A DNA stretch of 64,000 nt from Acidimicrobiaceae bacterium (GCA_027314705.1 DAHVAJ010000022.1:1-64000), one strand, 5' to 3'. Shown: positions 1-64,000, counted from the stretch's first letter. The notes: generated from the letters alone by a model not told the origin. Program-made: numbers and translations.

Positions 1-67
1 ACGCCGCCGGCCGACGCTCGTGCGCCGAGCGGTCCCCGAGCCTTGCCCTCCGGAAATGGACGCCACC

Positions 68-1561
68 ATGACGACTTGCGCACCACCTGCTGACTCAGAT
101 CTGGATCCGGTTCCCACGGGTGTCGACCCGACCGCGTCCACCGGTTCGCACCACCGGCCCGACGCGACCGGCCCGACGAGCCGTCTGCCCCGCCGGTTCT
201 GGCCCGCCGTGGCCTCGATCGCCGTCATGGTGACCGGGGTGGGGTACATGCTGGCGTGGGGACCCCTGGTGCTCCACAGGCCGATATGGATGACCGGTGG
301 CGACCTGTGGGGGATCTTCCGAGGCGCCCACTACATCGCCTGGGGCTACCTGCCCGGCGTCTACGCATCGGCCAATGGCGTCGTGGCCTTCCCGGGCATG
401 GAGGTCCTGCTGGCGCCGGTGGCCATGGTGACCAGCGCCCTCCATCTGACCGAATCGTACGGCCCGTTCTTCGTGCCGCGACCCACCGCCGCACTCGTGG
501 TGCAGCCGGTCGAGCTGCTGACCGCAGGGGCGGTGACCTTCGCTGTCGACGCGCTGGCCGAGCGACTTCGCGTCGCACGTCCCCGGCGCATCGTCCTGTG
601 CTTCGCTGCTGCCGCTCTGGCCTGGCCGGTGGCAGCCGTGTGGGGGCACGGCGAGGACCTTCTCGCCCTGACCTTCGGCATCTACGCCCTGATCGCAGCC
701 ATCGACGGCCGGTGGCGCCGTGCCGGCTGGCTGCTGGGACTGGGGATCGCCTTCCAGCCCCTGGTGGCACTCATCGTGCCCCTGCTCATCGGCGCATCGC
801 CCCGGGGCCAGCGGCTGATGCTGGCCGTGCGCTCGGCGGCCCTCTCCGCGTTCCTGGTAGGGGTGGCGTTCGTCGGTGACCCGGCCGACACCCTTCGGGC
901 CGTCGTCACCCAGCCCACGCCGCCGTCGGTCAACCACGCCACGCCGTGGGTGGCCTTCGCCCCGACGGTCTCCTCCGGCGCGACGGGCGGCGGGAGCATC
1001 CTCTCGGTGGTCCGCCACGGGAACCGCCTCGCGCTCCACACCGCCCAGACGACGATCGGCCGCCTGGAGGTGGTCTCGGGCGGGGCCGGACGGACGATCG
1101 ACGTCGTACTCGCGCTGCTCTTTGGGCTCTACGCGTGGCGTCGCCCGCAGGAGCCGGTCCGGCTGCTCTGGCTGGCGACCGTGGTACTGGCCAGCCGGTG
1201 CTTCTTCGAGGCCGTCATGACGCCGTACTACCTGGCGCCACCGCTCATCCTGGCCCTGGCCCTCGCCGCGCTCCGGGACCGGAGGCGCTTCGTGGCCGCC
1301 GTCGTTCTGGCCGGCGAGGTGACCGTCTTCGCCTACCACCGGTTGAGCCCGTGGGCGTGGTGGCTTCCCGTCGTGGCCGGCCTGGTCGCCGTGGTGGCGT
1401 TGGCCGTTCCGCCCTCCGTCGCCGGGTCTGCCGGGGCCGCGGACGGCGCGGCGTCGGAGGCCGATCGCGCCGCTGCGGCCGGGCCGATCCGCTCGTCCCC
1501 TCCCGAGGTGCCGGTGCTGGCCGCGGTGGGCGGTACCCCGGGGTCCGGGCCGCCCGGTTGA
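68..1561 (+). CDS. Multi-pass membrane protein, GT87/DUF2029-like
   Basis: Predicted integral membrane protein of about 497 residues with roughly nine to eleven hydrophobic segments. A first large extracytoplasmic loop contains GGDLWGIFRGAHY, and a mid-protein segment runs GHGEDLLALTFG...AGWLLGLGIAFQPL. This layout is typical of GT-C-fold polyprenyl-phosphate-sugar glycosyltransferases of the GT87/DUF2029 type, which add sugars to cell-envelope glycans on the outer face of the membrane. No substrate can be assigned. The N-terminal 50 residues and the last 50 (Ala/Gly/Pro rich) are soluble and low complexity. Starts at 20 (GTG), 56 (ATG) and 68 (ATG) are all in frame; 68 was chosen because the residues before it look non-coding. 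The gene converges on the carboxyltransferase gene with a 25 bp gap. Confidence 0.6.
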   Translation: MTTCAPPADSDLDPVPTGVDPTASTGSHHRPDATGPTSRLPRRFWPAVASIAVMVTGVGYMLAWGPLVLHRPIWMTGGDLWGIFRGAHYIAWGYLPGVYASANGVVAFPGMEVLLAPVAMVTSALHLTESYGPFFVPRPTAALVVQPVELLTAGAVTFAVDALAERLRVARPRRIVLCFAAAALAWPVAAVWGHGEDLLALTFGIYALIAAIDGRWRRAGWLLGLGIAFQPLVALIVPLLIGASPRGQRLMLAVRSAALSAFLVGVAFVGDPADTLRAVVTQPTPPSVNHATPWVAFAPTVSSGATGGGSILSVVRHGNRLALHTAQTTIGRLEVVSGGAGRTIDVVLALLFGLYAWRRPQEPVRLLWLATVVLASRCFFEAVMTPYYLAPPLILALALAALRDRRRFVAAVVLAGEVTVFAYHRLSPWAWWLPVVAGLVAVVALAVPPSVAGSAGAADGAASEADRAAAAGPIRSSPPEVPVLAAVGGTPGSGPPG

Positions 1562-1586
1562 CGGCGCCAGGCCGGGACCGGGCGAG

Positions 1587-2948
1587 CTACAGGGGTCCCA
1601 CCGTGTGCTTGCGGCCGGGCAGGCGCTCGCGACGGGTCTCCAGCACGGCGAGGGCGTCGGCGACGGCCGGACCGGTGGCCGCCGGGTCGATCACGGCGTC
1701 CACGTAGCCCCGCTCGGCCGCCTGCCACGGGGTGAGGAAGCGCTCGGCGTACTCGGCGCGCAGCACCGTCTGCCGGTCGGGTGCCGCGTCGCGGTGGAGG
1801 ATCTGGACGGCGCCCTCGGCCCCCATGACGGCGATCTCGGCCCCGGGCCAGGCCAGGCACACGTCGTTCCCGAGCCCCTTGGAGTCCATGACGATGTAGG
1901 CGCCCCCGTAGGCCTTGCGCAGGATGACGCAGACGCGCGGCACGGTGGCCTCGGCGTAGGCGAAGGCCAGCTCGGCCCCGTGTCGGATCATCCCCCGCCA
2001 CTCGAGGTCCTTGCCCGGGAGGAAGCCGGGGGTGTCGACCAGGGTGAGCAGCGGGATGTTGTTGGCGTCGCAGAAGCGCACGAAGCGGGCCCCCTTCTGG
2101 GAGGCGGCGATGTCGAGGGTGCCGGCCAGCGCCTGGGGCTGGTTGGCCACGACGCCCACCGTCCGGCCCCCGAGCCGGACCAGTGCGCAGACGAGCTGGG
2201 GCGACCACCGGGCCCAGAGCTCGGTGACCTCGTCGTCGTCGGCCAGGGCGGCGGCCACCCGGCGGACGTCGTAGGAGCTCGTGGACCGGGTGGGGACGAG
2301 GTCCCGGAGTCCGGGATCGGGGGCGACCGGGCGGGGGCCGGCCACCACGGGAGGTTGCTCGTCGCCGTGGGCGGGGAGCAGGCCGAGCAGGTGGTCGAGG
2401 TGGTCGAGGGCGGCGGCCTCGTCGGCCACCTCGAGTGCGCACAGGCCGCTCGAGCGGGTGTGCACGCCGACGCCCCCGAGCTGGCGGATGCCGATGCGCA
2501 CGCCGGTGAACTCCTCCACCATGGTCGGGCCCGAGACGTAGGCGAAGGCGTCGGCGGTCATGATCACCAGGTCGGCGAGGCCGAGGAGGAGGGCCGGCCC
2601 GGAGAGGGCCGGCCCGGTCACGGCGACCAGCACCGGCACCACCCCCGAACAGGCGGCCAGGGCGGCGGCGGCCCGACCCCACCCGTGGAGCGAGCTCACG
2701 CCGCCCGAGACGTCGGCGCCCGACGAGGCGAGGACCACGACGAGGGGGATGCCCAGCACCCGGGCCTCGACCGCGGCCGTGCGCAACGTCTCGCCGTCAT
2801 CGAGGGAGAGTGCGCCGCGCCGGACCGTGGCGGAGGAGCGAACCACCATGGCCGGTCGGCCGGCCCGCTCCTCGACCGCGGCGCCGAGGGCGCCGGTCAC
2901 GCCACCGCGGAGGGAGATCACCCCGGCGGTCGGGGCGGCGATGCTCAT
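1587..2948 (-). CDS. Acyl-CoA carboxylase carboxyltransferase (AccD/PccB family), short form
   Basis: Carboxyltransferase subunit of a biotin-dependent acyl-CoA carboxylase, 453 residues. The C-terminal half is a clear crotonase-fold domain: FVRFCDANNIPLLTLVDTPGFLPG (split here as FVRFCDANNIPL and LVDTPGFLPG), RHGAELAFAYAEATVPRV, RKAYGGAYIVMDSKGLG and AVMGAEGAVQILHR are classic PccB/AccD5 motifs. Family members are usually 510-530 residues; this one lacks about 70 N-terminal residues and its N-lobe is more diverged. No biotin carboxylase or BCCP gene lies nearby. The ATG start is supported by a -10 hexamer TAGCAT (2955-2960, minus strand) only 6 nt upstream, implying a leaderless mRNA. The acyl substrate cannot be told from sequence. 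Confidence 0.85.
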   Translation of the reverse strand: MSIAAPTAGVISLRGGVTGALGAAVEERAGRPAMVVRSSATVRRGALSLDDGETLRTAAVEARVLGIPLVVVLASSGADVSGGVSSLHGWGRAAAALAACSGVVPVLVAVTGPALSGPALLLGLADLVIMTADAFAYVSGPTMVEEFTGVRIGIRQLGGVGVHTRSSGLCALEVADEAAALDHLDHLLGLLPAHGDEQPPVVAGPRPVAPDPGLRDLVPTRSTSSYDVRRVAAALADDDEVTELWARWSPQLVCALVRLGGRTVGVVANQPQALAGTLDIAASQKGARFVRFCDANNIPLLTLVDTPGFLPGKDLEWRGMIRHGAELAFAYAEATVPRVCVILRKAYGGAYIVMDSKGLGNDVCLAWPGAEIAVMGAEGAVQILHRDAAPDRQTVLRAEYAERFLTPWQAAERGYVDAVIDPAATGPAVADALAVLETRRERLPGRKHTVGPL

Positions 2949-3012
2949 CGGCCCATGCTACGGAGCCGGGAGGGCCGCGGGAAGGAGCCCCCGGTGGAGC
3001 CGTGCCCGCCCC

Positions 3013-3984
3013 TCAGGGGGCGTCCGTCCGCCGGGCGGGGCCGTCGTCGCCGGGCTCGGGTGGTGGTGCCCCGCCCGGCGGGGGCACGGTGCCGGTCGGG
3101 TCCCCGCTCCCGGGGTCCCGGGCCCCCTGGCGGTCGAGCCGCTCGAAGTGGCGCTCGACGTCGGCCCAGACCAGCGGGTCGTCGGGGCCGAAGCGTTCGT
3201 CCGACTCCCGGGTGCGGGACAGGACCACGGCGGCCGCCGGCAGGAGCACGGCCAGGAACCCGAGCTTGGAGACGAAGCCGGCCACCTGCTGGTCGTTGAG
3301 CGCACGGAGCCCGATGGCGGCGTGGGCCCCGGCGAAGGCGGGGTAGAAGGGGCGGGCGGCCAGGATGTACACGAAGGAGAGGAAGGCCGGGACGACGGCC
3401 TGGACGACCAGGTAGCCGACGCGGGCCACCGGCCGCGGGCGCACGAGTCCCGGCACCCGGCCGAGGACGGGCAGCCACAGCACGAGTCCGGCGGCCACGG
3501 CGGCCACGTCGAGCGCGGCGCGGGCCCACGGGGAGGCCGCCTGGGCGGCGACCAGGGGGGGCGCCATCGAGGCCACGGCCACCACGGTCACCACCACCAC
3601 GGCCGTGACCGGGCGGGCCAGCCGGGTGAGCAGGGCGTCGACCGGCGCGGGGCGGGTCAGCCACTGGACGACGTCATAGGGGAGGCCGAGGAGCAGGAGG
3701 GGGGCGACGGCCAGGACCAGGAGCACGCGCTGGGTCACCAGCGCGGTGAGGGACCAGTGGGCGGCCAGGTCGGCCAGGGGCCAGCCGAGGGCGAGCCCCG
3801 AGACGCCGAGGGCGACGGCGAAGCGTGCCCGCTCGCCGCCCGTCCACGGCACCGGGTGGGCGGCCCGGTGATGCAGCCGACGGTGCCCGAGGCCCACGGC
3901 CACCGCCCCGGCCACCAGGACCGCCCAGGTACCGGGGTGGAGATGGGGTGCCCACGGGCGGAGGGCGGCGGTCAGGGTGGGCAC
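3013..3984 (-). CDS. CtaG-like cytochrome c oxidase assembly factor (caa3 type)
   Basis: Polytopic membrane protein of 323 residues with about seven transmembrane helices, matching the caa3_CtaG family seen in Bacillus CtaG and in actinobacteria. The segment WPLADLAAHWSLTALVTQR followed by LLLGLPYDVVQWL and the later VVPAFLSFVYILAARPFYPAF, with conserved His/Pro positions, is characteristic. Family members are linked to copper delivery or assembly of cytochrome oxidase. The last 80 residues are a soluble charged and Pro/Gly-rich tail. The GTG start at 3984 diverges from the WYL gene with only 29 bp between them, so the two promoters must be closely packed. No other respiratory gene is in the window. 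Confidence 0.75.
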   Translation of the reverse strand: MPTLTAALRPWAPHLHPGTWAVLVAGAVAVGLGHRRLHHRAAHPVPWTGGERARFAVALGVSGLALGWPLADLAAHWSLTALVTQRVLLVLAVAPLLLLGLPYDVVQWLTRPAPVDALLTRLARPVTAVVVVTVVAVASMAPPLVAAQAASPWARAALDVAAVAAGLVLWLPVLGRVPGLVRPRPVARVGYLVVQAVVPAFLSFVYILAARPFYPAFAGAHAAIGLRALNDQQVAGFVSKLGFLAVLLPAAAVVLSRTRESDERFGPDDPLVWADVERHFERLDRQGARDPGSGDPTGTVPPPGGAPPPEPGDDGPARRTDAP

Positions 3985-4013
3985 GGAATCCCCCGGGTCC
4001 TAGATTGGCGCCG

Positions 4014-4976
4014 ATGGCACCGCCCGACCGACTCGAACGCGTGACCGACCTGCTCCTCGTCCTCCTCGCTGCGGCCCGGCCGCTCAGCCTGCGCGAGATC
4101 GCCGACCGGGTGCCCGGCTACCCCGCGGGCGCCGCCGCCCGCCGCCAGGCCTTCGAGCGCGACAAGCGGCTGCTGCGCGACGAGGGCGTCCCGGTGCTGG
4201 TCGAGCCGCTCGACGGCGACGACCAGGCCGGCTACCGGATCGACCCGGACGCCTACTTCCTGCCCGACCTCGGCCTCACCCCGGAGGAGCAGGCGGCGCT
4301 CAACGTGGCGGTGGCCGGCGTCCACGTGGGCGAGCCTATCGGCCGTGACGCCCTCTCCAAGCTGGGACTCGCCGGCGCCGGGCCCGGCCGGGCCCGGCCG
4401 GCGCCCCTCGTCGACGTGCCCGCCTTCGCCGGCGTCCCGGCGCTGCCCCAGCTCTTCGAGGCCGTCCGCCGGCGGTCCTCGGTCACCTTCCCCTACCGCG
4501 GCGAGCGCCGGTCGGTGGACCCCGCCGGCATCCGGTTCCGGGGCGGCCGCTGGTACCTGGTGGGCTGGGACCGCGACCGGGGCGAGGGGCGCACCTTCCG
4601 GGTCGACCGGGTCGACGCCGCCCCGGAGCTCGGGCCGGCCGGCACGGCCGAACTGCCCCCAGATTTCGACGTCGACGAGGCGTTCGGGCGCGACCCCTGG
4701 CGCTTCGGCCACGGCGACGAGACCGCGGTCGACGTGGCCGTGGACCCGGCCGAGGCCCGCCGGGTCGAGGCCGACCTGGGGGCCGGCGCCGTGGTCGGGC
4801 GCCTCGCCGACGGTTCGGTGGTCGTCCGCCTGACCGTCACCGACACCGAGGCGCTCGTGCTCTGGGTGCTCGACCTCCTCGACCATGCCGAGGTGCTGCG
4901 TCCCCCCGAGGTGCGTGCCGCCGTGGCGGCCCGGCTGACCTCGGTGGCGACGGCCGCAACGGGGGCGGAGGCGTGA
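4014..4976 (+). CDS. WYL-domain transcriptional regulator (PafB-like)
   Basis: Predicted DNA-binding regulator of 320 residues. An N-terminal winged helix (PPDRLERVTDLLLVLL... with REIADRVPGY as recognition region) is followed by a WYL domain with the signature GRWYLVGWDRD at about residue 180 and FRVDRVD, then a C-terminal WCX-like extension. In mycobacteria the paired PafB and PafC WYL proteins activate DNA-damage genes, and single-stranded DNA is thought to be sensed by WYL domains. The stop codon overlaps the start of the next WYL gene by 4 bp, the arrangement of pafB-pafC. The ATG at 4014 follows TAGATT (4001-4006) by 7 nt, so it is the likely leaderless start; the frame is open to 3825 but that part runs antisense to the CtaG-like gene. 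Confidence 0.85.
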   Translation: MAPPDRLERVTDLLLVLLAAARPLSLREIADRVPGYPAGAAARRQAFERDKRLLRDEGVPVLVEPLDGDDQAGYRIDPDAYFLPDLGLTPEEQAALNVAVAGVHVGEPIGRDALSKLGLAGAGPGRARPAPLVDVPAFAGVPALPQLFEAVRRRSSVTFPYRGERRSVDPAGIRFRGGRWYLVGWDRDRGEGRTFRVDRVDAAPELGPAGTAELPPDFDVDEAFGRDPWRFGHGDETAVDVAVDPAEARRVEADLGAGAVVGRLADGSVVVRLTVTDTEALVLWVLDLLDHAEVLRPPEVRAAVAARLTSVATAATGAEA

Positions 4977-5956
4977 GCCCGGTGCCCGACACGGCGGCCC
5001 GGCTGCGGCGGCTGCTGGCCATCCTGGCCTGGCTGGCCCAGGTGGGGGAGGCCCCGGTCGACGAGGTGGCCGCCCGGTTCGACCTCACCCCGGCCGCCCT
5101 CGTGGCCGAGCTCGAGCTGGCCGCCTGCTGCGGCGTGCCCCCCTACACGCCCGACCAGCTGCTCGAGATCATCGTCACCGAGGACACCGTCTCGGCCCGC
5201 CTCGGCCCGTCCCTCGGCCGGCCGCGCCGGCTCAGCCCGCCCGAGGGCCTGGCCCTGGCGGCGGCCGCCCGCGCCCTCCTCGCCGTGCCGGGCAGCGACG
5301 CCGGCGGTGCCCTGTCGCGGGCCCTCGACAAGCTCGAGCGGGCCCTCGGGGGGAGCGCCCTGGAGATCGAGCTCGACCGCCCCGAGCACCTCGGCGTGGT
5401 GCAGGCCGCCGTCGACCACCACCGTCGTCTGGCCGTGTCCTACTACTCCGCCTCCACCGACCAGGTCGGCGACCGGACCATCGTGCCCCATCGGCTCTTC
5501 GCCTCGGAGGGCCACTGGTACGTGGACGCCCACTGCGAGCAGGCCGGGGGGGAGCGCCGCTTCCGCCTCGACCGGATCCGCTCGGCGGCGGCGGTCGGCG
5601 CCGCACCGGTGAGCGACGACACGACCGGTGGCCCCGGGGCCGGCCAGCCGGCCGGCCTGGACGCCTTCGTGCCCGGACCCGACAGCCGGCGGGTGGTCCT
5701 GGCCGTCGACCCGTCGCGGGCGTGGCTGCTCGAGGGCATTCCGTCGGCCAGCCGGCTCGCCGACCCCGGCGGGGGCCGCGAGCGGTGGGCGCTCTTCGTG
5801 GGCGGCGATGCCTGGCTCGAGCGCCTGCTGCTGCGGCTCGGTCCCTGGGGCGAGCTGGTGGAGCCCGCCGCCGACCGCGTCCTCGGTCCGCGGGCGGCCG
5901 CCCGCCTCCTGGCCCGGTACGCCGGTGCCGGAGCGGAAGATCATGGAAACCAATGA
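4973..5956 (+). CDS. WYL-domain transcriptional regulator (PafC-like)
   Basis: Second WYL regulator, 327 residues, starting at a GTG that overlaps the stop of the upstream WYL gene (GTGA). The order is an N-terminal helix-turn-helix (RRLLAILAWLAQVGEAPVDE, then a second helix ending DLTPAALVAELELA), a WYL domain in which the signature reads GHWYVDAHCEQ, followed by RRFRLDRIRSA, and a C-terminal WCX region. The tight coupling suggests it forms a heteromeric complex with the first protein, as PafBC does. The proteasome/Pup genes that flank pafBC in mycobacteria are not here, so the orthology is a family-level statement only. The gene is followed by the hairpin at 5959-5999. Confidence 0.85.
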   Translation: MSPVPDTAARLRRLLAILAWLAQVGEAPVDEVAARFDLTPAALVAELELAACCGVPPYTPDQLLEIIVTEDTVSARLGPSLGRPRRLSPPEGLALAAAARALLAVPGSDAGGALSRALDKLERALGGSALEIELDRPEHLGVVQAAVDHHRRLAVSYYSASTDQVGDRTIVPHRLFASEGHWYVDAHCEQAGGERRFRLDRIRSAAAVGAAPVSDDTTGGPGAGQPAGLDAFVPGPDSRRVVLAVDPSRAWLLEGIPSASRLADPGGGRERWALFVGGDAWLERLLLRLGPWGELVEPAADRVLGPRAAARLLARYAGAGAEDHGNQ

Positions 5957-5958
5957 AA

Positions 5959-5999
5959 GGACACGGTAGTCTCCTCCAGAGGGAGGAGGTGCCGTGTCC
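5959..5999 (+). promoter_or_regulatory. Two-stage hairpin masking the relaxase ribosome-binding site
   Basis: Outer arms GGACACGG (5959-5966) and CCGTGTCC (5992-5999) are perfect complements. Nested inside, CTCCTCC (5971-5977) pairs perfectly with GGAGGAG (5982-5988) around a 4-nt loop. GGAGGAG is also the Shine-Dalgarno of the relaxase gene, whose GTG is at 6002, so folding would hide it. It may act as a terminator for the WYL operon, a translational gate, or both. There is no T-tract. Confidence 0.6.
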
Positions 6000-6001
6000 G
6001 G

Positions 6002-7339
6002 GTGCCCGTGCCGATGCTGAGGGCGCACGTGGTGCGGGACGGGCGGGCCCCGTACTACGTCCCCGCCGACGTCCCCGGTCCCGATCCGGGCCGCTGGCCT
6101 GACGGGCTCCCGGGGACGTGGACCGGGGCCGGGGCGGCTCGGCTCGGCCTGTCGGGGCCGGTGGCCCTGGCCGACCTGGTCGCCGTGCTGGCCGGGCGCG
6201 ACCCGTGGACCGACCGGTCGCTGCGCACCGTTCGGGAGGGACGCGCCGTCGCCGGCGTGGACCTGACCCTGGCCGCGCCCAAGGCGGTGAGCCTGGTCCA
6301 CCTGCTCGGGACCTCGGAGCTGGCCGCCCAGGTCGGTGCGGCCCATGCCGCGGCGGTGTCCGACGCCGCCGCCTACGTCGAGCGGGTGGCGCTCGGCGTC
6401 CGCCGGAGCCGCGGGGGCGTGATCACCCGCCACCGCGCCGCCGGCGCGGTGGCGGCCGGCTTCCTCCACCGCACCAGCCGGGCCGACGACCCGCACCTCC
6501 ACTCCCACCTGGTGGTGGCCAACGCCACCCAGGGGCCGGACGGGCTGTGGTCGGCGGTGGACACCCGCCGCCTGTTCCGGCACGCCCCGGCCGTCGGGGC
6601 CCTCTACGATGCCTGCCTGCGGGCGGAGCTCACCGGGCGGTTCGGTGCGGCCTGGGAGCCGGGCCCGGGCGGGCGGTGGGTACTGGCCGGTGTCGACCCG
6701 GCGCTCTGCCGCCTCTTCTCCCAGCGGACCGCGGCCATCGACGAGCACGCGCACCGGCGCGTCGGGCACCTCGGCGGGGAGGCCGTGCGGCGAACGGCGG
6801 CCGTCGTGGACCGTCCGCCGAAGTCGGCCGGCCTGCCCCTCGACGAGCTGCGGCAGGCGTGGCGCGACCGGGCCGAGGCGTTCGGGCTCGACCCGGCCGA
6901 CCTGGGGCGCGTCGTGGGCCGGGCCCGGCCGCCGTCACCGGGCGCACCGGTCGAACTCGACCGCCTCGAGCACCGCCTGCAGGCGCTGGCGGAGCGGGAT
7001 GCGGCGCTGTACCCGCCCCGGCTGGTGGCCGCCGTCGCCGACGCCGTCGGACCGGGCGCGCCGGGGGCCCGCATCGTGGACCTGGTCGACGACCTCACCC
7101 GGAGCGCCGCCCGCCGGTGCCCGTCGGACCGGGCACCGGGCGCGCTGCCGGCCCGGGCCGTCCTCGATGCCGTTCGTGCCGACGGGGGTCTGCCCGCCGA
7201 CCGGTCGCACCGAGCCGACGGCGGGGTCGTGGTGCACCGTTCCCCGGAGGTGGACCCCGGCCGCCGGCCCGACCCGGTCGACCGGCGGATGCCCCGGTCG
7301 ACGGCCGGGCCGGCGATGGTCCTCGACCGGTGGGGATGA
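6002..7339 (+). CDS. MobF-type (TrwC-like) relaxase domain protein without helicase
   Basis: Predicted conjugative relaxase of 445 residues. The N-terminus carries a Tyr pair (Y18, Y19), then WTGAGAARLGLSG, then DLTLAAPKAVSLVHLLG at about 87-103, and the metal-binding histidine triad DPHLHSHLV (H165, H167, H169) before ATQGPDGLWSAVD. These match the order of the TrwC/TraI relaxase domain, which nicks oriT and stays attached to the 5' end. The usual C-terminal SF1 helicase half (full proteins are about 900-1900 residues) is absent. Residues after about 310 are Arg/Pro rich and not recognisable. In-frame GTG at 6002 and 6008 and ATG at 6014 are possible starts behind GGAGGAG. It faces the coupling ATPase gene tail to tail with a 41 bp gap. 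No integrase or mating-pore genes are present. Confidence 0.8.
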   Translation: MPVPMLRAHVVRDGRAPYYVPADVPGPDPGRWPDGLPGTWTGAGAARLGLSGPVALADLVAVLAGRDPWTDRSLRTVREGRAVAGVDLTLAAPKAVSLVHLLGTSELAAQVGAAHAAAVSDAAAYVERVALGVRRSRGGVITRHRAAGAVAAGFLHRTSRADDPHLHSHLVVANATQGPDGLWSAVDTRRLFRHAPAVGALYDACLRAELTGRFGAAWEPGPGGRWVLAGVDPALCRLFSQRTAAIDEHAHRRVGHLGGEAVRRTAAVVDRPPKSAGLPLDELRQAWRDRAEAFGLDPADLGRVVGRARPPSPGAPVELDRLEHRLQALAERDAALYPPRLVAAVADAVGPGAPGARIVDLVDDLTRSAARRCPSDRAPGALPARAVLDAVRADGGLPADRSHRADGGVVVHRSPEVDPGRRPDPVDRRMPRSTAGPAMVLDRWG

Positions 7340-7380
7340 CCGGCGCGCCGGTCGTCCCGCCGCCCCGGCCCCGAACCCCC

Positions 7381-8796
7381 TCACCGCTCGATCCCGAGCG
7401 GCCCCGGGGCGGGCCGGGACCGGTCCCGGGTGCGTTCGCGTCCCCGCAGCGTGCGCCAGGGCTCGGCCCGGTGCGCCGGCGCCAGGGGTATCCAGCCGGC
7501 CCGATTGCGCTGGTCGAACGCGAGGGCCCACCCGTCCCGACCGCGGGCGATGGCATCGACGGGCAGCCGCCGCTGCCACCGGGTCGAGAACTCCTCGCCC
7601 ACGTGGCGCCGGCCCCCGGTCACCAGGTCGGCCACGGGACGGCCGGTGGGACCCCGGCCCAGCGAGCGCGACCGGGTGACGACCTCCTCGTCGCCAGCGA
7701 GCGCCGAGAGCACCTCGAGCGTCCGCACGTCGCCGATCCCCGGAAGGACGACCGTGGCTCCGAACAGCGAGGGGAACCCGTCGGCCAGGGTGGGCCACCG
7801 GCGCCGGGCCTGCGAGAGGTCCTGGAGGCAGGCCAGCAGCACCAGGCCCTGGCCGCCCCCTTCGCTGACCATGGCCGGGAGCTCCGGGAGCGGGGCGATG
7901 TTGGCCAGTTCGTCGAGCGCCAGGACCACCGGCGGGCCGTCCGTGCCGTCCCGGGCGGCCCGCGCATAGGCGGCCCGACGGATGTCGGACAGGAGCCCCA
8001 CGACGAGGGGCGCGGCCAGCGCCTGGTGTTCGGCCGGGGCGGCGACGAACACGGTGTCGGACGAGGCCACGAAGCGGTCGGCATCGAACCCGGGGCGGCT
8101 GGTGGCGGCCAGGGCCTCCTCCGAACGGAAGCCGGCAAGTGCGCCCGAGGCGGTCGACCAGATGCCGCTCCGCTCGCGGTCGTCCGTGGCCACCACCCCC
8201 TCGAGCACGTCGCGGGCCACGGGCGTGGCCGCCGGCTCCCAGGCCAGCACCTGCTGGGCGGGGAGGGCCTGACGACGGTCCACCCAGGTCAGCACGGTGC
8301 GCATGTCGGCACCGTCGAGGGCGGCGGCGTGGAGCAGCGGGGCCAGGAGGGCCTGGGCCCGTTCCGTCCAGTGCGATGCGTCGGACGACGTCCCGTCGTG
8401 TCCGGGGGAGGTGAGGACCAAGGCGCGCGCCGTGGACAGGGCCACCCTCCAGTCGGAACAGGCGGGCACGGGCGACCACCGAAGGCGCTCCACCCCCGGC
8501 CGGTCGGCGATGGAGTTGGTGGGATCGAAGAGCAGACACGCCCCGACGGCCCGACGCACCGTCTTCGTGGCATCGAGCACGTCCGCCTTGGTGGACGTGG
8601 TCACCACCGGACCGTTGGCGCCGAGCACGTTGGGGATCACGAGCGCGGAGGTCTTGCCCGATCGCGGCGGCCCGAGGACGAGCACCGATTGCTGCGTCGG
8701 GACGTGTCGCCATCCCCCGTCGTCGTGGCCGAGGTAGAGCCCGTGCGCGGCGCGGGCGAACGCGTCGCGCACGACGCGTGCTTGCGGATCGACCAC
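7381..8796 (-). CDS. VirD4/TraG-type conjugative coupling ATPase, no membrane anchor
   Basis: P-loop ATPase of about 471 residues from the GTG at 8796. Walker A is GPPRSGKT (residues 42-49), followed by IPNVLGANGPVVTTSTKADVL (split: IPNVLG, then VVTTSTKADVL). Walker B is VVLALDELANIAPLPELP, then MVSEGGGQGLVLLACLQDLSQ with the conserved Gln, all typical of type IV coupling proteins that hand relaxase-bound DNA to a secretion channel. The N-terminal transmembrane helices of VirD4 are missing. The frame stays open to 9081 with an in-frame ATG at 8952, but the extra codons use TTT, AAA, TCT and GTT, unlike the rest of the window, so the shorter start is preferred; this is uncertain. It pairs functionally with the convergent relaxase gene. 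Confidence 0.78.
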   Translation of the reverse strand: MVDPQARVVRDAFARAAHGLYLGHDDGGWRHVPTQQSVLVLGPPRSGKTSALVIPNVLGANGPVVTTSTKADVLDATKTVRRAVGACLLFDPTNSIADRPGVERLRWSPVPACSDWRVALSTARALVLTSPGHDGTSSDASHWTERAQALLAPLLHAAALDGADMRTVLTWVDRRQALPAQQVLAWEPAATPVARDVLEGVVATDDRERSGIWSTASGALAGFRSEEALAATSRPGFDADRFVASSDTVFVAAPAEHQALAAPLVVGLLSDIRRAAYARAARDGTDGPPVVLALDELANIAPLPELPAMVSEGGGQGLVLLACLQDLSQARRRWPTLADGFPSLFGATVVLPGIGDVRTLEVLSALAGDEEVVTRSRSLGRGPTGRPVADLVTGGRRHVGEEFSTRWQRRLPVDAIARGRDGWALAFDQRNRAGWIPLAPAHRAEPWRTLRGRERTRDRSRPAPGPLGIER

Positions 8797-9120
8797 ATTC
8801 GACGATCGTCCAGGAATATTTTCCGGCACTCGTCCACCCTCGATTGCGCACGCGGCGCAGGTCGTTCGATGCGGGCGGAGCAGGCTGTCCGCGACGGTGC
8901 GCTCCCGGGCGCGCTGGTGAGAATCGTTGCAAACAGAGGGAAATTTGTCCATAGCCTGTTGACCTGAACCATTGCGCCCACCTTCCGTATGTCCTCGCGC
9001 GGATCCGGGCCGAGGCGCGCCGGCGCGCCGGCCCGCCGACGCGCGCCCGCGTGAGTGCTTGACCTGGGCGGAAAATGCCATTTGGCTAGTACCTGGTTAC
9101 GTACTGCTGCGGAGGTGATC
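8797..9120. other. AT-richer intergenic stretch between coupling ATPase and HU-fusion gene
   Basis: 324 bp with short AT-rich islands (around 8812-8825, 8930-8950 and 9071-9105), unusual in this window. It contains a tandem pair of GGCGCGCC palindromes at 9014-9029, a possible -35 TTGACC at 9059-9064 and an inverted repeat AGTAC/GTACT (9088-9092 and 9101-9105) just upstream of the HU-fusion gene. Part may encode the N-terminus of the coupling ATPase if its start is at 8952. No further gene was recognised. Confidence 0.5.
9014..9029. repeat. 16 bp perfect palindrome, tandem GGCGCGCC
   Basis: Two directly abutting copies of the 8-bp palindrome GGCGCGCC together form a perfect 16-bp palindrome in the control region between the divergent coupling-ATPase and HU-fusion genes. 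It could be a protein-binding site, but GC-rich chance sequence cannot be excluded. Confidence 0.5.
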
Positions 9121-9831
9121 GTGAACAGGTCGCAGCTCGTCCGAGCGGTGGCCGAGTCGACAGAGTCGGCACGGCGATCCGTCGAGGGCGTGGTGGAGGT
9201 CTTGTTCGACACGATCGTCGACGAGGTGCGTGCGGGACGGAAGGTCACCGTGGTGGGGTTCGGAACGTTCACCCCCATGGCGCGGGCCCCCCGACTCGGA
9301 CGCAACCCGCGAACCGGCGTGGCGGTACCGATCCCTGCGTCGAATGGGGTCCGGTTCGCCACCGGTTCGACGTTCAAGTCGGCGTTGAACCCTAAGGAGG
9401 AACTATCCATGGCAGTGAAGAAGGCAGCGGCCAAGAAGGCCCCGGCTCGAAAGACGGCGGCCAAGAAGACCACCGCCCGCAAGACCACGGCCAAGAAGAC
9501 CGCGGCCAAGCGGGCTACCAAGAAGGCTCCGGCTCGCAAGACCGCTGCCAAGAAGACCACCGCCCGAAAGACGGCGGCCAAGAAGACCACGGCACGCAAG
9601 ACCACGGCCAAGAAGACCGCGGCCAAGCGCACCACCAAGAAGGCTCCGGCTCGCAAGACGGCGGCCAGGAAGACCACGGCCAGGAAGACCGCGGCCAAGA
9701 AGGCTCCGGCTCGCAAGTCGGCGGCCAGGAAGACCACGGCCAAGAAGGCCCCGGCCAGGAAGTCCACGGCCAGGAAGGCCCCGGCCCGCAAGACCGCGGC
9801 CAGGAAGGCGCCGGCCCGCAGGGGCCGTTGA
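9121..9831 (+). CDS. HU nucleoid protein fused to Lys/Ala-rich H1-like tail
   Basis: 236-residue protein. Residues 1-91 are a complete HU/IHF fold: MNRSQLVRAV start, VTVVGFGTF, RNPRTG arm motif and a final VRFATGSTFKSALN, the length of a free-standing HU. From residue 97 onward the chain is a low-complexity tail of KK, AAK, ARK and TAKK units like the C-terminus of mycobacterial HupB or eukaryotic H1, expected to bind DNA non-specifically and condense it. The GTG start has a strong SD (GGAGGTGATC, 9111-9120). The two parts are joined exactly at the natural HU end, where a perfect SD and an ATG lie inside the frame (9394-9411), so a separate tail protein may also be made. A hairpin terminator follows at 9866. 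Confidence 0.9.
   Translation: MNRSQLVRAVAESTESARRSVEGVVEVLFDTIVDEVRAGRKVTVVGFGTFTPMARAPRLGRNPRTGVAVPIPASNGVRFATGSTFKSALNPKEELSMAVKKAAAKKAPARKTAAKKTTARKTTAKKTAAKRATKKAPARKTAAKKTTARKTAAKKTTARKTTAKKTAAKRTTKKAPARKTAARKTTARKTAAKKAPARKSAARKTTAKKAPARKSTARKAPARKTAARKAPARRGR
9394..9411 (+). promoter_or_regulatory. Internal Shine-Dalgarno and ATG inside the HU-tail fusion
   Basis: AAGGAGG at 9394-9400, 8 nt, then ATG at 9409, in frame with the HU gene. This is as good an SD as any in the window and sits precisely between the HU fold and the basic tail. The preceding codon contains TAA (9393-9395) out of frame, as if an ancestral HU stop had been shifted. Confidence 0.7.
9409..9831 (+). CDS. Possible independent H1-like basic protein (internal start)
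   Basis: Nested reading frame of 140 residues starting MAVKKAAAKKAPARK, made almost entirely of Lys, Ala, Arg, Thr and Pro. Stand-alone histone-H1-like proteins of this composition occur in several bacteria. The evidence for separate translation is the strong SD at 9394-9400; it is the same frame as the HU fusion, so both products could coexist. Whether the free tail is really produced is inference. Confidence 0.4.
   Translation: MAVKKAAAKKAPARKTAAKKTTARKTTAKKTAAKRATKKAPARKTAAKKTTARKTAAKKTTARKTTAKKTAAKRTTKKAPARKTAARKTTARKTAAKKAPARKSAARKTTAKKAPARKSTARKAPARKTAARKAPARRGR
9481..9657 (+). repeat. Internal 117-bp-period repeat in the basic tail
   Basis: The 60-nt blocks 9481-9540 and 9598-9657 are identical except for a few bases around the CGG/CGC codon, a spacing of 39 codons. 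This indicates tail growth by duplication, and the region could vary in length between strains. Confidence 0.7.
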
Positions 9832-9865
9832 CGACCGGCTCCGGGGCTTCGGCCACCGGAGGTAC

Positions 9866-9897
9866 CGACGACGGGGGCCGCGTGGCCCCCGTCGTCG
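9866..9897. terminator. Bidirectional hairpin between convergent genes
   Basis: Perfect 14-bp stem: CGACGACGGGGGCC (9866-9879) and GGCCCCCGTCGTCG (9884-9897) with loop GCGT. It lies between the HU-fusion stop and the PIG-L gene stop. There is no U-tract, as is common for actinobacterial terminators. Confidence 0.85.
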
Positions 9898-9907
9898 CGC
9901 CCGGCGT

Positions 9908-10708
9908 CTAGAGGCCGTCGATGCGGTGGAAGGCCTCCCCGGCCGGCACGCCGGCCAGGGCGCCGTGGGCTGCCAGCTGTCTCCGCAACCGACGGTCGAA
10001 GGCCTCCTCGGCCTCGCGTCGGTCGTCTGGGCCGGCCGACGGGTCGACGCCCATGGTCGACTGGAGCTGGCTCGTGTGGCAGAGCAGGGCCGCCAGCTTG
10101 ACGGCCTCGTACCCGTCGGCCCGCTCGACGTGGTTGGGGACGTCGGGCTCGAACAGAAGCAGGGTGCGGGGTCGGTGGGGTGACAGGCCCAGCTCGGCGA
10201 AGAAGTGGGGATCCCGGGCTGCCACCAGCGCGTGGACGGTCAGGAAACCGGCGGCCCGGTGATCGGGGTGGAGCCGGTACCGGCGCCAGGGGTCGTGGCC
10301 GAGGACCACGTCGGGCCGGACCGTGCGGACGACGCGGGTGACCTCCCGTCGCTCGTCGGTGCCGTCTGCGAGCTCGCCGTCCACCCGCCCGAGGAAGTGC
10401 ACGCGTGCCGCCACGTCGGCGCGACCACCGAGGCGCGCCGCCGAGGCGCGACACTCGTCCATCCTCGTGGCCACCAGGGCCGCCGGGTCGGCGTCGGGGT
10501 CCCAGGTCCCCTTGGACCCGTCGGTGAGCACGAGATGGTGGACCCGGCAGCCGTCGGCGGCCCACCGGGCCAGGGTGGCCCCGGCACCGAACTCGATGTC
10601 GTCGGGGTGGGCCCCCACGGCCAGGACGACGTCCGGGACGGCGAGATCGACGGTTACCGGCTCCGCGGTGGGTAGGTCGCCCACCGGCAGGCCGGACGGG
10701 CCGGTCAT
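9908..10708 (-). CDS. PIG-L/LmbE family deacetylase
   Basis: Zinc-dependent N-acetylglucosaminyl deacetylase-like protein, 266 residues. The hallmark AHPDDIEFGAGATLARW is at about residue 32, followed by HLVLTDGSKG, RMDECRASAARLG and the later HPDHRAAG zinc ligand motif. Family members include MshB and Mca of mycothiol metabolism and various sugar or antibiotic deacetylases. The substrate is not assignable here, although the motif set is closer to LmbE-type enzymes without an obvious mycothiol context. The ATG start at 10708 overlaps the CofC stop (ATGA), so the two genes are co-translated. Confidence 0.85.
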   Translation of the reverse strand: MTGPSGLPVGDLPTAEPVTVDLAVPDVVLAVGAHPDDIEFGAGATLARWAADGCRVHHLVLTDGSKGTWDPDADPAALVATRMDECRASAARLGGRADVAARVHFLGRVDGELADGTDERREVTRVVRTVRPDVVLGHDPWRRYRLHPDHRAAGFLTVHALVAARDPHFFAELGLSPHRPRTLLLFEPDVPNHVERADGYEAVKLAALLCHTSQLQSTMGVDPSAGPDDRREAEEAFDRRLRRQLAAHGALAGVPAGEAFHRIDGL

Positions 10709-11322
10709 GGAGCGCGGTCGCGCGACGCCACCGGCACGACGTCGCCGGGCTCGTCGATGTCCCAGGCCAGATCGGGGCGGTCGAGGACCCGGTGGGGGAG
10801 GCCGAGCCGGTCCACCTCGGCGAGGTGGCGGGCGAACGATCCCGGTCCGTAGGAGAAGGTGAAGCCGGCGTCGGTGGGCACGGCCAGGACGTTGGTGCCG
10901 TTCCCGTAGCGGTCGGGCACCAGGGTGATGCCCGGCCACGCCCCGACCTCGGCCAGCCCGGCTGCTCGCGGGAGGTCGGCGTGGGAGACCGTCACCTGGG
11001 TGACGCCGGCGTCGCGGAGGCGGTCCACGCCGGCCTCGACGGCCCCGTTGAGGCCCCGGCCCGGCTCCCAAACCACGAGCGCCCCCCGGGAGCGGGCCCA
11101 CCCGGCCACCTCGGTGGTGTCGCACACCACGGCCACGGGCAGGGGCCGGGCGGCGTCGAGCACCCGGTCGGCCATGGCCCGGGCCAGGGTGGCCCGCTCG
11201 GTGGGGGTGAGGGCGCGGTCGAGCCGGCGCTTGGCGTCGGCGAACGCCTTCACCGGCACGAGGACGGCCCGCGCCCCAAGGTGGAGGGCCCCACCCGCCG
11301 GACCGTCTCCCAGGGCTCCCAC
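10705..11322 (-). CDS. cofC: 2-phospho-L-lactate (or PEP) guanylyltransferase CofC/FbiD
   Basis: Nucleotidyltransferase of coenzyme F420 biosynthesis, 205 residues. It activates phospholactate or phosphoenolpyruvate with GTP before transfer to the deazaflavin Fo. Conserved elements are VLVPVKAFADAKRRLD at the N-terminus, SHADLPR (metal/GTP site), PDRYGNGTNVLAVP and FTFSYGPGSFARH. The GTG at 11322 is chosen because TACACT (minus strand, 11329-11334) lies 6 nt upstream; an in-frame ATG at 11346 would place that hexamer inside the gene. No other F420 genes (fbiA, fbiB, fbiC) are in the window. It forms a two-gene operon with the PIG-L deacetylase. Confidence 0.85.
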   Translation of the reverse strand: MGALGDGPAGGALHLGARAVLVPVKAFADAKRRLDRALTPTERATLARAMADRVLDAARPLPVAVVCDTTEVAGWARSRGALVVWEPGRGLNGAVEAGVDRLRDAGVTQVTVSHADLPRAAGLAEVGAWPGITLVPDRYGNGTNVLAVPTDAGFTFSYGPGSFARHLAEVDRLGLPHRVLDRPDLAWDIDEPGDVVPVASRDRAP

Positions 11323-11384
11323 CGCGCCAGTGTAGGCAGTGGCCATCGTCCGCCCCGCACCGGCCCGGGGCCTAGGGTGGGAAG
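11323..11384. promoter_or_regulatory. Divergent leaderless promoters, cofC and cyclase
   Basis: 62 bp separate the two starts. The minus-strand -10 is TACACT (11329-11334) 6 nt before the cofC GTG. The plus-strand -10 is TAGGGT (11373-11378) 6 nt before the cyclase GTG. No convincing -35 was seen. Confidence 0.65.
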
Positions 11385-12692
11385 GTGACCGCCGCCGAGC
11401 AGGTCCGCAGGGAGCACGCGCGGGTGGAGGCGCTGGCCCGGGTACGGGCCCTCCTCCTCGAGTTGGGGTGCACCTCCGACGAGGTGGACCGTGCCGTCGA
11501 GGACGACGTGCTCGACCTGCTCGTCATCGATCGCACCCTGGTGCCCGCCGGGCACCGGTTGACACGCGGCGAGGTCACCGAACGCACCGGCACCCCGCCC
11601 GAGCTCACCCGGCGCTTCTGGCGGGCCCTCGGGTTCCTCGACATCGGTGAGGACGAGGCCGTCTTCACCGAGATGGACGTCGAGGCCCTCGAGCTCTTCC
11701 AGTCCATGGTGGCCATGGGGCTCGTCGACCTCGAGACGGCCGTCCAGATGGCCCGCGTCATCGGGTCGTCCATGGCCCGGATCGCCGAGGCCGAGACGGC
11801 ACCGGGGGCGACGCCCATGCTGCTGCCCACCGGTGACAGCATCCTCGATGCCGACTCCTTCGCCCGTCGGGCCGAGGCGTCGATCCCGGCCATGGGGCGG
11901 CTGCTCGAGTACGTGTGGCGCCGCCACCTGCAGGCCGCAACCCGGCGGGCCATGCTCCACCGTGCCCGCGGCGTCCACGAGGGTCTCGGACCGGTGATGG
12001 CCGTGGGCTTCGCCGACATGGTCGGATTCACCGTGTTGAGCCAGCACCTGCCGGACGAGGAGCTGGCCGCCGTGGTGGCCCGCTTCGAGGAGCTGGCCCA
12101 CGACACCGTGGTCGCCCTGGGCGGCCGGGTGGTGAAGATGATCGGCGACGAGGTCATGTTCGTGGTGCAGACGGCCACCGGCGCGGCCCAGATCGGGCTG
12201 AACCTGGCCGAGGCCTATGCCGGTGATGAGGTCCTCTCCGACGTGCGAGTGGCCTTGGCCATCGGCCCGGTGCTGCTGCAGGACGGCGACTACTACGGCC
12301 CCGTCGTCAACCTGGCCAGCCGGCTGGTGGGCGTGGCCCATCCGGGAACGGTGCTGGTCTCCGACGAGTTCCGGGCCGCGATGGTCGAAGAGGGGACCCC
12401 GGACGTCGACACCCGTGCCCTGCGGGCGCGCAATCTGAAGGACATCGGGCGCGTCGAGCTGTGGAAGCTGGTGCGGGCCGGGTCCGAGCCCGGCGCCGAC
12501 CGCCGCCGGACCATGCGCTGGGAGCGGCTGGGCGAGGTGCTCCGCGAGCTCGACGAGCTGCGCGACCGCGGGGAGCGGGCCGTCGGGCAGGGCCCCCTGG
12601 CCCGGTCAGCTCCCGTCCAGGCGGACGGTGGCGATGCCGAAGGGCCGCAGGTCGAACGGGCCCGCCACGGGGGCGACGGGCCCGCCGCGTAG
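11385..12692 (+). CDS. Class III adenylate/guanylate cyclase with N-terminal regulatory domain
   Basis: 435-residue soluble nucleotide cyclase. Residues 1-190 are helical, with a MerR-like stretch (RGEVTERTGTPPELTRRFWR) resembling the regulatory domain of mycobacterial Rv1264-type cyclases, which is pH sensitive there. The catalytic domain begins near residue 205: AVGFADMVGFT gives the first metal Asp, GGRVVKMIGDEVMF the purine-contacting Lys and second metal Asp, and VVNLASRL the transition-state Asn and Arg. All catalytic residues are therefore present, so activity is expected; ATP versus GTP preference cannot be settled. The leaderless GTG start follows TAGGGT. The last 87 bp overlap the 3' end of the convergent mannosidase gene, giving a Gly/Asp/Ala-rich tail of probably little function. 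Confidence 0.88.
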   Translation: MTAAEQVRREHARVEALARVRALLLELGCTSDEVDRAVEDDVLDLLVIDRTLVPAGHRLTRGEVTERTGTPPELTRRFWRALGFLDIGEDEAVFTEMDVEALELFQSMVAMGLVDLETAVQMARVIGSSMARIAEAETAPGATPMLLPTGDSILDADSFARRAEASIPAMGRLLEYVWRRHLQAATRRAMLHRARGVHEGLGPVMAVGFADMVGFTVLSQHLPDEELAAVVARFEELAHDTVVALGGRVVKMIGDEVMFVVQTATGAAQIGLNLAEAYAGDEVLSDVRVALAIGPVLLQDGDYYGPVVNLASRLVGVAHPGTVLVSDEFRAAMVEEGTPDVDTRALRARNLKDIGRVELWKLVRAGSEPGADRRRTMRWERLGEVLRELDELRDRGERAVGQGPLARSAPVQADGGDAEGPQVERARHGGDGPAA

Positions 12693-15290
12693 GTCGACCA
12701 ACCAGCCGGTGCGCCCCGGGAGGGCGACGGTGGTCGTGGCCGCGGCCGGGTTGAAGACCCGCACCTCGAGGGCGCCGGCGTGGCGGCGGACCGAGGACAC
12801 CTCGGCCCCGGTCACCTCCAGCTCCGAGCCGTGGTCGGGTCGCCACCCGCCGCCCGGCCCTGCCGCCGTGACCAGGGGGACGAGGACCTCGTCGGCCAAC
12901 CGGAACGGGTCGACCTCGCCGAGCGCCAGGGCGTAGGAGACGTCGACCGGGCCGAGCAACTGCGGTCCGGCGAGCGGGGTCATGGGCCCCGCGGGCAGGG
13001 GCCGGAGGGCCATGCCCAGGCGCGAGAGCATGCCGGTGGCTCGCAGCAGCGTCAGGGCGAGGGTCGACGCCCGCGGGCCGTCGGGTGGGCCGGCCACGTC
13101 CACCAGCTCGTACTCGAGCAGCCCCTCGTGGACCACGGTGAGCCCCCCGGCCTGCACGAACCGTCTCGACGGGAAGGTCGGCAGGCCGAACTCCTCGGGT
13201 CGGCCCTCGGCGGTGAGGCCCCGCTCGACGACGGCGAAGGCGCACTCGGCCCGGGAGCGGTCGGCCGGGCGGGGCAGCGGCAGGTGGACCCGGAGCCGGT
13301 GGTCGCGGGCCGGATTGACGAACCGGGTCCGCACCCGGACGGCGCGCTCGTCGGCCCGCACCTCGAGCGTCGTGGTCACGTCGGCACGACAGGCGCCGGC
13401 GCGGGCCCCGGTGGCGTCGTCGACCCAAGCGGGCCAGGTGTAGGTGGCCACGATGTCGCAGGTGGCCCGCACCGGGCCGGTCTCGCCGGGGACGACGACG
13501 ACGGTGTCGGGCGCGTCGACCTCGGTGTCGGTGGGCGGGGGGGAGTAGTTGTAGGTGTCGCCGTGGTCGCCTCCGTCGACCAGGCGTCCGTAGCCCGGTA
13601 CCCCGTCGACGGCGAAGGTGCCGCTGGTCGGGTCGATCTCCGCGGTGACCAGGCCGTTGGCCAGGGTGACCCCGGTGGTGGCGTCCCCGCTGCAGGTGAC
13701 CGGGTGCTGGAGGGGGGCGGGGGCGAAGCGGGCCCACCCGAAGCCGGCCACCTCGTCCTGGCGGGCCAGGAGGCGGCGGATGGGGGGTTGGTCGAAGACC
13801 AGCCGCACCTCGGCATCGGGTCGGGCGGTGAGGCGCGTCCAGAGCTCGCGCTTGACCTCCTCGACGGGCGCCCCGTCCCGGGGTTCGTGGCCGAGCGCCA
13901 CCGTCACCTCGACGCCCGCCTCGTCCTCGGCCAGGGAGATGTCGGTCACCCAGCTGTGCTCGTCGAGGCGCGCCCCCTGCATGAGGCCGAGCATCTCGCG
14001 GAGGGCCTCGGCCTCCACGGTCATCGACCCGGGCCGGCCCGACCGCTCGAAGAGCACCTGCACGTCCGGCCCGGACTCGCCCTCGGCGGGCACGACCACG
14101 TCGACGAGTCCGCCGCGGGCGTGGGCGGTCGGGTTGGCCACCACCCGGCCCGGTGCCGCCATCGACCGACCCACCGCGGTGAGGGCCTCGTCGGCGAGGC
14201 CCTCACCGATGTGGCGGGCCTCGGCGTAGCGGTGGAGGACGGCGTCGACCACGTCGTCGGTCGAGCAGGCACAGACCGAGTCATGGGCGGAGTTGCGGAC
14301 GAGGTGGGCCCAGGCCACGTCGAGCACGCGCCCGGGCCAGCGTTCGGCGGGCAGGAACAGGGCGGAGAGCGGCTCGGCCAGCTGCTCGAGGGCGCGCTCG
14401 GCCCGGGCCGCCGCCTGCTTCACGTCGACCCGGTTGGACGCCACCCCCATGAGCACGTTCGACCGGTACCCCGAGCGGAGCTCGCCGGTCCAGGTGGGCA
14501 GGCCGTCGACCGGGGCCGAGGCCAGGTAGTCGGGGAGCGTGGTGATCTCGAGGGCGAATTCGTCCTGGAGGCCGTTGGCCTCGCCGATCACCCGGCCGAG
14601 CCAGGGCTGGGGGCGCTGATGGTCGGTGCCGTTCATGAGCAGCATCGGGGACTCCTCGGCCAGGAAGGCGCCGGACTCCTCCTCCAGGGCCCGGAGGCGC
14701 CGGACGAGCTGCTTGGCGTCGGACGGCAGGGCGGCCCCGTTGCCGTAGCCGGCGACCAGGTACTCGGCCCGGACCGAGGAGCCGTCGGGCGCCTCCCACA
14801 CGAACGCCGACCGGTCGACGGCCGAGGGCACGCCCCGCCAGACGACGGCGTGTCCGAAGCCGGCCTGGGCCAGCAGCTGGGGCATCTGGGCGACGTGGCC
14901 GAACATGTCGGGCAGGTAGCCGACCTCCATCACGCCCCCGAACGCCGCGCCCCGGGCCATGCCGAGCTGCAGGTTGCGGACGATGGTCTCGCCCGAGACC
15001 AGGAACTCGTCCATGAGGATGTACCAGGGACCGAGGGTGAGCCGGCCGGCGGCGGCCAGCGCCCGCAGGCGATCCTCGTGCTCCGGGCGGATCTCGAGGT
15101 AGTCGTCGACGACGGCCAGCTGGCCGTCGAGGAGGAAGTGGCGGTAGGAGGGGTCCCGCTCGAGCAGATCGAGCAGGTCGTCGACGAGCCGGACGAGGCG
15201 CAGGCGGAAGCGCTGGAACGGCTCGTACCACTCCCGGTCCCAGTGGGTGTGGGGGACGACGGCGACACCGCGCCGCGCCGTCCCCGTCAC
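12606..15290 (-). CDS. Alpha-mannosidase, GH38 family
   Basis: Retaining glycoside hydrolase of 894 residues. The N-terminus VAVVPHTHWDREWYEP holds the zinc-binding His and Asp. VGYLPDMFGHVAQMPQLL carries the catalytic nucleophile Asp, and NSAHDSVCACSTDDVVDAV is the conserved mid-domain zinc/His motif. The C-terminal half is the all-beta mannosidase region. Bacterial GH38 enzymes remove alpha-mannose from glycans or mannosylglycerate. There is no signal peptide, so it is cytoplasmic. The GTG at 15290 overlaps the stop of the small upstream gene (GTGA); the frame is open much further upstream only because of GC bias. Its 3' end overlaps the cyclase gene by 87 bp. Confidence 0.88.
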   Translation of the reverse strand: MTGTARRGVAVVPHTHWDREWYEPFQRFRLRLVRLVDDLLDLLERDPSYRHFLLDGQLAVVDDYLEIRPEHEDRLRALAAAGRLTLGPWYILMDEFLVSGETIVRNLQLGMARGAAFGGVMEVGYLPDMFGHVAQMPQLLAQAGFGHAVVWRGVPSAVDRSAFVWEAPDGSSVRAEYLVAGYGNGAALPSDAKQLVRRLRALEEESGAFLAEESPMLLMNGTDHQRPQPWLGRVIGEANGLQDEFALEITTLPDYLASAPVDGLPTWTGELRSGYRSNVLMGVASNRVDVKQAAARAERALEQLAEPLSALFLPAERWPGRVLDVAWAHLVRNSAHDSVCACSTDDVVDAVLHRYAEARHIGEGLADEALTAVGRSMAAPGRVVANPTAHARGGLVDVVVPAEGESGPDVQVLFERSGRPGSMTVEAEALREMLGLMQGARLDEHSWVTDISLAEDEAGVEVTVALGHEPRDGAPVEEVKRELWTRLTARPDAEVRLVFDQPPIRRLLARQDEVAGFGWARFAPAPLQHPVTCSGDATTGVTLANGLVTAEIDPTSGTFAVDGVPGYGRLVDGGDHGDTYNYSPPPTDTEVDAPDTVVVVPGETGPVRATCDIVATYTWPAWVDDATGARAGACRADVTTTLEVRADERAVRVRTRFVNPARDHRLRVHLPLPRPADRSRAECAFAVVERGLTAEGRPEEFGLPTFPSRRFVQAGGLTVVHEGLLEYELVDVAGPPDGPRASTLALTLLRATGMLSRLGMALRPLPAGPMTPLAGPQLLGPVDVSYALALGEVDPFRLADEVLVPLVTAAGPGGGWRPDHGSELEVTGAEVSSVRRHAGALEVRVFNPAAATTTVALPGRTGWLVDLRGGPVAPVAGPFDLRPFGIATVRLDGS

Positions 15291-15541
15291 GGGGTCAGGT
15301 TCCCGTACTCCGCCTCGTAGGACTGGAGCTCGCCGACCAGGCGCTCGGCGTCGGCCTTGGTCTGCTCGGTGCCGCGGCCGACCTCGGCGGCGTAGAGGGC
15401 GGCACCGAGGTCGTGGAGCAGGCTGTCCGCCCGGTGCTTGGCCGTGGCCTGATCCAATTTGGCCTGACCGGCCTTCGTCGCTTCGTTGGCCTTGGCCAGC
15501 CCGACCTCGGCCTGAGCCTTCACCTTGTCCAGGAGCCCCAT
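15287..15541 (-). CDS. Small conserved helical protein of unknown function
   Basis: 84-residue protein beginning MGLLDKVKAQAEVGLAKANE and continuing with a predicted amphipathic helix rich in Ala, Lys, Glu and Gln. It resembles short actinobacterial hypothetical proteins with the MGLLDKVKAQA start; no function is known to me. It has a good SD (GGAGGGAGG just upstream of the ATG) and its stop overlaps the GH38 start, so it is expressed with the mannosidase, which does not by itself explain its role. Confidence 0.7.
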   Translation of the reverse strand: MGLLDKVKAQAEVGLAKANEATKAGQAKLDQATAKHRADSLLHDLGAALYAAEVGRGTEQTKADAERLVGELQSYEAEYGNLTP

Positions 15542-15689
15542 GGCGCCTCCCTCCGTCGTGGCGTGCGACGCCGCCCGCCCGTCCTGCGGCGGTGGCGCCG
15601 TCCGCTAAGACTAGGTCCCGTGACCCCGGTGCGACACCGCCGAACAACGGCGCCCCCCGCCGGTGGCGCCGACGCCCGGGGAGGGAGCC

Positions 15690-17177
15690 GTGCGCCCCTG
15701 GCGTGACCACCTCCCCGACCCGGCCGCCTACGTCCCGGACCGGGAGGGGACGCTGCTCCGAGCGTGGGCCCGGCGGGTGGCGGCGGCACCGGGCCGGCCG
15801 CTCTGGCACGAGGGAGGCCGTTGGTGGTCGGCCGGCGAGTTCGCCGAGGCCACCGGACGGGCGGCCGGCCGGTACCGGGCGGCCGGGCTCGCGCCCGGTG
15901 ACCGGGTCCTGTGGTCGACCGCCACGTCGGTGGACGCGCTGGTCGCCCACGTCGGAGCACTCCGGGCCGGGCTGGTGGTCGTGCCGGCCAACACGGCCTA
16001 CGGGGCCCGCGAGCTCTCCCACATCGTCGAGGACGTCCGGCCGGCCGCCGCCGTGCTCGAGCGGGACGAGCAGCGGGAGTGGGTGCGGCAGGTGGCCCAC
16101 GCCCCGCACGTGGTCGCCGGGCCGGGCCTCGACCTCCCCGACGGCGACCCGGGGCCCCTCGACACGGCCGGGCCCGGGGACCCTGCCCTCGTCTGCTACA
16201 CGTCGGGGACGACCGGCGCGCCGAAGGGCGCGGTCCTCACGCACGGCAACCTGCTGGCCAACAGCGAGGCCCTCCGGGTGGCGTGGCGGTGGACGGCCGA
16301 CGATCGCCTCGTCCACTGCCTGCCCCTGTTCCACGCCCACGGCCTGGCCGTCGCCGCCTACGGCACCCTCCTGGTCGGGGGCTCGGCGGTGCTGCTCCCG
16401 GAGTTCGACCCCGCGGCCGTCGTGGACGCGGCGCGCCGGCAGCAGGCCTCGCTCTTCTTCGGGGTCCCGACCATGTACCACCGCCTGGTGACCTCGGGAG
16501 CGGCCGCCGACCTGCGCGGTCTGCGGCTGTGCGTCTCGGGCTCGGCGCCGCTCCGCGCCGACCTGCACCGGGCCGCCAGCCGGGCGCTGGGCAGCGGGGT
16601 GCTCGAGCGCTTCGGGATGACCGAGACGCTCATGAACACCTCCAACCCCCTCGACGGCGAGCGGCGGCCGGGCACGGTGGGCTTCCCGCTGCCCGGCGTG
16701 GAGGTCACCCTCGACCCGTCCGGCGAGATCCTCGTCCGCGGCCCCAACGTCTTCGCCGGCTACTGGGAGCGCCCCGGGGCCGACGCCGGGGCGTTCCGGG
16801 CGGCGGCCGACGGCGGGGGTCGGTGGTTCGCCACCGGGGACCTCGGTGCCGACGACGACGGCTACCTGGTCCTCCGGGGCCGGGCCCGGGAGCTCATCAT
16901 CTCCGGCGGCTTCAACGTGTACCCGACCGAGGTCGAGGACGTCCTGGCCCGCCATCCGGCGGTGGCCGAGGTGGCCGTCACCGGGACGCCCGACGACGAG
17001 TGGGGCGAGGTGGTGACGGCCTGGGTGGTGTGCGAGGGGCCGGTGCCGGACGTCGGCGAGCTGCGGGCCTTCTGCCGGGACGAGCTCGCTCCCTTCAAGC
17101 AGCCCCGCCTGGTGCGCCGGGTGGACGTCCTGCCCCGCAACGCCCTCGGCAAGGTCATCCGCAGCGAGCTGCGCTGA
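15690..17177 (+). CDS. Acyl-CoA synthetase, malonyl-CoA synthetase (MatB)-like
   Basis: ANL-superfamily adenylating enzyme of about 495 residues. YTSGTTGAPKGAVLTHGNL is the P-loop-like motif, RFGMTETLMNTSNP with GERRPGTVGFPLPGV is the pattern seen in malonyl/methylmalonyl-CoA synthetases (MatB, ACSF3), and the C-terminus has GRARELIISGGFNVYPTEVE and the catalytic Lys in PRNALGKVIRSEL. It would convert malonate or a related acid, ATP and CoA to the CoA ester. The GTG at 15690 is preferred for the GGGGAGGGAG just upstream; GTG 15663 is an in-frame alternative. A short reading frame from GTG 15620 overlaps the start in another frame. It is followed by rnhB on the same strand. Confidence 0.8.
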   Translation: MRPWRDHLPDPAAYVPDREGTLLRAWARRVAAAPGRPLWHEGGRWWSAGEFAEATGRAAGRYRAAGLAPGDRVLWSTATSVDALVAHVGALRAGLVVVPANTAYGARELSHIVEDVRPAAAVLERDEQREWVRQVAHAPHVVAGPGLDLPDGDPGPLDTAGPGDPALVCYTSGTTGAPKGAVLTHGNLLANSEALRVAWRWTADDRLVHCLPLFHAHGLAVAAYGTLLVGGSAVLLPEFDPAAVVDAARRQQASLFFGVPTMYHRLVTSGAAADLRGLRLCVSGSAPLRADLHRAASRALGSGVLERFGMTETLMNTSNPLDGERRPGTVGFPLPGVEVTLDPSGEILVRGPNVFAGYWERPGADAGAFRAAADGGGRWFATGDLGADDDGYLVLRGRARELIISGGFNVYPTEVEDVLARHPAVAEVAVTGTPDDEWGEVVTAWVVCEGPVPDVGELRAFCRDELAPFKQPRLVRRVDVLPRNALGKVIRSELR

Positions 17178-17221
17178 GGCCGGTCACCGCCCGGCCCGGC
17201 CGGTACCGGTACGTTGGGTCC

Positions 17222-17929
17222 GTGCCTCCGCACCCGGCGCCGGGTCGCCGGTCCCCGGACCGCCGGCCGTCCGACCCGCCGCACGCGCGCCACGAGGGAC
17301 GGCTGGCTGCGGCCGGCCTCGGCCCGGTGGCCGGCGTCGACGAGGTGGGACGCGGGGCGTGGGCCGGCCCGGTCTCCGTCGGCGTGGTCGTCCACCCTCC
17401 GGGCCGACGGGCTCCGACCGGGCTGCGCGACTCGAAGGAGCTCTCCGAGCCCAGGCGCGAGGCGCTCTTCCCGGCGGTCATCGCCTGGTGCCAGGCCTGG
17501 GCCGTCGGCCACGCCGGGCCGGAGGAGTGCGACGAGCTGGGGATGACCGCCGCCCAGCGCCTGGCCGCCCGGCGTGCGTTCGCCGCCCTGCCCGTGGCGC
17601 CGGGATCGGCCCTGCTCGACGGGTCGCTCGACTACCTCACGGGTGCCGACGGCGGACCGGTCGCCGAGGTCCGGACGGTGGTGGGGGGCGACGCCACCTG
17701 CGTCTCCGTGGCCGCCGCCTCCGTCGTGGCCAAGGTCACCCGCGACCGGATGATGCGGGCATGGTCGCCGGCGTACCCGGCCTTCGCCTTCGACCGCAAC
17801 AAGGGGTACCCGTCCCCCGTGCACCGGCGGGCCGTGGCCGAGCTCGGGCTCACCGACCTGCACCGGCGCTCGTGGTCGTTCGCGGACGGCCTGGCGTCCC
17901 CCCCGTCGGCCGGTCCCGGCGGGCGTTAG
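17222..17929 (+). CDS. rnhB: Ribonuclease HII
   Basis: Removes RNA from RNA:DNA hybrids and single ribonucleotides from DNA. 235 residues with GVDEVGRGAWAGPV (catalytic Asp-Glu), LLDGSLDYL (third Asp) and ASVVAKVTRDRMM, FDRNKGYPSPVHRRAV, all RNase HII hallmarks. The first 35 residues are a Pro/Arg-rich extension before the fold. The GTG start at 17222 follows TACGTT (17210-17215) by 6 nt, pointing to a leaderless transcript even though matB lies upstream on the same strand. The stop overlaps that of the convergent acyl-CoA dehydrogenase (TTAG shared). Confidence 0.93.
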   Translation: MPPHPAPGRRSPDRRPSDPPHARHEGRLAAAGLGPVAGVDEVGRGAWAGPVSVGVVVHPPGRRAPTGLRDSKELSEPRREALFPAVIAWCQAWAVGHAGPEECDELGMTAAQRLAARRAFAALPVAPGSALLDGSLDYLTGADGGPVAEVRTVVGGDATCVSVAAASVVAKVTRDRMMRAWSPAYPAFAFDRNKGYPSPVHRRAVAELGLTDLHRRSWSFADGLASPPSAGPGGR

Positions 17930-19170
17930 TTGAGGGCCGGCTCCTTGGGCAGGCCGAGGACGCGCTCACCGACGATGTTGCGCAGGACCTCGTCGGTGCC
18001 GCCGGCGATGCGCATGCCCGGGACGCCGAGGAGGAACTGCGACCACGCGTAGGTGCCCCAGGCCCCGGTGTCGGCCACCAGGGCCATGCCGAGGAGGGAG
18101 GAGAGGGCTTCGGAGGTCCGGAGCATGTTGGCCGTGAGGGAGAGCTTGGCCAGCGACATCTCGGGCCCGGGTAGCTGCCCGGCGGCGATCTTGGCCATGG
18201 CCCGCTCGTTGGTGTACCGGGCCACCCGGTCGTTGATGAAGATGTCGGCGAGCTGCTGGCGCACCAGGGGGTCGCCGGCCTTGCCCCGGGCCCGGGCCAC
18301 CTCGATCAGGCGCGACGACGTGGGCAGTCCGACCCCGCCGCCCCCCCCGCCGATGGCCGCCCGCTCGTTCATGAGCGTGGTGAGGGCCACCGTCCACCCG
18401 CCGTTGACCTCGCCCAGCAGGTGGGAGTGGGGCACCCGGACGTCGGTGAAGAAGACCTCGTTGAACGAGGCGCCGCCGGTCATCTGGCGGAGCGGGCGGA
18501 CCTCGACGCCGGGGGCGTGCATGTCGACCACGAAGCCGGTCAGGCCCCGGTGCTTGGGCAGGTCCGGGTCGGTGCGGCAGATGATCTCGCCGATGTCGGA
18601 CACCTGGGCGCCCGACGTCCACACCTTCTGGCCGTTGAGGACCCACTCGTCGCCGTCGCGCACGGCCCGCGTCTGGAGCGACGCCAGGTCCGAGCCGGAG
18701 GACGGCTCGCTGAAGAGCTGGCAGGCGACGATGTCCCCCCGGTGCAGCCGGCGCAGGTAGGCCGCTTTCACCTCGTCGGTGGCGTGGGCCAGGATGGTCG
18801 GGGCCACCATGCCGAGGCCGATCCCGTAGACGGACAGGGAGGGCGTGCGGTACTCGGCGCCGGCCGTGTTCCACAGGCGCTGGTACTCACCCGACAGGGC
18901 CCGCCCCCCGTACTCGGTCGGGCCGGTGATCCACCCGAAGCCGGCGTCGAAGACCTGCTGCGCCCAGGCCCGGGCGGCGGCGAGGTCGGCGGCCTCCTGC
19001 TCGGGGGTCCGCTCGGGGAGGACGCTGACGCTGTCCGAACCCTCGCCCCAGACGAAGGTCTCCTCGGAGCGCTTCTCGGCGTGGGCGTCGAGGAAGCCAC
19101 GGGCCGCCCGCTCGAACTCCTCGGGCGTCGGGACGGCGTCCGTCCCGGGGGCCGTACTGGCGGTGGTCAT
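17926..19170 (-). CDS. Acyl-CoA dehydrogenase family protein
   Basis: FAD-dependent dehydrogenase of 414 residues oxidising the alpha-beta bond of an acyl-CoA. Recognisable are ACQLFSEPSSGSDLASLQTRA (split: ACQLFSEPSSGSDLAS, the FAD/substrate motif), GQKVWTSGAQ, RHLLGEVNGGW-type loop (SHLLGEVNGGW) and the C-terminal GGTDEVLRNIVGERVLGLP. This last motif is typical of the actinobacterial FadE group, often acting on steroid side chains or branched acids as heteromers. The substrate is unknown. The ATG has GGAGGGG about 10 nt upstream. It is divergent from the DMT transporter across 125 bp. Confidence 0.88.
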   Translation of the reverse strand: MTTASTAPGTDAVPTPEEFERAARGFLDAHAEKRSEETFVWGEGSDSVSVLPERTPEQEAADLAAARAWAQQVFDAGFGWITGPTEYGGRALSGEYQRLWNTAGAEYRTPSLSVYGIGLGMVAPTILAHATDEVKAAYLRRLHRGDIVACQLFSEPSSGSDLASLQTRAVRDGDEWVLNGQKVWTSGAQVSDIGEIICRTDPDLPKHRGLTGFVVDMHAPGVEVRPLRQMTGGASFNEVFFTDVRVPHSHLLGEVNGGWTVALTTLMNERAAIGGGGGGVGLPTSSRLIEVARARGKAGDPLVRQQLADIFINDRVARYTNERAMAKIAAGQLPGPEMSLAKLSLTANMLRTSEALSSLLGMALVADTGAWGTYAWSQFLLGVPGMRIAGGTDEVLRNIVGERVLGLPKEPALN

Positions 19171-19295
19171 GGTCGGGGTCCCCTCCGTCTCGGTGCCCGG
19201 CGCGCGCGGGCCCGTGCAGCGTACCCAGACCGGCGGGCGGCGGACAGCCGACCGGGGGGTCCGGGACCGGGCCGTACCTGGGGTAGACCTTCCCC

Positions 19296-20252
19296 ATGGC
19301 CTCCCTCCTGGCTGTGCTGGCCTCCTTCGCCAACGCCCTGAGCGCGGTGTTCCAGCGCATCGGGGTCCAGAACGCCCCGGCCGACGCGGCCATGAGCCTG
19401 GCGCTGGTCCGCTACGCCCTGCGGCACGCCATCTGGTTCCTCGGGGTGGCCATGATCCTGGTGGGCTTCCTGCTCCAGGCCGTGGCCCTGCGCTTCGGAA
19501 ACCTGACGTCGGTCCAGCCCCTGGTCACGACCGAGCTGCTCTTCCTCGTGCTCATCCTCGGGGCGTGGTTCCACTACCCGCTCGGCGTCCGGGAGTGGGG
19601 CGGCTCGGCCGCCGCGGCCGGCGGTCTCGCCACCTTCTTGGCCGTGGCCGCACCGGGTGGCGGCGACGTCGTGCCCACGTTCCGCACCTGGACCGTCACG
19701 ATCGTGGCCGTGTGCGGTGCGGCGGGGGCGTGCGCGGCCCTCGGGTTCACCGGGCCCCGCTGGTTCCGGGCGGCGATGTTCGGCGCCTCCGGCGCCGTGC
19801 TCTTCGCCCTCTCGGCCGCGCTCACCAAGCAGTTCACCACGCTGGTCACCGAGGGGTGGGACCACGTGTTCACCAGTTGGGTCCCCTACGCCCTGGTCGC
19901 CTCCGGCGTGGTCGGACTGTTCCTCATCCAGAGTTCGTTCCACGCCGGGCCGATCACCGCATCGCAGGCCACCCTCACCATCGTCGACCCGTTGGTGAGC
20001 GTGATCATCGGCATCTACCTGTTCCACGACCGGCTGGCCACCGGGGCCTGGCGCGTGCCCGTCGAGCTCGCGGCCGGGGCCGCCGTGGTGGGCGGGGTCC
20101 TGCTGTTGTCGACCTCGCCGCTCGTGGCCGGGGCCGCGGACCACCCCGACCGGGGCGACCAGCTGGTGCGCCAGGCGCGGCCCGGGCGGCCCGACCCCGA
20201 GGCTCAGGGCGCGGACACCACCGAGCGGAGTGCGCCCTCGAGCTCGGGCTGA
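19296..20252 (+). CDS. DMT-superfamily transporter, EamA/NIPA-like
   Basis: Membrane protein of 318 residues with nine or ten transmembrane helices in the two-repeat DMT arrangement: MASLLAVLASFANALSAV at the start, LRFGNLTSVQPLVTTELLF and, in the second half, FHAGPITASQATLTIVDPLVSVIIG. Such proteins export metabolites or carry Mg-like ions; the substrate cannot be predicted. The C-terminal 40 residues are cytosolic and charged. Its final 49 bp overlap the 3' end of the convergent epimerase gene. No strict TANNNT precedes the start (TAGACC is the nearest). Confidence 0.8.
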   Translation: MASLLAVLASFANALSAVFQRIGVQNAPADAAMSLALVRYALRHAIWFLGVAMILVGFLLQAVALRFGNLTSVQPLVTTELLFLVLILGAWFHYPLGVREWGGSAAAAGGLATFLAVAAPGGGDVVPTFRTWTVTIVAVCGAAGACAALGFTGPRWFRAAMFGASGAVLFALSAALTKQFTTLVTEGWDHVFTSWVPYALVASGVVGLFLIQSSFHAGPITASQATLTIVDPLVSVIIGIYLFHDRLATGAWRVPVELAAGAAVVGGVLLLSTSPLVAGAADHPDRGDQLVRQARPGRPDPEAQGADTTERSAPSSSG

Positions 20253-21115
20253 GCGAAGGTGAACCCCGCGGCCCCGAGGCGGGCGGGCAGGACGCGCTGG
20301 CCCGAGAGGAGGAGCTCCTGGGCCATCTCGGCACCCAGGGCGAGCCGCAGCGCCGCGGCCGGGACCGGCAGCACGGCCGGGCGGTGCAGCGCGGCCCCGA
20401 GGGCCCGGGCCAGCTCGGCGTCGGTGGCCGGGTGGGGAGCGGTGGCGTTGACCGGTCCGGCCAGCTGCCGGTCGCCGAGGGAGTGCACGACGGCGGCCAC
20501 CTCGTCCTCGAGCGTGATCCAGCTCCGGTACTGGGTGCCGTCACCGATCCGGCCACCGAGGCCCATCCGGAAGAGGGGCAGCTGCTTGGCCAGCGCGCCG
20601 CCCCCCCGGGCGAGGACGATGCCGGTGCGGAGCAGCACGGTCCGGATGCCCGCCTCGGAAGCCGGGGCCGCGGCCGCCTCCCAGGCCCGGCACACCTCGG
20701 CCAGGAAGCCGGTGCCGGGCGACGACGCCTCGGTCAGGACCTCGTCGCCGCGGTCGCCGTAGACGCCGACGGCGGACGCGCTCACCAGGACCTCCGGCGC
20801 CGGGTCGAGACCGGCCAGCGTGCGGGCCAGGAGCTCGGTGGACGACGTCCGGCTGTCCAGGATGGCGCGCTTGCGGGTGGCGTTCCACCGGTGGTCGCCG
20901 ATGCCGGCGCCCGCCAGGTGCACGGCGGCGTCGAGCGGTCCGGCCGCCGCCAGTCCGGCCGCGTCGAGCGTGCCGCGGGCGGGGTCCCAGCGGACCGTGC
21001 CCTCCTCGACCGGGCCGCCCCGGACGAGTCGGGTGACCCGGTGGCCCGCGTGGGTCAGGTGGTCGGACAGGGCGGTGCCGATGAGGCCGGAGGCGCCGGA
21101 GACGAGGACGTGCAC
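20204..21115 (-). CDS. TIGR01777-family NAD(P)-dependent epimerase (YfcH/SulA-like)
   Basis: 303-residue extended SDR protein. VLVSGASGLIGTALSDHL is the Rossmann glycine motif. HLAGAGIGDHRWNATRKRAILDSR (in parts HLAGAGIGDHRW and RKRAILDSR), SASAVGVYGDRGDE and the domain-terminal GQRVLPARLGAAGFTF are diagnostic of TIGR01777. The cellular role of this family is unclear; in E. coli it is YfcH and in cyanobacteria a cell-division inhibitor homologue. The GTG start at 21115 has AAAGG upstream. It lies 13 bp after the hydrolase gene on the same strand, so likely forms an operon with it. Confidence 0.88.
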   Translation of the reverse strand: MHVLVSGASGLIGTALSDHLTHAGHRVTRLVRGGPVEEGTVRWDPARGTLDAAGLAAAGPLDAAVHLAGAGIGDHRWNATRKRAILDSRTSSTELLARTLAGLDPAPEVLVSASAVGVYGDRGDEVLTEASSPGTGFLAEVCRAWEAAAAPASEAGIRTVLLRTGIVLARGGGALAKQLPLFRMGLGGRIGDGTQYRSWITLEDEVAAVVHSLGDRQLAGPVNATAPHPATDAELARALGAALHRPAVLPVPAAALRLALGAEMAQELLLSGQRVLPARLGAAGFTFAQPELEGALRSVVSAP

Positions 21116-21128
21116 GGTCGGGACCTTT

Positions 21129-21926
21129 CTAGGGGGTGGCCCGGTCGGACAGGGCCCGGGCGACCGCCGCCCGGACGAATCCGGCGAAGGCGTCGGGATG
21201 GGTGAGGTGCGCGCCGTGGCCGGCGCCCTCGATCTCGACCAGGGCGGCTCCCGGCGCGTGGTCGGCCAGCCACGCCGCCGCCGCCCGGTGATGGGGGAGC
21301 GAGGCGCTGCCCCGGCCCACGAGCAGGGGGACGTCCAGCCCGGCCACGTCGAAGGGAGGCTCGTCCACGCGCAGGGCGTCGAGCTCGGCGGCCAGGGCGG
21401 CGCCGTCGGCCCGGCGGGCCTCCCTGGTCGATTCGGGCAGGCGCTCCCAGGCCGCGTCCCCGACCATCCGGCGGAAGAACCGCTCGGCCACCGCGCCGGG
21501 CGCGTCGGCCTGCTCGCCGGGGTGGCGCGGCGCGCCCGGCCGGCGGGCGGGCCCCCCGACCCAGGGCAGGGGGGGCTCGAAGGCGCCGAGGCCGACGACG
21601 GGTGCGGGCCCCCCGGGCCGGAGCGCAGCGGCCAGGGCGATGACGCCGCCGAAGCTGTGGCCGACCACCACCGCCGGCCGGCCGGCCACCACGGTGAGCA
21701 GGTCGTCGACGTGCCCGGCGACGGTGGTGTGGACGGGGCCTCCCCGGGAACGGTGGTAGCCGCGGCGGTCGTAGGCGCAGGTGGTGAGGTCGGTGAGCCG
21801 GCGCACCACCCGGGCGAAGCTCCCGGCCCGGTCGAGCGAGCCGTGGACCAGGACGACCACCGGGGAGCCCGGCACCGGGTGGGCGGGCCGGTGCTCGGAC
21901 ACGGCGAGGTCGGGGGCCGTCGGCAT
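21129..21926 (-). CDS. Alpha/beta hydrolase
   Basis: 265-residue alpha/beta-hydrolase fold enzyme: VVVLVHGSLDRAGSF supplies the oxyanion HG, VVVGHSFGGVIALAAAL the nucleophile Ser elbow, and GAGHGAHLTHPDAF the catalytic His, with the acid likely in the VPLLVGRGSAS strand region. The substrate is unknown. TAGTGT (minus strand, 21936-21941) lies 9 nt upstream of the ATG, a likely leaderless promoter. It is the first gene of an operon with the TIGR01777 protein and is divergent from the second HU gene. Confidence 0.85.
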   Translation of the reverse strand: MPTAPDLAVSEHRPAHPVPGSPVVVLVHGSLDRAGSFARVVRRLTDLTTCAYDRRGYHRSRGGPVHTTVAGHVDDLLTVVAGRPAVVVGHSFGGVIALAAALRPGGPAPVVGLGAFEPPLPWVGGPARRPGAPRHPGEQADAPGAVAERFFRRMVGDAAWERLPESTREARRADGAALAAELDALRVDEPPFDVAGLDVPLLVGRGSASLPHHRAAAAWLADHAPGAALVEIEGAGHGAHLTHPDAFAGFVRAAVARALSDRATP

Positions 21927-22107
21927 CGTCCCCCGACACTACGGCGGCCGCGGCCGCCGGCGATCGTCCCGGCGACCCGCGGCGCCCGGCCGGCCCGGCC
22001 CTGGGGCGGGCCGCGCCCCGTCGGGACCCGGGCGTGACCCTCATGCGCGCGTCGGGGGCCCGGATCGTGCATTGTTGAGGCTTCCCAATCCATCGCAAGG
22101 AGAGACC

Positions 22108-22422
22108 GTGCCCCTTACCAAGACCGATCTGATCGCCGCCGTGGCCGTCCACACCGGTGTGACCGCGAAGGACGTCGCCACCGTGCTCGGGGGCCTCGAG
22201 GACGTCGTCACCGCCACCGTGGCCAAGGGCGAGAAGGTGGCGATCACCGGCTTCGTGACGTTCGACCGCACCCAGCGTGCGGCCCGGACGGGTCGCAACC
22301 CGCAGACCGGGGAGGCCATCAAGATCAAGGCGTCGAAGAGCCCCAAGGTCACGGCCGGCGCCTCGTTCAAGAAGGTCGTGAACGGCCAGACCCAGGCGCC
22401 CAAGCTGCGCAAGGCCAGGTAA
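22108..22422 (+). CDS. HU nucleoid-associated protein, tail-less
   Basis: 104-residue HU homologue: start MPLTKTDLIAAVA, VAITGFVTFDRTQRAARTGRNPQTGEAI with the beta-arm RNPQTG, and SFKKVVNG close. A short basic C-terminal extension (QTQAPKLRKAR) takes the place of the long tail seen in the other HU gene at 9121. HU dimers bend and compact DNA. The SD AAGGAGA (22097-22103) 4 nt before the GTG is strong, consistent with high expression. The upstream 180 bp hold no gene; a hairpin terminator follows at 22447. Two HU paralogues with different tails suggest heterodimers or division of labour. Confidence 0.93.
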   Translation: MPLTKTDLIAAVAVHTGVTAKDVATVLGGLEDVVTATVAKGEKVAITGFVTFDRTQRAARTGRNPQTGEAIKIKASKSPKVTAGASFKKVVNGQTQAPKLRKAR

Positions 22423-22446
22423 CCGCGGGCCGCGCCCCGCGGCCTC

Positions 22447-22485
22447 GCCACGGCGGCGGTCCGGCTCCCGGCCCGCCGCCGTGGC
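22447..22485. terminator. Hairpin between HU and queE
   Basis: GCCACGGCGGCGG (22447-22459) and CCGCCGCCGTGGC (22473-22485) form a perfect 13-bp stem with a 13-nt loop, serving both converging transcripts. No U-tract. Confidence 0.75.
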
Positions 22486-22506
22486 GCGTCCGGCCCGGCG
22501 CCGGGG

Positions 22507-23286
22507 TCAGAGCTGGCCGATGGCCTTGTGGGTCTGGGGCACGACCCGCACCCGGCGGTGCCGGCGCAGGGCGAGCTCCTGGAGGGCCAGCAGCTGCGCG
22601 GGATCGGGGGCGGTCTGGCCCGGGCCGACCGGGGTGAGGGGCTGCAGGAAGACCTCGACCTCCCGCTCGGCCGCCCCGGCCTCGGAGGCCACCATGGTGA
22701 CGGCCGCCTCCAGCTCGCCGGGGTCGGTGGCCCCGCCGACGACGATCTTGACCCAGGTCTCCACCCCCGAGGCCAGGGCGGCACCGAGGAAGGCCCGCTG
22801 CACGCCGGGGTCCACCTGCTCGCCGTCCACGCTGGGCAGCTTGAGGTCCAGGCTCACCTGGTCGAGCCCGGCGACCAGGCGCTCGAAGACGGGCCGGAGC
22901 GTGCCGTTGGTCTCGAGCATGACCGGCCAGCCCCGGGCGGCCAGCAGGCCGACCAGGCGCGCGGTGCGGCCGCCCTGGAGCAGGGGCTCGCCCCCGGTCA
23001 GGCTGACCGAGTGGTGGGGGAGCTGGTCCCAGAGGCGGCCGACGGCCCCGACCACCTCGTCGAGGGCGAGCGGGCTCGGCACCGTCCGCCAGTCGCGCCG
23101 TCCGGCGGTCCGCTCCAGCCGGCACGGCCCCGGGCGGCGCTCGAGGGCCTCGGGCTGGTCGCAGTAGGTGCACCGCAGGTTGCAGCCGGTCAGCCGGACG
23201 AACACCTGGCGCTCGCCGACCAGGGCGGCCTCGCCCTGGATGGCCGAGAAGACCTCGGTGACGAGGATGTCGGAGGGACCGCTCAT
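22507..23286 (-). CDS. queE: 7-carboxy-7-deazaguanine synthase
   Basis: Radical SAM enzyme that contracts 6-carboxytetrahydropterin to 7-carboxy-7-deazaguanine. 259 residues; the SAM cluster motif is [11 protein letters not shown] (C35, C39, C42; CX3CX2C), preceded by FSAIQGEA and followed by [10 protein letters not shown] and LETNGT. The C-terminus LQPLTPVG and [11 protein letters not shown] is typical of actinobacterial QueE. The ATG overlaps the queC stop (ATGA). It is last in the queD-queC-queE operon. Confidence 0.93.
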
Positions 23287-23945
23287 CCGAGGGCCGGGTC
23301 GGCCACCCCGGCCTCGGCGAAGCCGCGGGCCCGCAGCAGGCAGGCGTCGCACGCCCCGCACGGCCGCTCGCCGCCGGCGTAGCACGACCAGGTGAGCTCC
23401 AGCGGGGCGCGGTACGAGCGTCCGAGGGCGACGATCTCGGCCTTGGTCCGTTCGATCAGCGGGGCGCGGATGGCCACCGGGTTGCCCTCGACCCCGCGCC
23501 GCTGCCCGGTGGCGGCGACGGCCCGGAAGGCGTCGACGAAGGCCGGCCGGCAGTCCGGGTAGCCGGAGTAGTCGATGGCGTTGACCCCGATCCACACGTC
23601 GTCGAGCTCGCGCGCCTCGGCCACGCCGAGGGCCACGGCGAGGAAGATGCTGTTGCGGGCGGGCACGTAGGTCGAGGGGATGCCCCCCTCCGTGCCGCCC
23701 AGGGGCACCGGGCGCGACCGGTCGGTGAGGGACGAGCCGCCCCACGCGGTGGCGTCGAAGTGCACCACGAGGTGCTCGGCGGCGTAGTGGCCGGCCACCC
23801 CGGCGGCCCGGTCGAGCTCGGTGCGGTGGCGCTGGCCGTAGTCGAAGGTGAGGGCCAGCGGGGCGGTCCCGCCCGCCGCCGCGGCGAGCGCCATGCACAC
23901 CGTCGAGTCGAGGCCGCCGGAGAGCACGACCACGTGACCGGACAC
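23283..23945 (-). CDS. queC: 7-cyano-7-deazaguanine (preQ0) synthase
   Basis: ATP-dependent enzyme converting 7-carboxy-7-deazaguanine and ammonia to preQ0. 220 residues with the PP-loop [13 protein letters not shown] at the N-terminus, [21 protein letters not shown], and the zinc Cys cluster [15 protein letters not shown]. The GTG at 23945 lies 2 bp after the queD stop; no later start keeps the PP-loop complete. Confidence 0.94.
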
Positions 23946-23947
23946 GG

Positions 23948-24316
23948 TCAGTCGACCACGTCGGGAGCGAGGTCCACCCAGCACTCGGACGTCTCCCACA
24001 GGCGGAGGGCGGCGAGGGGCAGCCCGGCCTCGGTGAGGACCTCCCAGGCCCGGTGGGCCAGGAGCTCCGCGGTGGGGTTGTCGAGGATCTCGTTGAGGTC
24101 GGCGTGGTCCCAGCGGTCGACCACCCCGGTGCGGACGGCGGCGGCGAGGTCGTCGAAGTCGACGACGACGCCCCGGTCGTCGAGCGCCCCCTCGACCGAG
24201 ACGTCGAGGCGGTAGGAGTGACCGTGGAGGTTGCGACACCGTCCCGGGTGCCAGGGCAGCCGGTGGGCCGCCTCGAAGGTGAACGAGCACGTGACGCGGG
24301 TGCGCGGTGCGACCAT
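23948..24316 (-). CDS. queD: 6-carboxy-5,6,7,8-tetrahydropterin synthase
   Basis: Converts dihydroneopterin triphosphate to 6-carboxytetrahydropterin, first committed step to preQ0. 122 residues; zinc ligands H18, H31 and H33 ([15 protein letters not shown]) and catalytic C27 are all present. The TAGCGT hexamer (minus strand, 24324-24329) 7 nt before the ATG suggests a leaderless start for the three-gene queDCE operon. The gene diverges from kgd. No folE, queF or tgt gene is in the window, so the fate of preQ0 (queuosine, archaeosine-like DNA modification or a natural product) is open. Confidence 0.92.
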
Positions 24317-24392
24317 GGCGACGACGCTACTCCCCGGCTCGCGGCGGCCCGGCGCCGCCTCGGGGGGGAGGGTGCCCCGGTAGGCTGCATCC
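24317..24392. promoter_or_regulatory. Divergent leaderless promoters, queD and kgd
   Basis: 76 bp between starts. Minus-strand TAGCGT (24324-24329), plus-strand TAGGCT (24381-24386) 6 nt before the kgd GTG. No recognisable -35 or operator. Confidence 0.65.
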
Positions 24393-27300
24393 GTGGACGA
24401 CGCAGCGGGTGGAGACGGAACCGGCACCGGAGACCACCGGGTGGCACACGGTCGGACCACCACCGGCGCGGGGGCGTTCGGCCCCAACGCCTGGCTCGTC
24501 GAGGACATGTACGAGCGCTTCCGGACGGACCCGTCGTCGGTCTCGGCGTCGTGGGCCGAGTTCTTCGCCGACTACCGGCCGGCCGGGGAGCCAGTCGCCA
24601 CCGCTCCGGCCCCGACCCCGGCCGCCGCAGCTGCGGCCGCGGCTCCCGCCGCCCCCGTCACTCCCGTCACCGCCCCCGCCGCCCCCGTCACCGCTCCCGC
24701 CGCCGTGGTCGACGGCGCGACCCCGCTGCGGGGGGCGGCCGGCCGCATCGTGGCCAACATGGAGGCCTCGCTGGGCGTGCCCACGGCCACCAGCGTGCGG
24801 GTGGTGCCGGCCAAGCTGCTCGAGGTCAATCGCGCCGTGATCAACGACGAGTTGGCCCGCACCACGGGCGGCAAGGTCAGCTTCACCCACCTCATCGGCT
24901 ATGCCGTGGTCAAGTCCCTGGTCGCGTTCCCGGCCATGAACGCGTCGTTCGTGGCCGACGTCGACGGCCGGGGCACGCCGGGCGTCGTGCACCACGACCA
25001 CGTCGGGCTCGGGCTCGCCGTCGACGTCGAGCGGTCCGGCGGCCGCACCCTGCTCGTCCCCTGCATCACCGCGGCCGACGCCCGGGACTTCCGCGGCTTC
25101 CTGACCGCCTACGAGGAGCTCATCCGCAAGGTCCACACCAACAAGATCGCCCCCGAGGACTTCGCCGGGACGACGGTGACCCTCACCAACCCGGGCACCC
25201 TCGGCACCGTCCAGTCCGTGCCCCGCCTCATGCCGGGTCAGGGCGTCATCGTGGGCGTGGGGGCCCTCGGCGTCCCCCCCGGGTTCGAGGCGGCCGACCC
25301 GCGCACGCTCGCCGATCTCGGAGTGGGCCGCACGGTCACCCTCACCTCCACCTACGACCATCGGATCATCCAGGGGGCCGAGTCGGGCCTGTTCCTGGCC
25401 CACGTGGCCGAGTGCCTGACCGGCGGGAACGGCTTCTACCGGGAGGTGTTCTCCTCCCTCGGGGTGCCCTACGAGCCCGTGCGGTGGGAGCGCGACGCCA
25501 ACGCGGCGGCCGAGGACGCCGACGGGGGCCACCAGCGCCTGCTCAAGCAGCACCACGTCCAGAACCTCATCAACATGTACCGGGTCAGGGGCCACCTCAT
25601 CGCCCACCTCGACCCGCTCGACGCCGAGCCACCCGATCTCCATCCCGAGCTCGACCCCCTCCACTACGGACTCACCATCTGGGACCTGCCCCGCCAGTTC
25701 GTGGCCGACGGCCTGGCCGGCAAGGAGACCGCCACCCTCGACGAGATCCTCCACGTCCTGCGGGACGCCTACTGCCGCACCCTGGGCGTCGAGTACATGC
25801 ACATCCAGGATCCCGAGCAGAAACGGTGGATCCAGCAGCACCTCGAAGGGGTGTCCTCGCTCGTCACCTCCGAGGAGCAGCGCCACATCCTCGACCGGCT
25901 CAACGCCGCCGAGGTCTTCGAGCGCTTCCTGCACTCCCGCTACGTCGGACAGAAGCGCTTCGGCCTCGAGGGGGCCGAGTCGGTCATCGTCATCCTCGAC
26001 GCCATCCTCGACGAGGCCGTCCACGAGGGCCTGGCCGAGGCGGTCATGGGCATGTCGCACCGGGGACGGCTCAACGTGCTGGCCAACATCGTGGGCAAGT
26101 CCTACGGCGAGATCTTCGAGGAGTTCGAGGGCAACCTCGATCCCGAGTCGGTCCAGGGCTCGGGCGACGTGAAGTACCACAAGGGGGCGGCCGGCGTCTT
26201 CTCCGCCCGCTCGGGCGGGACCATCCCGGTCTCCCTGGCGTCGAACCCGTCCCACCTCGAGGCCGTCGACCCGGTCGTGGTCGGGATGGCCCGGGCCAAG
26301 CAGGACGCCCTCGGCGGTGAGCGGGGGGAGGGCACCGCCCTCGAGGAGGGGACCGGCCGGCCCTTCCCGGTGCTTCCCGTCCTCCTCCACGGCGACGCCG
26401 CCTTCGCCGGCCAGGGCGTGGTGGCCGAGACGCTCAACCTCTCCGGCCTCGCCGGCTACCGCACCGGTGGCACCGTCCACGTCGTCATCAACAACCAGCT
26501 CGGCTTCACCACCGCCCCCGAGGCCGCCCGCACCTCCGTGTACCCCACCGACGTGGCCAAGATGGTCCAGGCGCCCATCTTCCACGTCAACGGCGACGAC
26601 CCCGAGGCGTGCGCCCGGGCCGCCCGGCTGGCCTTCGGCTTCCGCCAGGCGTTCCACAAGGACGTGGTCATCGACATGGTCTGCTACCGGCGCCATGGCC
26701 ACAACGAGGGCGACGACCCGAGCTACACCCAGCCGCTCATGTACGCCCTGATCGACGCCAAGCGGTCGGTGCGCAAGCTGTACACCGAGGCACTCGTGCG
26801 CCGAGGCGACATCTCGCTCGAGGAGGCCGAGCAGGCCCTCGACGACTTCTCGGCCCGGCTGCAGGCCGCGCTCGACGAGACCCGGGCCGAGGCCGAGAGC
26901 GCCCCGCCGCCGCCGCCGGTGCTTCCCCAGTTCGTCGTACCCGACCTCCGCATCCCGGCGGTCGAGACGGGCGTGGACGCCGGCGTGCTGGCCCGCCTGG
27001 CCGCAGAAGTCCGGTCGGTCCCCGAGGGCTTCGTCCTCCACCCCAAGCTGGCCCGTCAGTTCGAACAGCGCGACAAGGTCGTGGCCGACGGCGAGCTCGA
27101 CTGGGCCCTCGCCGAGGCGGTCGCCGCCGGTTCGCTCCTGCTCGAGGGCGTGAACGTCCGGATCACCGGCCAGGACACCCGGCGCGGGACGTTCTCCCAT
27201 CGCCACGCCGTGCTGGTCGACCACGAGACGGGGGTCGAGCACGTGCCCCTGGCCCGCCTGGGCGAGGGGGGGCGGTTCGAGATCCACGACTCGCTCCTCT

Positions 27301-28136
27301 CCGAGTACGCCGCCCTCGGCTTCGAGTACGGCTACTCGGTCGAGGCCCCGGGCGACCTCGTGGCCTGGGAGGCCCAGTTCGGTGACTTCTGGAACGGCGC
27401 CGAGATCATCGTCGACAACTTCCTGGTGGCGGCCGAGGACAAGTGGGGCCAGCGTTCGGGCCTCGTCCTGCTGCTGCCCCACGGGTACGAGGGGCAGGGC
27501 CCCGAGCACTCCTCGGCCCGCATCGAGCGGTTCCTCACCCTGTGCGCCCGGGGGAACCTCCGGGTGGCCGACCCGACCACCGCGGCCCAGTACTTCCACC
27601 TCCTCCGGGCCCAGGTCCGGGTGCCGGAGCCCAAGCCGCTGATCGTCTTCACCCCCAAGTCGCTCCTGCGGGCCCGCCAGGCCCGCTCGCCCGTCGGGGA
27701 GTTCACCCACGGGACCTTCGCCGAGGTGCTGGACGACCCGGCCGCCGGGCGCGAGGGCTTCGACCCGGCCGCCGTCCGGCGGGTGGTCCTGTGCACGGGC
27801 AAGGTGGCCTACGACGCCCTCGAGCGGCGCGACGGGCTCGGCGCCGCCGGGGCCGGGGTCGCCGTGGTGCGGGTCGAGCAGCTCTACCCCTGGCCCAAGG
27901 ACAACCTCGAGGCGGTCCTCGGACGCTATCCGGCCTCCGACGAGGTGGTCTGGCTGCAGGAGGAGCCGGAGAACATGGGTGCCTGGAACTTCGTGCACAG
28001 CCGGCTCCACCGGCTGCTGCGTGAGACCCACGTCCTGCGCCACGTGAGCCGGGCCGAGTCGGCCAGCCCGGCCTCGGGCAGCGCCGCCCTCCACCGCCTC
28101 GAGCAGCAGGACCTCCTCTTGCGGGCCGTGGGCTGA
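24393..28136 (+). CDS. kgd: Multifunctional 2-oxoglutarate decarboxylase/dehydrogenase E1 with E2-like domain
   Basis: 1247-residue thiamine-diphosphate enzyme of the TCA cycle, the actinobacterial KGD/SucA fusion. It decarboxylates 2-oxoglutarate and feeds the succinyl group to the dehydrogenase complex or forms other products. Order: an N-terminal E1 segment ([21 protein letters not shown]), a Pro/Ala linker (about 70-105), an E2-like succinyltransferase domain ending [13 protein letters not shown] (catalytic His near 322), then the E1 core with [20 protein letters not shown] (near 665) and [11 protein letters not shown] for ThDP binding, and [12 protein letters not shown]. No lipoyl domain is present, as expected. 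In mycobacteria, activity is controlled by the FHA protein GarA; no such gene is here. TAGGCT sits 6 nt before the GTG start. A hairpin overlaps the stop. Confidence 0.95.
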
Positions 28137-28154
28137 TCGACCGGCGGCCCACGG
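28126..28154 (+). terminator. Hairpin across the kgd stop codon
   Basis: CCGTGGGC (28126-28133) pairs perfectly with GCCCACGG (28147-28154); the loop holds the TGA stop. It may terminate or stabilise the kgd mRNA. Confidence 0.5.
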
Positions 28155-28410
28155 ACCGTCGCCGGTGCGCCGGCCCGGCCCGCTCGTCGATGCCGTCGAC
28201 CCCGGCGCCGTGCGCCTGGTCCGGGGGCGTGGCGAGGCGGACCGAGGCCTCGCCGACGGGGTGGCCGAACGTGGCGCCGGTCCCGGTGGTCCGGTCGGAG
28301 TCGTCGACCACGGCTGCGCCCCGCCGACCGGGGTCGGCGACCGCCGTCCGGGCCGGTTTCCGCAGGGCATGTCCGGAGTCGCTCCGGGTGCATGCTTGAC
28401 TGGAGCACGT
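28137..28410. other. Intergenic region between kgd and the NYN-S1 gene
   Basis: 274 bp. After the hairpin at 28126-28154 no gene is convincing; short open frames (for example 28190-28399) lack family resemblance and an SD. A promoter for the next gene presumably lies near 28370-28400 (ATGCTTGACTGG region), but no clear -10 was found. Confidence 0.5.
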
Positions 28411-29718
28411 ATGGCCGACGAAACCCCTGGTCGACGACGTATCATCGTCGACGGATCCAACCTCGCCACCGAGGGCCGCAACGCCCCCAGCCTGGCCCAG
28501 CTCGACGAGGCCATCCGGGACTTCCTGGAGGAGCACCCGGGGTTCACGGCCGCCGACGTGACGGTCGTGGTCGACGCCACGTTCGGCCACCGCATCGACC
28601 CTTCCGAAGTGCCCGCCTTCGAGCAGGCCCTCGAGCACGGCGAGATGATCACGCCGCCCGCCGGGGCGGTCGGGCGGGGCGACGGGTTCATCCTCCGCAT
28701 CGCCGAAAAGTCGGGGGCACTGGTGCTCTCCAACGACTCCTTCCAGGAGTTCCACGTCGAGCGCCCGTGGCTCTTCGAGCCCGGGCGCCTCATCGGCGGC
28801 AAGCCGGTCGCCGGTGTGGGGTGGGTGTTCACGCCCCGCACCCCGGTGCGCGGGCCGCGCAGCCGGTCGGTCACGGCCCAGTCACGGCGCGAGGCCAAGG
28901 CCGCTGAGCTCGAGGCGGTGGGCGGGCCCGTCGACGCCGTCGCGGCGGCACCCCCGCCGGCCAGGAGGGCGAAGAAGGCGGCCACGGCGGCGACGGGCGC
29001 CACGCCGCCGGGCGGGGCACCGGCCGGGGAGGCCGCCGCCAAGAAGGCCGCGGTGAAGAAGGCCGCGACCAAGAAGGCCGCGGTGAAGAAGGCCGCGGCG
29101 ACCACGGCGGCAGCGAAGAAGGCCGCGGCCGAGACCACCCCGACCAGGAAGGCGGCGGCCAAGGCGGCAGCGAAGACGATCCCGACCAAGGCGGCGCCGG
29201 CGGCCAAGGCGGCCAAGGCGGCCAAGGCCGCCAAGGCGGCGAAGGCGACCAAGACCACCGAGGCGACCAAGACCGTCAAGACCGCCAAGAAGGCCCCGGC
29301 GGCCAAGGCCGCCAAGGCGGCGCCGGCGGCCAAGGCGGCCAAGACGGCGAAGGCCCCGGCCAGGGGGGCGAGGGCGGCGACCACGCCGGAGCCGGGGACC
29401 GGGGAGGGCCCGGGACCCGGTGGGACGCCGACCCGGGCGGCCGAGGCCCTCAACGACCCCGCCACCTTCGTCCGGTTCGTGGCCGGCCATCTGGTCGGGA
29501 CGACCTTCGAGGGCCGAGTCGTGTCCTTCACCTCCCACGGGGCCCACGTCGACGTCGACGGCATGCTCTGCCACGTGCCCCTGCGGGGCCTGGGCGACCC
29601 GCCCCCGCAGAAGGCCCGCCTCGTCCTGGCCAAGGGAGCGTCGCGTACCTTCGTGCTGGTCTCGCTGGACGCCAAGCAACGCCGGGCCGAGCTGGCCCTG
29701 GCCCCGCCGCCCGGCTGA
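28411..29718 (+). CDS. Predicted NYN-type ribonuclease with Ala/Lys-rich linker and S1 domain
   Basis: 435-residue protein with three parts. Residues 1-150 resemble a PIN-like NYN/Zc3h12a nuclease: RRIIVDGSNLATEG (first acidic site), TVVVDATFGHRID, GRGDGFILRIAEKSGALVLSNDSF with paired acidic residues. Residues about 170-345 are a disordered Ala/Lys/Pro/Thr linker of KAAKAAK-like units. The C-terminus (VGTTFEGRVVSFTSHGAHVDVD and CHVPLRGLGDPPP) looks like an S1/OB RNA-binding domain. The inference is an RNA endonuclease with a basic tether, acting in RNA decay or ribosome-associated processing. The ATG has GGAG 5 nt upstream. The linker is coded by codons similar to the HU tail, but the two are unrelated in the globular parts. 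Confidence 0.7.
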   Translation: MADETPGRRRIIVDGSNLATEGRNAPSLAQLDEAIRDFLEEHPGFTAADVTVVVDATFGHRIDPSEVPAFEQALEHGEMITPPAGAVGRGDGFILRIAEKSGALVLSNDSFQEFHVERPWLFEPGRLIGGKPVAGVGWVFTPRTPVRGPRSRSVTAQSRREAKAAELEAVGGPVDAVAAAPPPARRAKKAATAATGATPPGGAPAGEAAAKKAAVKKAATKKAAVKKAAATTAAAKKAAAETTPTRKAAAKAAAKTIPTKAAPAAKAAKAAKAAKAAKATKTTEATKTVKTAKKAPAAKAAKAAPAAKAAKTAKAPARGARAATTPEPGTGEGPGPGGTPTRAAEALNDPATFVRFVAGHLVGTTFEGRVVSFTSHGAHVDVDGMLCHVPLRGLGDPPPQKARLVLAKGASRTFVLVSLDAKQRRAELALAPPPG

Positions 29719-29749
29719 GGCCGAGCTCGGACCGGTAACCTCGCCCACC

Positions 29750-30184
29750 GTGCGCGCCGAGGACTACCTCCCCCACCGTGACCCGTTCCTCTTCGTCACC
29801 GAGCTCCGGACGGTCGACCCCGGGCACGGGGCCACCGGGGCGTGGCAGCTCACCGGTGACGAGCCCTTCTTCGCCGGGCACTTCCCGGGTCGGCCCACGC
29901 TGCCGGGCGTGCTGATGGTCGAGGCCCTGGCCCAGCTGGGCGGGGTGGCCGTCCTGGCCGACCCGAGGTCGAGCGGCCGGCTGCCCCTGTTCGGTGGCAT
30001 CGAGCGGGCCCGCTTCCGGCGCCAGGTCGTCCCCGGCGACCTGCTGGAGCTCGAGGTGACCCTGGGGCACCTGTCGGCCCGGGCCGGCAAGGGCAGCGGA
30101 CGGGCCACGGTCGGCGGCCAGCTGGCGTGCCAGGCCGACCTGCTGTTCGTGCTGGTCGATGCCGGGCCCTCAACGCCGGGCTGA
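29750..30184 (+). CDS. fabZ: 3-hydroxyacyl-ACP dehydratase FabZ
   Basis: Hot-dog fold dehydratase of fatty-acid synthesis, removing water from 3-hydroxyacyl-ACP. 144 residues with the active-site tunnel motif FAGHFPGRPTLPGVLMVEALAQ (catalytic H44 and E58; written in parts FAGHFPGRPTLPG and VLMVEALAQLGG), the expected length for FabZ. TAACCT (29736-29741) lies 8 nt before the GTG, supporting a leaderless start. The gene is followed closely by xth. The match to FabZ is strong, but LpxC-linked or polyketide dehydratases share the fold. Confidence 0.88.
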   Translation: MRAEDYLPHRDPFLFVTELRTVDPGHGATGAWQLTGDEPFFAGHFPGRPTLPGVLMVEALAQLGGVAVLADPRSSGRLPLFGGIERARFRRQVVPGDLLELEVTLGHLSARAGKGSGRATVGGQLACQADLLFVLVDAGPSTPG

Positions 30185-30191
30185 GCGGGCC

Positions 30192-30965
30192 GTGCGCATC
30201 GCCACCTGGAACGTCAACTCCCTCACCGCCCGGCTGCCCCGGGTGGAGGAGTGGCTGGCCTATGCCCGACCTGACGTGCTCTGCCTGCAGGAGACCAAGC
30301 AGGCCGACGCCGCCTTCCCCCACGAGGCCTTCGCCGCCTTGGGCTACCAGACGGCCCACCACGGCGACGGCCGGTGGAACGGGGTGGCCATCGCCAGCCG
30401 GGTCGGCCTCGACCGGGTGGCGGCCGGGTTCGGCTCCGCCGAGGACGACCAGGGCACCCGGCTGCTGGCCGCCGACTGCGGCGGGGTCCGGGTGCTGTCG
30501 GTCTACGTGCCGAACGGCCGGGCGCTCGACAGCGAGCAGTACCCGGCCAAGCTGGCCTGGCTGGCCCGCCTGCGCCGCCTCCTCGAGGAGACCACGTCCC
30601 CGCAGGATCCCGTGGCGGTCTGCGGGGACTTCAACGTGGCGCCCGAGGACCGCGACGTGTGGGACCCGGCCGAGCTCGAAGGTCTGACCCACGTCAGCCG
30701 GCCCGAACGGGACGCCCTGGCCGAGGTGGAGGCCTGGGGCCTGGTCGACGCCTTCCGGCTCGTCCACCCCGAGGACCGGCTGTTCACGTGGTGGGACTAC
30801 CGGGGCGGCGCCTTCCACCGGCACCGCGGCATGCGCATCGACCTCATCCTGGTGACCGAGCCGCTGGCCCGGGGCGCCCGCTGGGCCCTCATCGACCGGC
30901 AGGCCCGCAAGGGGGCGAAGCCTTCCGACCACACGCCGGTCTTCGTCGACACCGACCCGGTCTGA
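30192..30965 (+). CDS. xth: Exodeoxyribonuclease III
   Basis: AP endonuclease/3'-5' exonuclease of base-excision repair, 257 residues. RIATWNVNSLTARLPRVEEWL gives the N-terminal metal Asn motif, CLQETKQAD the catalytic Glu, VCGDFNVAPEDRDVWDP and RIDLILVTEPL, with SDHTPVFVD closing the DNase I-like fold. The GTG at 30192 is preferred over the in-frame ATG 30159 because the fold begins immediately after it and the longer form would overlap fabZ. It is the last gene before the convergent helicase. Confidence 0.93.
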   Translation: MRIATWNVNSLTARLPRVEEWLAYARPDVLCLQETKQADAAFPHEAFAALGYQTAHHGDGRWNGVAIASRVGLDRVAAGFGSAEDDQGTRLLAADCGGVRVLSVYVPNGRALDSEQYPAKLAWLARLRRLLEETTSPQDPVAVCGDFNVAPEDRDVWDPAELEGLTHVSRPERDALAEVEAWGLVDAFRLVHPEDRLFTWWDYRGGAFHRHRGMRIDLILVTEPLARGARWALIDRQARKGAKPSDHTPVFVDTDPV

Positions 30966-30984
30966 CCGGCGGCCGGCCGTCCGG

Positions 30985-32577
30985 TCAGCGGCGCAGCCCG
31001 GCCCGGAGCTGGGCGAGGCGCGATCCGACGTCGCGGGGCGGGCTCCGGTCCTGGCCGGCCCGCGACGCCCGGGCCACCGGGGCCAGCCAGGGGGAGGCCC
31101 GGCGCTCGACGGCCCGCCCCGCGCCCAGCCGGCGGGACCGGGCCCAGGAGCAGTGGAGGTCCCGGGAGGCGCGGGACAGGGCCACGTAGAGCAGGCGCCG
31201 CTCCTCGGCCCGGGCCTCGTCGGTGGCGGCGTGGACGACGGGCACGTAGCCCTCCTCCAGGCCGACCACGAAGACGGCCGTCCACTCGAGGCCCTTCGCC
31301 CGGTGGAAGGTGGCCAGTTCGACCGCGCCCCGGCCGCCGGGTGGTGCGCCGTCCGCCTCGCCCTCCGACTCCGGTCCCGGCGCGTCGCGCCAGGGGACGC
31401 CGGCCCGCTCCAGGGCCCGCCGGACCACGCCGAGCTGGTCGTGGGTACGGGCCAGCACGGCCTGGTCCGACCAGGCCGTGCCGGCCGCCGACCGGTCGAG
31501 GACGAGGGACGCCACCCCCTCGGCCTCGGCCCGCTCGTCGTCGTAGGCGGTGACGACGGGCATCGGGCCGTCCGGCCGGGCCGACCGGGGGGGAGCCACC
31601 TCGGTCTGACCCAGGGCGGCCGCGGCCGCGGCCACCACCTGGGGCGTACAGCGGTGGTTGCGGTCGAGGTGGACCGTCTCGAGCCCGGCGAGGACGTCGG
31701 GGAGCGAGCGCAGGAGCCCGGCGTCGGCCCCGTTCCACCCGTAGATGGCCTGGTTCGGATCGCCCACCACGCACAGGTCGGCACCCTCGCCGAGCAGGGC
31801 CGTGAGCAGACGGAACTGGGCCGGGTTGACGTCTTGGAACTCGTCGACGAAGAGGTGGCGGTACCGCCACCGGGCCCGTTCGGCGGCGGCGCCGTCGGCG
31901 AGGAGCAGGTCGCCGGCGCGCAGGAGGACGTCGTCGAGGTCGAGCTGGCCCCGGCGCCCGAGGGCGGCCTGGTAGGCGGCGTAGGTCGCGGCCACCCACT
32001 CGCCGGGGACGGCGTCGCGCCCGGCGGCCGTGGCGGCCCGGGCGTACTCGGCCGGTCCGAGGCACCGGGCCTTGGCCCAGGCGATCTCGGCGTCGACCGC
32101 CGCGGCCCGGGCCGGCCCGTCCACGAGCTCGGCGAGGAGCCGCGCCCGGTGGTCCACGAGGACGGGGACGGCGCGGCCGGTGTCGTCGGCCTCCCTCCGC
32201 AGCAGGGTGAGGGCGAGCTGGTGGAGGGTGCCGGCCCGGACCCCGGATGCCGGGACGCCCCCCGGACCGACCGGGGACGAGACGGGGGCGCCGGAGGCCG
32301 CGAGCCGGGCCCGCAGCTCGCGGGCGGCCTTGCGGGTGAAGGTGCAGACCAGGGTGTGGTCGGCCTGGGCCGAGCCGTCGAGGACGCGCCGGGCCACCCG
32401 CAGGGTCAGGACCCGGGTCTTGCCCGAACCCGCCCCGGCCACCACGCACAGCCGGGCGGCCGGGGAGTCGACGGCCCGGCACTGGGCCTCGGTCAACCCG
32501 GCGGCGGCGCGGCGGAACGCCCCGTCGGATGCGGGGCGCGTCCCGGGAGCGGCCGGCACGGGGACGGGGGGATCCAC
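30985..32577 (-). CDS. UvrD/Rep-like SF1 DNA helicase, compact
   Basis: 530-residue 3'-5' helicase of superfamily 1A. Motifs in order: VVAGAGSGKTRVLTLR (Walker A, 48-54), CTFTRKAARELRARL, VDEFQDVNPAQFRLL (Walker B), CVVGDPNQAIYGWNGAD, LDRNHRCT, VELATFHRAKGLEWTAVFVVGL and LLYVALSRASRDL. It is shorter than UvrD/PcrA (about 700-780), with reduced 1B/2B subdomains, closest to the core of mycobacterial UvrD2 but without an HRDC domain. TAGCCT (minus strand) 7 nt before the GTG at 32577 marks a leaderless start; the frame continues to 33033, which would overlap the divergent hydrolase. Confidence 0.85.
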   Translation of the reverse strand: MDPPVPVPAAPGTRPASDGAFRRAAAGLTEAQCRAVDSPAARLCVVAGAGSGKTRVLTLRVARRVLDGSAQADHTLVCTFTRKAARELRARLAASGAPVSSPVGPGGVPASGVRAGTLHQLALTLLRREADDTGRAVPVLVDHRARLLAELVDGPARAAAVDAEIAWAKARCLGPAEYARAATAAGRDAVPGEWVAATYAAYQAALGRRGQLDLDDVLLRAGDLLLADGAAAERARWRYRHLFVDEFQDVNPAQFRLLTALLGEGADLCVVGDPNQAIYGWNGADAGLLRSLPDVLAGLETVHLDRNHRCTPQVVAAAAAALGQTEVAPPRSARPDGPMPVVTAYDDERAEAEGVASLVLDRSAAGTAWSDQAVLARTHDQLGVVRRALERAGVPWRDAPGPESEGEADGAPPGGRGAVELATFHRAKGLEWTAVFVVGLEEGYVPVVHAATDEARAEERRLLYVALSRASRDLHCSWARSRRLGAGRAVERRASPWLAPVARASRAGQDRSPPRDVGSRLAQLRAGLRR

Positions 32578-32683
32578 GGACCCGAGGCTATCGGCGGGGT
32601 GTGCCGCGGACCGGGCCCGTCGGCGGGCACCGGCCGGCGCCCGGCTGTCTGCCCCCTCCCGGGGCGCTCGGTAGGGTGTGCCG
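32578..32683. promoter_or_regulatory. Divergent leaderless promoters, helicase and hydrolase operon
   Basis: Minus-strand -10 TAGCCT (32585-32590) and plus-strand TAGGGT (32672-32677), each 6-7 nt from its GTG. Confidence 0.6.
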
Positions 32684-33445
32684 GTGCTGAAGTCGTTCGC
32701 CGCCGGTCGTCTCTTCGGCGCGTCCTGGGGCGACGGGCCGGCCACCGTGCTCGCCCTCCACGGGTGGCGCCGCTCCCACGAGGACTTCGCCGCCGTCTTC
32801 GATCGGCCCGGCGCCCCGCCGGCGGTGGCCCCCGACCTCCCCGGCTTCGGGGCGGCACCTCCCCCGCCCGAGGCCTGGGGGACGGCGGCGTACGCCGCCC
32901 ACCTGGTGCCCCTCTTCGAGGACAAGGGGGTGCTGGCCGACCGGGTGGTCGTGCTCGGCCACTCCTTCGGGGGTCGGGTGGCGGTGCGCCTGGCCCGGCT
33001 GGTCCCCGACCGTGTCGACCGGCTCGTCCTCACCGGGGTGCCGCTGCTCGCGTCGGCAGGCCGGCGACCCCGGCCGGCCCCGGGGTACCGCCTGGGCCGG
33101 CGTCTCCACCGGATGGGACTGGTCTCCGGGGACCGGATGGAGGCGATGCGCCGGAGGTACGGCTCGCCCGACTACCGGGCCGCCGAGGGCGTGATGCGGG
33201 CCGTCCTCGTCGGACTGCTCGCCGACTCCTACCTCGAGGACATGGCCGCCACCCGCTGCCCCGTCGACCTGGTCTGGGGCGCGGCCGACACCGAGGTGCC
33301 CCTCGAGGTGGCCGAGCGGGCGCAGGCCTGCTTCCCGTCGGCGACGCTCCGGGTGCTCGACGGGGTCGGCCACCTCACGCCGACCGAGGCGCCCGCCGCC
33401 CTCCTCGCCGCCGTCACCGGCGCGCCGGACCTGCCCGCCCGGTGA
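32684..33445 (+). CDS. Alpha/beta hydrolase, first gene of a Mur-ligase operon
   Basis: 253-residue hydrolase: VLALHGWRRSHEDFA (oxyanion region), VVVLGHSFGGRVAVRLA (nucleophile Ser), VWGAADTEVPLEVAERA (acid Asp) and LDGVGHLTPTEAP (His). TAGGGT (32672-32677) sits 6 nt before the GTG at 32684; the GTG at 32678 is in frame but too close to be leaderless. Its stop overlaps the start of the membrane Mur ligase by 4 bp, so it likely acts in the same pathway, perhaps on a peptide or ester of a cell-wall precursor. The substrate is unknown. Confidence 0.85.
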   Translation: MLKSFAAGRLFGASWGDGPATVLALHGWRRSHEDFAAVFDRPGAPPAVAPDLPGFGAAPPPPEAWGTAAYAAHLVPLFEDKGVLADRVVVLGHSFGGRVAVRLARLVPDRVDRLVLTGVPLLASAGRRPRPAPGYRLGRRLHRMGLVSGDRMEAMRRRYGSPDYRAAEGVMRAVLVGLLADSYLEDMAATRCPVDLVWGAADTEVPLEVAERAQACFPSATLRVLDGVGHLTPTEAPAALLAAVTGAPDLPAR

Positions 33446-35025
33446 GCCCGGCCCCGACGCTCGGCGCGCTCGGACCGGCCGCGCTCCACGGCCCCGCCGC
33501 CTGGGTGACGACCGCGGCCTGCGTGGCCGCCTGCGTGCCCGCGGGGCTGCGCTGGCTGCGGGTGGCCCAGCGCGAGCACTACCTGGGCGGAGCGGTGGCC
33601 CGCTTCGCGGTCCGCTGGTGGCGCCTAGCGCCGGCCAACCCGGCGCTGGCCGCCCTGGCCCTGGCCGGCGCCGTCCTCTCGTTCCGCTGGCCCCTCGCCG
33701 GGCTGGCCACGGCGGCCGCCGTGGCCGCCGGTCCCCGGGGCCTCTCGGTCCGGGGCCGGACCGCACCCCTGCACTGGACCCGGCGCCTGCGCACCCTGGC
33801 CGCGGCCTCGGGCGGCCTGGTGGTCGCCGTGGTGGCGGCCGGTGCCGCGGTGGGGCCGGTCTCGGCTGCGGCCGTGGTCGTCGCCCTCCTCGTCCCCCTC
33901 CTCGTCGACCTGGCCTGCCGGGCCATCGCCCCCCTCGAGCGCCGGCTCGGCCGGCACTTCGTCGACGAGGCCGCCGCCCGGCTGGCCCGGGTCGCCCCCA
34001 CCGTGGTGGGCGTCACCGGCTCGTTCGGCAAGACCTCCACCAAGGGCCACATCGCCCACCTCCTCCGACCCACCCGCTCGGTGGTGGCCACCCCGGCCAG
34101 CTTCAACAACCGGGCCGGCCTGGCCCGGGCCGTCAACGAGCACCTGGCCGACGGCACGGAGGTCTTCGTGGCCGAGATGGGCACCTACCGGCCCGGCGAG
34201 ATCGCCGACCTGTGCTCGTGGTGTCCGCCGGCCATCGCCGTCATCACGGCCATCGGCCCGGTCCACCTCGAGCGGTTCGGCTCCGAGGCGCGCATCCTCG
34301 AGGCCAAGGCCGAGATCCTGGCCACCGCCGGCGACCTGGTGCTCCCGGTCGACGACCCGCGGCTGGCCGCCCTGGCCGACCGCTGCGCCGCCGAGGGACG
34401 CCGGGTGGTGCGGTGCTCGGCGGTGGACCGCACCGCCGGCGTCTGCGTGACCCGTGGTCCCGACGGGCGGGTCTCCGTGCTGGCCGACGGCCGGCTCCTG
34501 GCCGAGGACGTGGCCGTGCCGCCGGGGGCCCAGCCGACCAACCTGGCCTGTGCCGTGGCCGTGGCCCTGCTGCTCGGGGTGGAGCGCGACGCGCTGGGCG
34601 GGCGCCTGGCCGGCCTCCCCGCGGTCGACCACCGCCTCCAGGCCGGCCGGGCGGGATCGGGGGCGGTGGTCCTGGACGACACCTACAACGCCAACCCGTC
34701 CGGGGCGGCCGAGGCCCTGGCCGCCCTGGCCGCGTCCGGCGCGCCGGGACGGCGGGTGGTCGTCACCCCGGGCATGGTCGAGCTCGGTCCCCGCCAGGAC
34801 GAGGAGAACCGGCGCTTCGGCCAGGCCATCGCCGGCGTGGCCACCGACGTGATCGTGGTCGGACGGACCAACCGGGCCGCCCTGCTCGCCGGGGTGGGCG
34901 CCCCGGCCGGCGTCGAGGTCCGTGCCGTGCGCCGCCGGGACGAGGCCGTCGGGTGGGTCCGCGCCCACCTCGGGGCCGACGACGCCGTGCTGTACGAGAA
35001 CGACCTGCCGGACCACTACCCTTAG
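33442..35025 (+). CDS. MurF-like Mur ligase with N-terminal membrane domain
   Basis: 527-residue protein. Residues 1-165 contain about four to five transmembrane helices, a part absent from canonical MurF. From about 188 a Mur ligase core follows: GVTGSFGKTSTKGHI (P-loop, 190-198), FNNRAGLARAVNEHL, EMGTYRPGEIADLCSW, HLERFGS with EAKAEIL (carbamylated Lys region), and VVLDDTYNANPSG, which matches the MurF DDxYNANP motif. The C-terminal domain ends DLPDHYP. It probably adds a dipeptide or amino acid to a membrane-linked or periplasmic-facing precursor. It is separate from the usual dcw cluster and is paired with a Ddl-like gene; the substrate is inference. Confidence 0.8.
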   Translation: MSPAPTLGALGPAALHGPAAWVTTAACVAACVPAGLRWLRVAQREHYLGGAVARFAVRWWRLAPANPALAALALAGAVLSFRWPLAGLATAAAVAAGPRGLSVRGRTAPLHWTRRLRTLAAASGGLVVAVVAAGAAVGPVSAAAVVVALLVPLLVDLACRAIAPLERRLGRHFVDEAAARLARVAPTVVGVTGSFGKTSTKGHIAHLLRPTRSVVATPASFNNRAGLARAVNEHLADGTEVFVAEMGTYRPGEIADLCSWCPPAIAVITAIGPVHLERFGSEARILEAKAEILATAGDLVLPVDDPRLAALADRCAAEGRRVVRCSAVDRTAGVCVTRGPDGRVSVLADGRLLAEDVAVPPGAQPTNLACAVAVALLLGVERDALGGRLAGLPAVDHRLQAGRAGSGAVVLDDTYNANPSGAAEALAALAASGAPGRRVVVTPGMVELGPRQDEENRRFGQAIAGVATDVIVVGRTNRAALLAGVGAPAGVEVRAVRRRDEAVGWVRAHLGADDAVLYENDLPDHYP

Positions 35026-35096
35026 GCCGTCCCGCGGCCGTGGCACCCGCTGCCGGCGCGCCGACCCCCAGCCCCGATCGGAGGAGCCCACCCACC

Positions 35097-36206
35097 GTGC
35101 CCGACGTCGCCGTGATCTTCGGAGGGCCCTCGCCCGAGCACGACGTGAGCGTGCTCACCGGACTCCAGGCCGCTCGGGGGCTCGCCGGCCGAGGAGGGAC
35201 ACCGCGGGCCCTCTACTGGTCGAAGACCGGAGCGTGGTTCGAGGTCGACGCGGCACTGGAGGCCGAGGCCTTCCTCGACGGGGTGCCTCGGGGGGCCTCC
35301 CGCCTCACGTTCGTCGCCGCTCCCGGCGGCGGGTTCAGCGAGCCCGGGGGCCGCCTGGGCCGTGCCCGTCCGGTCGAGATCGACGCCGCCCTGGTCTGCT
35401 GTCACGGCGGCCCCGGCGAGGACGGAACCCTGCAGGCCGCCCTCGACCTCGCCGGGGTGCGCTACTCGGGCCCGAGCGTGGCCGGTGCCGCCCTGGGCAT
35501 GGACAAGCTGGCCTTCGGCGCGGTGGCGGTCGACGCCGGTCTGCCCACCCTGCCCCGGGTGCTGCTCACCGCCGAGGGTCCCGAGCCCGGCTTCCCCGGC
35601 CCCTACATCGTCAAGCCCCGCTTCGGCGGCTCCTCCATCGGGATCGAGGTGGTCGAGGATCTCGCCACCGCCCGGGCCCGGCTGGGGGCCAACCCCCACC
35701 TGTGGGCCGGGGCCGTGCTCGAGCCGTACCGCCCGGACCTCGCCGACCTGCAGGTGGCCGTCCGGTCCTGGCCGGAGCTGGAGCTGTCGGCCGTCGAGCG
35801 GCCGCTGCGGTCACGCGAGGACACCGAGATCCTCGACTACCGCGACAAGTACGTGGCCGGTGAGGGGATGGCCGGCGCCCGTCGCGAGCTGCCCGCCCGC
35901 ATCGACCCGACGCTCGAGACCCGACTGCGGGAGGCGGCCCTCCGTATCGGCGCCCTGGCCGGGGTGCGCGGCGTGGCCCGCATCGACTTCCTCTCGGACG
36001 GCGACGAGCTCGTGGTCAACGAGGTCAACACCGTCCCCGGGTCGCTCGCCCGGTACCTCTGGGTCGCTCCGGTCGTGCCCTTCTCCACCCTCCTGGCCGA
36101 CCTGCTCGAGGAGGCCCGCCACCGGCCGACCCACGCCTACTCGGCGGCCGGCGCCGACGGCACGGTGCTGCGCTCGGCCGGCTCCATCGCCGGCAAGCTG
36201 GGCTGA
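35097..36206 (+). CDS. D-alanine-D-alanine ligase family protein
   Basis: 369-residue ATP-grasp ligase. The Ddl signature is complete: DVAVIFGGPSPEHDVSVLTG at the N-terminus, CCHGGPGEDGTLQAALDLAG, YSGPSVAGAALGMDK, YIVKPRFGGSSIGIEVVED, and RIDFLSDGDELVVNEVNTVPG with the metal Asp, Glu and Asn. It should make D-Ala-D-Ala or a related dipeptide, which the adjacent MurF-like enzyme could use. Start GTG 35097, with GGAGGAG about 10 nt upstream. It may be a second Ddl next to a housekeeping one outside this window. Confidence 0.85.
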   Translation: MPDVAVIFGGPSPEHDVSVLTGLQAARGLAGRGGTPRALYWSKTGAWFEVDAALEAEAFLDGVPRGASRLTFVAAPGGGFSEPGGRLGRARPVEIDAALVCCHGGPGEDGTLQAALDLAGVRYSGPSVAGAALGMDKLAFGAVAVDAGLPTLPRVLLTAEGPEPGFPGPYIVKPRFGGSSIGIEVVEDLATARARLGANPHLWAGAVLEPYRPDLADLQVAVRSWPELELSAVERPLRSREDTEILDYRDKYVAGEGMAGARRELPARIDPTLETRLREAALRIGALAGVRGVARIDFLSDGDELVVNEVNTVPGSLARYLWVAPVVPFSTLLADLLEEARHRPTHAYSAAGADGTVLRSAGSIAGKLG

Positions 36207-36211
36207 GGCCC

Positions 36212-36700
36212 TTGGCCGCACGCCGGCTCCGGCTCCTGCCCTCCGAGCAGGTCCTGGTCGACATCCGGCCGCACTGGACGTCCCTCACGGCCCCGCTGCT
36301 CACGACCCTGGTGGTCGTCGCCGTCGGGGTCACCCTGGACGTGACCCTGCCCCACTCCTCGACCACCGTCCACTGGATCGAGGGGGCGGTGGTCGGCGTG
36401 CCCTGCCTCTGGCTGGCCGTCCGCCTGGTGCGCTGGCGCCGGGCCGGGGTGGTGCTCACCACCTACCGGCTCGTCGACCGCCGGGGCGGCGCCACCGAGT
36501 TCGCCCTCGCCGACATCGAGGAGGTGGTGGCCGTCCAGGGGGTGGCGCGGCGGCTCCTCGGGACCGGGAGCCTCGACGTCGTCCCGTGGGGCGAGGAGGT
36601 CGGCCACCGGGTGCCGGACGTCCGTCACCCCGACGTGCTGGCCCGGATCGTCACCCGCCGGCTGACCCCGCCCGATGCGGAGCCGGAGCGCTGGGGGTAG
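36212..36700 (+). CDS. Membrane PH-domain (bPH2-type) protein
   Basis: 162 residues; two adjacent hydrophobic segments (about 28-46 and 53-70) followed by a short beta-rich bacterial PH domain with YRLVDRRGGATEFALADIEEV and GTGSLDVVPWG. Such proteins occur widely in actinobacteria with unknown roles at the membrane. It starts with TTG 5 nt after the Ddl-like stop and so is in the Mur/Ddl operon. Its last 50 bp overlap the 3' end of galK. Confidence 0.65.
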   Translation: MAARRLRLLPSEQVLVDIRPHWTSLTAPLLTTLVVVAVGVTLDVTLPHSSTTVHWIEGAVVGVPCLWLAVRLVRWRRAGVVLTTYRLVDRRGGATEFALADIEEVVAVQGVARRLLGTGSLDVVPWGEEVGHRVPDVRHPDVLARIVTRRLTPPDAEPERWG

Positions 36701-37748
36701 CAGCGGACGGCGATCCGTCGCCGGTGGGGCCGAGGGCGCCGTCGGCGGCCCGGACCCGCCAGGCCGGGCGGTCGAGGCCGGCCGGGTCGAGGGCGCCCGG
36801 TTCGGCCAGCACCACCACGCACCCCCCGAAGCCGGCACCGGTGAGCCGGGCCCCGAACGTGCCCGGGCGGGCCCGCAGATCGGCCACCAGCGCGTCGAGC
36901 TCCGGGGTGGAGACCTCGAAGTCGGTGGCCAGGCTGGCGTGGGACTCGTCGAGCAGGGCGCCGGCGACGGCCAGGTCGCCTCGGGCCAGGGCCGCGGCCG
37001 CCCCCCGGACCCGCCGGCACTCGGTCACCACGTGGCGGGCCCGGCGGCGCAGCCGCGGGTCGGCCAACCCGGCCAGGTCGTCCTCCCCGGCCAGGCCCAG
37101 CGGCCGCCCGACGCGGGCCGCCGCCGCCGCACACTCCGCCACCCGGTCGGCGTAGGGCGCGTTGCGCAGGTCGCGACGGGTGCCCGAGTCGACCACCACC
37201 ACCTCGGCCCCCTCCGGCACGGGCACGTGCTCGGTGGCCAGGGAGGCGAAGTCGACCAGCAGGGCGTGTCCCCGCCGACCGCCGGCGCAGACCAGGGGGT
37301 CGAGGAGTCCGACCGGGACGCCGGTACGGTGCTCGGCCTCCTGGCAGAGCCGGGCCACCTCCTCGGGCGTGCCGCCGGCCCCGAAGAGGGCGCAGAGGGC
37401 CACCCCGACGGCGGCGCTGGAGGAGAGTCCGGCCCCGGCCGGCAGAGTGGAGGACACCCGCAGGACCCCCCCGGTGGCCGGCCGGGCCAGTGACACGACG
37501 GCGGCCACCAGGCGGGCCCAGACCGGCTCGAGCCGGGTGAGCGTGGCCGTCTCCGGGCGCCGGGGGATGCGGGCCACCTCGCCCGGGTAGGCGTCCGAGA
37601 CGACGGTGAACCCGTCGCCGCCCGGTTCCCACGCCACGGTCACCCCGAGGTCGACGGCCAGGGGCAGGGCCAGCCCGAGGTTGTAGTCGGTGTGGTCGCC
37701 GATGAGGTTGACCCGCCCGGGCCCGGTGGCCCACCGCTGCGCTGGCAC
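36651..37748 (-). CDS. galK: Galactokinase
   Basis: GHMP-superfamily sugar kinase of 365 residues. The galactokinase signature GPGRVNLIGDHTDYNLG is at residues 9-25, LPAGAGLSSSAAVGVAL is the ATP loop, and GARLTGAGFGGCVVVL is the third GHMP motif; VDSGTRRDL precedes the catalytic region. It would phosphorylate galactose to galactose-1-phosphate (Leloir pathway). No galT or galE is nearby. The GTG at 37748 has GGAGGGGG about 5 nt upstream. A Pro/Ala tail of about 25 residues is antisense to the bPH2 gene. Confidence 0.88.
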   Translation of the reverse strand: MPAQRWATGPGRVNLIGDHTDYNLGLALPLAVDLGVTVAWEPGGDGFTVVSDAYPGEVARIPRRPETATLTRLEPVWARLVAAVVSLARPATGGVLRVSSTLPAGAGLSSSAAVGVALCALFGAGGTPEEVARLCQEAEHRTGVPVGLLDPLVCAGGRRGHALLVDFASLATEHVPVPEGAEVVVVDSGTRRDLRNAPYADRVAECAAAAARVGRPLGLAGEDDLAGLADPRLRRRARHVVTECRRVRGAAAALARGDLAVAGALLDESHASLATDFEVSTPELDALVADLRARPGTFGARLTGAGFGGCVVVLAEPGALDPAGLDRPAWRVRAADGALGPTGDGSPSAATPSAPAPHRAGSAGG

Positions 37749-37844
37749 CGTGCCCCCTCCGTGCGGACGTGGGCCGGCGGCCGGCCCCCGGCCACGCTAT
37801 CGCCGCACCGCGACCGGTCTCCGACCGCCTACCATGCTGGTCCG

Positions 37845-38348
37845 ATGTTCGACGAACTGCTCCGAGCCAACGCCGACTACGCCGGCCACTTCGCCCTCGC
37901 CGGGGTCCCCCCGATCGCGGCCAGAGGGTTCTCGCTGGTCACGTGCATGGACAGCCGGATCGAGCCCCTGACCATGCTCGGCCTCGTCCCGGGGGATGCC
38001 AAGATCCTGCGCAACGCCGGCGGGCGGGTGACCGACGATGTGCTGCGCTCGCTGGTCCTCGCCACCTCCTTGCTCGGCGTCCGCGAGATCGCCGTGATGC
38101 AGCACACCAAGTGCGCCCTGGCCGATCGCACCGACGGGGCCGTCCATGCCGATCTGGCGGCCCAGGGCATCCACGGTGCCGACGACTGGGCGTTCCTGGC
38201 CATGCCCGATCCGGACCGGTCGCTCCACGACGACGTGGCTGCGGTGCGGGCCTGCACCCTCCTGCCCGCGGGGGTCCGGGTCGAGGGGTGGCGCTACGAC
38301 GTCGAGACCGGCCTCGTCCACCGCATCGTCCCGTCCGGGCCGACGTGA
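37845..38348 (+). CDS. Beta-class carbonic anhydrase
   Basis: Zinc enzyme interconverting CO2 and bicarbonate, 167 residues, similar in size to mycobacterial Rv1284. Ligands are visible: CMDSR (C34, D36, R38), and HTKC (H87, C90) after EIAVMQ. The ILRNAGG motif is present. Bicarbonate may serve the carboxylases of the organism. TACCAT (37830-37835) lies 9 nt before the ATG, a likely leaderless start. Confidence 0.9.
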   Translation: MFDELLRANADYAGHFALAGVPPIAARGFSLVTCMDSRIEPLTMLGLVPGDAKILRNAGGRVTDDVLRSLVLATSLLGVREIAVMQHTKCALADRTDGAVHADLAAQGIHGADDWAFLAMPDPDRSLHDDVAAVRACTLLPAGVRVEGWRYDVETGLVHRIVPSGPT

Positions 38349-38359
38349 CCGGGGCGCAC

Positions 38360-38394
38360 TTGACCCCCGCGCGGCGGTGGGCCAGCATCCCGCC
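38360..38394 (+). promoter_or_regulatory. Promoter of the mcr leader frame
   Basis: -35 TTGACC (38360-38365), 17-nt spacer, -10 CAGCAT (38383-38388), and ATG 6 nt later at 38395. It is one of the few sites in the window with a consensus -35. Confidence 0.6.
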
Positions 38395-38466
38395 ATGGTG
38401 AGCACCGCCCCCACGGTCCCGACCGACCACGCCCCCGCCCCCGCCGGGCACGGGGGGCGGCGATGA
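38395..38466 (+). CDS. Leaderless 23-residue leader frame coupled to the racemase gene
   Basis: Short frame (MVSTAPTVPTD start, Pro/Ala/His rich) whose TGA overlaps the ATG of the CaiB-family gene (ATGA). With the promoter 6 nt before its start, the mRNA would begin at or very near this ATG, so ribosomes would reach the main gene by termination and reinitiation. Whether the peptide itself has a role is unknown; no SD is seen before 38463. Confidence 0.5.
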   Translation: MVSTAPTVPTDHAPAPAGHGGRR

Positions 38467-39608
38467 GCGGCCCCCTGGACGGGGTCCGCCTGATCGAGCT
38501 GGCCGGCATCGGCCCGGCCCCCTTCGCCGGCATGATGCTGGCCGACGCCGGCGCCGACATCCTCCGGTTCGACCGGTCCGACCGGGCCGCGTACCCGCCG
38601 AAGGACGGGGCCCACGTCGACCTCATGAACCGGGGGCGCCGGTCGGTGGCCGTCGACCTCAAGCACCCCGACGGGGTCGCGCTGGTGCTGCGCCTCGTCG
38701 AGCGGGCCGACGGCCTCATGGAGGGCTTCCGGCCCGGAGTGGCCGAGCGCCTGGGGCTGGGCCCCCACGTCTGCCTGGCCCGCAACCCCCGCCTCGTCTA
38801 CGGCCGGATGACCGGGTGGGGCCAGGACGGCCCGTTGGCCCCGACGGCCGGCCACGACATCGACTACATCGCCGTGGCCGGCGCCCTGGAGGCAGTGGGC
38901 CGGGCCGGGGAGCGCCCGGTGCCGCCCCTCAACCTGGTGGGCGACTTCGGGGGCGGCGGGATGCTGCTCGCCTTCGGCATGGTGGCGGCCATCCTCGGGG
39001 CCCGGGCCACCGGCGCGGGCCAGGTCGTCGACGCGGCCATGGTCGACGGCGCCGCCGCCCTCATGACCATGACCTACACCCTCCGCCAGTCGGGGATCTG
39101 GCGGGACGTCCGGGGCACCAACATGCTCGACACCGGCGCCCACTTCTACGAGGTCTACGAGACCTCCGACGGCGGCTTCATCGGGGTCGGGGCCATCGAG
39201 CCCCAGTTCTACGCCGAGCTGCTCCGCCTCCTGGGTCTCGCCGGGGAGGACCTCCCGGACCAGATGGACCGGGAGGCGTGGCCGGCCATGAAGGAGCGCT
39301 TCGCCGCCGTCTTCGCCACCCGGACGCGCCACGAGTGGGCCGGGATCTTCGCCGGGACCGACGCCTGCGCGGCACCGGTGCTCTCGGTGGCCGAGGCCCC
39401 CGACCACCCCCACAACCGGTTCCGGGGCACCTTCACCGAGGTGGCCGGCGTCGTCCAGCCGGCGCCGGCGCCCCGCTTCCTCGGTACCCCGGGCGCCATC
39501 CGCCGGCCGCCTCCCAACCCGGGGCAGTACGGCGACGAGGCCCTGGCCGAGTGGGGGCTCGCCACCGAGGAGATCACCGGTCTGCGGGAGGCGGGCGCCA
39601 TCCGTTGA
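38463..39608 (+). CDS. Alpha-methylacyl-CoA racemase / CaiB-BaiF CoA-transferase family
   Basis: 381-residue enzyme of the family III CoA-transferase fold. Motifs LIELAGIGPAPFAGMMLAD, LDLKHPDG-type (SVAVDLKHPDGVALVL), GFRPGVAERLGLGP and RMTGWGQDGPL. The catalytic pair of mycobacterial alpha-methylacyl-CoA racemase, His then Asp 30 residues later, is matched by H131 (GHDIDYIAVAGAL) and D161 (NLVGDFGGGG), so racemisation of 2-methylacyl-CoA esters, as in sterol side-chain or branched fatty-acid degradation, is more likely than CoA transfer. This fits the acyl-CoA dehydrogenases in the window. Translation is probably coupled to the leader frame before it. Confidence 0.85.
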   Translation: MSGPLDGVRLIELAGIGPAPFAGMMLADAGADILRFDRSDRAAYPPKDGAHVDLMNRGRRSVAVDLKHPDGVALVLRLVERADGLMEGFRPGVAERLGLGPHVCLARNPRLVYGRMTGWGQDGPLAPTAGHDIDYIAVAGALEAVGRAGERPVPPLNLVGDFGGGGMLLAFGMVAAILGARATGAGQVVDAAMVDGAAALMTMTYTLRQSGIWRDVRGTNMLDTGAHFYEVYETSDGGFIGVGAIEPQFYAELLRLLGLAGEDLPDQMDREAWPAMKERFAAVFATRTRHEWAGIFAGTDACAAPVLSVAEAPDHPHNRFRGTFTEVAGVVQPAPAPRFLGTPGAIRRPPPNPGQYGDEALAEWGLATEEITGLREAGAIR

Positions 39609-39629
39609 GCCCGCCCGCCGGCCCGGAGA

Positions 39630-39866
39630 TCAGAGGCTGACGACCGGACAGGTGACCGTGCGGGCGATGCCCTCGATCCGCTGGATCTCGTGGACCACCA
39701 TGCGGCCGAGCTCGTCGACGGTGGGGGCCTCGGCCCGCACGATGACGTCGTAGGGGCCGGTCACGTCCTCGGCCGACGCCACGCCGGGGACCTCCCGGGC
39801 CGCCCGGGCCACGGCGGCCGCCCGGCCCACGTCGGTCTGGATGAGCACGTAGGCGCTGACCGGCAC
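39630..39866 (-). CDS. Stand-alone Lrp/AsnC-type RAM domain protein
   Basis: 78 residues, only the ligand-binding RAM domain of Lrp/AsnC regulators (start PVSAYVLIQTDVGRA, AEDVTGPYDVIVRAEA, ending RTVTCPVVSL) with no helix-turn-helix. Such single-domain proteins form oligomeric amino-acid sensors and may modulate a full-length Lrp or an enzyme. The GTG has GAGGAGG 5 nt upstream. It converges on the mcr gene across 21 bp. Confidence 0.8.
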   Translation of the reverse strand: MPVSAYVLIQTDVGRAAAVARAAREVPGVASAEDVTGPYDVIVRAEAPTVDELGRMVVHEIQRIEGIARTVTCPVVSL

Positions 39867-39972
39867 GTCGGCCTCCTCGGGGCGGGCGGGACACGGGGCG
39901 GGAGCGGGCACCCATGGTACCGCCCGGGCCCACGGTCCCCCGGCGACGACGCGACCCGCGTACCATGCCGCG

Positions 39973-41415
39973 GTGGGCGTTCGGGAGCAGGGGGACAGGT
40001 TCCGGCGGCTGATCCGCTCGGCCGTGCGCGACCTCTTCGACCAGGACCGCCCCTTCGGCCGGCTGGCCCTCGCCCACGTGCTCATGACGGCGGGCGACAC
40101 CATGTTCGCCATCTCGCTGGCCGGCTCGCTGTTCTTCTCCATCTCGCCGACGGCGGCCAAGGACAAGGTGCTCCTCTACCTGCTGTTGACCATGGGCCCC
40201 TTCGCCGTCGTGGCCCCGTCCCTCGGCCCCCTCATCGACCGGAGCCGAGGGGCCCGGCGGGCCACGCTCGTGGCGTCCGCCCTCGGCCGGGCCGTCCTGT
40301 GTCCCTTCATCGCCCGGGACATCCACTCGCTGCTGCTCTTCCCCGAGGCGTTCCTCATGCTGGTCTTCTCCAAGGTGTACCTCGTCACGAAAGGCGCACT
40401 GGTGCCGGAGATGGCCGAGCTCGAGGTGGTCGGCGACCGGCGACCGGCGCCGGACGGGGCGGTCGGGCCCGAGCCGGTGGGGCCCGAGCCGGTCGGGCCC
40501 GAGCCCACGCCCCCCTACGGGACGCCCCTGGTCCACGTGGACGACCCCGTGACCGGCGAGGACGTGGTCGAGCCGGACCTCGCCACCCTCAACGCCCGGC
40601 TCGGGCTCCTCGCCTCCCTGAGCGGGTTCGTGGCCGCCCTGCCCGGGGTGGCCCTGCTCAAGCTGGTCGGCCCGGCCGCCGTGCTGTGGGCCACGGCCGC
40701 CGTGTTCGCCGCGGCGGTGGCCGCCGGCCTCCGCCTCCCGGTGCGGGCGCTCGCCCGGCGGGCGGCACGGGGCCCCGCCGCGGCCGCGGCCGCCGTCATG
40801 GCCCCCGACTCCGACGAGACGTGGCTGGACGACCAGCGTGACCTGGCCGTCTTCCGCCCCCTGGGCGGGGCCGAGGTCGCCCTCGGGCTCGTCCCGATGT
40901 CCGTGCTGAAGGGCCTCCTCGGCTTCCTGACCTTCTTGTTCGCCTTCGGGCTCCGTCGCGAGAACGCCGCCACCTGGTGGTTCGGCCTGCTCATCGGGGC
41001 CCTGACCACCGGGGCGGTGGTGGGCGTGCTCCTCGTCGGCCGCATCCGCCGGGTGCTCGACGAGCAGCAGATGCTCACCGGGTCGCTCTGGCTGGCGGCC
41101 GGGGCCGGCGTGCTCGGGGGGCTGGTCGGCGCCCGGGCCCTCCAGGCCGTGGTGGCCCTGGCCGTGGGCGCCGCCGGGGCCATGGCCAAGCCGTCGTTCG
41201 ACGCCCTGGTCCAGCGCCACGTGCGCGAGTCGGACCAGGGTCGGGCCTTCGCCCGGTTCGAGACGCGCCTGCAGCTGATGTGGGTGACGGGCTCGTTGCT
41301 CGGGGTCGTGCTCTCGCTCTCGATCCCCACCGGCAACCTGGTCATGGCCGGTGTGGCCATGACCGGCGCCCTCTCCTACATGAGCTCGCGCGCCGGCGCG
41401 GCCCGGGCCGGCTGA
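39973..41415 (+). CDS. MFS-type membrane transporter
   Basis: 480-residue major-facilitator-like protein with about twelve hydrophobic segments in two halves, the first starting near HVLMTAGDTMFAISLAGSLF and the second near GLLGFLTFLFAFGLR. LGPLIDRSRGARR has the loop 2-3 character of MFS carriers. A long hydrophilic central loop contains three VGPEP repeats. The substrate is unknown; a drug or metabolite exporter is possible. TACCAT (39961-39966) is 6 nt before the GTG (leaderless). The 3' end converges on pckG with a 10 bp gap. Confidence 0.8.
   Translation: MGVREQGDRFRRLIRSAVRDLFDQDRPFGRLALAHVLMTAGDTMFAISLAGSLFFSISPTAAKDKVLLYLLLTMGPFAVVAPSLGPLIDRSRGARRATLVASALGRAVLCPFIARDIHSLLLFPEAFLMLVFSKVYLVTKGALVPEMAELEVVGDRRPAPDGAVGPEPVGPEPVGPEPTPPYGTPLVHVDDPVTGEDVVEPDLATLNARLGLLASLSGFVAALPGVALLKLVGPAAVLWATAAVFAAAVAAGLRLPVRALARRAARGPAAAAAAVMAPDSDETWLDDQRDLAVFRPLGGAEVALGLVPMSVLKGLLGFLTFLFAFGLRRENAATWWFGLLIGALTTGAVVGVLLVGRIRRVLDEQQMLTGSLWLAAGAGVLGGLVGARALQAVVALAVGAAGAMAKPSFDALVQRHVRESDQGRAFARFETRLQLMWVTGSLLGVVLSLSIPTGNLVMAGVAMTGALSYMSSRAGAARAG
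40461..40505 (+). repeat. Three 15-bp coding tandem repeats (VGPEP x3)
   Basis: The unit GGTCGGGCCCGAGCC occurs three times in a row at 40461, 40476 and 40491 (the middle copy differs by one base) in the central loop of the MFS protein. It preserves frame and could expand or contract. Confidence 0.85.
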
Positions 41416-41425
41416 GGGCCCGGAC

Positions 41426-43228
41426 TCAGTCCAGGGCGCGCTCCAGGGCGTCGACCTCGTCGTTGAGGGCGGCCGGGAGCTTCTCGCCGAACGTGGCGAA
41501 GTGCCGGCGGATGAGGGGCACCTCGGCCCGCCACTCGGCCGTGTCCACGGTCAGCAGCTTGGCCATGTCCTCGGGCGACACGTCGAGGCCGTCGGTGTCG
41601 ATGGCGCCCGGCGCCGGGATCCAACCGATCGGCGTCTCGGCGGCCTCGCCGCCCCCGCCCACCCGCTCGAAGACCCACTCGAGGACGCGCGAGTTCTCGC
41701 CGTACCCGGGCCACAGCCAGCGGCCGTCGTCGTCCTTGCGGAACCAGTTGACGTAGAAGATCTTGGGGAGCCTCTCGGGATCGGCCGAGGCGCCGATCTC
41801 CAGCCAGTGGGCGAAGTAGTCGGCCATGTTGTAGCCGCAGAAGGGCAGCATGGCGAAGGGGTCCCGCCGGAGGTTGCCCACGGCGCCGGCCGCCGCCGCC
41901 GTCGTCTCCGAGGCCATGATCGACCCGAGGAAGACCCCGTGCTGCCAGTCCCGGGACTGGAAGACGAGAGGCACCACCGAGGCCCGTCGCCCCCCGAACA
42001 GGATGGCGTCGATGGGCACGCCGGCCGGGTCCTCCCACTCGGAGGCGATGGCCGGGTCCTGGGCGGCGGGCACCGTGAAGCGGGCGTTGGGGTGGGCGGC
42101 CGGCGTGCCCGTCGTCGGGGTCCACTCCTCGCCCTTCCAGGAGGTGAGGTGGTCCGGCGGGTCCGGGGTCATCGACTCCCACCACACGTCGCCGTCGTCG
42201 GTGAGGGCGGTGTTGGTGAAGATGGTGTTGCCCTCGAGGGTGAGCATGGCGTTGGGGTTGGTCTTGGCGTTGGTGCCCGGTGCCACGCCGAAGAAGCCGG
42301 CCTCGGGATTGATGGCGTACAGGCGGCCGTCGGCGCCGAACTTCATCCAGCAGATGTCGTCGCCCACCGTCTCGACCTTCCAGCCGGGCAGGGTGGGGAT
42401 GAGCATGGCCAGGTTCGTCTTGCCGCACGCCGAGGGGAAGGCACCGGTGACGTAGCGGGTCTCGCCGGCCGGCGAGGTCAGCTTGAGGATCAGCATGTGC
42501 TCGGCCAGCCAGTGGTCGTCGCGGGCCATGACCGAGGCGATGCGCAGCGCGAAGCACTTCTTGCCCAGCAGGGCGTTGCCGCCGTAGCCGGAGCCGTACG
42601 ACCAGATCTCGCGGGTCTCGGGGAAGTGCACGATGTACTTGTTGTCGGCGTCGCACGGCCAGGGGACGTCGTCCTGCCCGGCGGCGAGCGGCGCGCCCAC
42701 CGAGTGGAGGCAGGGGACGAATTCGCCGTCGGCGCCGAGCACCTCGAGGGCCCCGCGGCCCATGCGGGTCATGATGCGCATGGAGACGGCCACGTAGGCC
42801 GAGTCGGTGATCTCGACGCCGATGTGGGCGATCTCCGAGCCGAGGGGGCCCATGGAGAAGGGCACCACGTACATCGTCCGGCCCCGCATCGAACCCCGGA
42901 ACAACCCGGTGAGGAGGTCGCGCATCTCGCCCGGGTCCCGCCAGTTGTTGGTCGGCCCGGCGTCGGACTCCTCGGCCGAGCAGATGTAGGTGCGGTCCTC
43001 CACCCGGGCGACGTCACCCGGGTCGGAGTGGGCCCAGTAGCTGTTGGGGCGCTTGGCCTCGTCCAGCCGGGTGAAGGTCCCGCTGCCCACCAGGAGCCGG
43101 CACAGCCGGTCGTACTCCTCGGCCGATCCGTCGCACCAGACGACCTGGTCGGGCTGGGTGAGGGCGGCCACCTCGTCGACCCATTCGATCAGGCGCTTGT
43201 GCTCGGTGGGGGGCATGGGCTCGGTCAT
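41426..43228 (-). CDS. pckG: Phosphoenolpyruvate carboxykinase (GTP)
   Basis: Converts oxaloacetate and GTP to PEP and CO2, the gluconeogenic/anaplerotic branch point next to the TCA cycle. 600 residues, as expected for the GTP form. [16 protein letters not shown] has the P-loop and catalytic Cys, TNNWRDP and [16 protein letters not shown] are substrate-loop motifs, and [21 protein letters not shown] is the guanine-site region. ATG 43228 abuts the SD AGGAGG, while ATG 43216 lies 12 nt from it. A GTG at 43300 is in frame after TACACT (43310-43315), which would add 24 Arg-rich residues. It is divergent from thiL. Confidence 0.95.
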
Positions 43229-43350
43229 CCTCCTCGATCGTCGGGCGGCCCGTCGTGGCCGTCGAGCGGGGGTCGTGGTTCCGCGGGTCGTGCCAGGCAC
43301 GACCTGGCGAGTGTAGTGGCCCTCTTCCGGGACAATGGTAGGCAGGGAGG

Positions 43351-44334
43351 GTGGACGGACCCAATTCCGGGGAGCCGGGCAGACCGGACGGGGCGTGGGG
43401 AGACGAGTTCGCCGTCATCGCCCGCCTCGCCGTCCGCTTCGGCGCCGCGGGCCGGCCCTTGGACCCCGGGGAGGTGGGCATCGGCGACGACGCCGCCGTC
43501 CTCCGGCCACCGGCCGAGGGCCCCCTGCTCGCCGCCACCGACCTGGTGGTGGAGGGCGTCCACGTGGACCCCCGGGTCAGCTCCCCGGCCGACGTCGGCT
43601 TCAAGGCCCTGATGGTGGCCGCCTCGGACCTCGCCGCCATGGGCGCCCGGGCCGACCACGCCCTCCTGTCGGTGGCCGCGCCGGCCGGGTACCCGCTCGA
43701 CGGCCTGGCCGCGGGGGTGGCCGAGGCGTCGGCCGCCACCGGCTGCACGGTGGTGGGGGGTGACCTCTCGGCCTCGCCGGTCCTCGTGGTGTCGGTGACC
43801 GTGCTCGGCTCGTTGCCGGGCGGTCCGACCCCGCCCGCCCTGACCCGGTCCGGGGCCCGGCCCGGCGACCACCTCTTCGTCACCGGTGCCCTCGGGGCCT
43901 CGGCGGCCGGCCTCCGGCTGCTGCGGGCCGCCGGGGAGGGGGACCCGGTGCCGTCCGGTCCGGCCGCCGCCCACCGCCGGCCGGTGGCCCGCCTGGCCGA
44001 GGGGACGACCGCCCGCCTGGCCGGGGCCTCGGCCGCCATCGACGTCTCCGACGGCCTGGTGGCAGACGTGGTGCGCCTGGCCGAGGCCTCCGGGGTGGGC
44101 CTGGACCTCGACGAGCCGCCCGCGGCCGACGGGGCGACTCCGGCCGAGGCCCGGGGAGGGGGGGAGGAGTACGAGCTGGTGGTGGCCACACCCGACCCGC
44201 AGCGGCTGGCCGGGGCCTTCGCCCGGGCCGGCCTGCGGCCGCCACTGCCCATCGGGCGGTGCACCGGGAGGGCCGGGGAGTACTCGCTGGCCGGTGGTGC
44301 CCTGCCGGCCGGGGGCTGGCGGCACGCATTCTGA
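43351..44334 (+). CDS. thiL: Thiamine-monophosphate kinase
   Basis: Final step to thiamine diphosphate, the cofactor of Kgd. 327 residues with [21 protein letters not shown] (ATP/Mg site), [38 protein letters not shown], typical of ThiL. The GTG at 43351 follows TAGGCA by 6 nt and overlaps GGGAGG; GACAAT (43331-43336) is a second -10 candidate. It is the end of the pckG-thiL divergent pair. Confidence 0.92.
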
Positions 44335-44408
44335 GCGGGTACGGCGGCCGAGCGGGCACGGCGGCGGGGCGGACCCGCCGGCCGGCGGCGCGGGCCCGTC
44401 GGGCGGGG

Positions 44409-44618
44409 TCAGGCCGGGCGGGTGCGGACCGGACGCTTCTCGACCCGGCCGGACCGGATGCAGGACGTGCAGACGTGGAGGCGTCGGGGGGTGCCGTCGA
44501 CCACGGCCCGGACACGCTGGATGTTGGGGTTCCACCGGCGCTTCGTCCGCCGGTGCGAGTGGCTGATGTTCATGCCGAACGACGGCTTCTTGCCGCAGAC
44601 CTCGCACACCGCTGCCAT
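44409..44618 (-). CDS. rpmB: Ribosomal protein L28, zinc-binding form
   Basis: 69-residue 50S ribosomal protein. The start AAVCEVCGKKPSFGMNISHS and later RRTKRRWNPNIQRV match L28; CXXC pairs (CEVC and CTSC) make it the zinc (C+) form. The ATG at 44618 has GGAG within 10 nt upstream. A longer frame to 44660 is not needed. Its promoter overlaps that of fakA. Confidence 0.93.
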   Translation of the reverse strand: MAAVCEVCGKKPSFGMNISHSHRRTKRRWNPNIQRVRAVVDGTPRRLHVCTSCIRSGRVEKRPVRTRPA

Positions 44619-44660
44619 GACGCTCCGACCTCTTCTCACGATCCTGCAGGGAAGTGGCAA

Positions 44661-44670
44661 AGGTTAGCAT
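44661..44670. promoter_or_regulatory. Overlapping divergent -10 elements, rpmB and fakA
   Basis: Minus-strand TAACCT (44661-44666) and plus-strand TAGCAT (44665-44670) share two bases, so RNA polymerase cannot occupy both promoters at once. The plus start is 7 nt downstream (leaderless); the minus one yields a leader of roughly 35-40 nt. Confidence 0.55.
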
Positions 44671-44677
44671 CCTGGCC

Positions 44678-46345
44678 ATGCCGGTCCTCGACGCACTGGA
44701 CGCCGCCCAGCTGGCCCGCGTCATCCGGACCTTCCGGGACGGCCTGCGTGCACACCAGGAGGTCATCAACCGGCTCAACGTCTACCCCGTGCCCGACGGC
44801 GACACCGGCACCAACATGGCGCTGACCCTCGAGTCGGTGGCCGACGAGCTCGACCGCCTGGCCGCGCCCGGCCTCGACGAGACGTGCCGGGCCATCGTCC
44901 ACGGCTCCCTGATGGGCGCCCGTGGCAACTCCGGCGTGATCCTCTCGCAACTCCTGCGGGGCCTGGCCGAGGGGATCAGCTCGGCCGGCGGTGCTGCCGG
45001 GGCCGAGGCCCTGGCCGCCGCCCTGGCCACCGCCGACAAGCTCGCCCGCGAGGCCGTCATGCGACCGGTCGAGGGCACCATCCTCACCGTGGCCCGCGCC
45101 GCGGCCGAGGCCGCCCGCGCCGCCGCCGACGGCGGGGGGTCGCTGGTGGAGGTGGCCGAGGCCGCCCGGACCGGCGCCGCCGAGGCCCTCGCCCGGACGC
45201 CCGAGCTGTTGCCGGTGCTGGCCCAGGCCGGGGTGGTGGACGCCGGGGGCAGCGGCTACCTCCTCCTCTTCGACGCCCTCCTCTGCGTCCTCGACGGCCG
45301 GGTCATGCCGGGGCCTCCCGAGTGGTCGGAGGTGTCGGCCGTGACCGGCGGGGCGCCCGGTGCGGGCCTGGGGTCCGACGCCGAGCTGGCCGGGCTGCGC
45401 TACGAGGTCATGTACCTGCTCGAGGCACCCGACGAGACGATCCCGGCCTTCAAGGAGGTCTGGGCCGGCCTCGGCGACTCCATCGTGGTGGTGGGCGGCG
45501 AGGGTCTCTGGAACTGCCACATCCACACCGACGAGATCGGCGCGGCCATCGAGGCGAGCCTCGACGCCGGCCGGCCGCGGTCCATCCGGGTCACCGACCT
45601 GCTGGAGGAGGTCGAGGAGGAGCGATGGGTCCGCGAGGGGGCCGGCGAGCTCGGGACCGGTCCGTCGGAGGTGCCCCTCGGCCCGACGCCGGTGACGGGC
45701 GTGGTGGCAGTGGCCAGCGGTGACGGGATCGGCCGCATCTTCCGCTCCCTCGGGGTCCAGGGGCTCATCGCCGGGGGCCAGTCCATGAACCCGTCCATCG
45801 CCGAGCTGGTCGAGGCCGTGGACGCCCTCGATTCGGACCAGGTCATCGTCCTGCCCAACAACGGCAACATCCGGCCCGTGGCCGACCGGGTCGACGAGTT
45901 GAGCGCCAAGCGGGTCTGGGTGGTGCCCACCGAGACGATCGCCGAGGGCTTCGCCGCCCTGCTGGCCTACGATCCCGAGGCCACCGGGGAGGACAACGCC
46001 GCGTCCATGGAGACCACGGCCCGCCGGGTGGTCCCCGGCGAGGTCACGCGGGCCGTGCGCGACTCGGAGACGACGGCCGGCCCGGTCCGCACCGGCGACT
46101 GGCTCGGGCTCTCCCGGGACGGCATCGAGGTGGTCGGCGACTCGGTGGCCGACGCCGCCTGTGCCCTGCTCGACGCCCTCGTCACCGCCGACCACGAGCT
46201 GGTCACCGTCATCGAGGGCGAGGGCTCCGGCGCCGCCGACACCCGGCGCATCACCGAGTGGCTGAGGGAGTCGCGTCCGGGCGTGGAGACCGAGGTCCAC
46301 CACGGCGGCCAGCCCCTCTACCCCTACCTCTTCTCCATCGAGTGA
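44678..46345 (+). CDS. DAK2-domain protein, fatty-acid kinase FakA-like (YloV)
   Basis: 555-residue protein. YPVPDGDTGTNMALT (residues 36-50) and GSLMGARGNSGVILSQLL are the dihydroxyacetone-kinase-like ATP/Mg site. The C-terminal third (SGDGIGRIFRSLGV, QSMNPSIAELVEAV, VIVLPNNGNI) is the YloV/FakA C-terminal region. FakA with a FakB partner phosphorylates fatty acids to acyl phosphates, the same product made by PlsX in this operon. TAGCAT (44665-44670) is 7 nt before the ATG. It overlaps recG by a GTGA. Confidence 0.88.
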   Translation: MPVLDALDAAQLARVIRTFRDGLRAHQEVINRLNVYPVPDGDTGTNMALTLESVADELDRLAAPGLDETCRAIVHGSLMGARGNSGVILSQLLRGLAEGISSAGGAAGAEALAAALATADKLAREAVMRPVEGTILTVARAAAEAARAAADGGGSLVEVAEAARTGAAEALARTPELLPVLAQAGVVDAGGSGYLLLFDALLCVLDGRVMPGPPEWSEVSAVTGGAPGAGLGSDAELAGLRYEVMYLLEAPDETIPAFKEVWAGLGDSIVVVGGEGLWNCHIHTDEIGAAIEASLDAGRPRSIRVTDLLEEVEEERWVREGAGELGTGPSEVPLGPTPVTGVVAVASGDGIGRIFRSLGVQGLIAGGQSMNPSIAELVEAVDALDSDQVIVLPNNGNIRPVADRVDELSAKRVWVVPTETIAEGFAALLAYDPEATGEDNAASMETTARRVVPGEVTRAVRDSETTAGPVRTGDWLGLSRDGIEVVGDSVADAACALLDALVTADHELVTVIEGEGSGAADTRRITEWLRESRPGVETEVHHGGQPLYPYLFSIE

Positions 46346-48567
46346 CCCCGCAGGCCCGGGCCGACTCGGCACCCGGCCCGCCCGCCGGCCGCCGGCTCGC
46401 CCAGCTGGCCGGCCTGGAGGTCACCGTCCTGCGGGGCGTGGGCCCGGCCGTCGCCGCCGACCTGGCCGAGCTCGGGATCACCTCGGTCCTCGACCTCCTC
46501 GCCCACTACCCGCGCCGGTACGTGGACGGCACCCGCATGGTCACCGTCGACCGGGTGGCCGGGGGCGACAAGGTGAGCGTCCTGGCCGAGGTGGCGTCGC
46601 TGCGTTCGGTGCCGGCGCCGAGGGGCCGGGGCCGGGCGCCCTCCCGGGTCGAGCTCGAGGTGGCCGACGCCACCGGCCGGCTGCGGGTCGTCTTCTTCAA
46701 CCAGACCTGGCGGGCCCGCCAGCTCCCGACCGGCACCCTGGTGCTCCTGTTCGGCAGCGTGAGCGACTACCGGGGACGGCTCCAGATGGTCAACCCGACC
46801 GCCGAGGTGCTCCGCGGCGCCGACGAGGACGACGGCCCGGCCGAGGGCGACGCGTCCGGGCGGGTCTACCCGGTCTACCCCCTCACGGAGCGGGCCGGCC
46901 TCACCTCGGCCCGGGTCGGCCGCCTGGTCGGCGAAGCGCTCGACCGGGCCGGTCCTTTCGCCGACCCGGTCCCGGCCGGGACCCTCGACCGGCTCGGCCT
47001 CCTCGACCGGACCGCGGCCCTGGCCGGGATCCACCGGCCGGTCACGCCGGAGGAGGTCGAGCCGGCCCGGCGCCGCCTGGCCTTCGACGAGCTGTTCCGG
47101 CTGCAGCTCGCCCTGGTCCTCCGCCGCCGGCGGCTGCGGGAGGACGCCCGGGGCATCCGGCACGCGACGGCCCGGGCGGACGGGGGCCCGACCCTCCTCG
47201 ACCGCTTCGTGGCCGGGCTGCCCTTCGTCCTCACCGGGGCCCAGCGCCGGGCCGTGGACACCCTCGTCGAGGACCTGGCCGGACCGCTGCCCATGCACCG
47301 GCTGCTCCAGGGCGACGTGGGGGCGGGGAAGACCGTGGTGGCCCTGGCCGCACTGCTGGTGGCCGTGGACGGCGGCCGCCAGGGTGCCTTCATGGCCCCG
47401 ACCGAGGTGCTGGCCGACCAGCACGCGGCGGCCGTGCGGCGGCTGGTCGAGGGGCTGACCGTGCCCGCCCCGGGCGCCCCGGCCGGGGAGCGCCCCCTCC
47501 GGGTGGGTCTGCTCACCGGGCGCACGCCGGTCGCCGAGCGGGCCGACCTGCTGGCCGGGGCGGCCGACGGCTCGGTCGACCTCCTCATCGGCACCCACGC
47601 CTTGCTCACCGACGAGGTGGCCTTCGGGTCGCTCGGTGTGGTGGTCATCGACGAGCAGCACCGCTTCGGCGTCGAGCAGCGGGCCGCCCTCCGGGAGAAG
47701 GGCCGGGGCGGCGGTGGGCGCGACCCGGACCTCCTCGTGATGACGGCCACCCCCATCCCCCGCACGGCGGCCATGGTGGTCTTCGGCGACCTCGACATGA
47801 CGGTGGTCGACGAGCTCCCCCCGGGCCGCCGTCCGGTGACCACGTCCTGGCTCCGGACGCCACTGGAGGCGGCCGAGGCGTGGGCCCGGGTCCGCGAGGA
47901 GGCGGCGGCCGGCCGGCGGTCCTTCGTGGTCTGCCCGCTGGTCGAGGGCTCGGACCGGGTCGAGGCGGCCTCGGCCACGGCCGAGGCCGAGCGGCTGGCC
48001 GCCGGCGAGCTCGCCGGCCTGCGCGTCGGCCTGCTCCACGGCCAGCTGCGGCCGGCCGACAAGGAGGCGGCCATGGAGGGGTTCCGCACCGGGGCCCTCG
48101 ACGTCCTGGTGGCGACCACGGTCATCGAGGTCGGCGTGGACGTCCCCGACGCCTCGGTCATCGTGGTCGAGGACGCCGACCGGTTCGGCATCGCCCAGCT
48201 CCACCAGCTGCGGGGCCGGGTCGGCCGGAGCGGCGAGCCGGCGTGGTGCTACCTGTTGTCCGAGGCCGACACGCCCGAGGCCGCGACGCGCCTCGGCGCC
48301 CTCGAGCGCACGACGGACGGCTTCGTCCTGGCCGACGTGGACCTCGACCTGCGGGGGGAGGGGACCATCCTCGGCGCCCGCCAGAAGGGCCGCTCCGACC
48401 TGCGCCTCGCCCGTCTCCTCGACGACCGGGACCTGGTGGTCGACGCCCGGGCGCTCGCCGACGAGCTGGTCGGGGCCGACCCCCGCCTCGAGGCCCACCG
48501 CCTGCTGGCCGAGGAGCTCCGCCTCTTCGTCGACGAGGACGAGGCCGGGTTCCTGTTCAAGAGCTGA
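46342..48567 (+). CDS. recG: ATP-dependent DNA helicase RecG
   Basis: Reverses stalled replication forks and branch-migrates Holliday junctions. 741 residues: an N-terminal wedge/OB domain (LLAHYPRRYVDG), then HRLLQGDVGAGKTVVA (Walker A, near 326), MAPTEVLADQH, VIDEQHRFGVEQRAAL (DEQH box), VMTATPIPRT, VATTVIEVGVDVPDAS and HQLRGRVGRS. All SF2 motifs and the C-terminal TRG-like hook are present. The start GTG overlaps the FakA stop. Confidence 0.95.
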   Translation: MTPQARADSAPGPPAGRRLAQLAGLEVTVLRGVGPAVAADLAELGITSVLDLLAHYPRRYVDGTRMVTVDRVAGGDKVSVLAEVASLRSVPAPRGRGRAPSRVELEVADATGRLRVVFFNQTWRARQLPTGTLVLLFGSVSDYRGRLQMVNPTAEVLRGADEDDGPAEGDASGRVYPVYPLTERAGLTSARVGRLVGEALDRAGPFADPVPAGTLDRLGLLDRTAALAGIHRPVTPEEVEPARRRLAFDELFRLQLALVLRRRRLREDARGIRHATARADGGPTLLDRFVAGLPFVLTGAQRRAVDTLVEDLAGPLPMHRLLQGDVGAGKTVVALAALLVAVDGGRQGAFMAPTEVLADQHAAAVRRLVEGLTVPAPGAPAGERPLRVGLLTGRTPVAERADLLAGAADGSVDLLIGTHALLTDEVAFGSLGVVVIDEQHRFGVEQRAALREKGRGGGGRDPDLLVMTATPIPRTAAMVVFGDLDMTVVDELPPGRRPVTTSWLRTPLEAAEAWARVREEAAAGRRSFVVCPLVEGSDRVEAASATAEAERLAAGELAGLRVGLLHGQLRPADKEAAMEGFRTGALDVLVATTVIEVGVDVPDASVIVVEDADRFGIAQLHQLRGRVGRSGEPAWCYLLSEADTPEAATRLGALERTTDGFVLADVDLDLRGEGTILGARQKGRSDLRLARLLDDRDLVVDARALADELVGADPRLEAHRLLAEELRLFVDEDEAGFLFKS

Positions 48568-48646
48568 ACGGTCACGGGCGGGCCCGCCGGTCCCGGCCCG
48601 GCGCCGGGGCGAGGGCGCCGGTCGATCCCCGGATAGGCTCGTCGGG

Positions 48647-49204
48647 GTGCGCGTGATCGGCGGAGAGCTCCGCGGGCGTCGCCTCACGGCTCCCGCCGGA
48701 CCCACGGTCCGGCCCACCTCGGACCGGGTGCGCGAGGCCGTGTTCTCCATCCTCTACAGCCTCGGCGGGGTCGAGGGCCTGCGGGTGGCCGACCTCTTCG
48801 CCGGCAGCGGCGCCCTCGGGATCGAGGCCCTGTCGCGGGGGGCCGCCTCGGCCACCTTCGTCGACCGGGACGCCAACGCCGTGGCCGCGGTGCGCCAGAA
48901 CCTGTCGGCGGTCGGTCTGGCGGGCGGCGAGCGCTCCGGGGCGGCCACCGTCGTCCGGGCCGATGTCGACGCCTGGGCGGCCCGGGCCGCCTCCCGCTAC
49001 GACCTCGCGTTCGTCGATCCGCCCTACGACTACGACGGCTGGGACCGGCTCCTCCCGCTCCTCCCGGCCGACCTCGTCGTCCTCGAGTCGGGCACCGAGC
49101 TGCACCTTCCCGCGGGCTGGGGCGTGCTCAGATCCAGGCGGTATGGGGGTACCATCGTCACGGTCGCCCGGCCGGGACGGGTCCCGGAGAAAGGTGTCTC
49201 GTGA
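48647..49204 (+). CDS. rsmD: 16S rRNA (guanine966-N2)-methyltransferase RsmD
   Basis: SAM-dependent methyltransferase acting on helix 31 of 16S rRNA. 185 residues: RVIGGELRGRRL start, DRVREAVFSIL, LRVADLFAGSGALGIEALSRG (SAM motif I in part), LAFVDPPYDYDGW (catalytic DPPY). TAGGCT (48634-48639) lies 7 nt before the GTG (leaderless), so a second promoter is available within the recG-coaD cluster. The stop overlaps the coaD start. Confidence 0.93.
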   Translation: MRVIGGELRGRRLTAPAGPTVRPTSDRVREAVFSILYSLGGVEGLRVADLFAGSGALGIEALSRGAASATFVDRDANAVAAVRQNLSAVGLAGGERSGAATVVRADVDAWAARAASRYDLAFVDPPYDYDGWDRLLPLLPADLVVLESGTELHLPAGWGVLRSRRYGGTIVTVARPGRVPEKGVS

Positions 49205-49683
49205 GGATTGCGCTCATCCCCGGGTCCTTCGACCCAGTGCACAACGGCCACCTCGAGGTCATCGAGCGGGCGTCGCGGCTGTTCGACGAGGTGGTGGTGG
49301 CCGCGCTCCGCAACCCCCAGAAGAGCGAGGCCCTCTTCGACCTCGACGAGCGCAAGGCCATGCTCGAGGAGTCGCTCTCCTACCTGGCCAACGTCCGCAT
49401 CGTCTCGGTGGCCACGCTGGTGGTGAACGTGGCCAACGACGTCCGGGCCAGCGCCATCGTGAAGGGGCTCCGGGCCGTGTCGGACTTCGAGAACGAGCTG
49501 CAGATGGCCCAGATGAACAAGCAGCTCTCGGGGGTGGAGACCGTGTTCATCCCCACCAGCTCGGCCCACTCGTTCATCGCCTCGCGCCTGCTGCGCGAGG
49601 TGGCCCGCTTCGGCGGCGACGTGACCGCCTTCGTCCCCAAGGTGGTGGCCGCCCGCCTCGAGGAGAAGTTCGCCGGTGGCTGA
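49201..49683 (+). CDS. coaD: Phosphopantetheine adenylyltransferase
   Basis: Penultimate step of CoA synthesis. 160 residues: IALIPGSFDPVHNGHLEVIERA (HXGH nucleotidyltransferase motif), VANDVRASAIVKGLRAVSDFENE, and TSSAHSFIASRLLREVARFGGDV in place of the usual ISSSXVKEVA. Its start overlaps rsmD; its end overlaps the SepIVA-like gene by 8 bp. Confidence 0.95.
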   Translation: MRIALIPGSFDPVHNGHLEVIERASRLFDEVVVAALRNPQKSEALFDLDERKAMLEESLSYLANVRIVSVATLVVNVANDVRASAIVKGLRAVSDFENELQMAQMNKQLSGVETVFIPTSSAHSFIASRLLREVARFGGDVTAFVPKVVAARLEEKFAGG

Positions 49684-50275
49684 CCTCTTCGACGACCTCG
49701 AGGAGCAGCGGACGTCGGAGGCCCAGCCCGATGCCGAGGCCTACCTGCACGGTGCCCTCGAGATCGTCCGGACGGCCAAGGCCATGCCCCTGTCGGCCTC
49801 GGTGCTCGTCCCCCGCGACGAGCTGATGGAGATGCTGGAGGGGGCGCTCGGCAGCCTGCCCGAGGAGATCCGCCAGGCCCGCTGGCTGCTGAAGGAGCGA
49901 GCGGAGTTCCTGGCCGAGCGCCAGCGCGAGGCCGACGCCCTGCTCGAGGAGGTGCGGGTCCAGGCGGAGCGCATGGTCCAGCGGACCGAGGTCGTCCGGC
50001 AGGCGAACCACGTCGCCCAGCGCATCCTCGACGACGCCCACGAGGAGGCCCGCCGGCTGCGCCACGAGGCCGAGGACTACGCCGACACCAAGCTTGCCAG
50101 CTTCGAGATCGTGCTGGACCGGACCCTGAAGACCGTCCAGGCCGGTCGCGAGAAGCTCCAGGTCAACCCCCTTCCGGCCGTGGAGATCGGCGACCAGGGC
50201 GACACCACGGTGGCGACCGGGGCCGACGCCGACCTCCCCGAGGTGGAGGGCTTCTTCGACCAGGACCGCTCCTGA
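49676..50275 (+). CDS. SepIVA/DivIVA-like coiled-coil cell-division protein
   Basis: 199 residues, predominantly helical with long coiled coils (WLLKERAEFLAERQREADAL and the following heptads) and an acidic C-terminus. It sits between coaD and yceD, the neighbourhood of mycobacterial Rv2927c (SepIVA), an essential septation factor related to DivIVA; homology is inferred from context and overall features rather than a diagnostic motif. GAGGAG just upstream of the GTG gives a good SD. Confidence 0.65.
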   Translation: MADLFDDLEEQRTSEAQPDAEAYLHGALEIVRTAKAMPLSASVLVPRDELMEMLEGALGSLPEEIRQARWLLKERAEFLAERQREADALLEEVRVQAERMVQRTEVVRQANHVAQRILDDAHEEARRLRHEAEDYADTKLASFEIVLDRTLKTVQAGREKLQVNPLPAVEIGDQGDTTVATGADADLPEVEGFFDQDRS

Positions 50276-50283
50276 ACGGTCCC

Positions 50284-50868
50284 GTGCCCGACCCCCGACC
50301 GGCAGCGAGCCCGAACGGTGCACGCGGCACCACGGAGGTCCGACGGCGCCGCCGGTTCCTGGTGCCGGTGGCCAACCTGCGTCGCGAGCCCGGCCTCGGC
50401 CGTCAGGTGCGTGTCGAGGGGCCCCTGAGCGACCTCGGCGCGGTGTCGGTGGCCGTTCCCGAGCACGCCGACGTGGTGGCCGACCTCCTCCTCACCTCCC
50501 ATCCGGGCGGGATCACCGCCTCCGGGACGGTGTCGGCCCCCTGGCGGGGCGAGTGCCGGCGGTGCGGCGGGCCGGTCGCCGGGGAGGTGGTGGCCTCGGT
50601 GCGGGAGCGGTTCGCCCCGAGCGCCGGTCCGGCCGGGGCCGACGACGACGCCTACCCGCTGGTGGGCGACGAGCTCGACCTCGAGCCCCTGGTGCGCGAC
50701 GCCGTGGTGCTCGAGCTCCCCCTGGCCCCGCTGTGCACGGCGGCCTGCCTCGGCCTCTGCCCGACCTGCGGGGCCAACCGGAACGCCGAACCGTGCTCGT
50801 GCCCGGCGCCGACCGACTCGCGCTGGTCGGTCCTCGACGTGCTGCGCGACCAGGGTCCCGCGTCTTGA
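50284..50868 (+). CDS. yceD: YceD/DUF177 family protein
   Basis: 194 residues with the DUF177 pattern: LVPVANLRREPG, GECRRCGGPVAGEV (CXXC), DELDLEPLVRDAVVLELPLAPLC, and CLGLCPTCGANRN. In plants and bacteria this protein is needed for 23S rRNA accumulation, and it is almost always located before rpmF. GTG at 50284. Confidence 0.9.
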   Translation: MPDPRPAASPNGARGTTEVRRRRRFLVPVANLRREPGLGRQVRVEGPLSDLGAVSVAVPEHADVVADLLLTSHPGGITASGTVSAPWRGECRRCGGPVAGEVVASVRERFAPSAGPAGADDDAYPLVGDELDLEPLVRDAVVLELPLAPLCTAACLGLCPTCGANRNAEPCSCPAPTDSRWSVLDVLRDQGPAS

Positions 50869-50886
50869 CCTAGGATGGTCGGCCTT

Positions 50887-51066
50887 ATGGCCGTTCCGAA
50901 GCGCAAGACCTCGAAGGCGAAGAGCCGCAGCCGCAGGGCCTCCAACTGGGTGCTCCGGGCGCCGTCCCGCTCCGTGTGCCCGCAGTGCAGCGCCGCCAAG
51001 CTGCCCCACGTGGTCTGCCCCAACTGCGGGTGGTACAAGGGCCGCCAGGCGCTCGACGTCGAGTAG
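50887..51066 (+). CDS. rpmF: Ribosomal protein L32, zinc-binding form
   Basis: 59 residues: AVPKRKTSKAKSRSRRASNW start and zinc motifs CPQCS and CPNCGWYKG, typical of L32 (C+). TAGGAT (50871-50876) lies 10 nt before the ATG at 50887; an in-frame ATG at 50875 overlaps that hexamer and is unlikely. It can therefore be transcribed on its own within the cluster. Confidence 0.95.
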   Translation: MAVPKRKTSKAKSRSRRASNWVLRAPSRSVCPQCSAAKLPHVVCPNCGWYKGRQALDVE

Positions 51067-51076
51067 GACCGGACCG

Positions 51077-52099
51077 ATGCGGCGGGGCGGCGCCCGACCC
51101 ACCGGCGAGGCCTTCGCCGCCCTGCCCGTCGCCGTGGACGCCATGGGCGGGGACCGGGCCCCCGGGGAGATCGTGGCCGGGGCCCGTCAGGCGGCGGAGG
51201 CCGGCGGGGTGGGGGTGCTCCTGGTGGGGCGGCCCGACGACCTCGGCGACACCGGCGGCCTCCCGGTGCTGGCGGCGTCCGAGGTCATCGGCATGGACGA
51301 GGACCCCGGTCAGGGGGTCAGGCGCAAGAAGGACTCGTCCCTCGTGCGGGCGGCCGAGGCCGTTCGGGACGGCCGGGCCCTGGCCATGGTGTCGGCCGGC
51401 AACACCGGGGCGACCATGGCCTCGGCCCTCCTGCGGATGGGCCGCCTGCCGGGGATTGTGCGTCCGGCCATCGCCACCCCCATCCCCGACCTGCGCAAGG
51501 CCCACCCCACGGTGATGCTCGACGCCGGGGCCAACGCCGAGGCCACCCCGCAGATGCTCCTCCAGTTCGCCCAGATGGGGGCGGCCTACTCCCGGGCCCG
51601 CTACGGCGTGGAGCGGCCCCGGGTGGCCCTGCTCTCGATCGGGGAGGAGAAGTCGAAGGGCACCCCGCTGGTGAAGGAGAGCCACGGTCTGCTGGCCGAG
51701 GCCGACGGTCCGGCCTTCGCGTTCGTCGGCAACGTCGAAGGGCGCGACTTCTTCGACGACCGCGCCGACGTCATCGTGACCGACGGCTTCACCGGCAACG
51801 TGGCCCTGAAGACGCTGGAGGGGACGCTGCGCTTCCTGCTGGCCACCCTGGTCGGCATCCTCGCCGACCCGGAGGTCAACGAGGCGGCCGACGCCCTGAT
51901 GCCCCGCCTGCTCCCCGTGGCCGAGACGCTCGACCCCGAGAACACCGGTGGGGCCATGCTCCTCGGCGTCGACGGCGTGTGCGTGATCAGCCACGGCTCC
52001 TCGACCTCGGTGGCCATGGTGAACGCCGTCACCGTGGCCCACGACCTGGCCGTCGGGGGCCTGGTCGAGGCCGTCGCCGCCTCCGTCCGCACCTCCTGA
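51077..52099 (+). CDS. plsX: Phosphate acyltransferase PlsX
   Basis: Makes acyl-phosphate from acyl-ACP for phospholipid synthesis. 340 residues: LPVAVDAMGGDRAPGEIVAGA, SLVRAAEAVRDGRALAMVSAGNTGATMA (partly cited), MLDAGAN and VTDGFTGNVALKTLEG. It follows rpmF by 10 bp. The upstream FakA-like protein makes the same kind of product from free fatty acids. Confidence 0.95.
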   Translation: MRRGGARPTGEAFAALPVAVDAMGGDRAPGEIVAGARQAAEAGGVGVLLVGRPDDLGDTGGLPVLAASEVIGMDEDPGQGVRRKKDSSLVRAAEAVRDGRALAMVSAGNTGATMASALLRMGRLPGIVRPAIATPIPDLRKAHPTVMLDAGANAEATPQMLLQFAQMGAAYSRARYGVERPRVALLSIGEEKSKGTPLVKESHGLLAEADGPAFAFVGNVEGRDFFDDRADVIVTDGFTGNVALKTLEGTLRFLLATLVGILADPEVNEAADALMPRLLPVAETLDPENTGGAMLLGVDGVCVISHGSSTSVAMVNAVTVAHDLAVGGLVEAVAASVRTS

Positions 52100-52151
52100 G
52101 CGGCCTTCGGCGCGACCGCCCGTCGGGGGGCCCGCCGACCGCCGCCACCGG

Positions 52152-54023
52152 TCAGCCCGCCGCCGGCGGGCCGGGCCCCGTCCCCGGCGGCACGGCGACC
52201 ACGGCGCACAGGCAGGTGTGGCGGGCCACCGTGGCGTCGAGCCGGGCCAGACGGTCGAGCGCCCGCGGCGCCATTCCGGGGACGCCGCGCAGCGCCGAGG
52301 CCACCAAGGGCGACGACAGGAAGGCCACGTCCCCGGGGCGTCCGGCCGCCACCAGCCGGGTGCCGAGCTCGGTCTCGAGGGCGAGGAGCGCCGCCTGCCC
52401 GGCGGCCGGGAGCGGGTGGGACAGGGCCAGCACGCGTGCCCCGGGGAGGTGCAGGAGGCGGTCGGTCACCACGCTGTCCTCGCTGACCAGCCACTCCTGG
52501 TCGACGGACCGGGGCGAGGCCACCCGGGCCCGGCCGAAGGCGGCGCCGAGGGCCGGATCGACGAAGACGGGCTCGCCGGCCCGGGCCAGCTGGTCGACGA
52601 GTGCGGCCTGGAGCCCGCCGAGGGGGGTGCCCACCACCCGCAGGAGCACCCGGCGACCGCCGGGTTCGCCCTCGGCGTGCAGGTGGGCCAGGAACGCGGC
52701 GGCCACCGGCTCCATGGGCAGGACCGGTCCGGCGTCGGCCACCACCCGGGCGGTGAGGACCGAGGCGGCGGCCAGGGTGGCCGCCACGACCACGGTGCCG
52801 ACCGCGACCACGGCGCCGGCGGCGCGCCGTGCCCCCCAAAGGGCCGGGGCGAGGAGCTCGGTCACGACGGCCAGGCCGAGGACCACCACCGCGGCACCGA
52901 GCGCCACCCGCCAGTAGAAGAGGTAGGCGAAGGGGGTGCCCCGGACCAGGGACAGGGCCACGGCCCCGGCCACCGAGGCCACGGCCAGCAGCTCGACCAG
53001 GAGCCCGAGGTCGCGCCGGGCGCGGTGGCGGGCCAGCAGGCCGGCCGTGCCGAGGACGGCCACGGGGACGAGGAGCCAGGCGACCGGGGCGGGCCCGGGC
53101 GCGCCGACGAAGGGGTTGACCGGGTCGGGGCCCCCGAGCCAGGGCGGCCACCACCGGAACTCGGTGGCCAGCAGGCCGAGGCCCCCGGCCGGGCCGTGGA
53201 TGGCCTCGTGCCCGGCCGGGCCGGCCCCGGCGGCCGAGCGCACCAGGGCCACCAGGTTGCCGGGGGGGTGGAGGGCGGCGTCGAGGCCGGCGGGCACGAG
53301 CCACACGGCCACCACCACGGCCGCGGGCACGCCCACCAGCCGGGGCCGGAGCACCCGCCGGCCGGCCCGGTGCTCGGCCGCCACGAGGCGGGTGACGGCC
53401 CAGGTGCAGACGGCCAGGACGGGGAGGGCGTAGCCCAGATGGGTCTGGACGAGGAAGGTGGCGACGACGGTCAGCCCGACCAGGCGCCGGGTGTCCCCCG
53501 AGCCCACCACCCAGGCCTGCAGCAGGAGGAGGACGAAGAAGGGCGCGGCGACGTCGGGGTTCCACAGGACCAGCAGGACCCCGGGGCCCAGGGCCATCGC
53601 CGTGAACGCCTGCACCGCCGTCCACGGGACGAGGCGCCGGAGCCCGCCGGTCCTCCAGGCCAGCCGGGCCGTCCAGGCCACCGCCACGCCCTGGAGGACG
53701 ACGCTGCCCACCAGGGTGCCCCACGAGCTCCCGCCGGCCACCGCCGAGAGCGGGGCCAGCAGCCAGTAGAGGAGCGGGCCGGGATGGCTCCACCCGAACC
53801 GGCTGTAGGCCCCGGTGAGCGGCGTGAGGGCCGAGGGGGGCCAGACGTCGTGGACGCGCAGGTCGAGGATGGCCGAGTCACCGACGGGCACGTAGGGCCG
53901 GCCCCACCGCTGGAGGAGGACGGCCACCACCGGGGCCAGCGCGGCCAGCGTGACGGCCACGGCCACGGTGGCCGCGGCCCGGGAGGGGGCCCCGGCCGTC
54001 GGCGCCGGTGCCCCCGTGGTCAC
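52152..54023 (-). CDS. GT-C-like multi-pass membrane protein
   Basis: 623 residues with roughly 11-13 transmembrane helices followed by a C-terminal soluble domain (about 170 residues). The first loop holds PVGDSAILDLRVHDVWPPSA and GAYSRFGWSHPGPLLYWLLA, a pattern I recognise from actinobacterial GT-C-type membrane proteins where the Asp-containing loop would be the lipid-linked-sugar site; no glycosyltransferase family can be named. The GTG overlaps the stop of the short leader frame (GTGA). It breaks the plsX-acpP neighbourhood together with the next three genes. Confidence 0.6.
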   Translation of the reverse strand: MTTGAPAPTAGAPSRAAATVAVAVTLAALAPVVAVLLQRWGRPYVPVGDSAILDLRVHDVWPPSALTPLTGAYSRFGWSHPGPLLYWLLAPLSAVAGGSSWGTLVGSVVLQGVAVAWTARLAWRTGGLRRLVPWTAVQAFTAMALGPGVLLVLWNPDVAAPFFVLLLLQAWVVGSGDTRRLVGLTVVATFLVQTHLGYALPVLAVCTWAVTRLVAAEHRAGRRVLRPRLVGVPAAVVVAVWLVPAGLDAALHPPGNLVALVRSAAGAGPAGHEAIHGPAGGLGLLATEFRWWPPWLGGPDPVNPFVGAPGPAPVAWLLVPVAVLGTAGLLARHRARRDLGLLVELLAVASVAGAVALSLVRGTPFAYLFYWRVALGAAVVVLGLAVVTELLAPALWGARRAAGAVVAVGTVVVAATLAAASVLTARVVADAGPVLPMEPVAAAFLAHLHAEGEPGGRRVLLRVVGTPLGGLQAALVDQLARAGEPVFVDPALGAAFGRARVASPRSVDQEWLVSEDSVVTDRLLHLPGARVLALSHPLPAAGQAALLALETELGTRLVAAGRPGDVAFLSSPLVASALRGVPGMAPRALDRLARLDATVARHTCLCAVVAVPPGTGPGPPAAG

Positions 54024-54136
54024 GCCCGCAAGGCGGCGAACCGTCCCACGTCCTCCTCGGTCCGTCGCGCGCCCGGGCCGGGGGCCCGGGGGACGGCCGG
54101 GGCCGTGGTGCGATCCGTCGGGTCGGGGCCGGCCAC
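54020..54136 (-). CDS. Leaderless 38-residue leader frame coupled to the GT-C-like gene
   Basis: GTG at 54136 starting MAGPDPTDRTTAP, ending with a TGA that overlaps the GTG of the membrane-protein gene. TACCAT (minus strand, 54143-54148) is exactly 6 nt upstream, the arrangement seen at large leaderless genes here. The product is Pro/Arg rich with no fold expected. Translational coupling is inferred; a GAGGAGG inside it lies about 30 nt before the next start, too far for a normal SD. Confidence 0.5.
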   Translation of the reverse strand: MAGPDPTDRTTAPAVPRAPGPGARRTEEDVGRFAALRA

Positions 54137-54208
54137 GGGGGCATGGTAGCGGCGCCGCCCGGGCCGTCCCGGTCCGTGGGCGTCACCCGACCGGGCCCGG
54201 TCGGGCGG

Positions 54209-55444
54209 CTAGCGGCGGAGCAGGTCCTTGGCGATGTGCGTGACCTGGATCTCGTCGGTGCCGGCGTAGATCTGGAACACCTTGGCGTCCCGGGCCAGCT
54301 GTTCGACCCGGTACTCGGCCGTGTAGCCGTTGCCGCCCATGAGCTGTACGGCCTCCATGGCCACCTCGGAGGCGGCCTGGGCGGCGTAGAGCTTCATGGC
54401 CGACGCCTCGGCCAGGGTGAGGTCCTTCCCGGCGGCCGAGGTCTCGACGTGGCGGAAGACCAGGTTCTCGACGTTGAGGCGGGCCACCTCCATCTTGGCC
54501 AGCTTGAGCTGGATGAGCTGGAAGTCGCCGATCGGGCTGCCCCACAGCACCCGGTTCTTGGCGTACTCGACCGAGAGCCTGAGGCACTCCTCGATGACCC
54601 CGAGGGCCATGGCCGCCAGGCCCGCCCGCTCAGTCACGAAGTTGGCCTTGGCCGAGTCCCGCCCACTGCCGGCCCGGGGCTCCTCCGACTCGCCGAGGAG
54701 GTGCTCCCGGCCCAGCGCGACGTCGGTGAGGAAGAGCTCTCCGGTGGGGGAGGAGTGGAGGCCCATCTTGCGGAGCGGCTTCGACTGCTCGAGGCCGGCC
54801 ATGCCCTTCTCCAGGACGAAGGTCAGCACCTGGCGGTCGCGCATCGGGGTGCCGGTGCCGTCGTCGAGCTTGGCGTAGAGGACGATGGTGTCGGCGTAGG
54901 GGCCGTTCGTGATCCAGGTCTTGGAGCCGTTCAGGACGTAGCCGTCGCCGTCCCGGCGGGCCGTCGTGGCCATGCCGCCCAACGCGTCGGATCCCGAGTT
55001 GGCCTCGGTGATGGCCCAGGCGCCGACCTTCTCGGCGGTGAGCAGGTCGAGCCCCCACCGCTCCATCTGGGTCGGTGTGCCCTGCTTCATGATGGTCCCG
55101 GCGGCCAGGCCCACGCTCACGCCCATCGAGGTCACGATGCCGGGGCAGTGGCGGCACAGCTCGATGATGGGGAGGAGGGTCATGGCCGCCGCACCGCCGT
55201 CGCCGGCACGCTCGGTACGTTCCTCGGGCGTCTCGGCCCGACCGGCCGCCTTGCGCTCGACCTGCCGCTTGAAGCGGTCCCGGGCCAGCTGGTCCATGCC
55301 GAACGTGGTGTACAGCTTGCGGATGACGTCGTAGGGGGGGAGGTCACCGTGCTCGAGCTCGTCGACCTTGGGCACGACCTCCGCCTCGACGAACCGGCGG
55401 ATGGCGTCGCGCACCATCAACTGCTCCTCCGACCACTCGAACAT
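54209..55444 (-). CDS. Acyl-CoA dehydrogenase
   Basis: 411 residues with standard acyl-CoA dehydrogenase order: MFEWSEEQLMVRDAIRRFVE, GAWAITEANSGSDALGGMAT, SKTWITNGPYAD, FLTDVALGREHLLGES, LMGGNGYTAEYRVEQLARDAKV, FQIYAGTDEIQ. An insertion of about 30 charged residues (RKAAGRAETPEERTERAG region) sits in the N-terminal helical domain. The Glu found in the IYEGT position of medium-chain enzymes is Ala here (IYAGT), so the catalytic base must be elsewhere, as in isovaleryl-CoA-type enzymes. GGGAGG lies upstream of the ATG. Confidence 0.9.
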   Translation of the reverse strand: MFEWSEEQLMVRDAIRRFVEAEVVPKVDELEHGDLPPYDVIRKLYTTFGMDQLARDRFKRQVERKAAGRAETPEERTERAGDGGAAAMTLLPIIELCRHCPGIVTSMGVSVGLAAGTIMKQGTPTQMERWGLDLLTAEKVGAWAITEANSGSDALGGMATTARRDGDGYVLNGSKTWITNGPYADTIVLYAKLDDGTGTPMRDRQVLTFVLEKGMAGLEQSKPLRKMGLHSSPTGELFLTDVALGREHLLGESEEPRAGSGRDSAKANFVTERAGLAAMALGVIEECLRLSVEYAKNRVLWGSPIGDFQLIQLKLAKMEVARLNVENLVFRHVETSAAGKDLTLAEASAMKLYAAQAASEVAMEAVQLMGGNGYTAEYRVEQLARDAKVFQIYAGTDEIQVTHIAKDLLRR

Positions 55445-55547
55445 GGCGTCCTCCCGCTCCGTCCACTCCGGGCCACGGCGACCGGTACCGGCGCCGACGG
55501 CCCGGTGCCGGAGCCGAGGCTACCCGGTGGCCGCCTACAGTCCTGAC

Positions 55548-55937
55548 GTGCGACTGCGACGCCACGACCGGGGCATCCCCTTCGAGCGGTGGGGAGGTGA
55601 GCCGTTCTTCGTGGCCCTGGTGGAGCGGTTCTACGAGGGCGTGGCCACCGACCCCCTGCTCCGGCCCCTCTACCCGGAGGACCTCACCGAGTCCAAGGAG
55701 CACCTCGCCCTCTTCCTCGTCCAGTACTGGGGGGGGCCGGACACCTACCAGCAGGTCCGCGGCCATCCGCGTCTGCGGATGCGCCACGCGCCCTTCGCCA
55801 TCGGCCCGGCCGAGGCCGACGCCTGGTTGCGGCACATGACCGCGGCCGTCGACGGGCTCGGGATGGCCGCGGCCGACCGGGAGGAGCTGCTCGAGTACCT
55901 CGAGATGGCGGCGAGGAGCCTGGTCAACACCGGATGA
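55548..55937 (+). CDS. Truncated haemoglobin, group II (GlbO-like)
   Basis: 129-residue haem protein. PFERWGGEPFFVALVERFYEG (A/B helices, cited in part), LYPEDLTESKEHLALFLVQYWGGPDTY, and HPRLRMRHAPFAIGPAEADAW. H80 is the proximal (F8) His and W93 the group II G8 Trp. Such proteins bind O2, NO or peroxide. TACAGT (55536-55541) lies 6 nt before the GTG (leaderless). Confidence 0.92.
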   Translation: MRLRRHDRGIPFERWGGEPFFVALVERFYEGVATDPLLRPLYPEDLTESKEHLALFLVQYWGGPDTYQQVRGHPRLRMRHAPFAIGPAEADAWLRHMTAAVDGLGMAAADREELLEYLEMAARSLVNTG

Positions 55938-55952
55938 GCCGGGCCGGCCGGC

Positions 55953-56741
55953 TCACCAGGTGACGCCGAGCAGCGCTCGCATGGCGGCCTCGAAGGCGTC
56001 GTCGTCGAGCTCGTCGCGGGCCCCGAGGACGAGCCGGGCGTCCTCGCCCACCGGGACGCGCAACGGGGTGGTCGGGTCCTCGACGGCCCGCCGGATGGCC
56101 CGGGCCACCGTCTCGGGTCCCGGGCGGCCGCCGGGGCCGGTGACCCGCTCGTCGGTGCCCTCCCACTCCTCCCACAGCTGGCGGTAGGCCGGGTGGCCTT
56201 CGGTCCGGTGGCCCCGCTGCATCCCCGGCGAGGTGTAGCCGGGCTGGACGACCACGACCCGGATCCCGAAGTGGGCCAGCTCGTAGTGGAGGGTGATCGA
56301 GAGGGACTCGAGGGCGTGCTTGGACGCGCAGTAGGCGCCCTCGAGGGGGGTGGGCACCCGCCCCTGGATGGAGCTCACGTTGATCACCACCCCGCGGCCC
56401 CGCTCCCGCCACGCCGGCAGCAGGGGCTGGAGGACCCGGAGGGGGCCGAGGACGTTGGTGTCGAGGACCGCCCCGAACTGCTCGACCGGGTAGTGCTCGA
56501 GGGGCGCCCGCCCGGTCACGGCGGCGTTGTTGACCACGGCGTCGAGCTCGCCGGCAGCGTCGAGCGCCCGGCGGACGGACGCCTCGTCGGTGACGTCGAG
56601 GGGCAGGCGGAGGGCCACGTCGAGCGGTTCGAGCAGGGACGCGTCCCGGGCGGTGGCCACGACCTCGTGGCCGGCCCGGGTCAGGTCGACGGCCGTGGCC
56701 GCGCCGATGGCCCGGCCGGCCCCGGTGACGAGGACGCGCAC
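55953..56741 (-). CDS. Short-chain dehydrogenase/reductase
   Basis: 262 residues of the classical SDR fold: VLVTGAGRAIGAATAVDL (Rossmann Gly motif), VVNNAAVTG (NNAG-like), VVINVSSIQG (catalytic Ser) and YCASKHALESLSI (YXXXK). The C-terminal region is diverged, and the substrate is unknown. GTG at 56741 with TACGCT (minus strand, 56748-56753) 6 nt upstream, leaderless. It converges on glbO across 15 bp. Confidence 0.88.
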   Translation of the reverse strand: MRVLVTGAGRAIGAATAVDLTRAGHEVVATARDASLLEPLDVALRLPLDVTDEASVRRALDAAGELDAVVNNAAVTGRAPLEHYPVEQFGAVLDTNVLGPLRVLQPLLPAWRERGRGVVINVSSIQGRVPTPLEGAYCASKHALESLSITLHYELAHFGIRVVVVQPGYTSPGMQRGHRTEGHPAYRQLWEEWEGTDERVTGPGGRPGPETVARAIRRAVEDPTTPLRVPVGEDARLVLGARDELDDDAFEAAMRALLGVTW

Positions 56742-56927
56742 GGGAGGAGCGTAGGGCACCGGACCCTGCCGGGCCCGCCCGGACCGGCCACGACGCCACG
56801 GTCGACCGGCGCCGGCCCGGCACGGTCGCCGGTGCGTCTCCCCTCCGGGGGCCCGGGCCTGAGGTATCATCTCCGGGCTGGCGTCGACCCGCGACACCAG
56901 GTCCGACCAGGAATTCCAGGAGACGCC

Positions 56928-57224
56928 GTGCCCGCTGAGACCCACGTCGAGAAGGGTCCGCTCGACCGACAGCAGGTCCTCGACCTGGTCCGTGAGCTCC
57001 TCGCCGACATCCTCGAGATCGAGCCGTCGACCATCCAGGAGTCCTCCTCCTTCGCCGAGGACCTCGACGCCGACTCACTGGCCCTCATCGAACTGGTCGA
57101 GGGGCTCGAGGAGGAGCTGGGCGAACGCACGGTGGGCTTCCGCATCGAGGACGAGGACCTCGAGGAGCTCCGCACCGTCCGGGACGCCGTCGACTACGTG
57201 GTCGCCAAGCTCGGAGCGGGCTGA
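56928..57224 (+). CDS. acpP: Acyl carrier protein
   Basis: 98 residues; the phosphopantetheine Ser is S50 in EDLDADSLALIELVEGLEEELG (cited in part). The N-terminal 20 residues are an extension compared with E. coli ACP. SD AGGAGA (56918-56923) is 4 nt before the GTG. TATCAT (56865-56870) is a likely -10 for a transcript with a roughly 50-nt leader, one of the few conventional leaders. It heads acpP-rnc-mutM. Confidence 0.92.
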   Translation: MPAETHVEKGPLDRQQVLDLVRELLADILEIEPSTIQESSSFAEDLDADSLALIELVEGLEEELGERTVGFRIEDEDLEELRTVRDAVDYVVAKLGAG

Positions 57225-57232
57225 CCCGGCCG

Positions 57233-57958
57233 ATGGCGCCCGGACCCGAGGCGGGGGCCCCGGCCGCCGATGAGCGGCTGGCCGAGCACGTCGGCCACGA
57301 CTTCGCCGACCCCGCCCTCCTCGGGCGGGCCATGGCCCACCGCTCGTGGTGCGCCGAGCACGGCCAGCGGGCGTCGAACGAGCGCCTCGAGTTCCTGGGC
57401 GACGCCGTCCTCGGCCTGGTCGTGGCCGAGCACACCTACCGGCGGTACCCCGAGCTCTCCGACGGCCAGCTCTCCAAGGTCCGGGCCGCCGTGGTCAACA
57501 CGAGGGCCCTGGCCGAGGTGGCACGCGACCTCGGCATCCCCGGGGCCCTCCGCCTCGGGCGGGGGGAGGACCTCTCCGGCGGTCGGGCCAAGGAGTCGAT
57601 CCTGGCCGACGCCACCGAGGCCGTGATCGGCGCCGTCTATCTCGACGGGGGGCTGGAGGAGGCCCGTCGCCTGGTCCTCGGGCTCCTCGGCGAGCGGATC
57701 GTCGCCGCCGTGGGGGGGCCGGGCGACTCCGACCACAAGAGCCGCCTCCAGGAGATCTCGGTGCACCTGGGCCGCGGCACGCCCCGCTACGACGTCGAGG
57801 GGTTCGGGCCCGACCATGCCCGCCGGTACGTGGCCACCGTCTACGTGGACGGGCGCCGGCTGGGGGCCGGGGAGGGGCGGTCGAAGAAGGACGCGGAGCA
57901 GGCCGCGGCCACCGCCGCCTGTGCCGACCTGGCGGCCGAGGGGCCCGACCGTGCCTGA
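57233..57958 (+). CDS. rnc: Ribonuclease III
   Basis: Double-stranded RNA endonuclease for rRNA and mRNA processing, 241 residues. NERLEFLGDAVLGLVVAE (catalytic signature motif), LADATEAVIGAVYLDGG, then a dsRBD (SRLQEISVHLGRGTPRYDV, and SKKDAEQAAATAAC). It overlaps mutM by 8 bp. Confidence 0.95.
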   Translation: MAPGPEAGAPAADERLAEHVGHDFADPALLGRAMAHRSWCAEHGQRASNERLEFLGDAVLGLVVAEHTYRRYPELSDGQLSKVRAAVVNTRALAEVARDLGIPGALRLGRGEDLSGGRAKESILADATEAVIGAVYLDGGLEEARRLVLGLLGERIVAAVGGPGDSDHKSRLQEISVHLGRGTPRYDVEGFGPDHARRYVATVYVDGRRLGAGEGRSKKDAEQAAATAACADLAAEGPDRA

Positions 57959-58793
57959 GCTGCCCGAGGTCGAGACGGTCCGACGCGACCTCCAGGGCGA
58001 GGTGATCGGGCGCAGGATCAAGGCCGTCGAGGTCCGCAACGGGCGGACCGTGCGCCGCCACCCGAGCGCCAAGGCCTTCCGCAACCTCCTCGAAGGGCGA
58101 TCCGTGACCTCGGTCGGCCGGGCCGGCAAGTACCTGCTCCTCGGGCTCGACGACGGGTCGACCCTCGTCGTCCACCTCGGCATGAGCGGTCAGCTCCAGC
58201 GGGTCAAGAGCGCGAAGGAGCCCAAGGCCCCCCACACCCACGCCGTCATCACCTTCACCCAGGGTGGTCAACTGCGCTTCGTCGACCCGCGCACCTTCGG
58301 CGAGCTCTTCGTCTCGGTGGCGCCGGCCGAAGGCGGGCGCGCCCTGCCCGAGCTCGCCCACCTGGGCTTCGACCCCCTGGAGGACGTCATGAGCTGGGAC
58401 CGGTTCTGGGCGCTCCTCTCGGCCCACAAGGCCGGCCTCAAGAACCTCCTCATGGACCAGGAGTTCGTCGCCGGCATCGGGAACATGTACGCCGACGAGA
58501 TCCTCTTCGCCGCCGGTCTGCGGTACGACCGGATGTCCGACTCCCTCTCCTCGCAGGAGGTGCGCCGCCTGTACCGGGCCATGGTCGAGACCCTGGCCGA
58601 GGCGGTCAAGCGTCGCGGTTCGACGTTGGCCGACGCCCAGTACCGGGACCTGTTCGGGGAGGTCGGGGACTACCAGGACCAGCACCAGGCCTACGACCGC
58701 GAAGGCGAGCCGTGCCGGCGGTGCCGCTCGACCATCGTCCGGGTGAAGTCGGGCGGCCGTTCGACCTTCTTCTGCGAGCACTGCCAGGTGTGA
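57951..58793 (+). CDS. mutM: Formamidopyrimidine-DNA glycosylase
   Basis: Removes 8-oxoguanine and Fapy lesions. 280 residues; PELPEVETVRRDL at the N-terminus supplies the catalytic Pro and Glu, GRAGKYLLLGLDDG the Lys, DQEFVAGIGNMYADEILF the helix-two-turn-helix, and the C-terminal zinc finger has CRRC and CEHC. The start GTG overlaps the rnc stop. After removal of Met the Pro becomes the nucleophile. Confidence 0.95.
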   Translation: MPELPEVETVRRDLQGEVIGRRIKAVEVRNGRTVRRHPSAKAFRNLLEGRSVTSVGRAGKYLLLGLDDGSTLVVHLGMSGQLQRVKSAKEPKAPHTHAVITFTQGGQLRFVDPRTFGELFVSVAPAEGGRALPELAHLGFDPLEDVMSWDRFWALLSAHKAGLKNLLMDQEFVAGIGNMYADEILFAAGLRYDRMSDSLSSQEVRRLYRAMVETLAEAVKRRGSTLADAQYRDLFGEVGDYQDQHQAYDREGEPCRRCRSTIVRVKSGGRSTFFCEHCQV

Positions 58794-58850
58794 GCCCCGA
58801 CCGGGCGGGGCTCCGCGTCCCGGGGCGCGTGCCGGTAGGGTGAGCGCCCG

Positions 58851-61800
58851 GTGTTCCTGAAGTCGCTCTCCCTCAAAGGGTTCAAGTCGTTCGCCGACCC
58901 CGCCGTGCTCGAGTTCGAGCCCGGGGTCACGGTGGTGGTGGGCCCCAACGGCAGCGGGAAGTCGAACGTGGTCGACGCCGTGGCCTGGGTCCTCGGTGCC
59001 CAGGGTCCCCGCACGGTGCGCTCGGCCAAGATGGAGGACGTCATCTTCATGGGGACGGCCGGCCGGCCGGCCCTGGGCCGCGCCGAGGTCTCCCTCACCA
59101 TCGACAACAGCACCGGCCGGCTGGCCACCGACCTGGCCGAGATCACCATCACCCGGACGCTCTTCCGCTCCGGTGACAGCGAGTACTCGATCAACGGGGC
59201 GCCCTGCCGGCTCCTCGACATCCAGGAGCTCCTCTCGGACACCGGCGTCGGCCGCCAGCAGCACGTGATCGTCAGCCAGGGCCATCTCGACGCCATCCTC
59301 GAGGCCCGGCCCGAGGACCGTCGGGCGGTCATCGAGGAGGCGGCCGGCGTGCTCAAGCACCGGAGGCGCCGCGAGCGGGCCGAGCGTCGGCTGTCCGCCA
59401 CCGAGGAGAACCTCGAGCGCCTGTTCGACCTGGTGCGGGAGGTCAAGCGCCAGATCCGCCCGCTCGAGCGCCAGGCGGCCGCGGCCCGGGCCTACACGGG
59501 CCTGTCCGAGGAGCTGCGCGCCGTGCGCCTGTACGTGGCCGGCGCCGAGCTCGCGGCGCTCGACCGCCAGCGTGGCGAGGGCCGGCGGGTCGAGGAGGAG
59601 CAGCGGGCCGCCGAGTCCCGGCTCGTCGCCACCCTCGGCGCGCTCGACGCCGACTCGGAGCGCACGGCCGACGAGCTCTCGGCCGAGCGGTCGTCGGACC
59701 TCGCCGCCGAGCTCGGGCGGGCCGAGGGCATGGTCGAGCGGGCCCGCGGCCTGTCCGGGGTCCTCCGCGAGCGCCGGCGTTCCCTGGCCCGGGCCCTCGA
59801 CGCCGCGGCCGACGCCGATGTGGTCTCCACCCTCGAGGCCGAGGGGGCCCACCTGGCCGAGGAGCTGGCCGCGGCCGACGAGGAGGCCCGGGCCCTGGCT
59901 CCGGAGCAGGAGGCCCTGACCGCGGCGGCGGCCGCCGCCGCGGCCGAGCTCGAGGCCCACCTGGCCGCCTGGGGCGACGGCAGCGACCTCCGCCGGGCCG
60001 ACGAGGCCGTGGCCGTGGCCCGGGGTCAGCTGGCCTCGCTCGAGCACGCCCTGGAGCGCGACCGACGTGGCCTCGACCAGCTCGTGGCCCGCCAGACGGC
60101 GGTCGAGCGCCGCGCGGCACTGCTGGAAGGCGAGGAGCACGAGCTGGGCGAAGGCCTGGCCGAGACGGAGCAGGCCCGTCACCGGCTCCAGGCGGCGGTG
60201 GCCGAGACGGAGGCGGCCCACCAGGCCGCCGAGCGTCGCCTGGAGGCCGCCGAAGAGGCGCTGCGCCAGGCCGAACGGGAGCAGGCCCGCTCCCTGGCCC
60301 GGGCCGACGCGCTCGAACGGTCCCTCGACGAGGCCCGGGGGGCGGCCGGGGCCGAGCTCCTGGCCGGCGTGGACGGGGTGGTCGGGACGCTGCTCGACCT
60401 GGTCGAGGTCGACACCGGCTGGGAGGAGGCCTTCGAGGCCGCGGCCGGGGCCTCCCTCGCCGCCGTGGTGGTCTCCGGGAGCGGGCCGGCCCGGGCCGCC
60501 CTGTCCCGCCTCCGCCTGGGCGGCGCCCCCGGGGCGGTGCTGGCCCTCACCGAGGCCGCCGGCCGGCTCGGCCCGCGCCCCACCGACGACCCGCCCGCCG
60601 GCACCGACCCGGTCCGCGCCCACGTGCGTCCGCGCTCGGGTGGCCGGGACCACCCGGGGCTGGACGTCGTGCTCGACACCCTGCTCGCCGGCTCCTGCTG
60701 CGCCCTCACCGGGTGGTCCGAGGCCATCGACCTGGCCCTGGCCCGCCCCGACCTCGTGGTCGTCACCCGGGACGGCGACCGTTTCTCCTCGGCCGGCTGG
60801 CGGGTGCGGGCCGCCGGCGGCGCGGTCACGGCGGCCATGGTCGACGAGGCCCGGGGCCGGGCCGAGGTCGCCCGCGAGGAGGTCGTCCGCTGTGCCGAGG
60901 AGCGCCGGGAGGCCCGGGCCGGCCTCGACGCGGCCCGGCTGGCCGCCTCCGAGGCGGAGCGGGCCGACGACCGCAACGAGATCGCCCACCAGGCGGCCCG
61001 TGCCGGTCGCCAGCGGGTGGCCGGCGACCGCGGCCTGCTGGCCGTGGAGCTCGAGGAGGTCCGCCGGGCCCGCGTCGAGCTGGACGAGCGCATCGGCCGG
61101 GACGCGGCCCGGGTGGCCGAGCTGGTCGTCGACCTGCCGGCCCGCGAGGCGGCCCGCGAGGAGGCCGCGGCTCGCACCGCCGCCGCCCGCGAGGAGCGCC
61201 TGGTGATCGACGGGCGCCTGGCCGAGGCCGCGGCCCGCCGCGGCGAGTGGGAGGTGCGCACCGCCGGCCTGGTGGAGCGCCGCCGGGTCCTGGCCGATCG
61301 GCAGCGGGAGGTCGAGCGCCGCCTGACCGGCCACGCCGACGAGCGCCGCCAGGCCGCCGAGCGGCGGACCAGGCTCGAGGCCGATGCCACGGCGGTCGAG
61401 CGGTTGGCCGCCGTCGTCGGCGAGGCTCAGGCCGGCCTCGACGCGGTGCTGGCCGCCCTTCGTGACCGCCACCGCCGTCAGGTCGAGGCGGTCCGGGCCG
61501 GTGGGGCCCGGCTGGAGGCGCTCCGCCGCGAGCGGACCGCCTCCGAGCACGAGCTGGCCGCCACCCGGAGCCGCCTGCAGAAGGCCGAGCTCGAGCTGGT
61601 CGAGGCCTCGGTCCGGCGGGAGGCGGTGGTCGACACGCTCCGGCGCGAGCTGGCCTGCGAGCCCGAAGACGCCCTCGGCGCGACCTGCCCGGAGCTGCCC
61701 GAGGGTGTCGACCCGGCCGGCCGGGTGACCGAGCTCGAGGCCGAGCTCGCCGCCCTCGGCCCGGTCAACCCGCTCGCCCTCGAGGAGCTCACCGAGCTCG

Positions 61801-62447
61801 GCGAGCGGCACCGGTTCCTCGAGGCCCAGGTCGAGGACGTGCGCAAGGCCCGTCGCGAGCTCCACCACGTGATCCGCACCCTCGACGAGGAGATCATGCA
61901 CGTCTTCGACGCGGCCTTCGCCGACGTGAACGAGCACTTCTCCAACCTCGTCACCTCGCTCTTCCCCGGGGGCACGGGCCGGCTGTCGCTGACCGACCCG
62001 GACAACCTGCTCGACACCGGGGTCGAGGTCGAGGTCCGGCCGGCCGGCCGGAACGTGCGGCGCCTCTCGCTGCTGTCGGGGGGCGAGCGGTCGCTCGTGG
62101 CCATGGCCTACCTCTTCGCCGTCTTCCGGAGCCGGCCGTCGCCCTTCTACCTGATGGACGAGGTGGAGGCGGCGCTCGACGACGTCAACCTGATGCGGTT
62201 CCTGGCCCTGGTCAACGAGTTCCGGGCCGAGGCGCAGCTCATCATCGTGAGCCACCAGAAGCGGACCATGGAGGCGGCCGACGCCCTCTACGGGGTCACC
62301 ATGGCACCAGGTGGCTCCTCCAAGGTGGTGAGCCAGAAGGTCCCCCGCGACCGCTCCGGTGTGGTCGCGGGCGACGCCGGTCGGGTGCCGGCGGCCGTGG
62401 CGCCGTCCCCTCCGGTCGACGGCGCCCCGGCCGGCGGTGACCGGTGA
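58851..62447 (+). CDS. smc: Chromosome partition protein SMC
   Basis: 1198-residue condensin ATPase that compacts and segregates the chromosome. Walker A GPNGSGKSN (31-39), long coiled coils to both sides of a hinge (about 490-660, including VDGVVGTLLDLVEVD and FSSAGWRVRA), the LSLLSGGERSLVAMAYLF signature and the Walker B FYLMDEVEAALDD near 1100. TAGGGT (58836-58841) is 9 nt before the GTG, giving an independent leaderless promoter. The last 60 residues are a Pro/Val/Gly-rich extension past the usual end. Confidence 0.97.
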   Translation: MFLKSLSLKGFKSFADPAVLEFEPGVTVVVGPNGSGKSNVVDAVAWVLGAQGPRTVRSAKMEDVIFMGTAGRPALGRAEVSLTIDNSTGRLATDLAEITITRTLFRSGDSEYSINGAPCRLLDIQELLSDTGVGRQQHVIVSQGHLDAILEARPEDRRAVIEEAAGVLKHRRRRERAERRLSATEENLERLFDLVREVKRQIRPLERQAAAARAYTGLSEELRAVRLYVAGAELAALDRQRGEGRRVEEEQRAAESRLVATLGALDADSERTADELSAERSSDLAAELGRAEGMVERARGLSGVLRERRRSLARALDAAADADVVSTLEAEGAHLAEELAAADEEARALAPEQEALTAAAAAAAAELEAHLAAWGDGSDLRRADEAVAVARGQLASLEHALERDRRGLDQLVARQTAVERRAALLEGEEHELGEGLAETEQARHRLQAAVAETEAAHQAAERRLEAAEEALRQAEREQARSLARADALERSLDEARGAAGAELLAGVDGVVGTLLDLVEVDTGWEEAFEAAAGASLAAVVVSGSGPARAALSRLRLGGAPGAVLALTEAAGRLGPRPTDDPPAGTDPVRAHVRPRSGGRDHPGLDVVLDTLLAGSCCALTGWSEAIDLALARPDLVVVTRDGDRFSSAGWRVRAAGGAVTAAMVDEARGRAEVAREEVVRCAEERREARAGLDAARLAASEAERADDRNEIAHQAARAGRQRVAGDRGLLAVELEEVRRARVELDERIGRDAARVAELVVDLPAREAAREEAAARTAAAREERLVIDGRLAEAAARRGEWEVRTAGLVERRRVLADRQREVERRLTGHADERRQAAERRTRLEADATAVERLAAVVGEAQAGLDAVLAALRDRHRRQVEAVRAGGARLEALRRERTASEHELAATRSRLQKAELELVEASVRREAVVDTLRRELACEPEDALGATCPELPEGVDPAGRVTELEAELAALGPVNPLALEELTELGERHRFLEAQVEDVRKARRELHHVIRTLDEEIMHVFDAAFADVNEHFSNLVTSLFPGGTGRLSLTDPDNLLDTGVEVEVRPAGRNVRRLSLLSGGERSLVAMAYLFAVFRSRPSPFYLMDEVEAALDDVNLMRFLALVNEFRAEAQLIIVSHQKRTMEAADALYGVTMAPGGSSKVVSQKVPRDRSGVVAGDAGRVPAAVAPSPPVDGAPAGGDR

Positions 62448-63613
62448 CCGATCCGGTCGCGCTCGCCGCCGCCTCGGAGGTGGTGATCGGCCTCGCCGTC
62501 GCCCTGCCCCTGGTGGCCGTGACCGGCGGGACGGTGGTGGCCCTGCGGCTGCGGGGCCGGGGCGCCAAGGGGCGCGTGCCGGTCGGCGAGGTGGCGAGCG
62601 ACGCAGCCACCGACGAGGAGTTGCGGGCCGGGGCCACGGCCGTGGCCGTGGCCGAAGCCACCGCGGCCCCCCCGGCCGTCGAGCCGGCCACCTACCGGGG
62701 TCGCCTGGGCAAGGCCCGGGGGCTGTTCGCCGGCTACCTCGGGGCGGTGCGCTCCCGGGGGCGCATCGAGCCTGCCACCTGGGACGACCTCGAGGAGGCC
62801 CTCATCCGGGCCGACGTCGGCGTCGGGGCGACGGATGCCCTCCTCGACGATCTCCGGGGCCGGGTGAAGGCCGGCGACATCGCCGGCCCCGACGCGCTGG
62901 TCGAGGCCCTGAAGGCCGACCTCGTGGCGATGCTGTCCCCCGGTGCCGGCGGGGCCGACCTGGCCGTGCCCGGCGCCGCCGCGGCAGCCGGGGAGGGCGA
63001 CGACCGCCCCGTCGAGGTCTGGCTGTTCGTGGGCGTGAACGGCGTCGGCAAGACGACCACCGTGGGCAAGCTGGCGCACCGCCTGGCCACCGGGGGCGTC
63101 CGGGTCCTGCTGGCCGCCGGCGACACGTTCCGGGCCGCGGCCGGCGAACAGCTGGCCCAGTGGGCGTCGCGGGCCGATGCCGACATCGTCCGGGGCGCCG
63201 AGGGCGGCGACCCGTCCTCGGTCGTCTTCGACGCCGTCCAGCGGGCCGCCTCCCGGGGGCACACCCTGGTGCTGGCCGACACGGCCGGCCGGCTGCACAA
63301 CAAGGTCAACCTCATCGAAGAGCTGAAGAAGGTCCGGCGAGTGGCCGACCGCCCGCCGGGCCGGGTGGTCGAGGTCCTGCTCGTCCTCGACGCCACCACC
63401 GGCCAGAACGGTCTGGCCCAGGCCAAGGTCTTCCTCGAGGCGGTGGACGTCACCGGCGTGGTGCTGACCAAGCTCGACGGGACGGCCAAGGGCGGGATCG
63501 TGGTGGCCATCCAGCGGGAGCTGGGCCTGCCGGTGAAGCTGGTCGGCCTGGGCGAGGGCGCCGAGGACCTGGTCGACTTCGATCCCGGGGCGTTCGTCGA
63601 CGCCCTGTTCTGA
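62444..63613 (+). CDS. ftsY: Signal recognition particle receptor FtsY
   Basis: 389 residues. An N-terminal hydrophobic helix (about 8-27, VVIGLAVALPLVAVTGGTVV) anchors it, followed by an acidic/Ala linker, the N domain, and the SRP-type GTPase G domain: FVGVNGVGKTTTVGKLA (G1), AAGDTFRAAAGEQL, ADTAGRLHNK (G3), LTKLDGTAKGG (G4). The GTG overlaps the smc stop (GTGA). It receives ribosome-nascent chains from Ffh, encoded next. Confidence 0.96.
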   Translation: MTDPVALAAASEVVIGLAVALPLVAVTGGTVVALRLRGRGAKGRVPVGEVASDAATDEELRAGATAVAVAEATAAPPAVEPATYRGRLGKARGLFAGYLGAVRSRGRIEPATWDDLEEALIRADVGVGATDALLDDLRGRVKAGDIAGPDALVEALKADLVAMLSPGAGGADLAVPGAAAAAGEGDDRPVEVWLFVGVNGVGKTTTVGKLAHRLATGGVRVLLAAGDTFRAAAGEQLAQWASRADADIVRGAEGGDPSSVVFDAVQRAASRGHTLVLADTAGRLHNKVNLIEELKKVRRVADRPPGRVVEVLLVLDATTGQNGLAQAKVFLEAVDVTGVVLTKLDGTAKGGIVVAIQRELGLPVKLVGLGEGAEDLVDFDPGAFVDALF

Positions 63614-63698
63614 GCCCGGCCACCGACCCACCGGGGGCCCCCGCCGCAGCCCCTCGGGGGGCACTGCCACGCCGGGTGTCCTGTAGCCTGAGGCACCC

Positions 63699-64000
63699 AT
63701 GTTCGAGACACTGACCGACCGATTCGAGGGCATCCTCTCGCGCCTGCGGAGCCGTGGCCGCCTGACCGAGGCCGACGTCGACGAGGTGCTGCGGGAGATC
63801 CGCACGGCCCTGCTCGAGGCCGACGTCGAGATCGGTGTGGTGCGGGGTTTCACCGACGCCGTGCGCCGGCGGTGCGTGGGCCTCGAGCTGACGAGCCACC
63901 TGAGCCCGGGCCAGCAGGTCATCAAGATCGTGAACGAGGAGCTCACCGCCCTCCTGGGCGGCGAGACGCTGCGCCTCGCCTACGCCAGCCGCCCGCCGAC
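63699..64000 (+). CDS. ffh: Signal recognition particle protein Ffh (5' part, cut by window end)
   Basis: About 100 residues are visible: FETLTDRFEGILSRLRSRGRL, then EADVDEVLREIRTALLEADVEI, the N domain of Ffh. The P-loop and M domain lie beyond the window. TAGCCT (63684-63689) is 9 nt before the ATG (leaderless). Confidence 0.93.
   Translation, partial: MFETLTDRFEGILSRLRSRGRLTEADVDEVLREIRTALLEADVEIGVVRGFTDAVRRRCVGLELTSHLSPGQQVIKIVNEELTALLGGETLRLAYASRPP

Follow-up and report, generated by a model that had tools for sequence, protein, structure and literature searches.

Conjugation genes are usually seen as a property of plasmids and integrative elements. In model MOBF systems, helicase activity of the relaxase has been reported as required for transfer (PMC12857230). 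Type IV secretion systems (T4SSs) may also be chromosome-borne: that of the Gonococcal Genetic Island (GGI), which is carried by a sub-population and has an F-like apparatus, exports chromosomal single-stranded DNA (PMC4207684; PMC12857230). In Streptomyces, cmdABCDEF are chromosomal genes conserved within the genus, and their mutants have sporulation and segregation defects (PMC2782261).

Here we analyze a stretch of 64,000 nucleotides (the window) from an Acidimicrobiaceae bacterium (GCA_027314705.1, DAHVAJ010000022.1:1-64000), in which a sequence-only reading had noted an orphan pair of relaxase and coupling ATPase beside a gene for a histone-like protein. That reading had left two options, a decayed mobilisable element or a domesticated DNA-processing or transfer system, and the follow-up speaks for the second. 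Judging from sequence comparisons, the pair is probably, though far from certainly, the DNA-processing half of a two-locus, domesticated type IV DNA-export or transfer system that forms part of the core chromosome in a number of Acidimicrobiales lineages.

The relaxase, the ATPase and their neighbours

The relaxase open reading frame occupies positions 6002-7339 on the plus strand. Translation from the GTG at 6002 yields 445 residues, and the likely start is the ATG at 6014 (6014..7339, 441 residues). In a domain profile search the protein matched the TrwC domain (PF08751, E=4.7e-65), and it scores 200 bits against the NCBIfam MobF equivalog NF041492, for which the cut-off is 100. The motif I tyrosines Y18-Y19 are encoded at 6053..6058 (alignment A1), and the HUH metal site, composed of H156, H167 and H169 within 'HRTSRADDPHLHSH' (6467..6508), is invariant in 33/33 aligned relaxases. 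The AlphaFold model (mean pLDDT 85) was compared with known structures using Foldseek and fits TrwC bound to oriT DNA with a target-normalised TM of 0.83-0.87; structure prediction had been proposed earlier as a check, and it shows a relaxase fold. The protein therefore has the fold, the HUH triad and the two motif I tyrosines of MOBF relaxases, and the C-terminal SF1 helicase domain (AAA_30/helicase) was absent from it in the domain profile search. As this helicase is missing and is described as required (PMC12857230), this relaxase departs from MOBF in one defining feature while keeping the catalytic ones.

The relaxase ends in a disordered tail (residues 405-445, 7214..7336, pLDDT <50), delineated by tail statistics and the alignment. 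The tail is Arg-rich throughout the family, and in full-length relatives it is preceded by the helicase region. Arg-rich C-terminal tails ending in Arg were found in 40 of 58 relaxases and 47 of 59 ATPases (TraG); pafB and pafC products are unlike them in this respect. The tail ends of the relaxase and TraG, whose genes converge, often read L-x-R.

The convergent gene encodes a soluble VirD4/TraG-like ATPase of 482 residues with a GTG start (7381..8829, minus strand). Its identity had been recognised correctly, but the end given at 8796 was slightly short, the coding region reaching 8829. The ATPase matched T4SS-DNA_transf (PF02534, E=2e-24) and TraG-D_C (PF12696). Residues G53, P54, R56, G58, K59 and T60 of Walker A (GPPRSGKT, 8650..8673, minus strand) and L305, D306 and E307 of the Walker B region (LALDE, 7909..7923, minus strand) are invariant in alignment A2. 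According to Foldseek, the model resembles TrwB lacking its membrane anchor (TrwB deltaN70, TM ~0.7) as well as Cag-beta. The motor fold, Walker A and B, and the TraG-D_C domain of VirD4/TraG coupling proteins are all present, but the N-terminal membrane anchor is not: by hydropathy, no hydrophobic segment or anchor precedes Walker A in the window ATPase or in most of its relatives. The initial description of the pair, comprising a TrwC domain with its Tyr pair and His triad, no helicase half and an anchorless ATPase, is thus borne out. Among plasmid relatives of TraG, no relaxase-TraG pair was seen that could pass for an obvious ancestor.

Two genes for WYL regulators are located upstream of the relaxase gene (3825-5956, plus strand). 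The first is pafB-like (3825..4976; WYL PF13280, WCX PF25583) and is a conserved neighbour by synteny; the second is pafC-like (4973..5956; HTH_PafC PF19187, E=2e-28, and WYL) and adjoins the relaxase gene. In mycobacteria, PafBC acts as a regulator of DNA damage responses. Literature searches returned no paper linking PafBC with a relaxase and nothing relevant on relaxases in Acidimicrobiia. Beyond the ATPase gene lies the gene for an HU-family nucleoid protein with a Lys/Ala/Arg-rich tail (9121..9831, plus strand; PF00216, E=4.9e-24), the start of which was placed by the conserved GTGAACAGGTC. Of the three-gene order that the sequence-only reading had proposed to look for, the relaxase-TraG part is conserved, whereas HU adjoins TraG in some genera only (16 family loci and some distant relatives) and not in most of the family. 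HU as a fixed partner was consequently rejected; judged by synteny, it is treated as a neighbour.

The divergent intergenic region between TraG and HU (8830..9120) was examined using an alignment of eight genus members and a search for inverted repeats. A conserved block beside HU looks like an HU promoter. No oriT-like element was recognised through either conserved intergenic sequence or inverted repeats in this region, and the inverted repeats around the pair are numerous and unremarkable for GC-rich sequence. Likewise, neither an integrase nor mating-pair genes were found beside the pair, nor att repeats at the locus. The earlier reading had likewise seen no integrase, att repeats or oriT-like element; regarding mating-pair genes it is right for the surroundings of the pair, but such genes lie on a different contig of this genome.

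Conservation of the locus and loss of the helicase

A relaxase homologue was found in 57 of the 60 sampled relatives from the same family. Of 56 family loci, 53 have pafC ahead of the relaxase and all have a convergent TraG next to it; included among the 56 are loci L082-L084, in which the relaxase was too divergent for tblastn and gave a weak signal in the family homologue search. The order pafB-pafC-relaxase-(convergent)TraG is kept as identity falls to ~31-40%. Among the best 80 relaxase loci of an independent GTDB collection of named genomes, pafC was upstream in 55 and both neighbours were present in 37, and the pafC-linked loci were almost all labelled Acidimicrobiales, Acidimicrobiaceae or Actinomycetes.

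Conservation of the catalytic residues and dN/dS had been suggested as checks, and both results speak against decay. Y18, H156, H167, H169, R160, D163 and N174, that is, the catalytic tyrosine and the His triad along with three further residues, are invariant in the 33 aligned relaxases, while the second tyrosine (Y19) gives way to F or L in several lineages with small genomes (alignment A1). In close pairs, dN/dS of the relaxase is 0.13-0.37, similar to that of pafB and pafC. The branch leading to the window genome is long; however, it is long for pafB, pafC and TraG as well, which rules out a special decay of the window relaxase. In the relaxase tree, a single branch (SH-aLRT 93) sets the pafBC-linked relaxases apart from 17 further relaxases of this order. 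Taken together, the invariant Tyr and His residues, purifying selection and conserved synteny identify pafBC-relaxase-TraG as a vertically inherited core chromosomal locus and not a decaying element.

In one genus member (G007, locus L048) the relaxase N-terminus with the catalytic Tyr region was not found in frame, and there is a gap of ~5 kb to pafC. This might represent local decay in that genome.

Sequence comparisons indicate that helicase loss is specific to the pafBC-linked relaxase group. In sister families, pafB-pafC-relaxase loci encode proteins of ~650-1040 residues, and some of these long relaxases retain weak helicase-domain traces. Of ten pafC-linked relaxases longer than 700 residues none has Walker A, compared with 30 of 35 long relaxases that are not so linked. 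Relaxases of the window's family have lost the central motor and retain the relaxase domain, linker, C-terminal block and Arg-rich tail; the C-terminal block, LGPRP...W..AA.AI.RYR.RWG, is present in many family relaxases.

The apparatus locus elsewhere on the chromosome

The orphan status originally assigned to the pair does not hold, as a conserved chromosomal T4SS locus is found in the same lineages and also, with virB4 interrupted, in this genome. The first models used, PF03135 and PF19044, had yielded no T4SS in the window's genome. The apparatus locus was exposed by PF12696 (TraG-D_C) matches in relatives, and a relative's VirB4 used as a query then found the own-genome copy. This second locus encodes a DUF6112 small membrane protein, a TrbL-like polytopic protein, an SCO6880-family protein (SCO6880_fam, E=7.7e-75) and VirB4-like and VirD4-like ATPases, the DUF6112, VirB4 and VirD4 models being matched as well; the match of the TrbL-like protein to the SCO6881 family is weak (35 bits). 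It is positioned between senX3-regX3-serS and glk or an amidase gene. In relatives, the locus comprises the gene set of a Gram-positive minimal T4SS (SCO6880 type). The locus recurs throughout the family, genomes of 1.6-2.3 Mb among them, and other families with the pafBC-linked relaxase have it too. Both VirD4-like proteins, TraG and the apparatus VirD4, seem to be soluble.

The two loci are associated. Outside this family, every pafBC-linked relaxase met in the sampled families was accompanied by a core apparatus locus, and in representatives of the order outside the family that lack the core apparatus, relaxases are not at pafBC. The position of the relaxase deviates in G081 and G091, the latter having apparatus genes (L211) and a 675-residue relaxase without Walker A (L214). 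In G075, which belongs to another family, a helicase-dead relaxase gene is divergent from DUF6112-TrbL-like-SCO6880-like-VirB4 within one chromosomal locus, providing a direct link between the two halves. Partial Mantel correlations controlling for pafB, pafC, serS and regX were 0.61 for relaxase-VirD4 and 0.65 for TraG-VirD4 (p=0.0005), compared with 0.04-0.34 for controls; saturated distances and shared rates may have inflated this covariation. It should be noted that the genomes of relatives are mostly metagenome assemblies, in which gene calls away from homology were made by a simple script.

Genome G038 retains the relaxase and TraG despite having lost the apparatus: a toxin-antitoxin pair sits in place of the apparatus operon (L234, 14658-15439), and a scar of 24-34 residues is left of the DUF6112 gene. 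The scar suggests that the loss was recent; because it looks recent, this loss neither supports nor refutes the link between relaxase and apparatus.

On contig 56 of the window's own genome the order is serS-regX3-senX3-DUF6112-TrbL-SCO6880-virB4, with virB4 disrupted right behind Walker B (VVDEAWAIL), after residue ~308, by an element starting with a serine recombinase (L192, 8520-10831). Neither the right half of virB4 nor the apparatus VirD4 was found in this assembly, which is 93% complete and in which the contig ends inside the element; the apparatus recovered from this incomplete assembly is accordingly not a complete one. At least five relatives from several genera have virB4 split at this very site (G004, G017, G054, G018 and G055; L215-L223). 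In G011 the cut falls at ~residue 53, ahead of Walker A, and is due to a different serine recombinase element (L224, 3829-5624); the recombinase itself was seen in G000 and G011 only. Given the element in virB4, the machine of the window's genome is probably off or conditionally off.

From G004, only the right half of virB4 was recovered. Together with VirD4 it lies ~1 kb from senX3 (L223), and the left half and upstream genes, DUF6112, TrbL and SCO6880, are missing, corresponding to a partial deletion of the apparatus.

Possible function and comparison with known systems

If the pair and the apparatus act together in DNA export, the relaxase would nick chromosomal DNA at a site and stay bound to it via Tyr18. 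Soluble TraG, with or instead of the apparatus VirD4, would recognise this relaxosome and supply the DNA motor in place of the lost relaxase helicase, and the VirB4/SCO6880/TrbL-like channel would pass chromosomal single-stranded DNA on to another cell or release it into the medium. We infer nicking, recruitment and export from conservation, synteny, the structures, apparatus co-occurrence, the Mantel correlations, the single locus of G075 and the group-specific helicase loss, all of which count for the export reading. Counting against it are the lack of a recognised oriT, the missing helicase, the apparent solubility of both VirD4-like proteins, the presence of the pair without the apparatus in G038, the few independent events behind the co-occurrence and the preponderance of metagenome assemblies. 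In addition, the closest chromosomal relative of the apparatus by description, Streptomyces cmd, is tied to sporulation and chromosome segregation rather than to DNA export (PMC2782261).

The strongest rival is an intracellular job, with the relaxase, the soluble motor and the T4SS-like locus serving in chromosome segregation, replication restart or DNA repair; we consider it unlikely, yet deserving of serious attention. Adjacency of the pair to pafBC, a DNA-damage regulator in mycobacteria, would fit such a job, as would the loss of the helicase, soluble TraG, the occasional adjacency of HU and the state of G038, which has the pair and no apparatus. The same direction is indicated by Streptomyces cmdABCDEF, whose products are SCO6878/6880/6881- and VirB4-like and affect sporulation and segregation (PMC2782261). 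However, Tyr18 and the HUH site, which are specific to strand transfer, are invariant, a polytopic TrbL-like protein together with VirB4 is what would be expected for envelope transport, and the distances of the relaxase and the apparatus VirD4 covary beyond those of neighbour genes.

A further alternative concerns the window's genome alone, where the virB4 element might have shut the machine for good, leaving the relaxase and TraG to drift. With VirB4 cut after residue ~308, its right half and VirD4 absent from the assembly and the window relaxase on a long terminal branch, such a relic is conceivable; nevertheless we regard it as quite improbable, because the branches of pafB, pafC and TraG are long too, so the relaxase is not specially accelerated, every invariant residue is retained, and the 93% complete assembly has its contig end within the element. 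Export of protein (the relaxase or another substrate) instead of DNA is very improbable: although the Arg-rich tails of the relaxase and TraG could be a translocation or docking signal, strictly conserved strand-transfer residues make little sense for a pure protein exporter. Finally, a mobilisable element that has decayed or arrived recently, be it an IME or what remains of a plasmid, is hardly credible even though MobF and TraG are families characteristic of mobile elements, plasmid matches are numerous (but below 60% identity) and virB4 is interrupted in this genome, since this reading is refuted for the pafBC locus by occurrence in 57 of 60 family relatives, conserved synteny, invariant residues and purifying selection (dN/dS 0.13-0.37), alongside the absence of an integrase, att repeats and sporadic distribution and the separate branch (SH-aLRT 93) from the order's other relaxases.

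A lead on the function of the putative export system comes from ComEC (PF03772). None of the 42 family genomes tested has ComEC, nor does any of the ten other families with the system; of the 29 sampled families lacking the system, 26 have ComEC. This anti-correlation was first seen in part of the order and then held in the remaining families. On an rpoB tree, the two traits (system and ComEC) need only 3 and 4 changes, leaving 2-3 independent contrasts, with which significance is unreachable. In view of only 2-3 independent transitions, we treat the pattern as suggestive, as a lead and not a test. If the system works, built-in conjugation-like gene exchange may have replaced DNA uptake. In its most far-reaching form, which we put forward tentatively as a doubtful but real possibility, this would be a vertically inherited core-genome DNA-transfer ('sex') system with a helicase-dead MobF relaxase, two soluble VirD4 motors and a split minimal T4SS, which may have replaced natural transformation and which mobile elements exploit or silence via a fixed virB4 site.

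In many genera, a relaxase and a coupling motor have kept their position next to core genes; the active site is preserved and the helicase gone. If DNA is moved, gene exchange would rank among the core functions of these soil and freshwater Acidimicrobiales, and a relaxase using an external motor would put to the test the idea that a built-in helicase is needed for MOBF transfer. Acidimicrobium ferrooxidans, cultured and completely sequenced (PMC3035218), appears to carry a version of the system and likely corresponds to G091; as a carrier, it would make the DNA-transfer question testable.

Among known systems, the MOBF relaxases TrwC (R388) and TraI (F) have in common with the window relaxase the relaxase fold, motif I tyrosines and HUH triad, and TraG has the TrwB motor fold with the all-alpha region, but is devoid of the membrane anchor of TrwB/TraD coupling proteins. 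The present system further differs from the TrwC/TraI systems in the lost helicase, chromosomal core location, separation from the apparatus and lack of a recognised oriT. Integrative and mobilisable elements (PMC5704250) similarly include a chromosomal relaxase with or without a coupling protein; in contrast to them, the pair has neither integrase nor att repeats, occupies a single conserved site and is vertically inherited. The interruption of virB4 is reminiscent of phage A118 in Listeria comK (PMC3556126), where a serine recombinase element likewise occupies a fixed site in a DNA-transport-related core gene; the target here is virB4, and the likeness seen so far lies in the insertion site. 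Streptomyces cmd/SCO6878-6881 resembles the apparatus locus in its chromosomal VirB4-, SCO6880- and SCO6881-like membrane genes, compared through shared family models (SCO6880_fam and, weakly, SCO6881_fam) and the description in the accessible part of the report, which describes no relaxase or VirD4 with cmd (PMC2782261). By analogy, the closest functional counterpart is the DNA-secretion T4SS of the GGI, which also has a relaxase and coupling protein with a T4SS on the chromosome, DNA export in our case being predicted from the genes alone. Unlike the GGI, the Acidimicrobiales system is found without ComEC for uptake and would combine a minimal Gram-positive SCO6880-type apparatus with core sites conserved across lineages.
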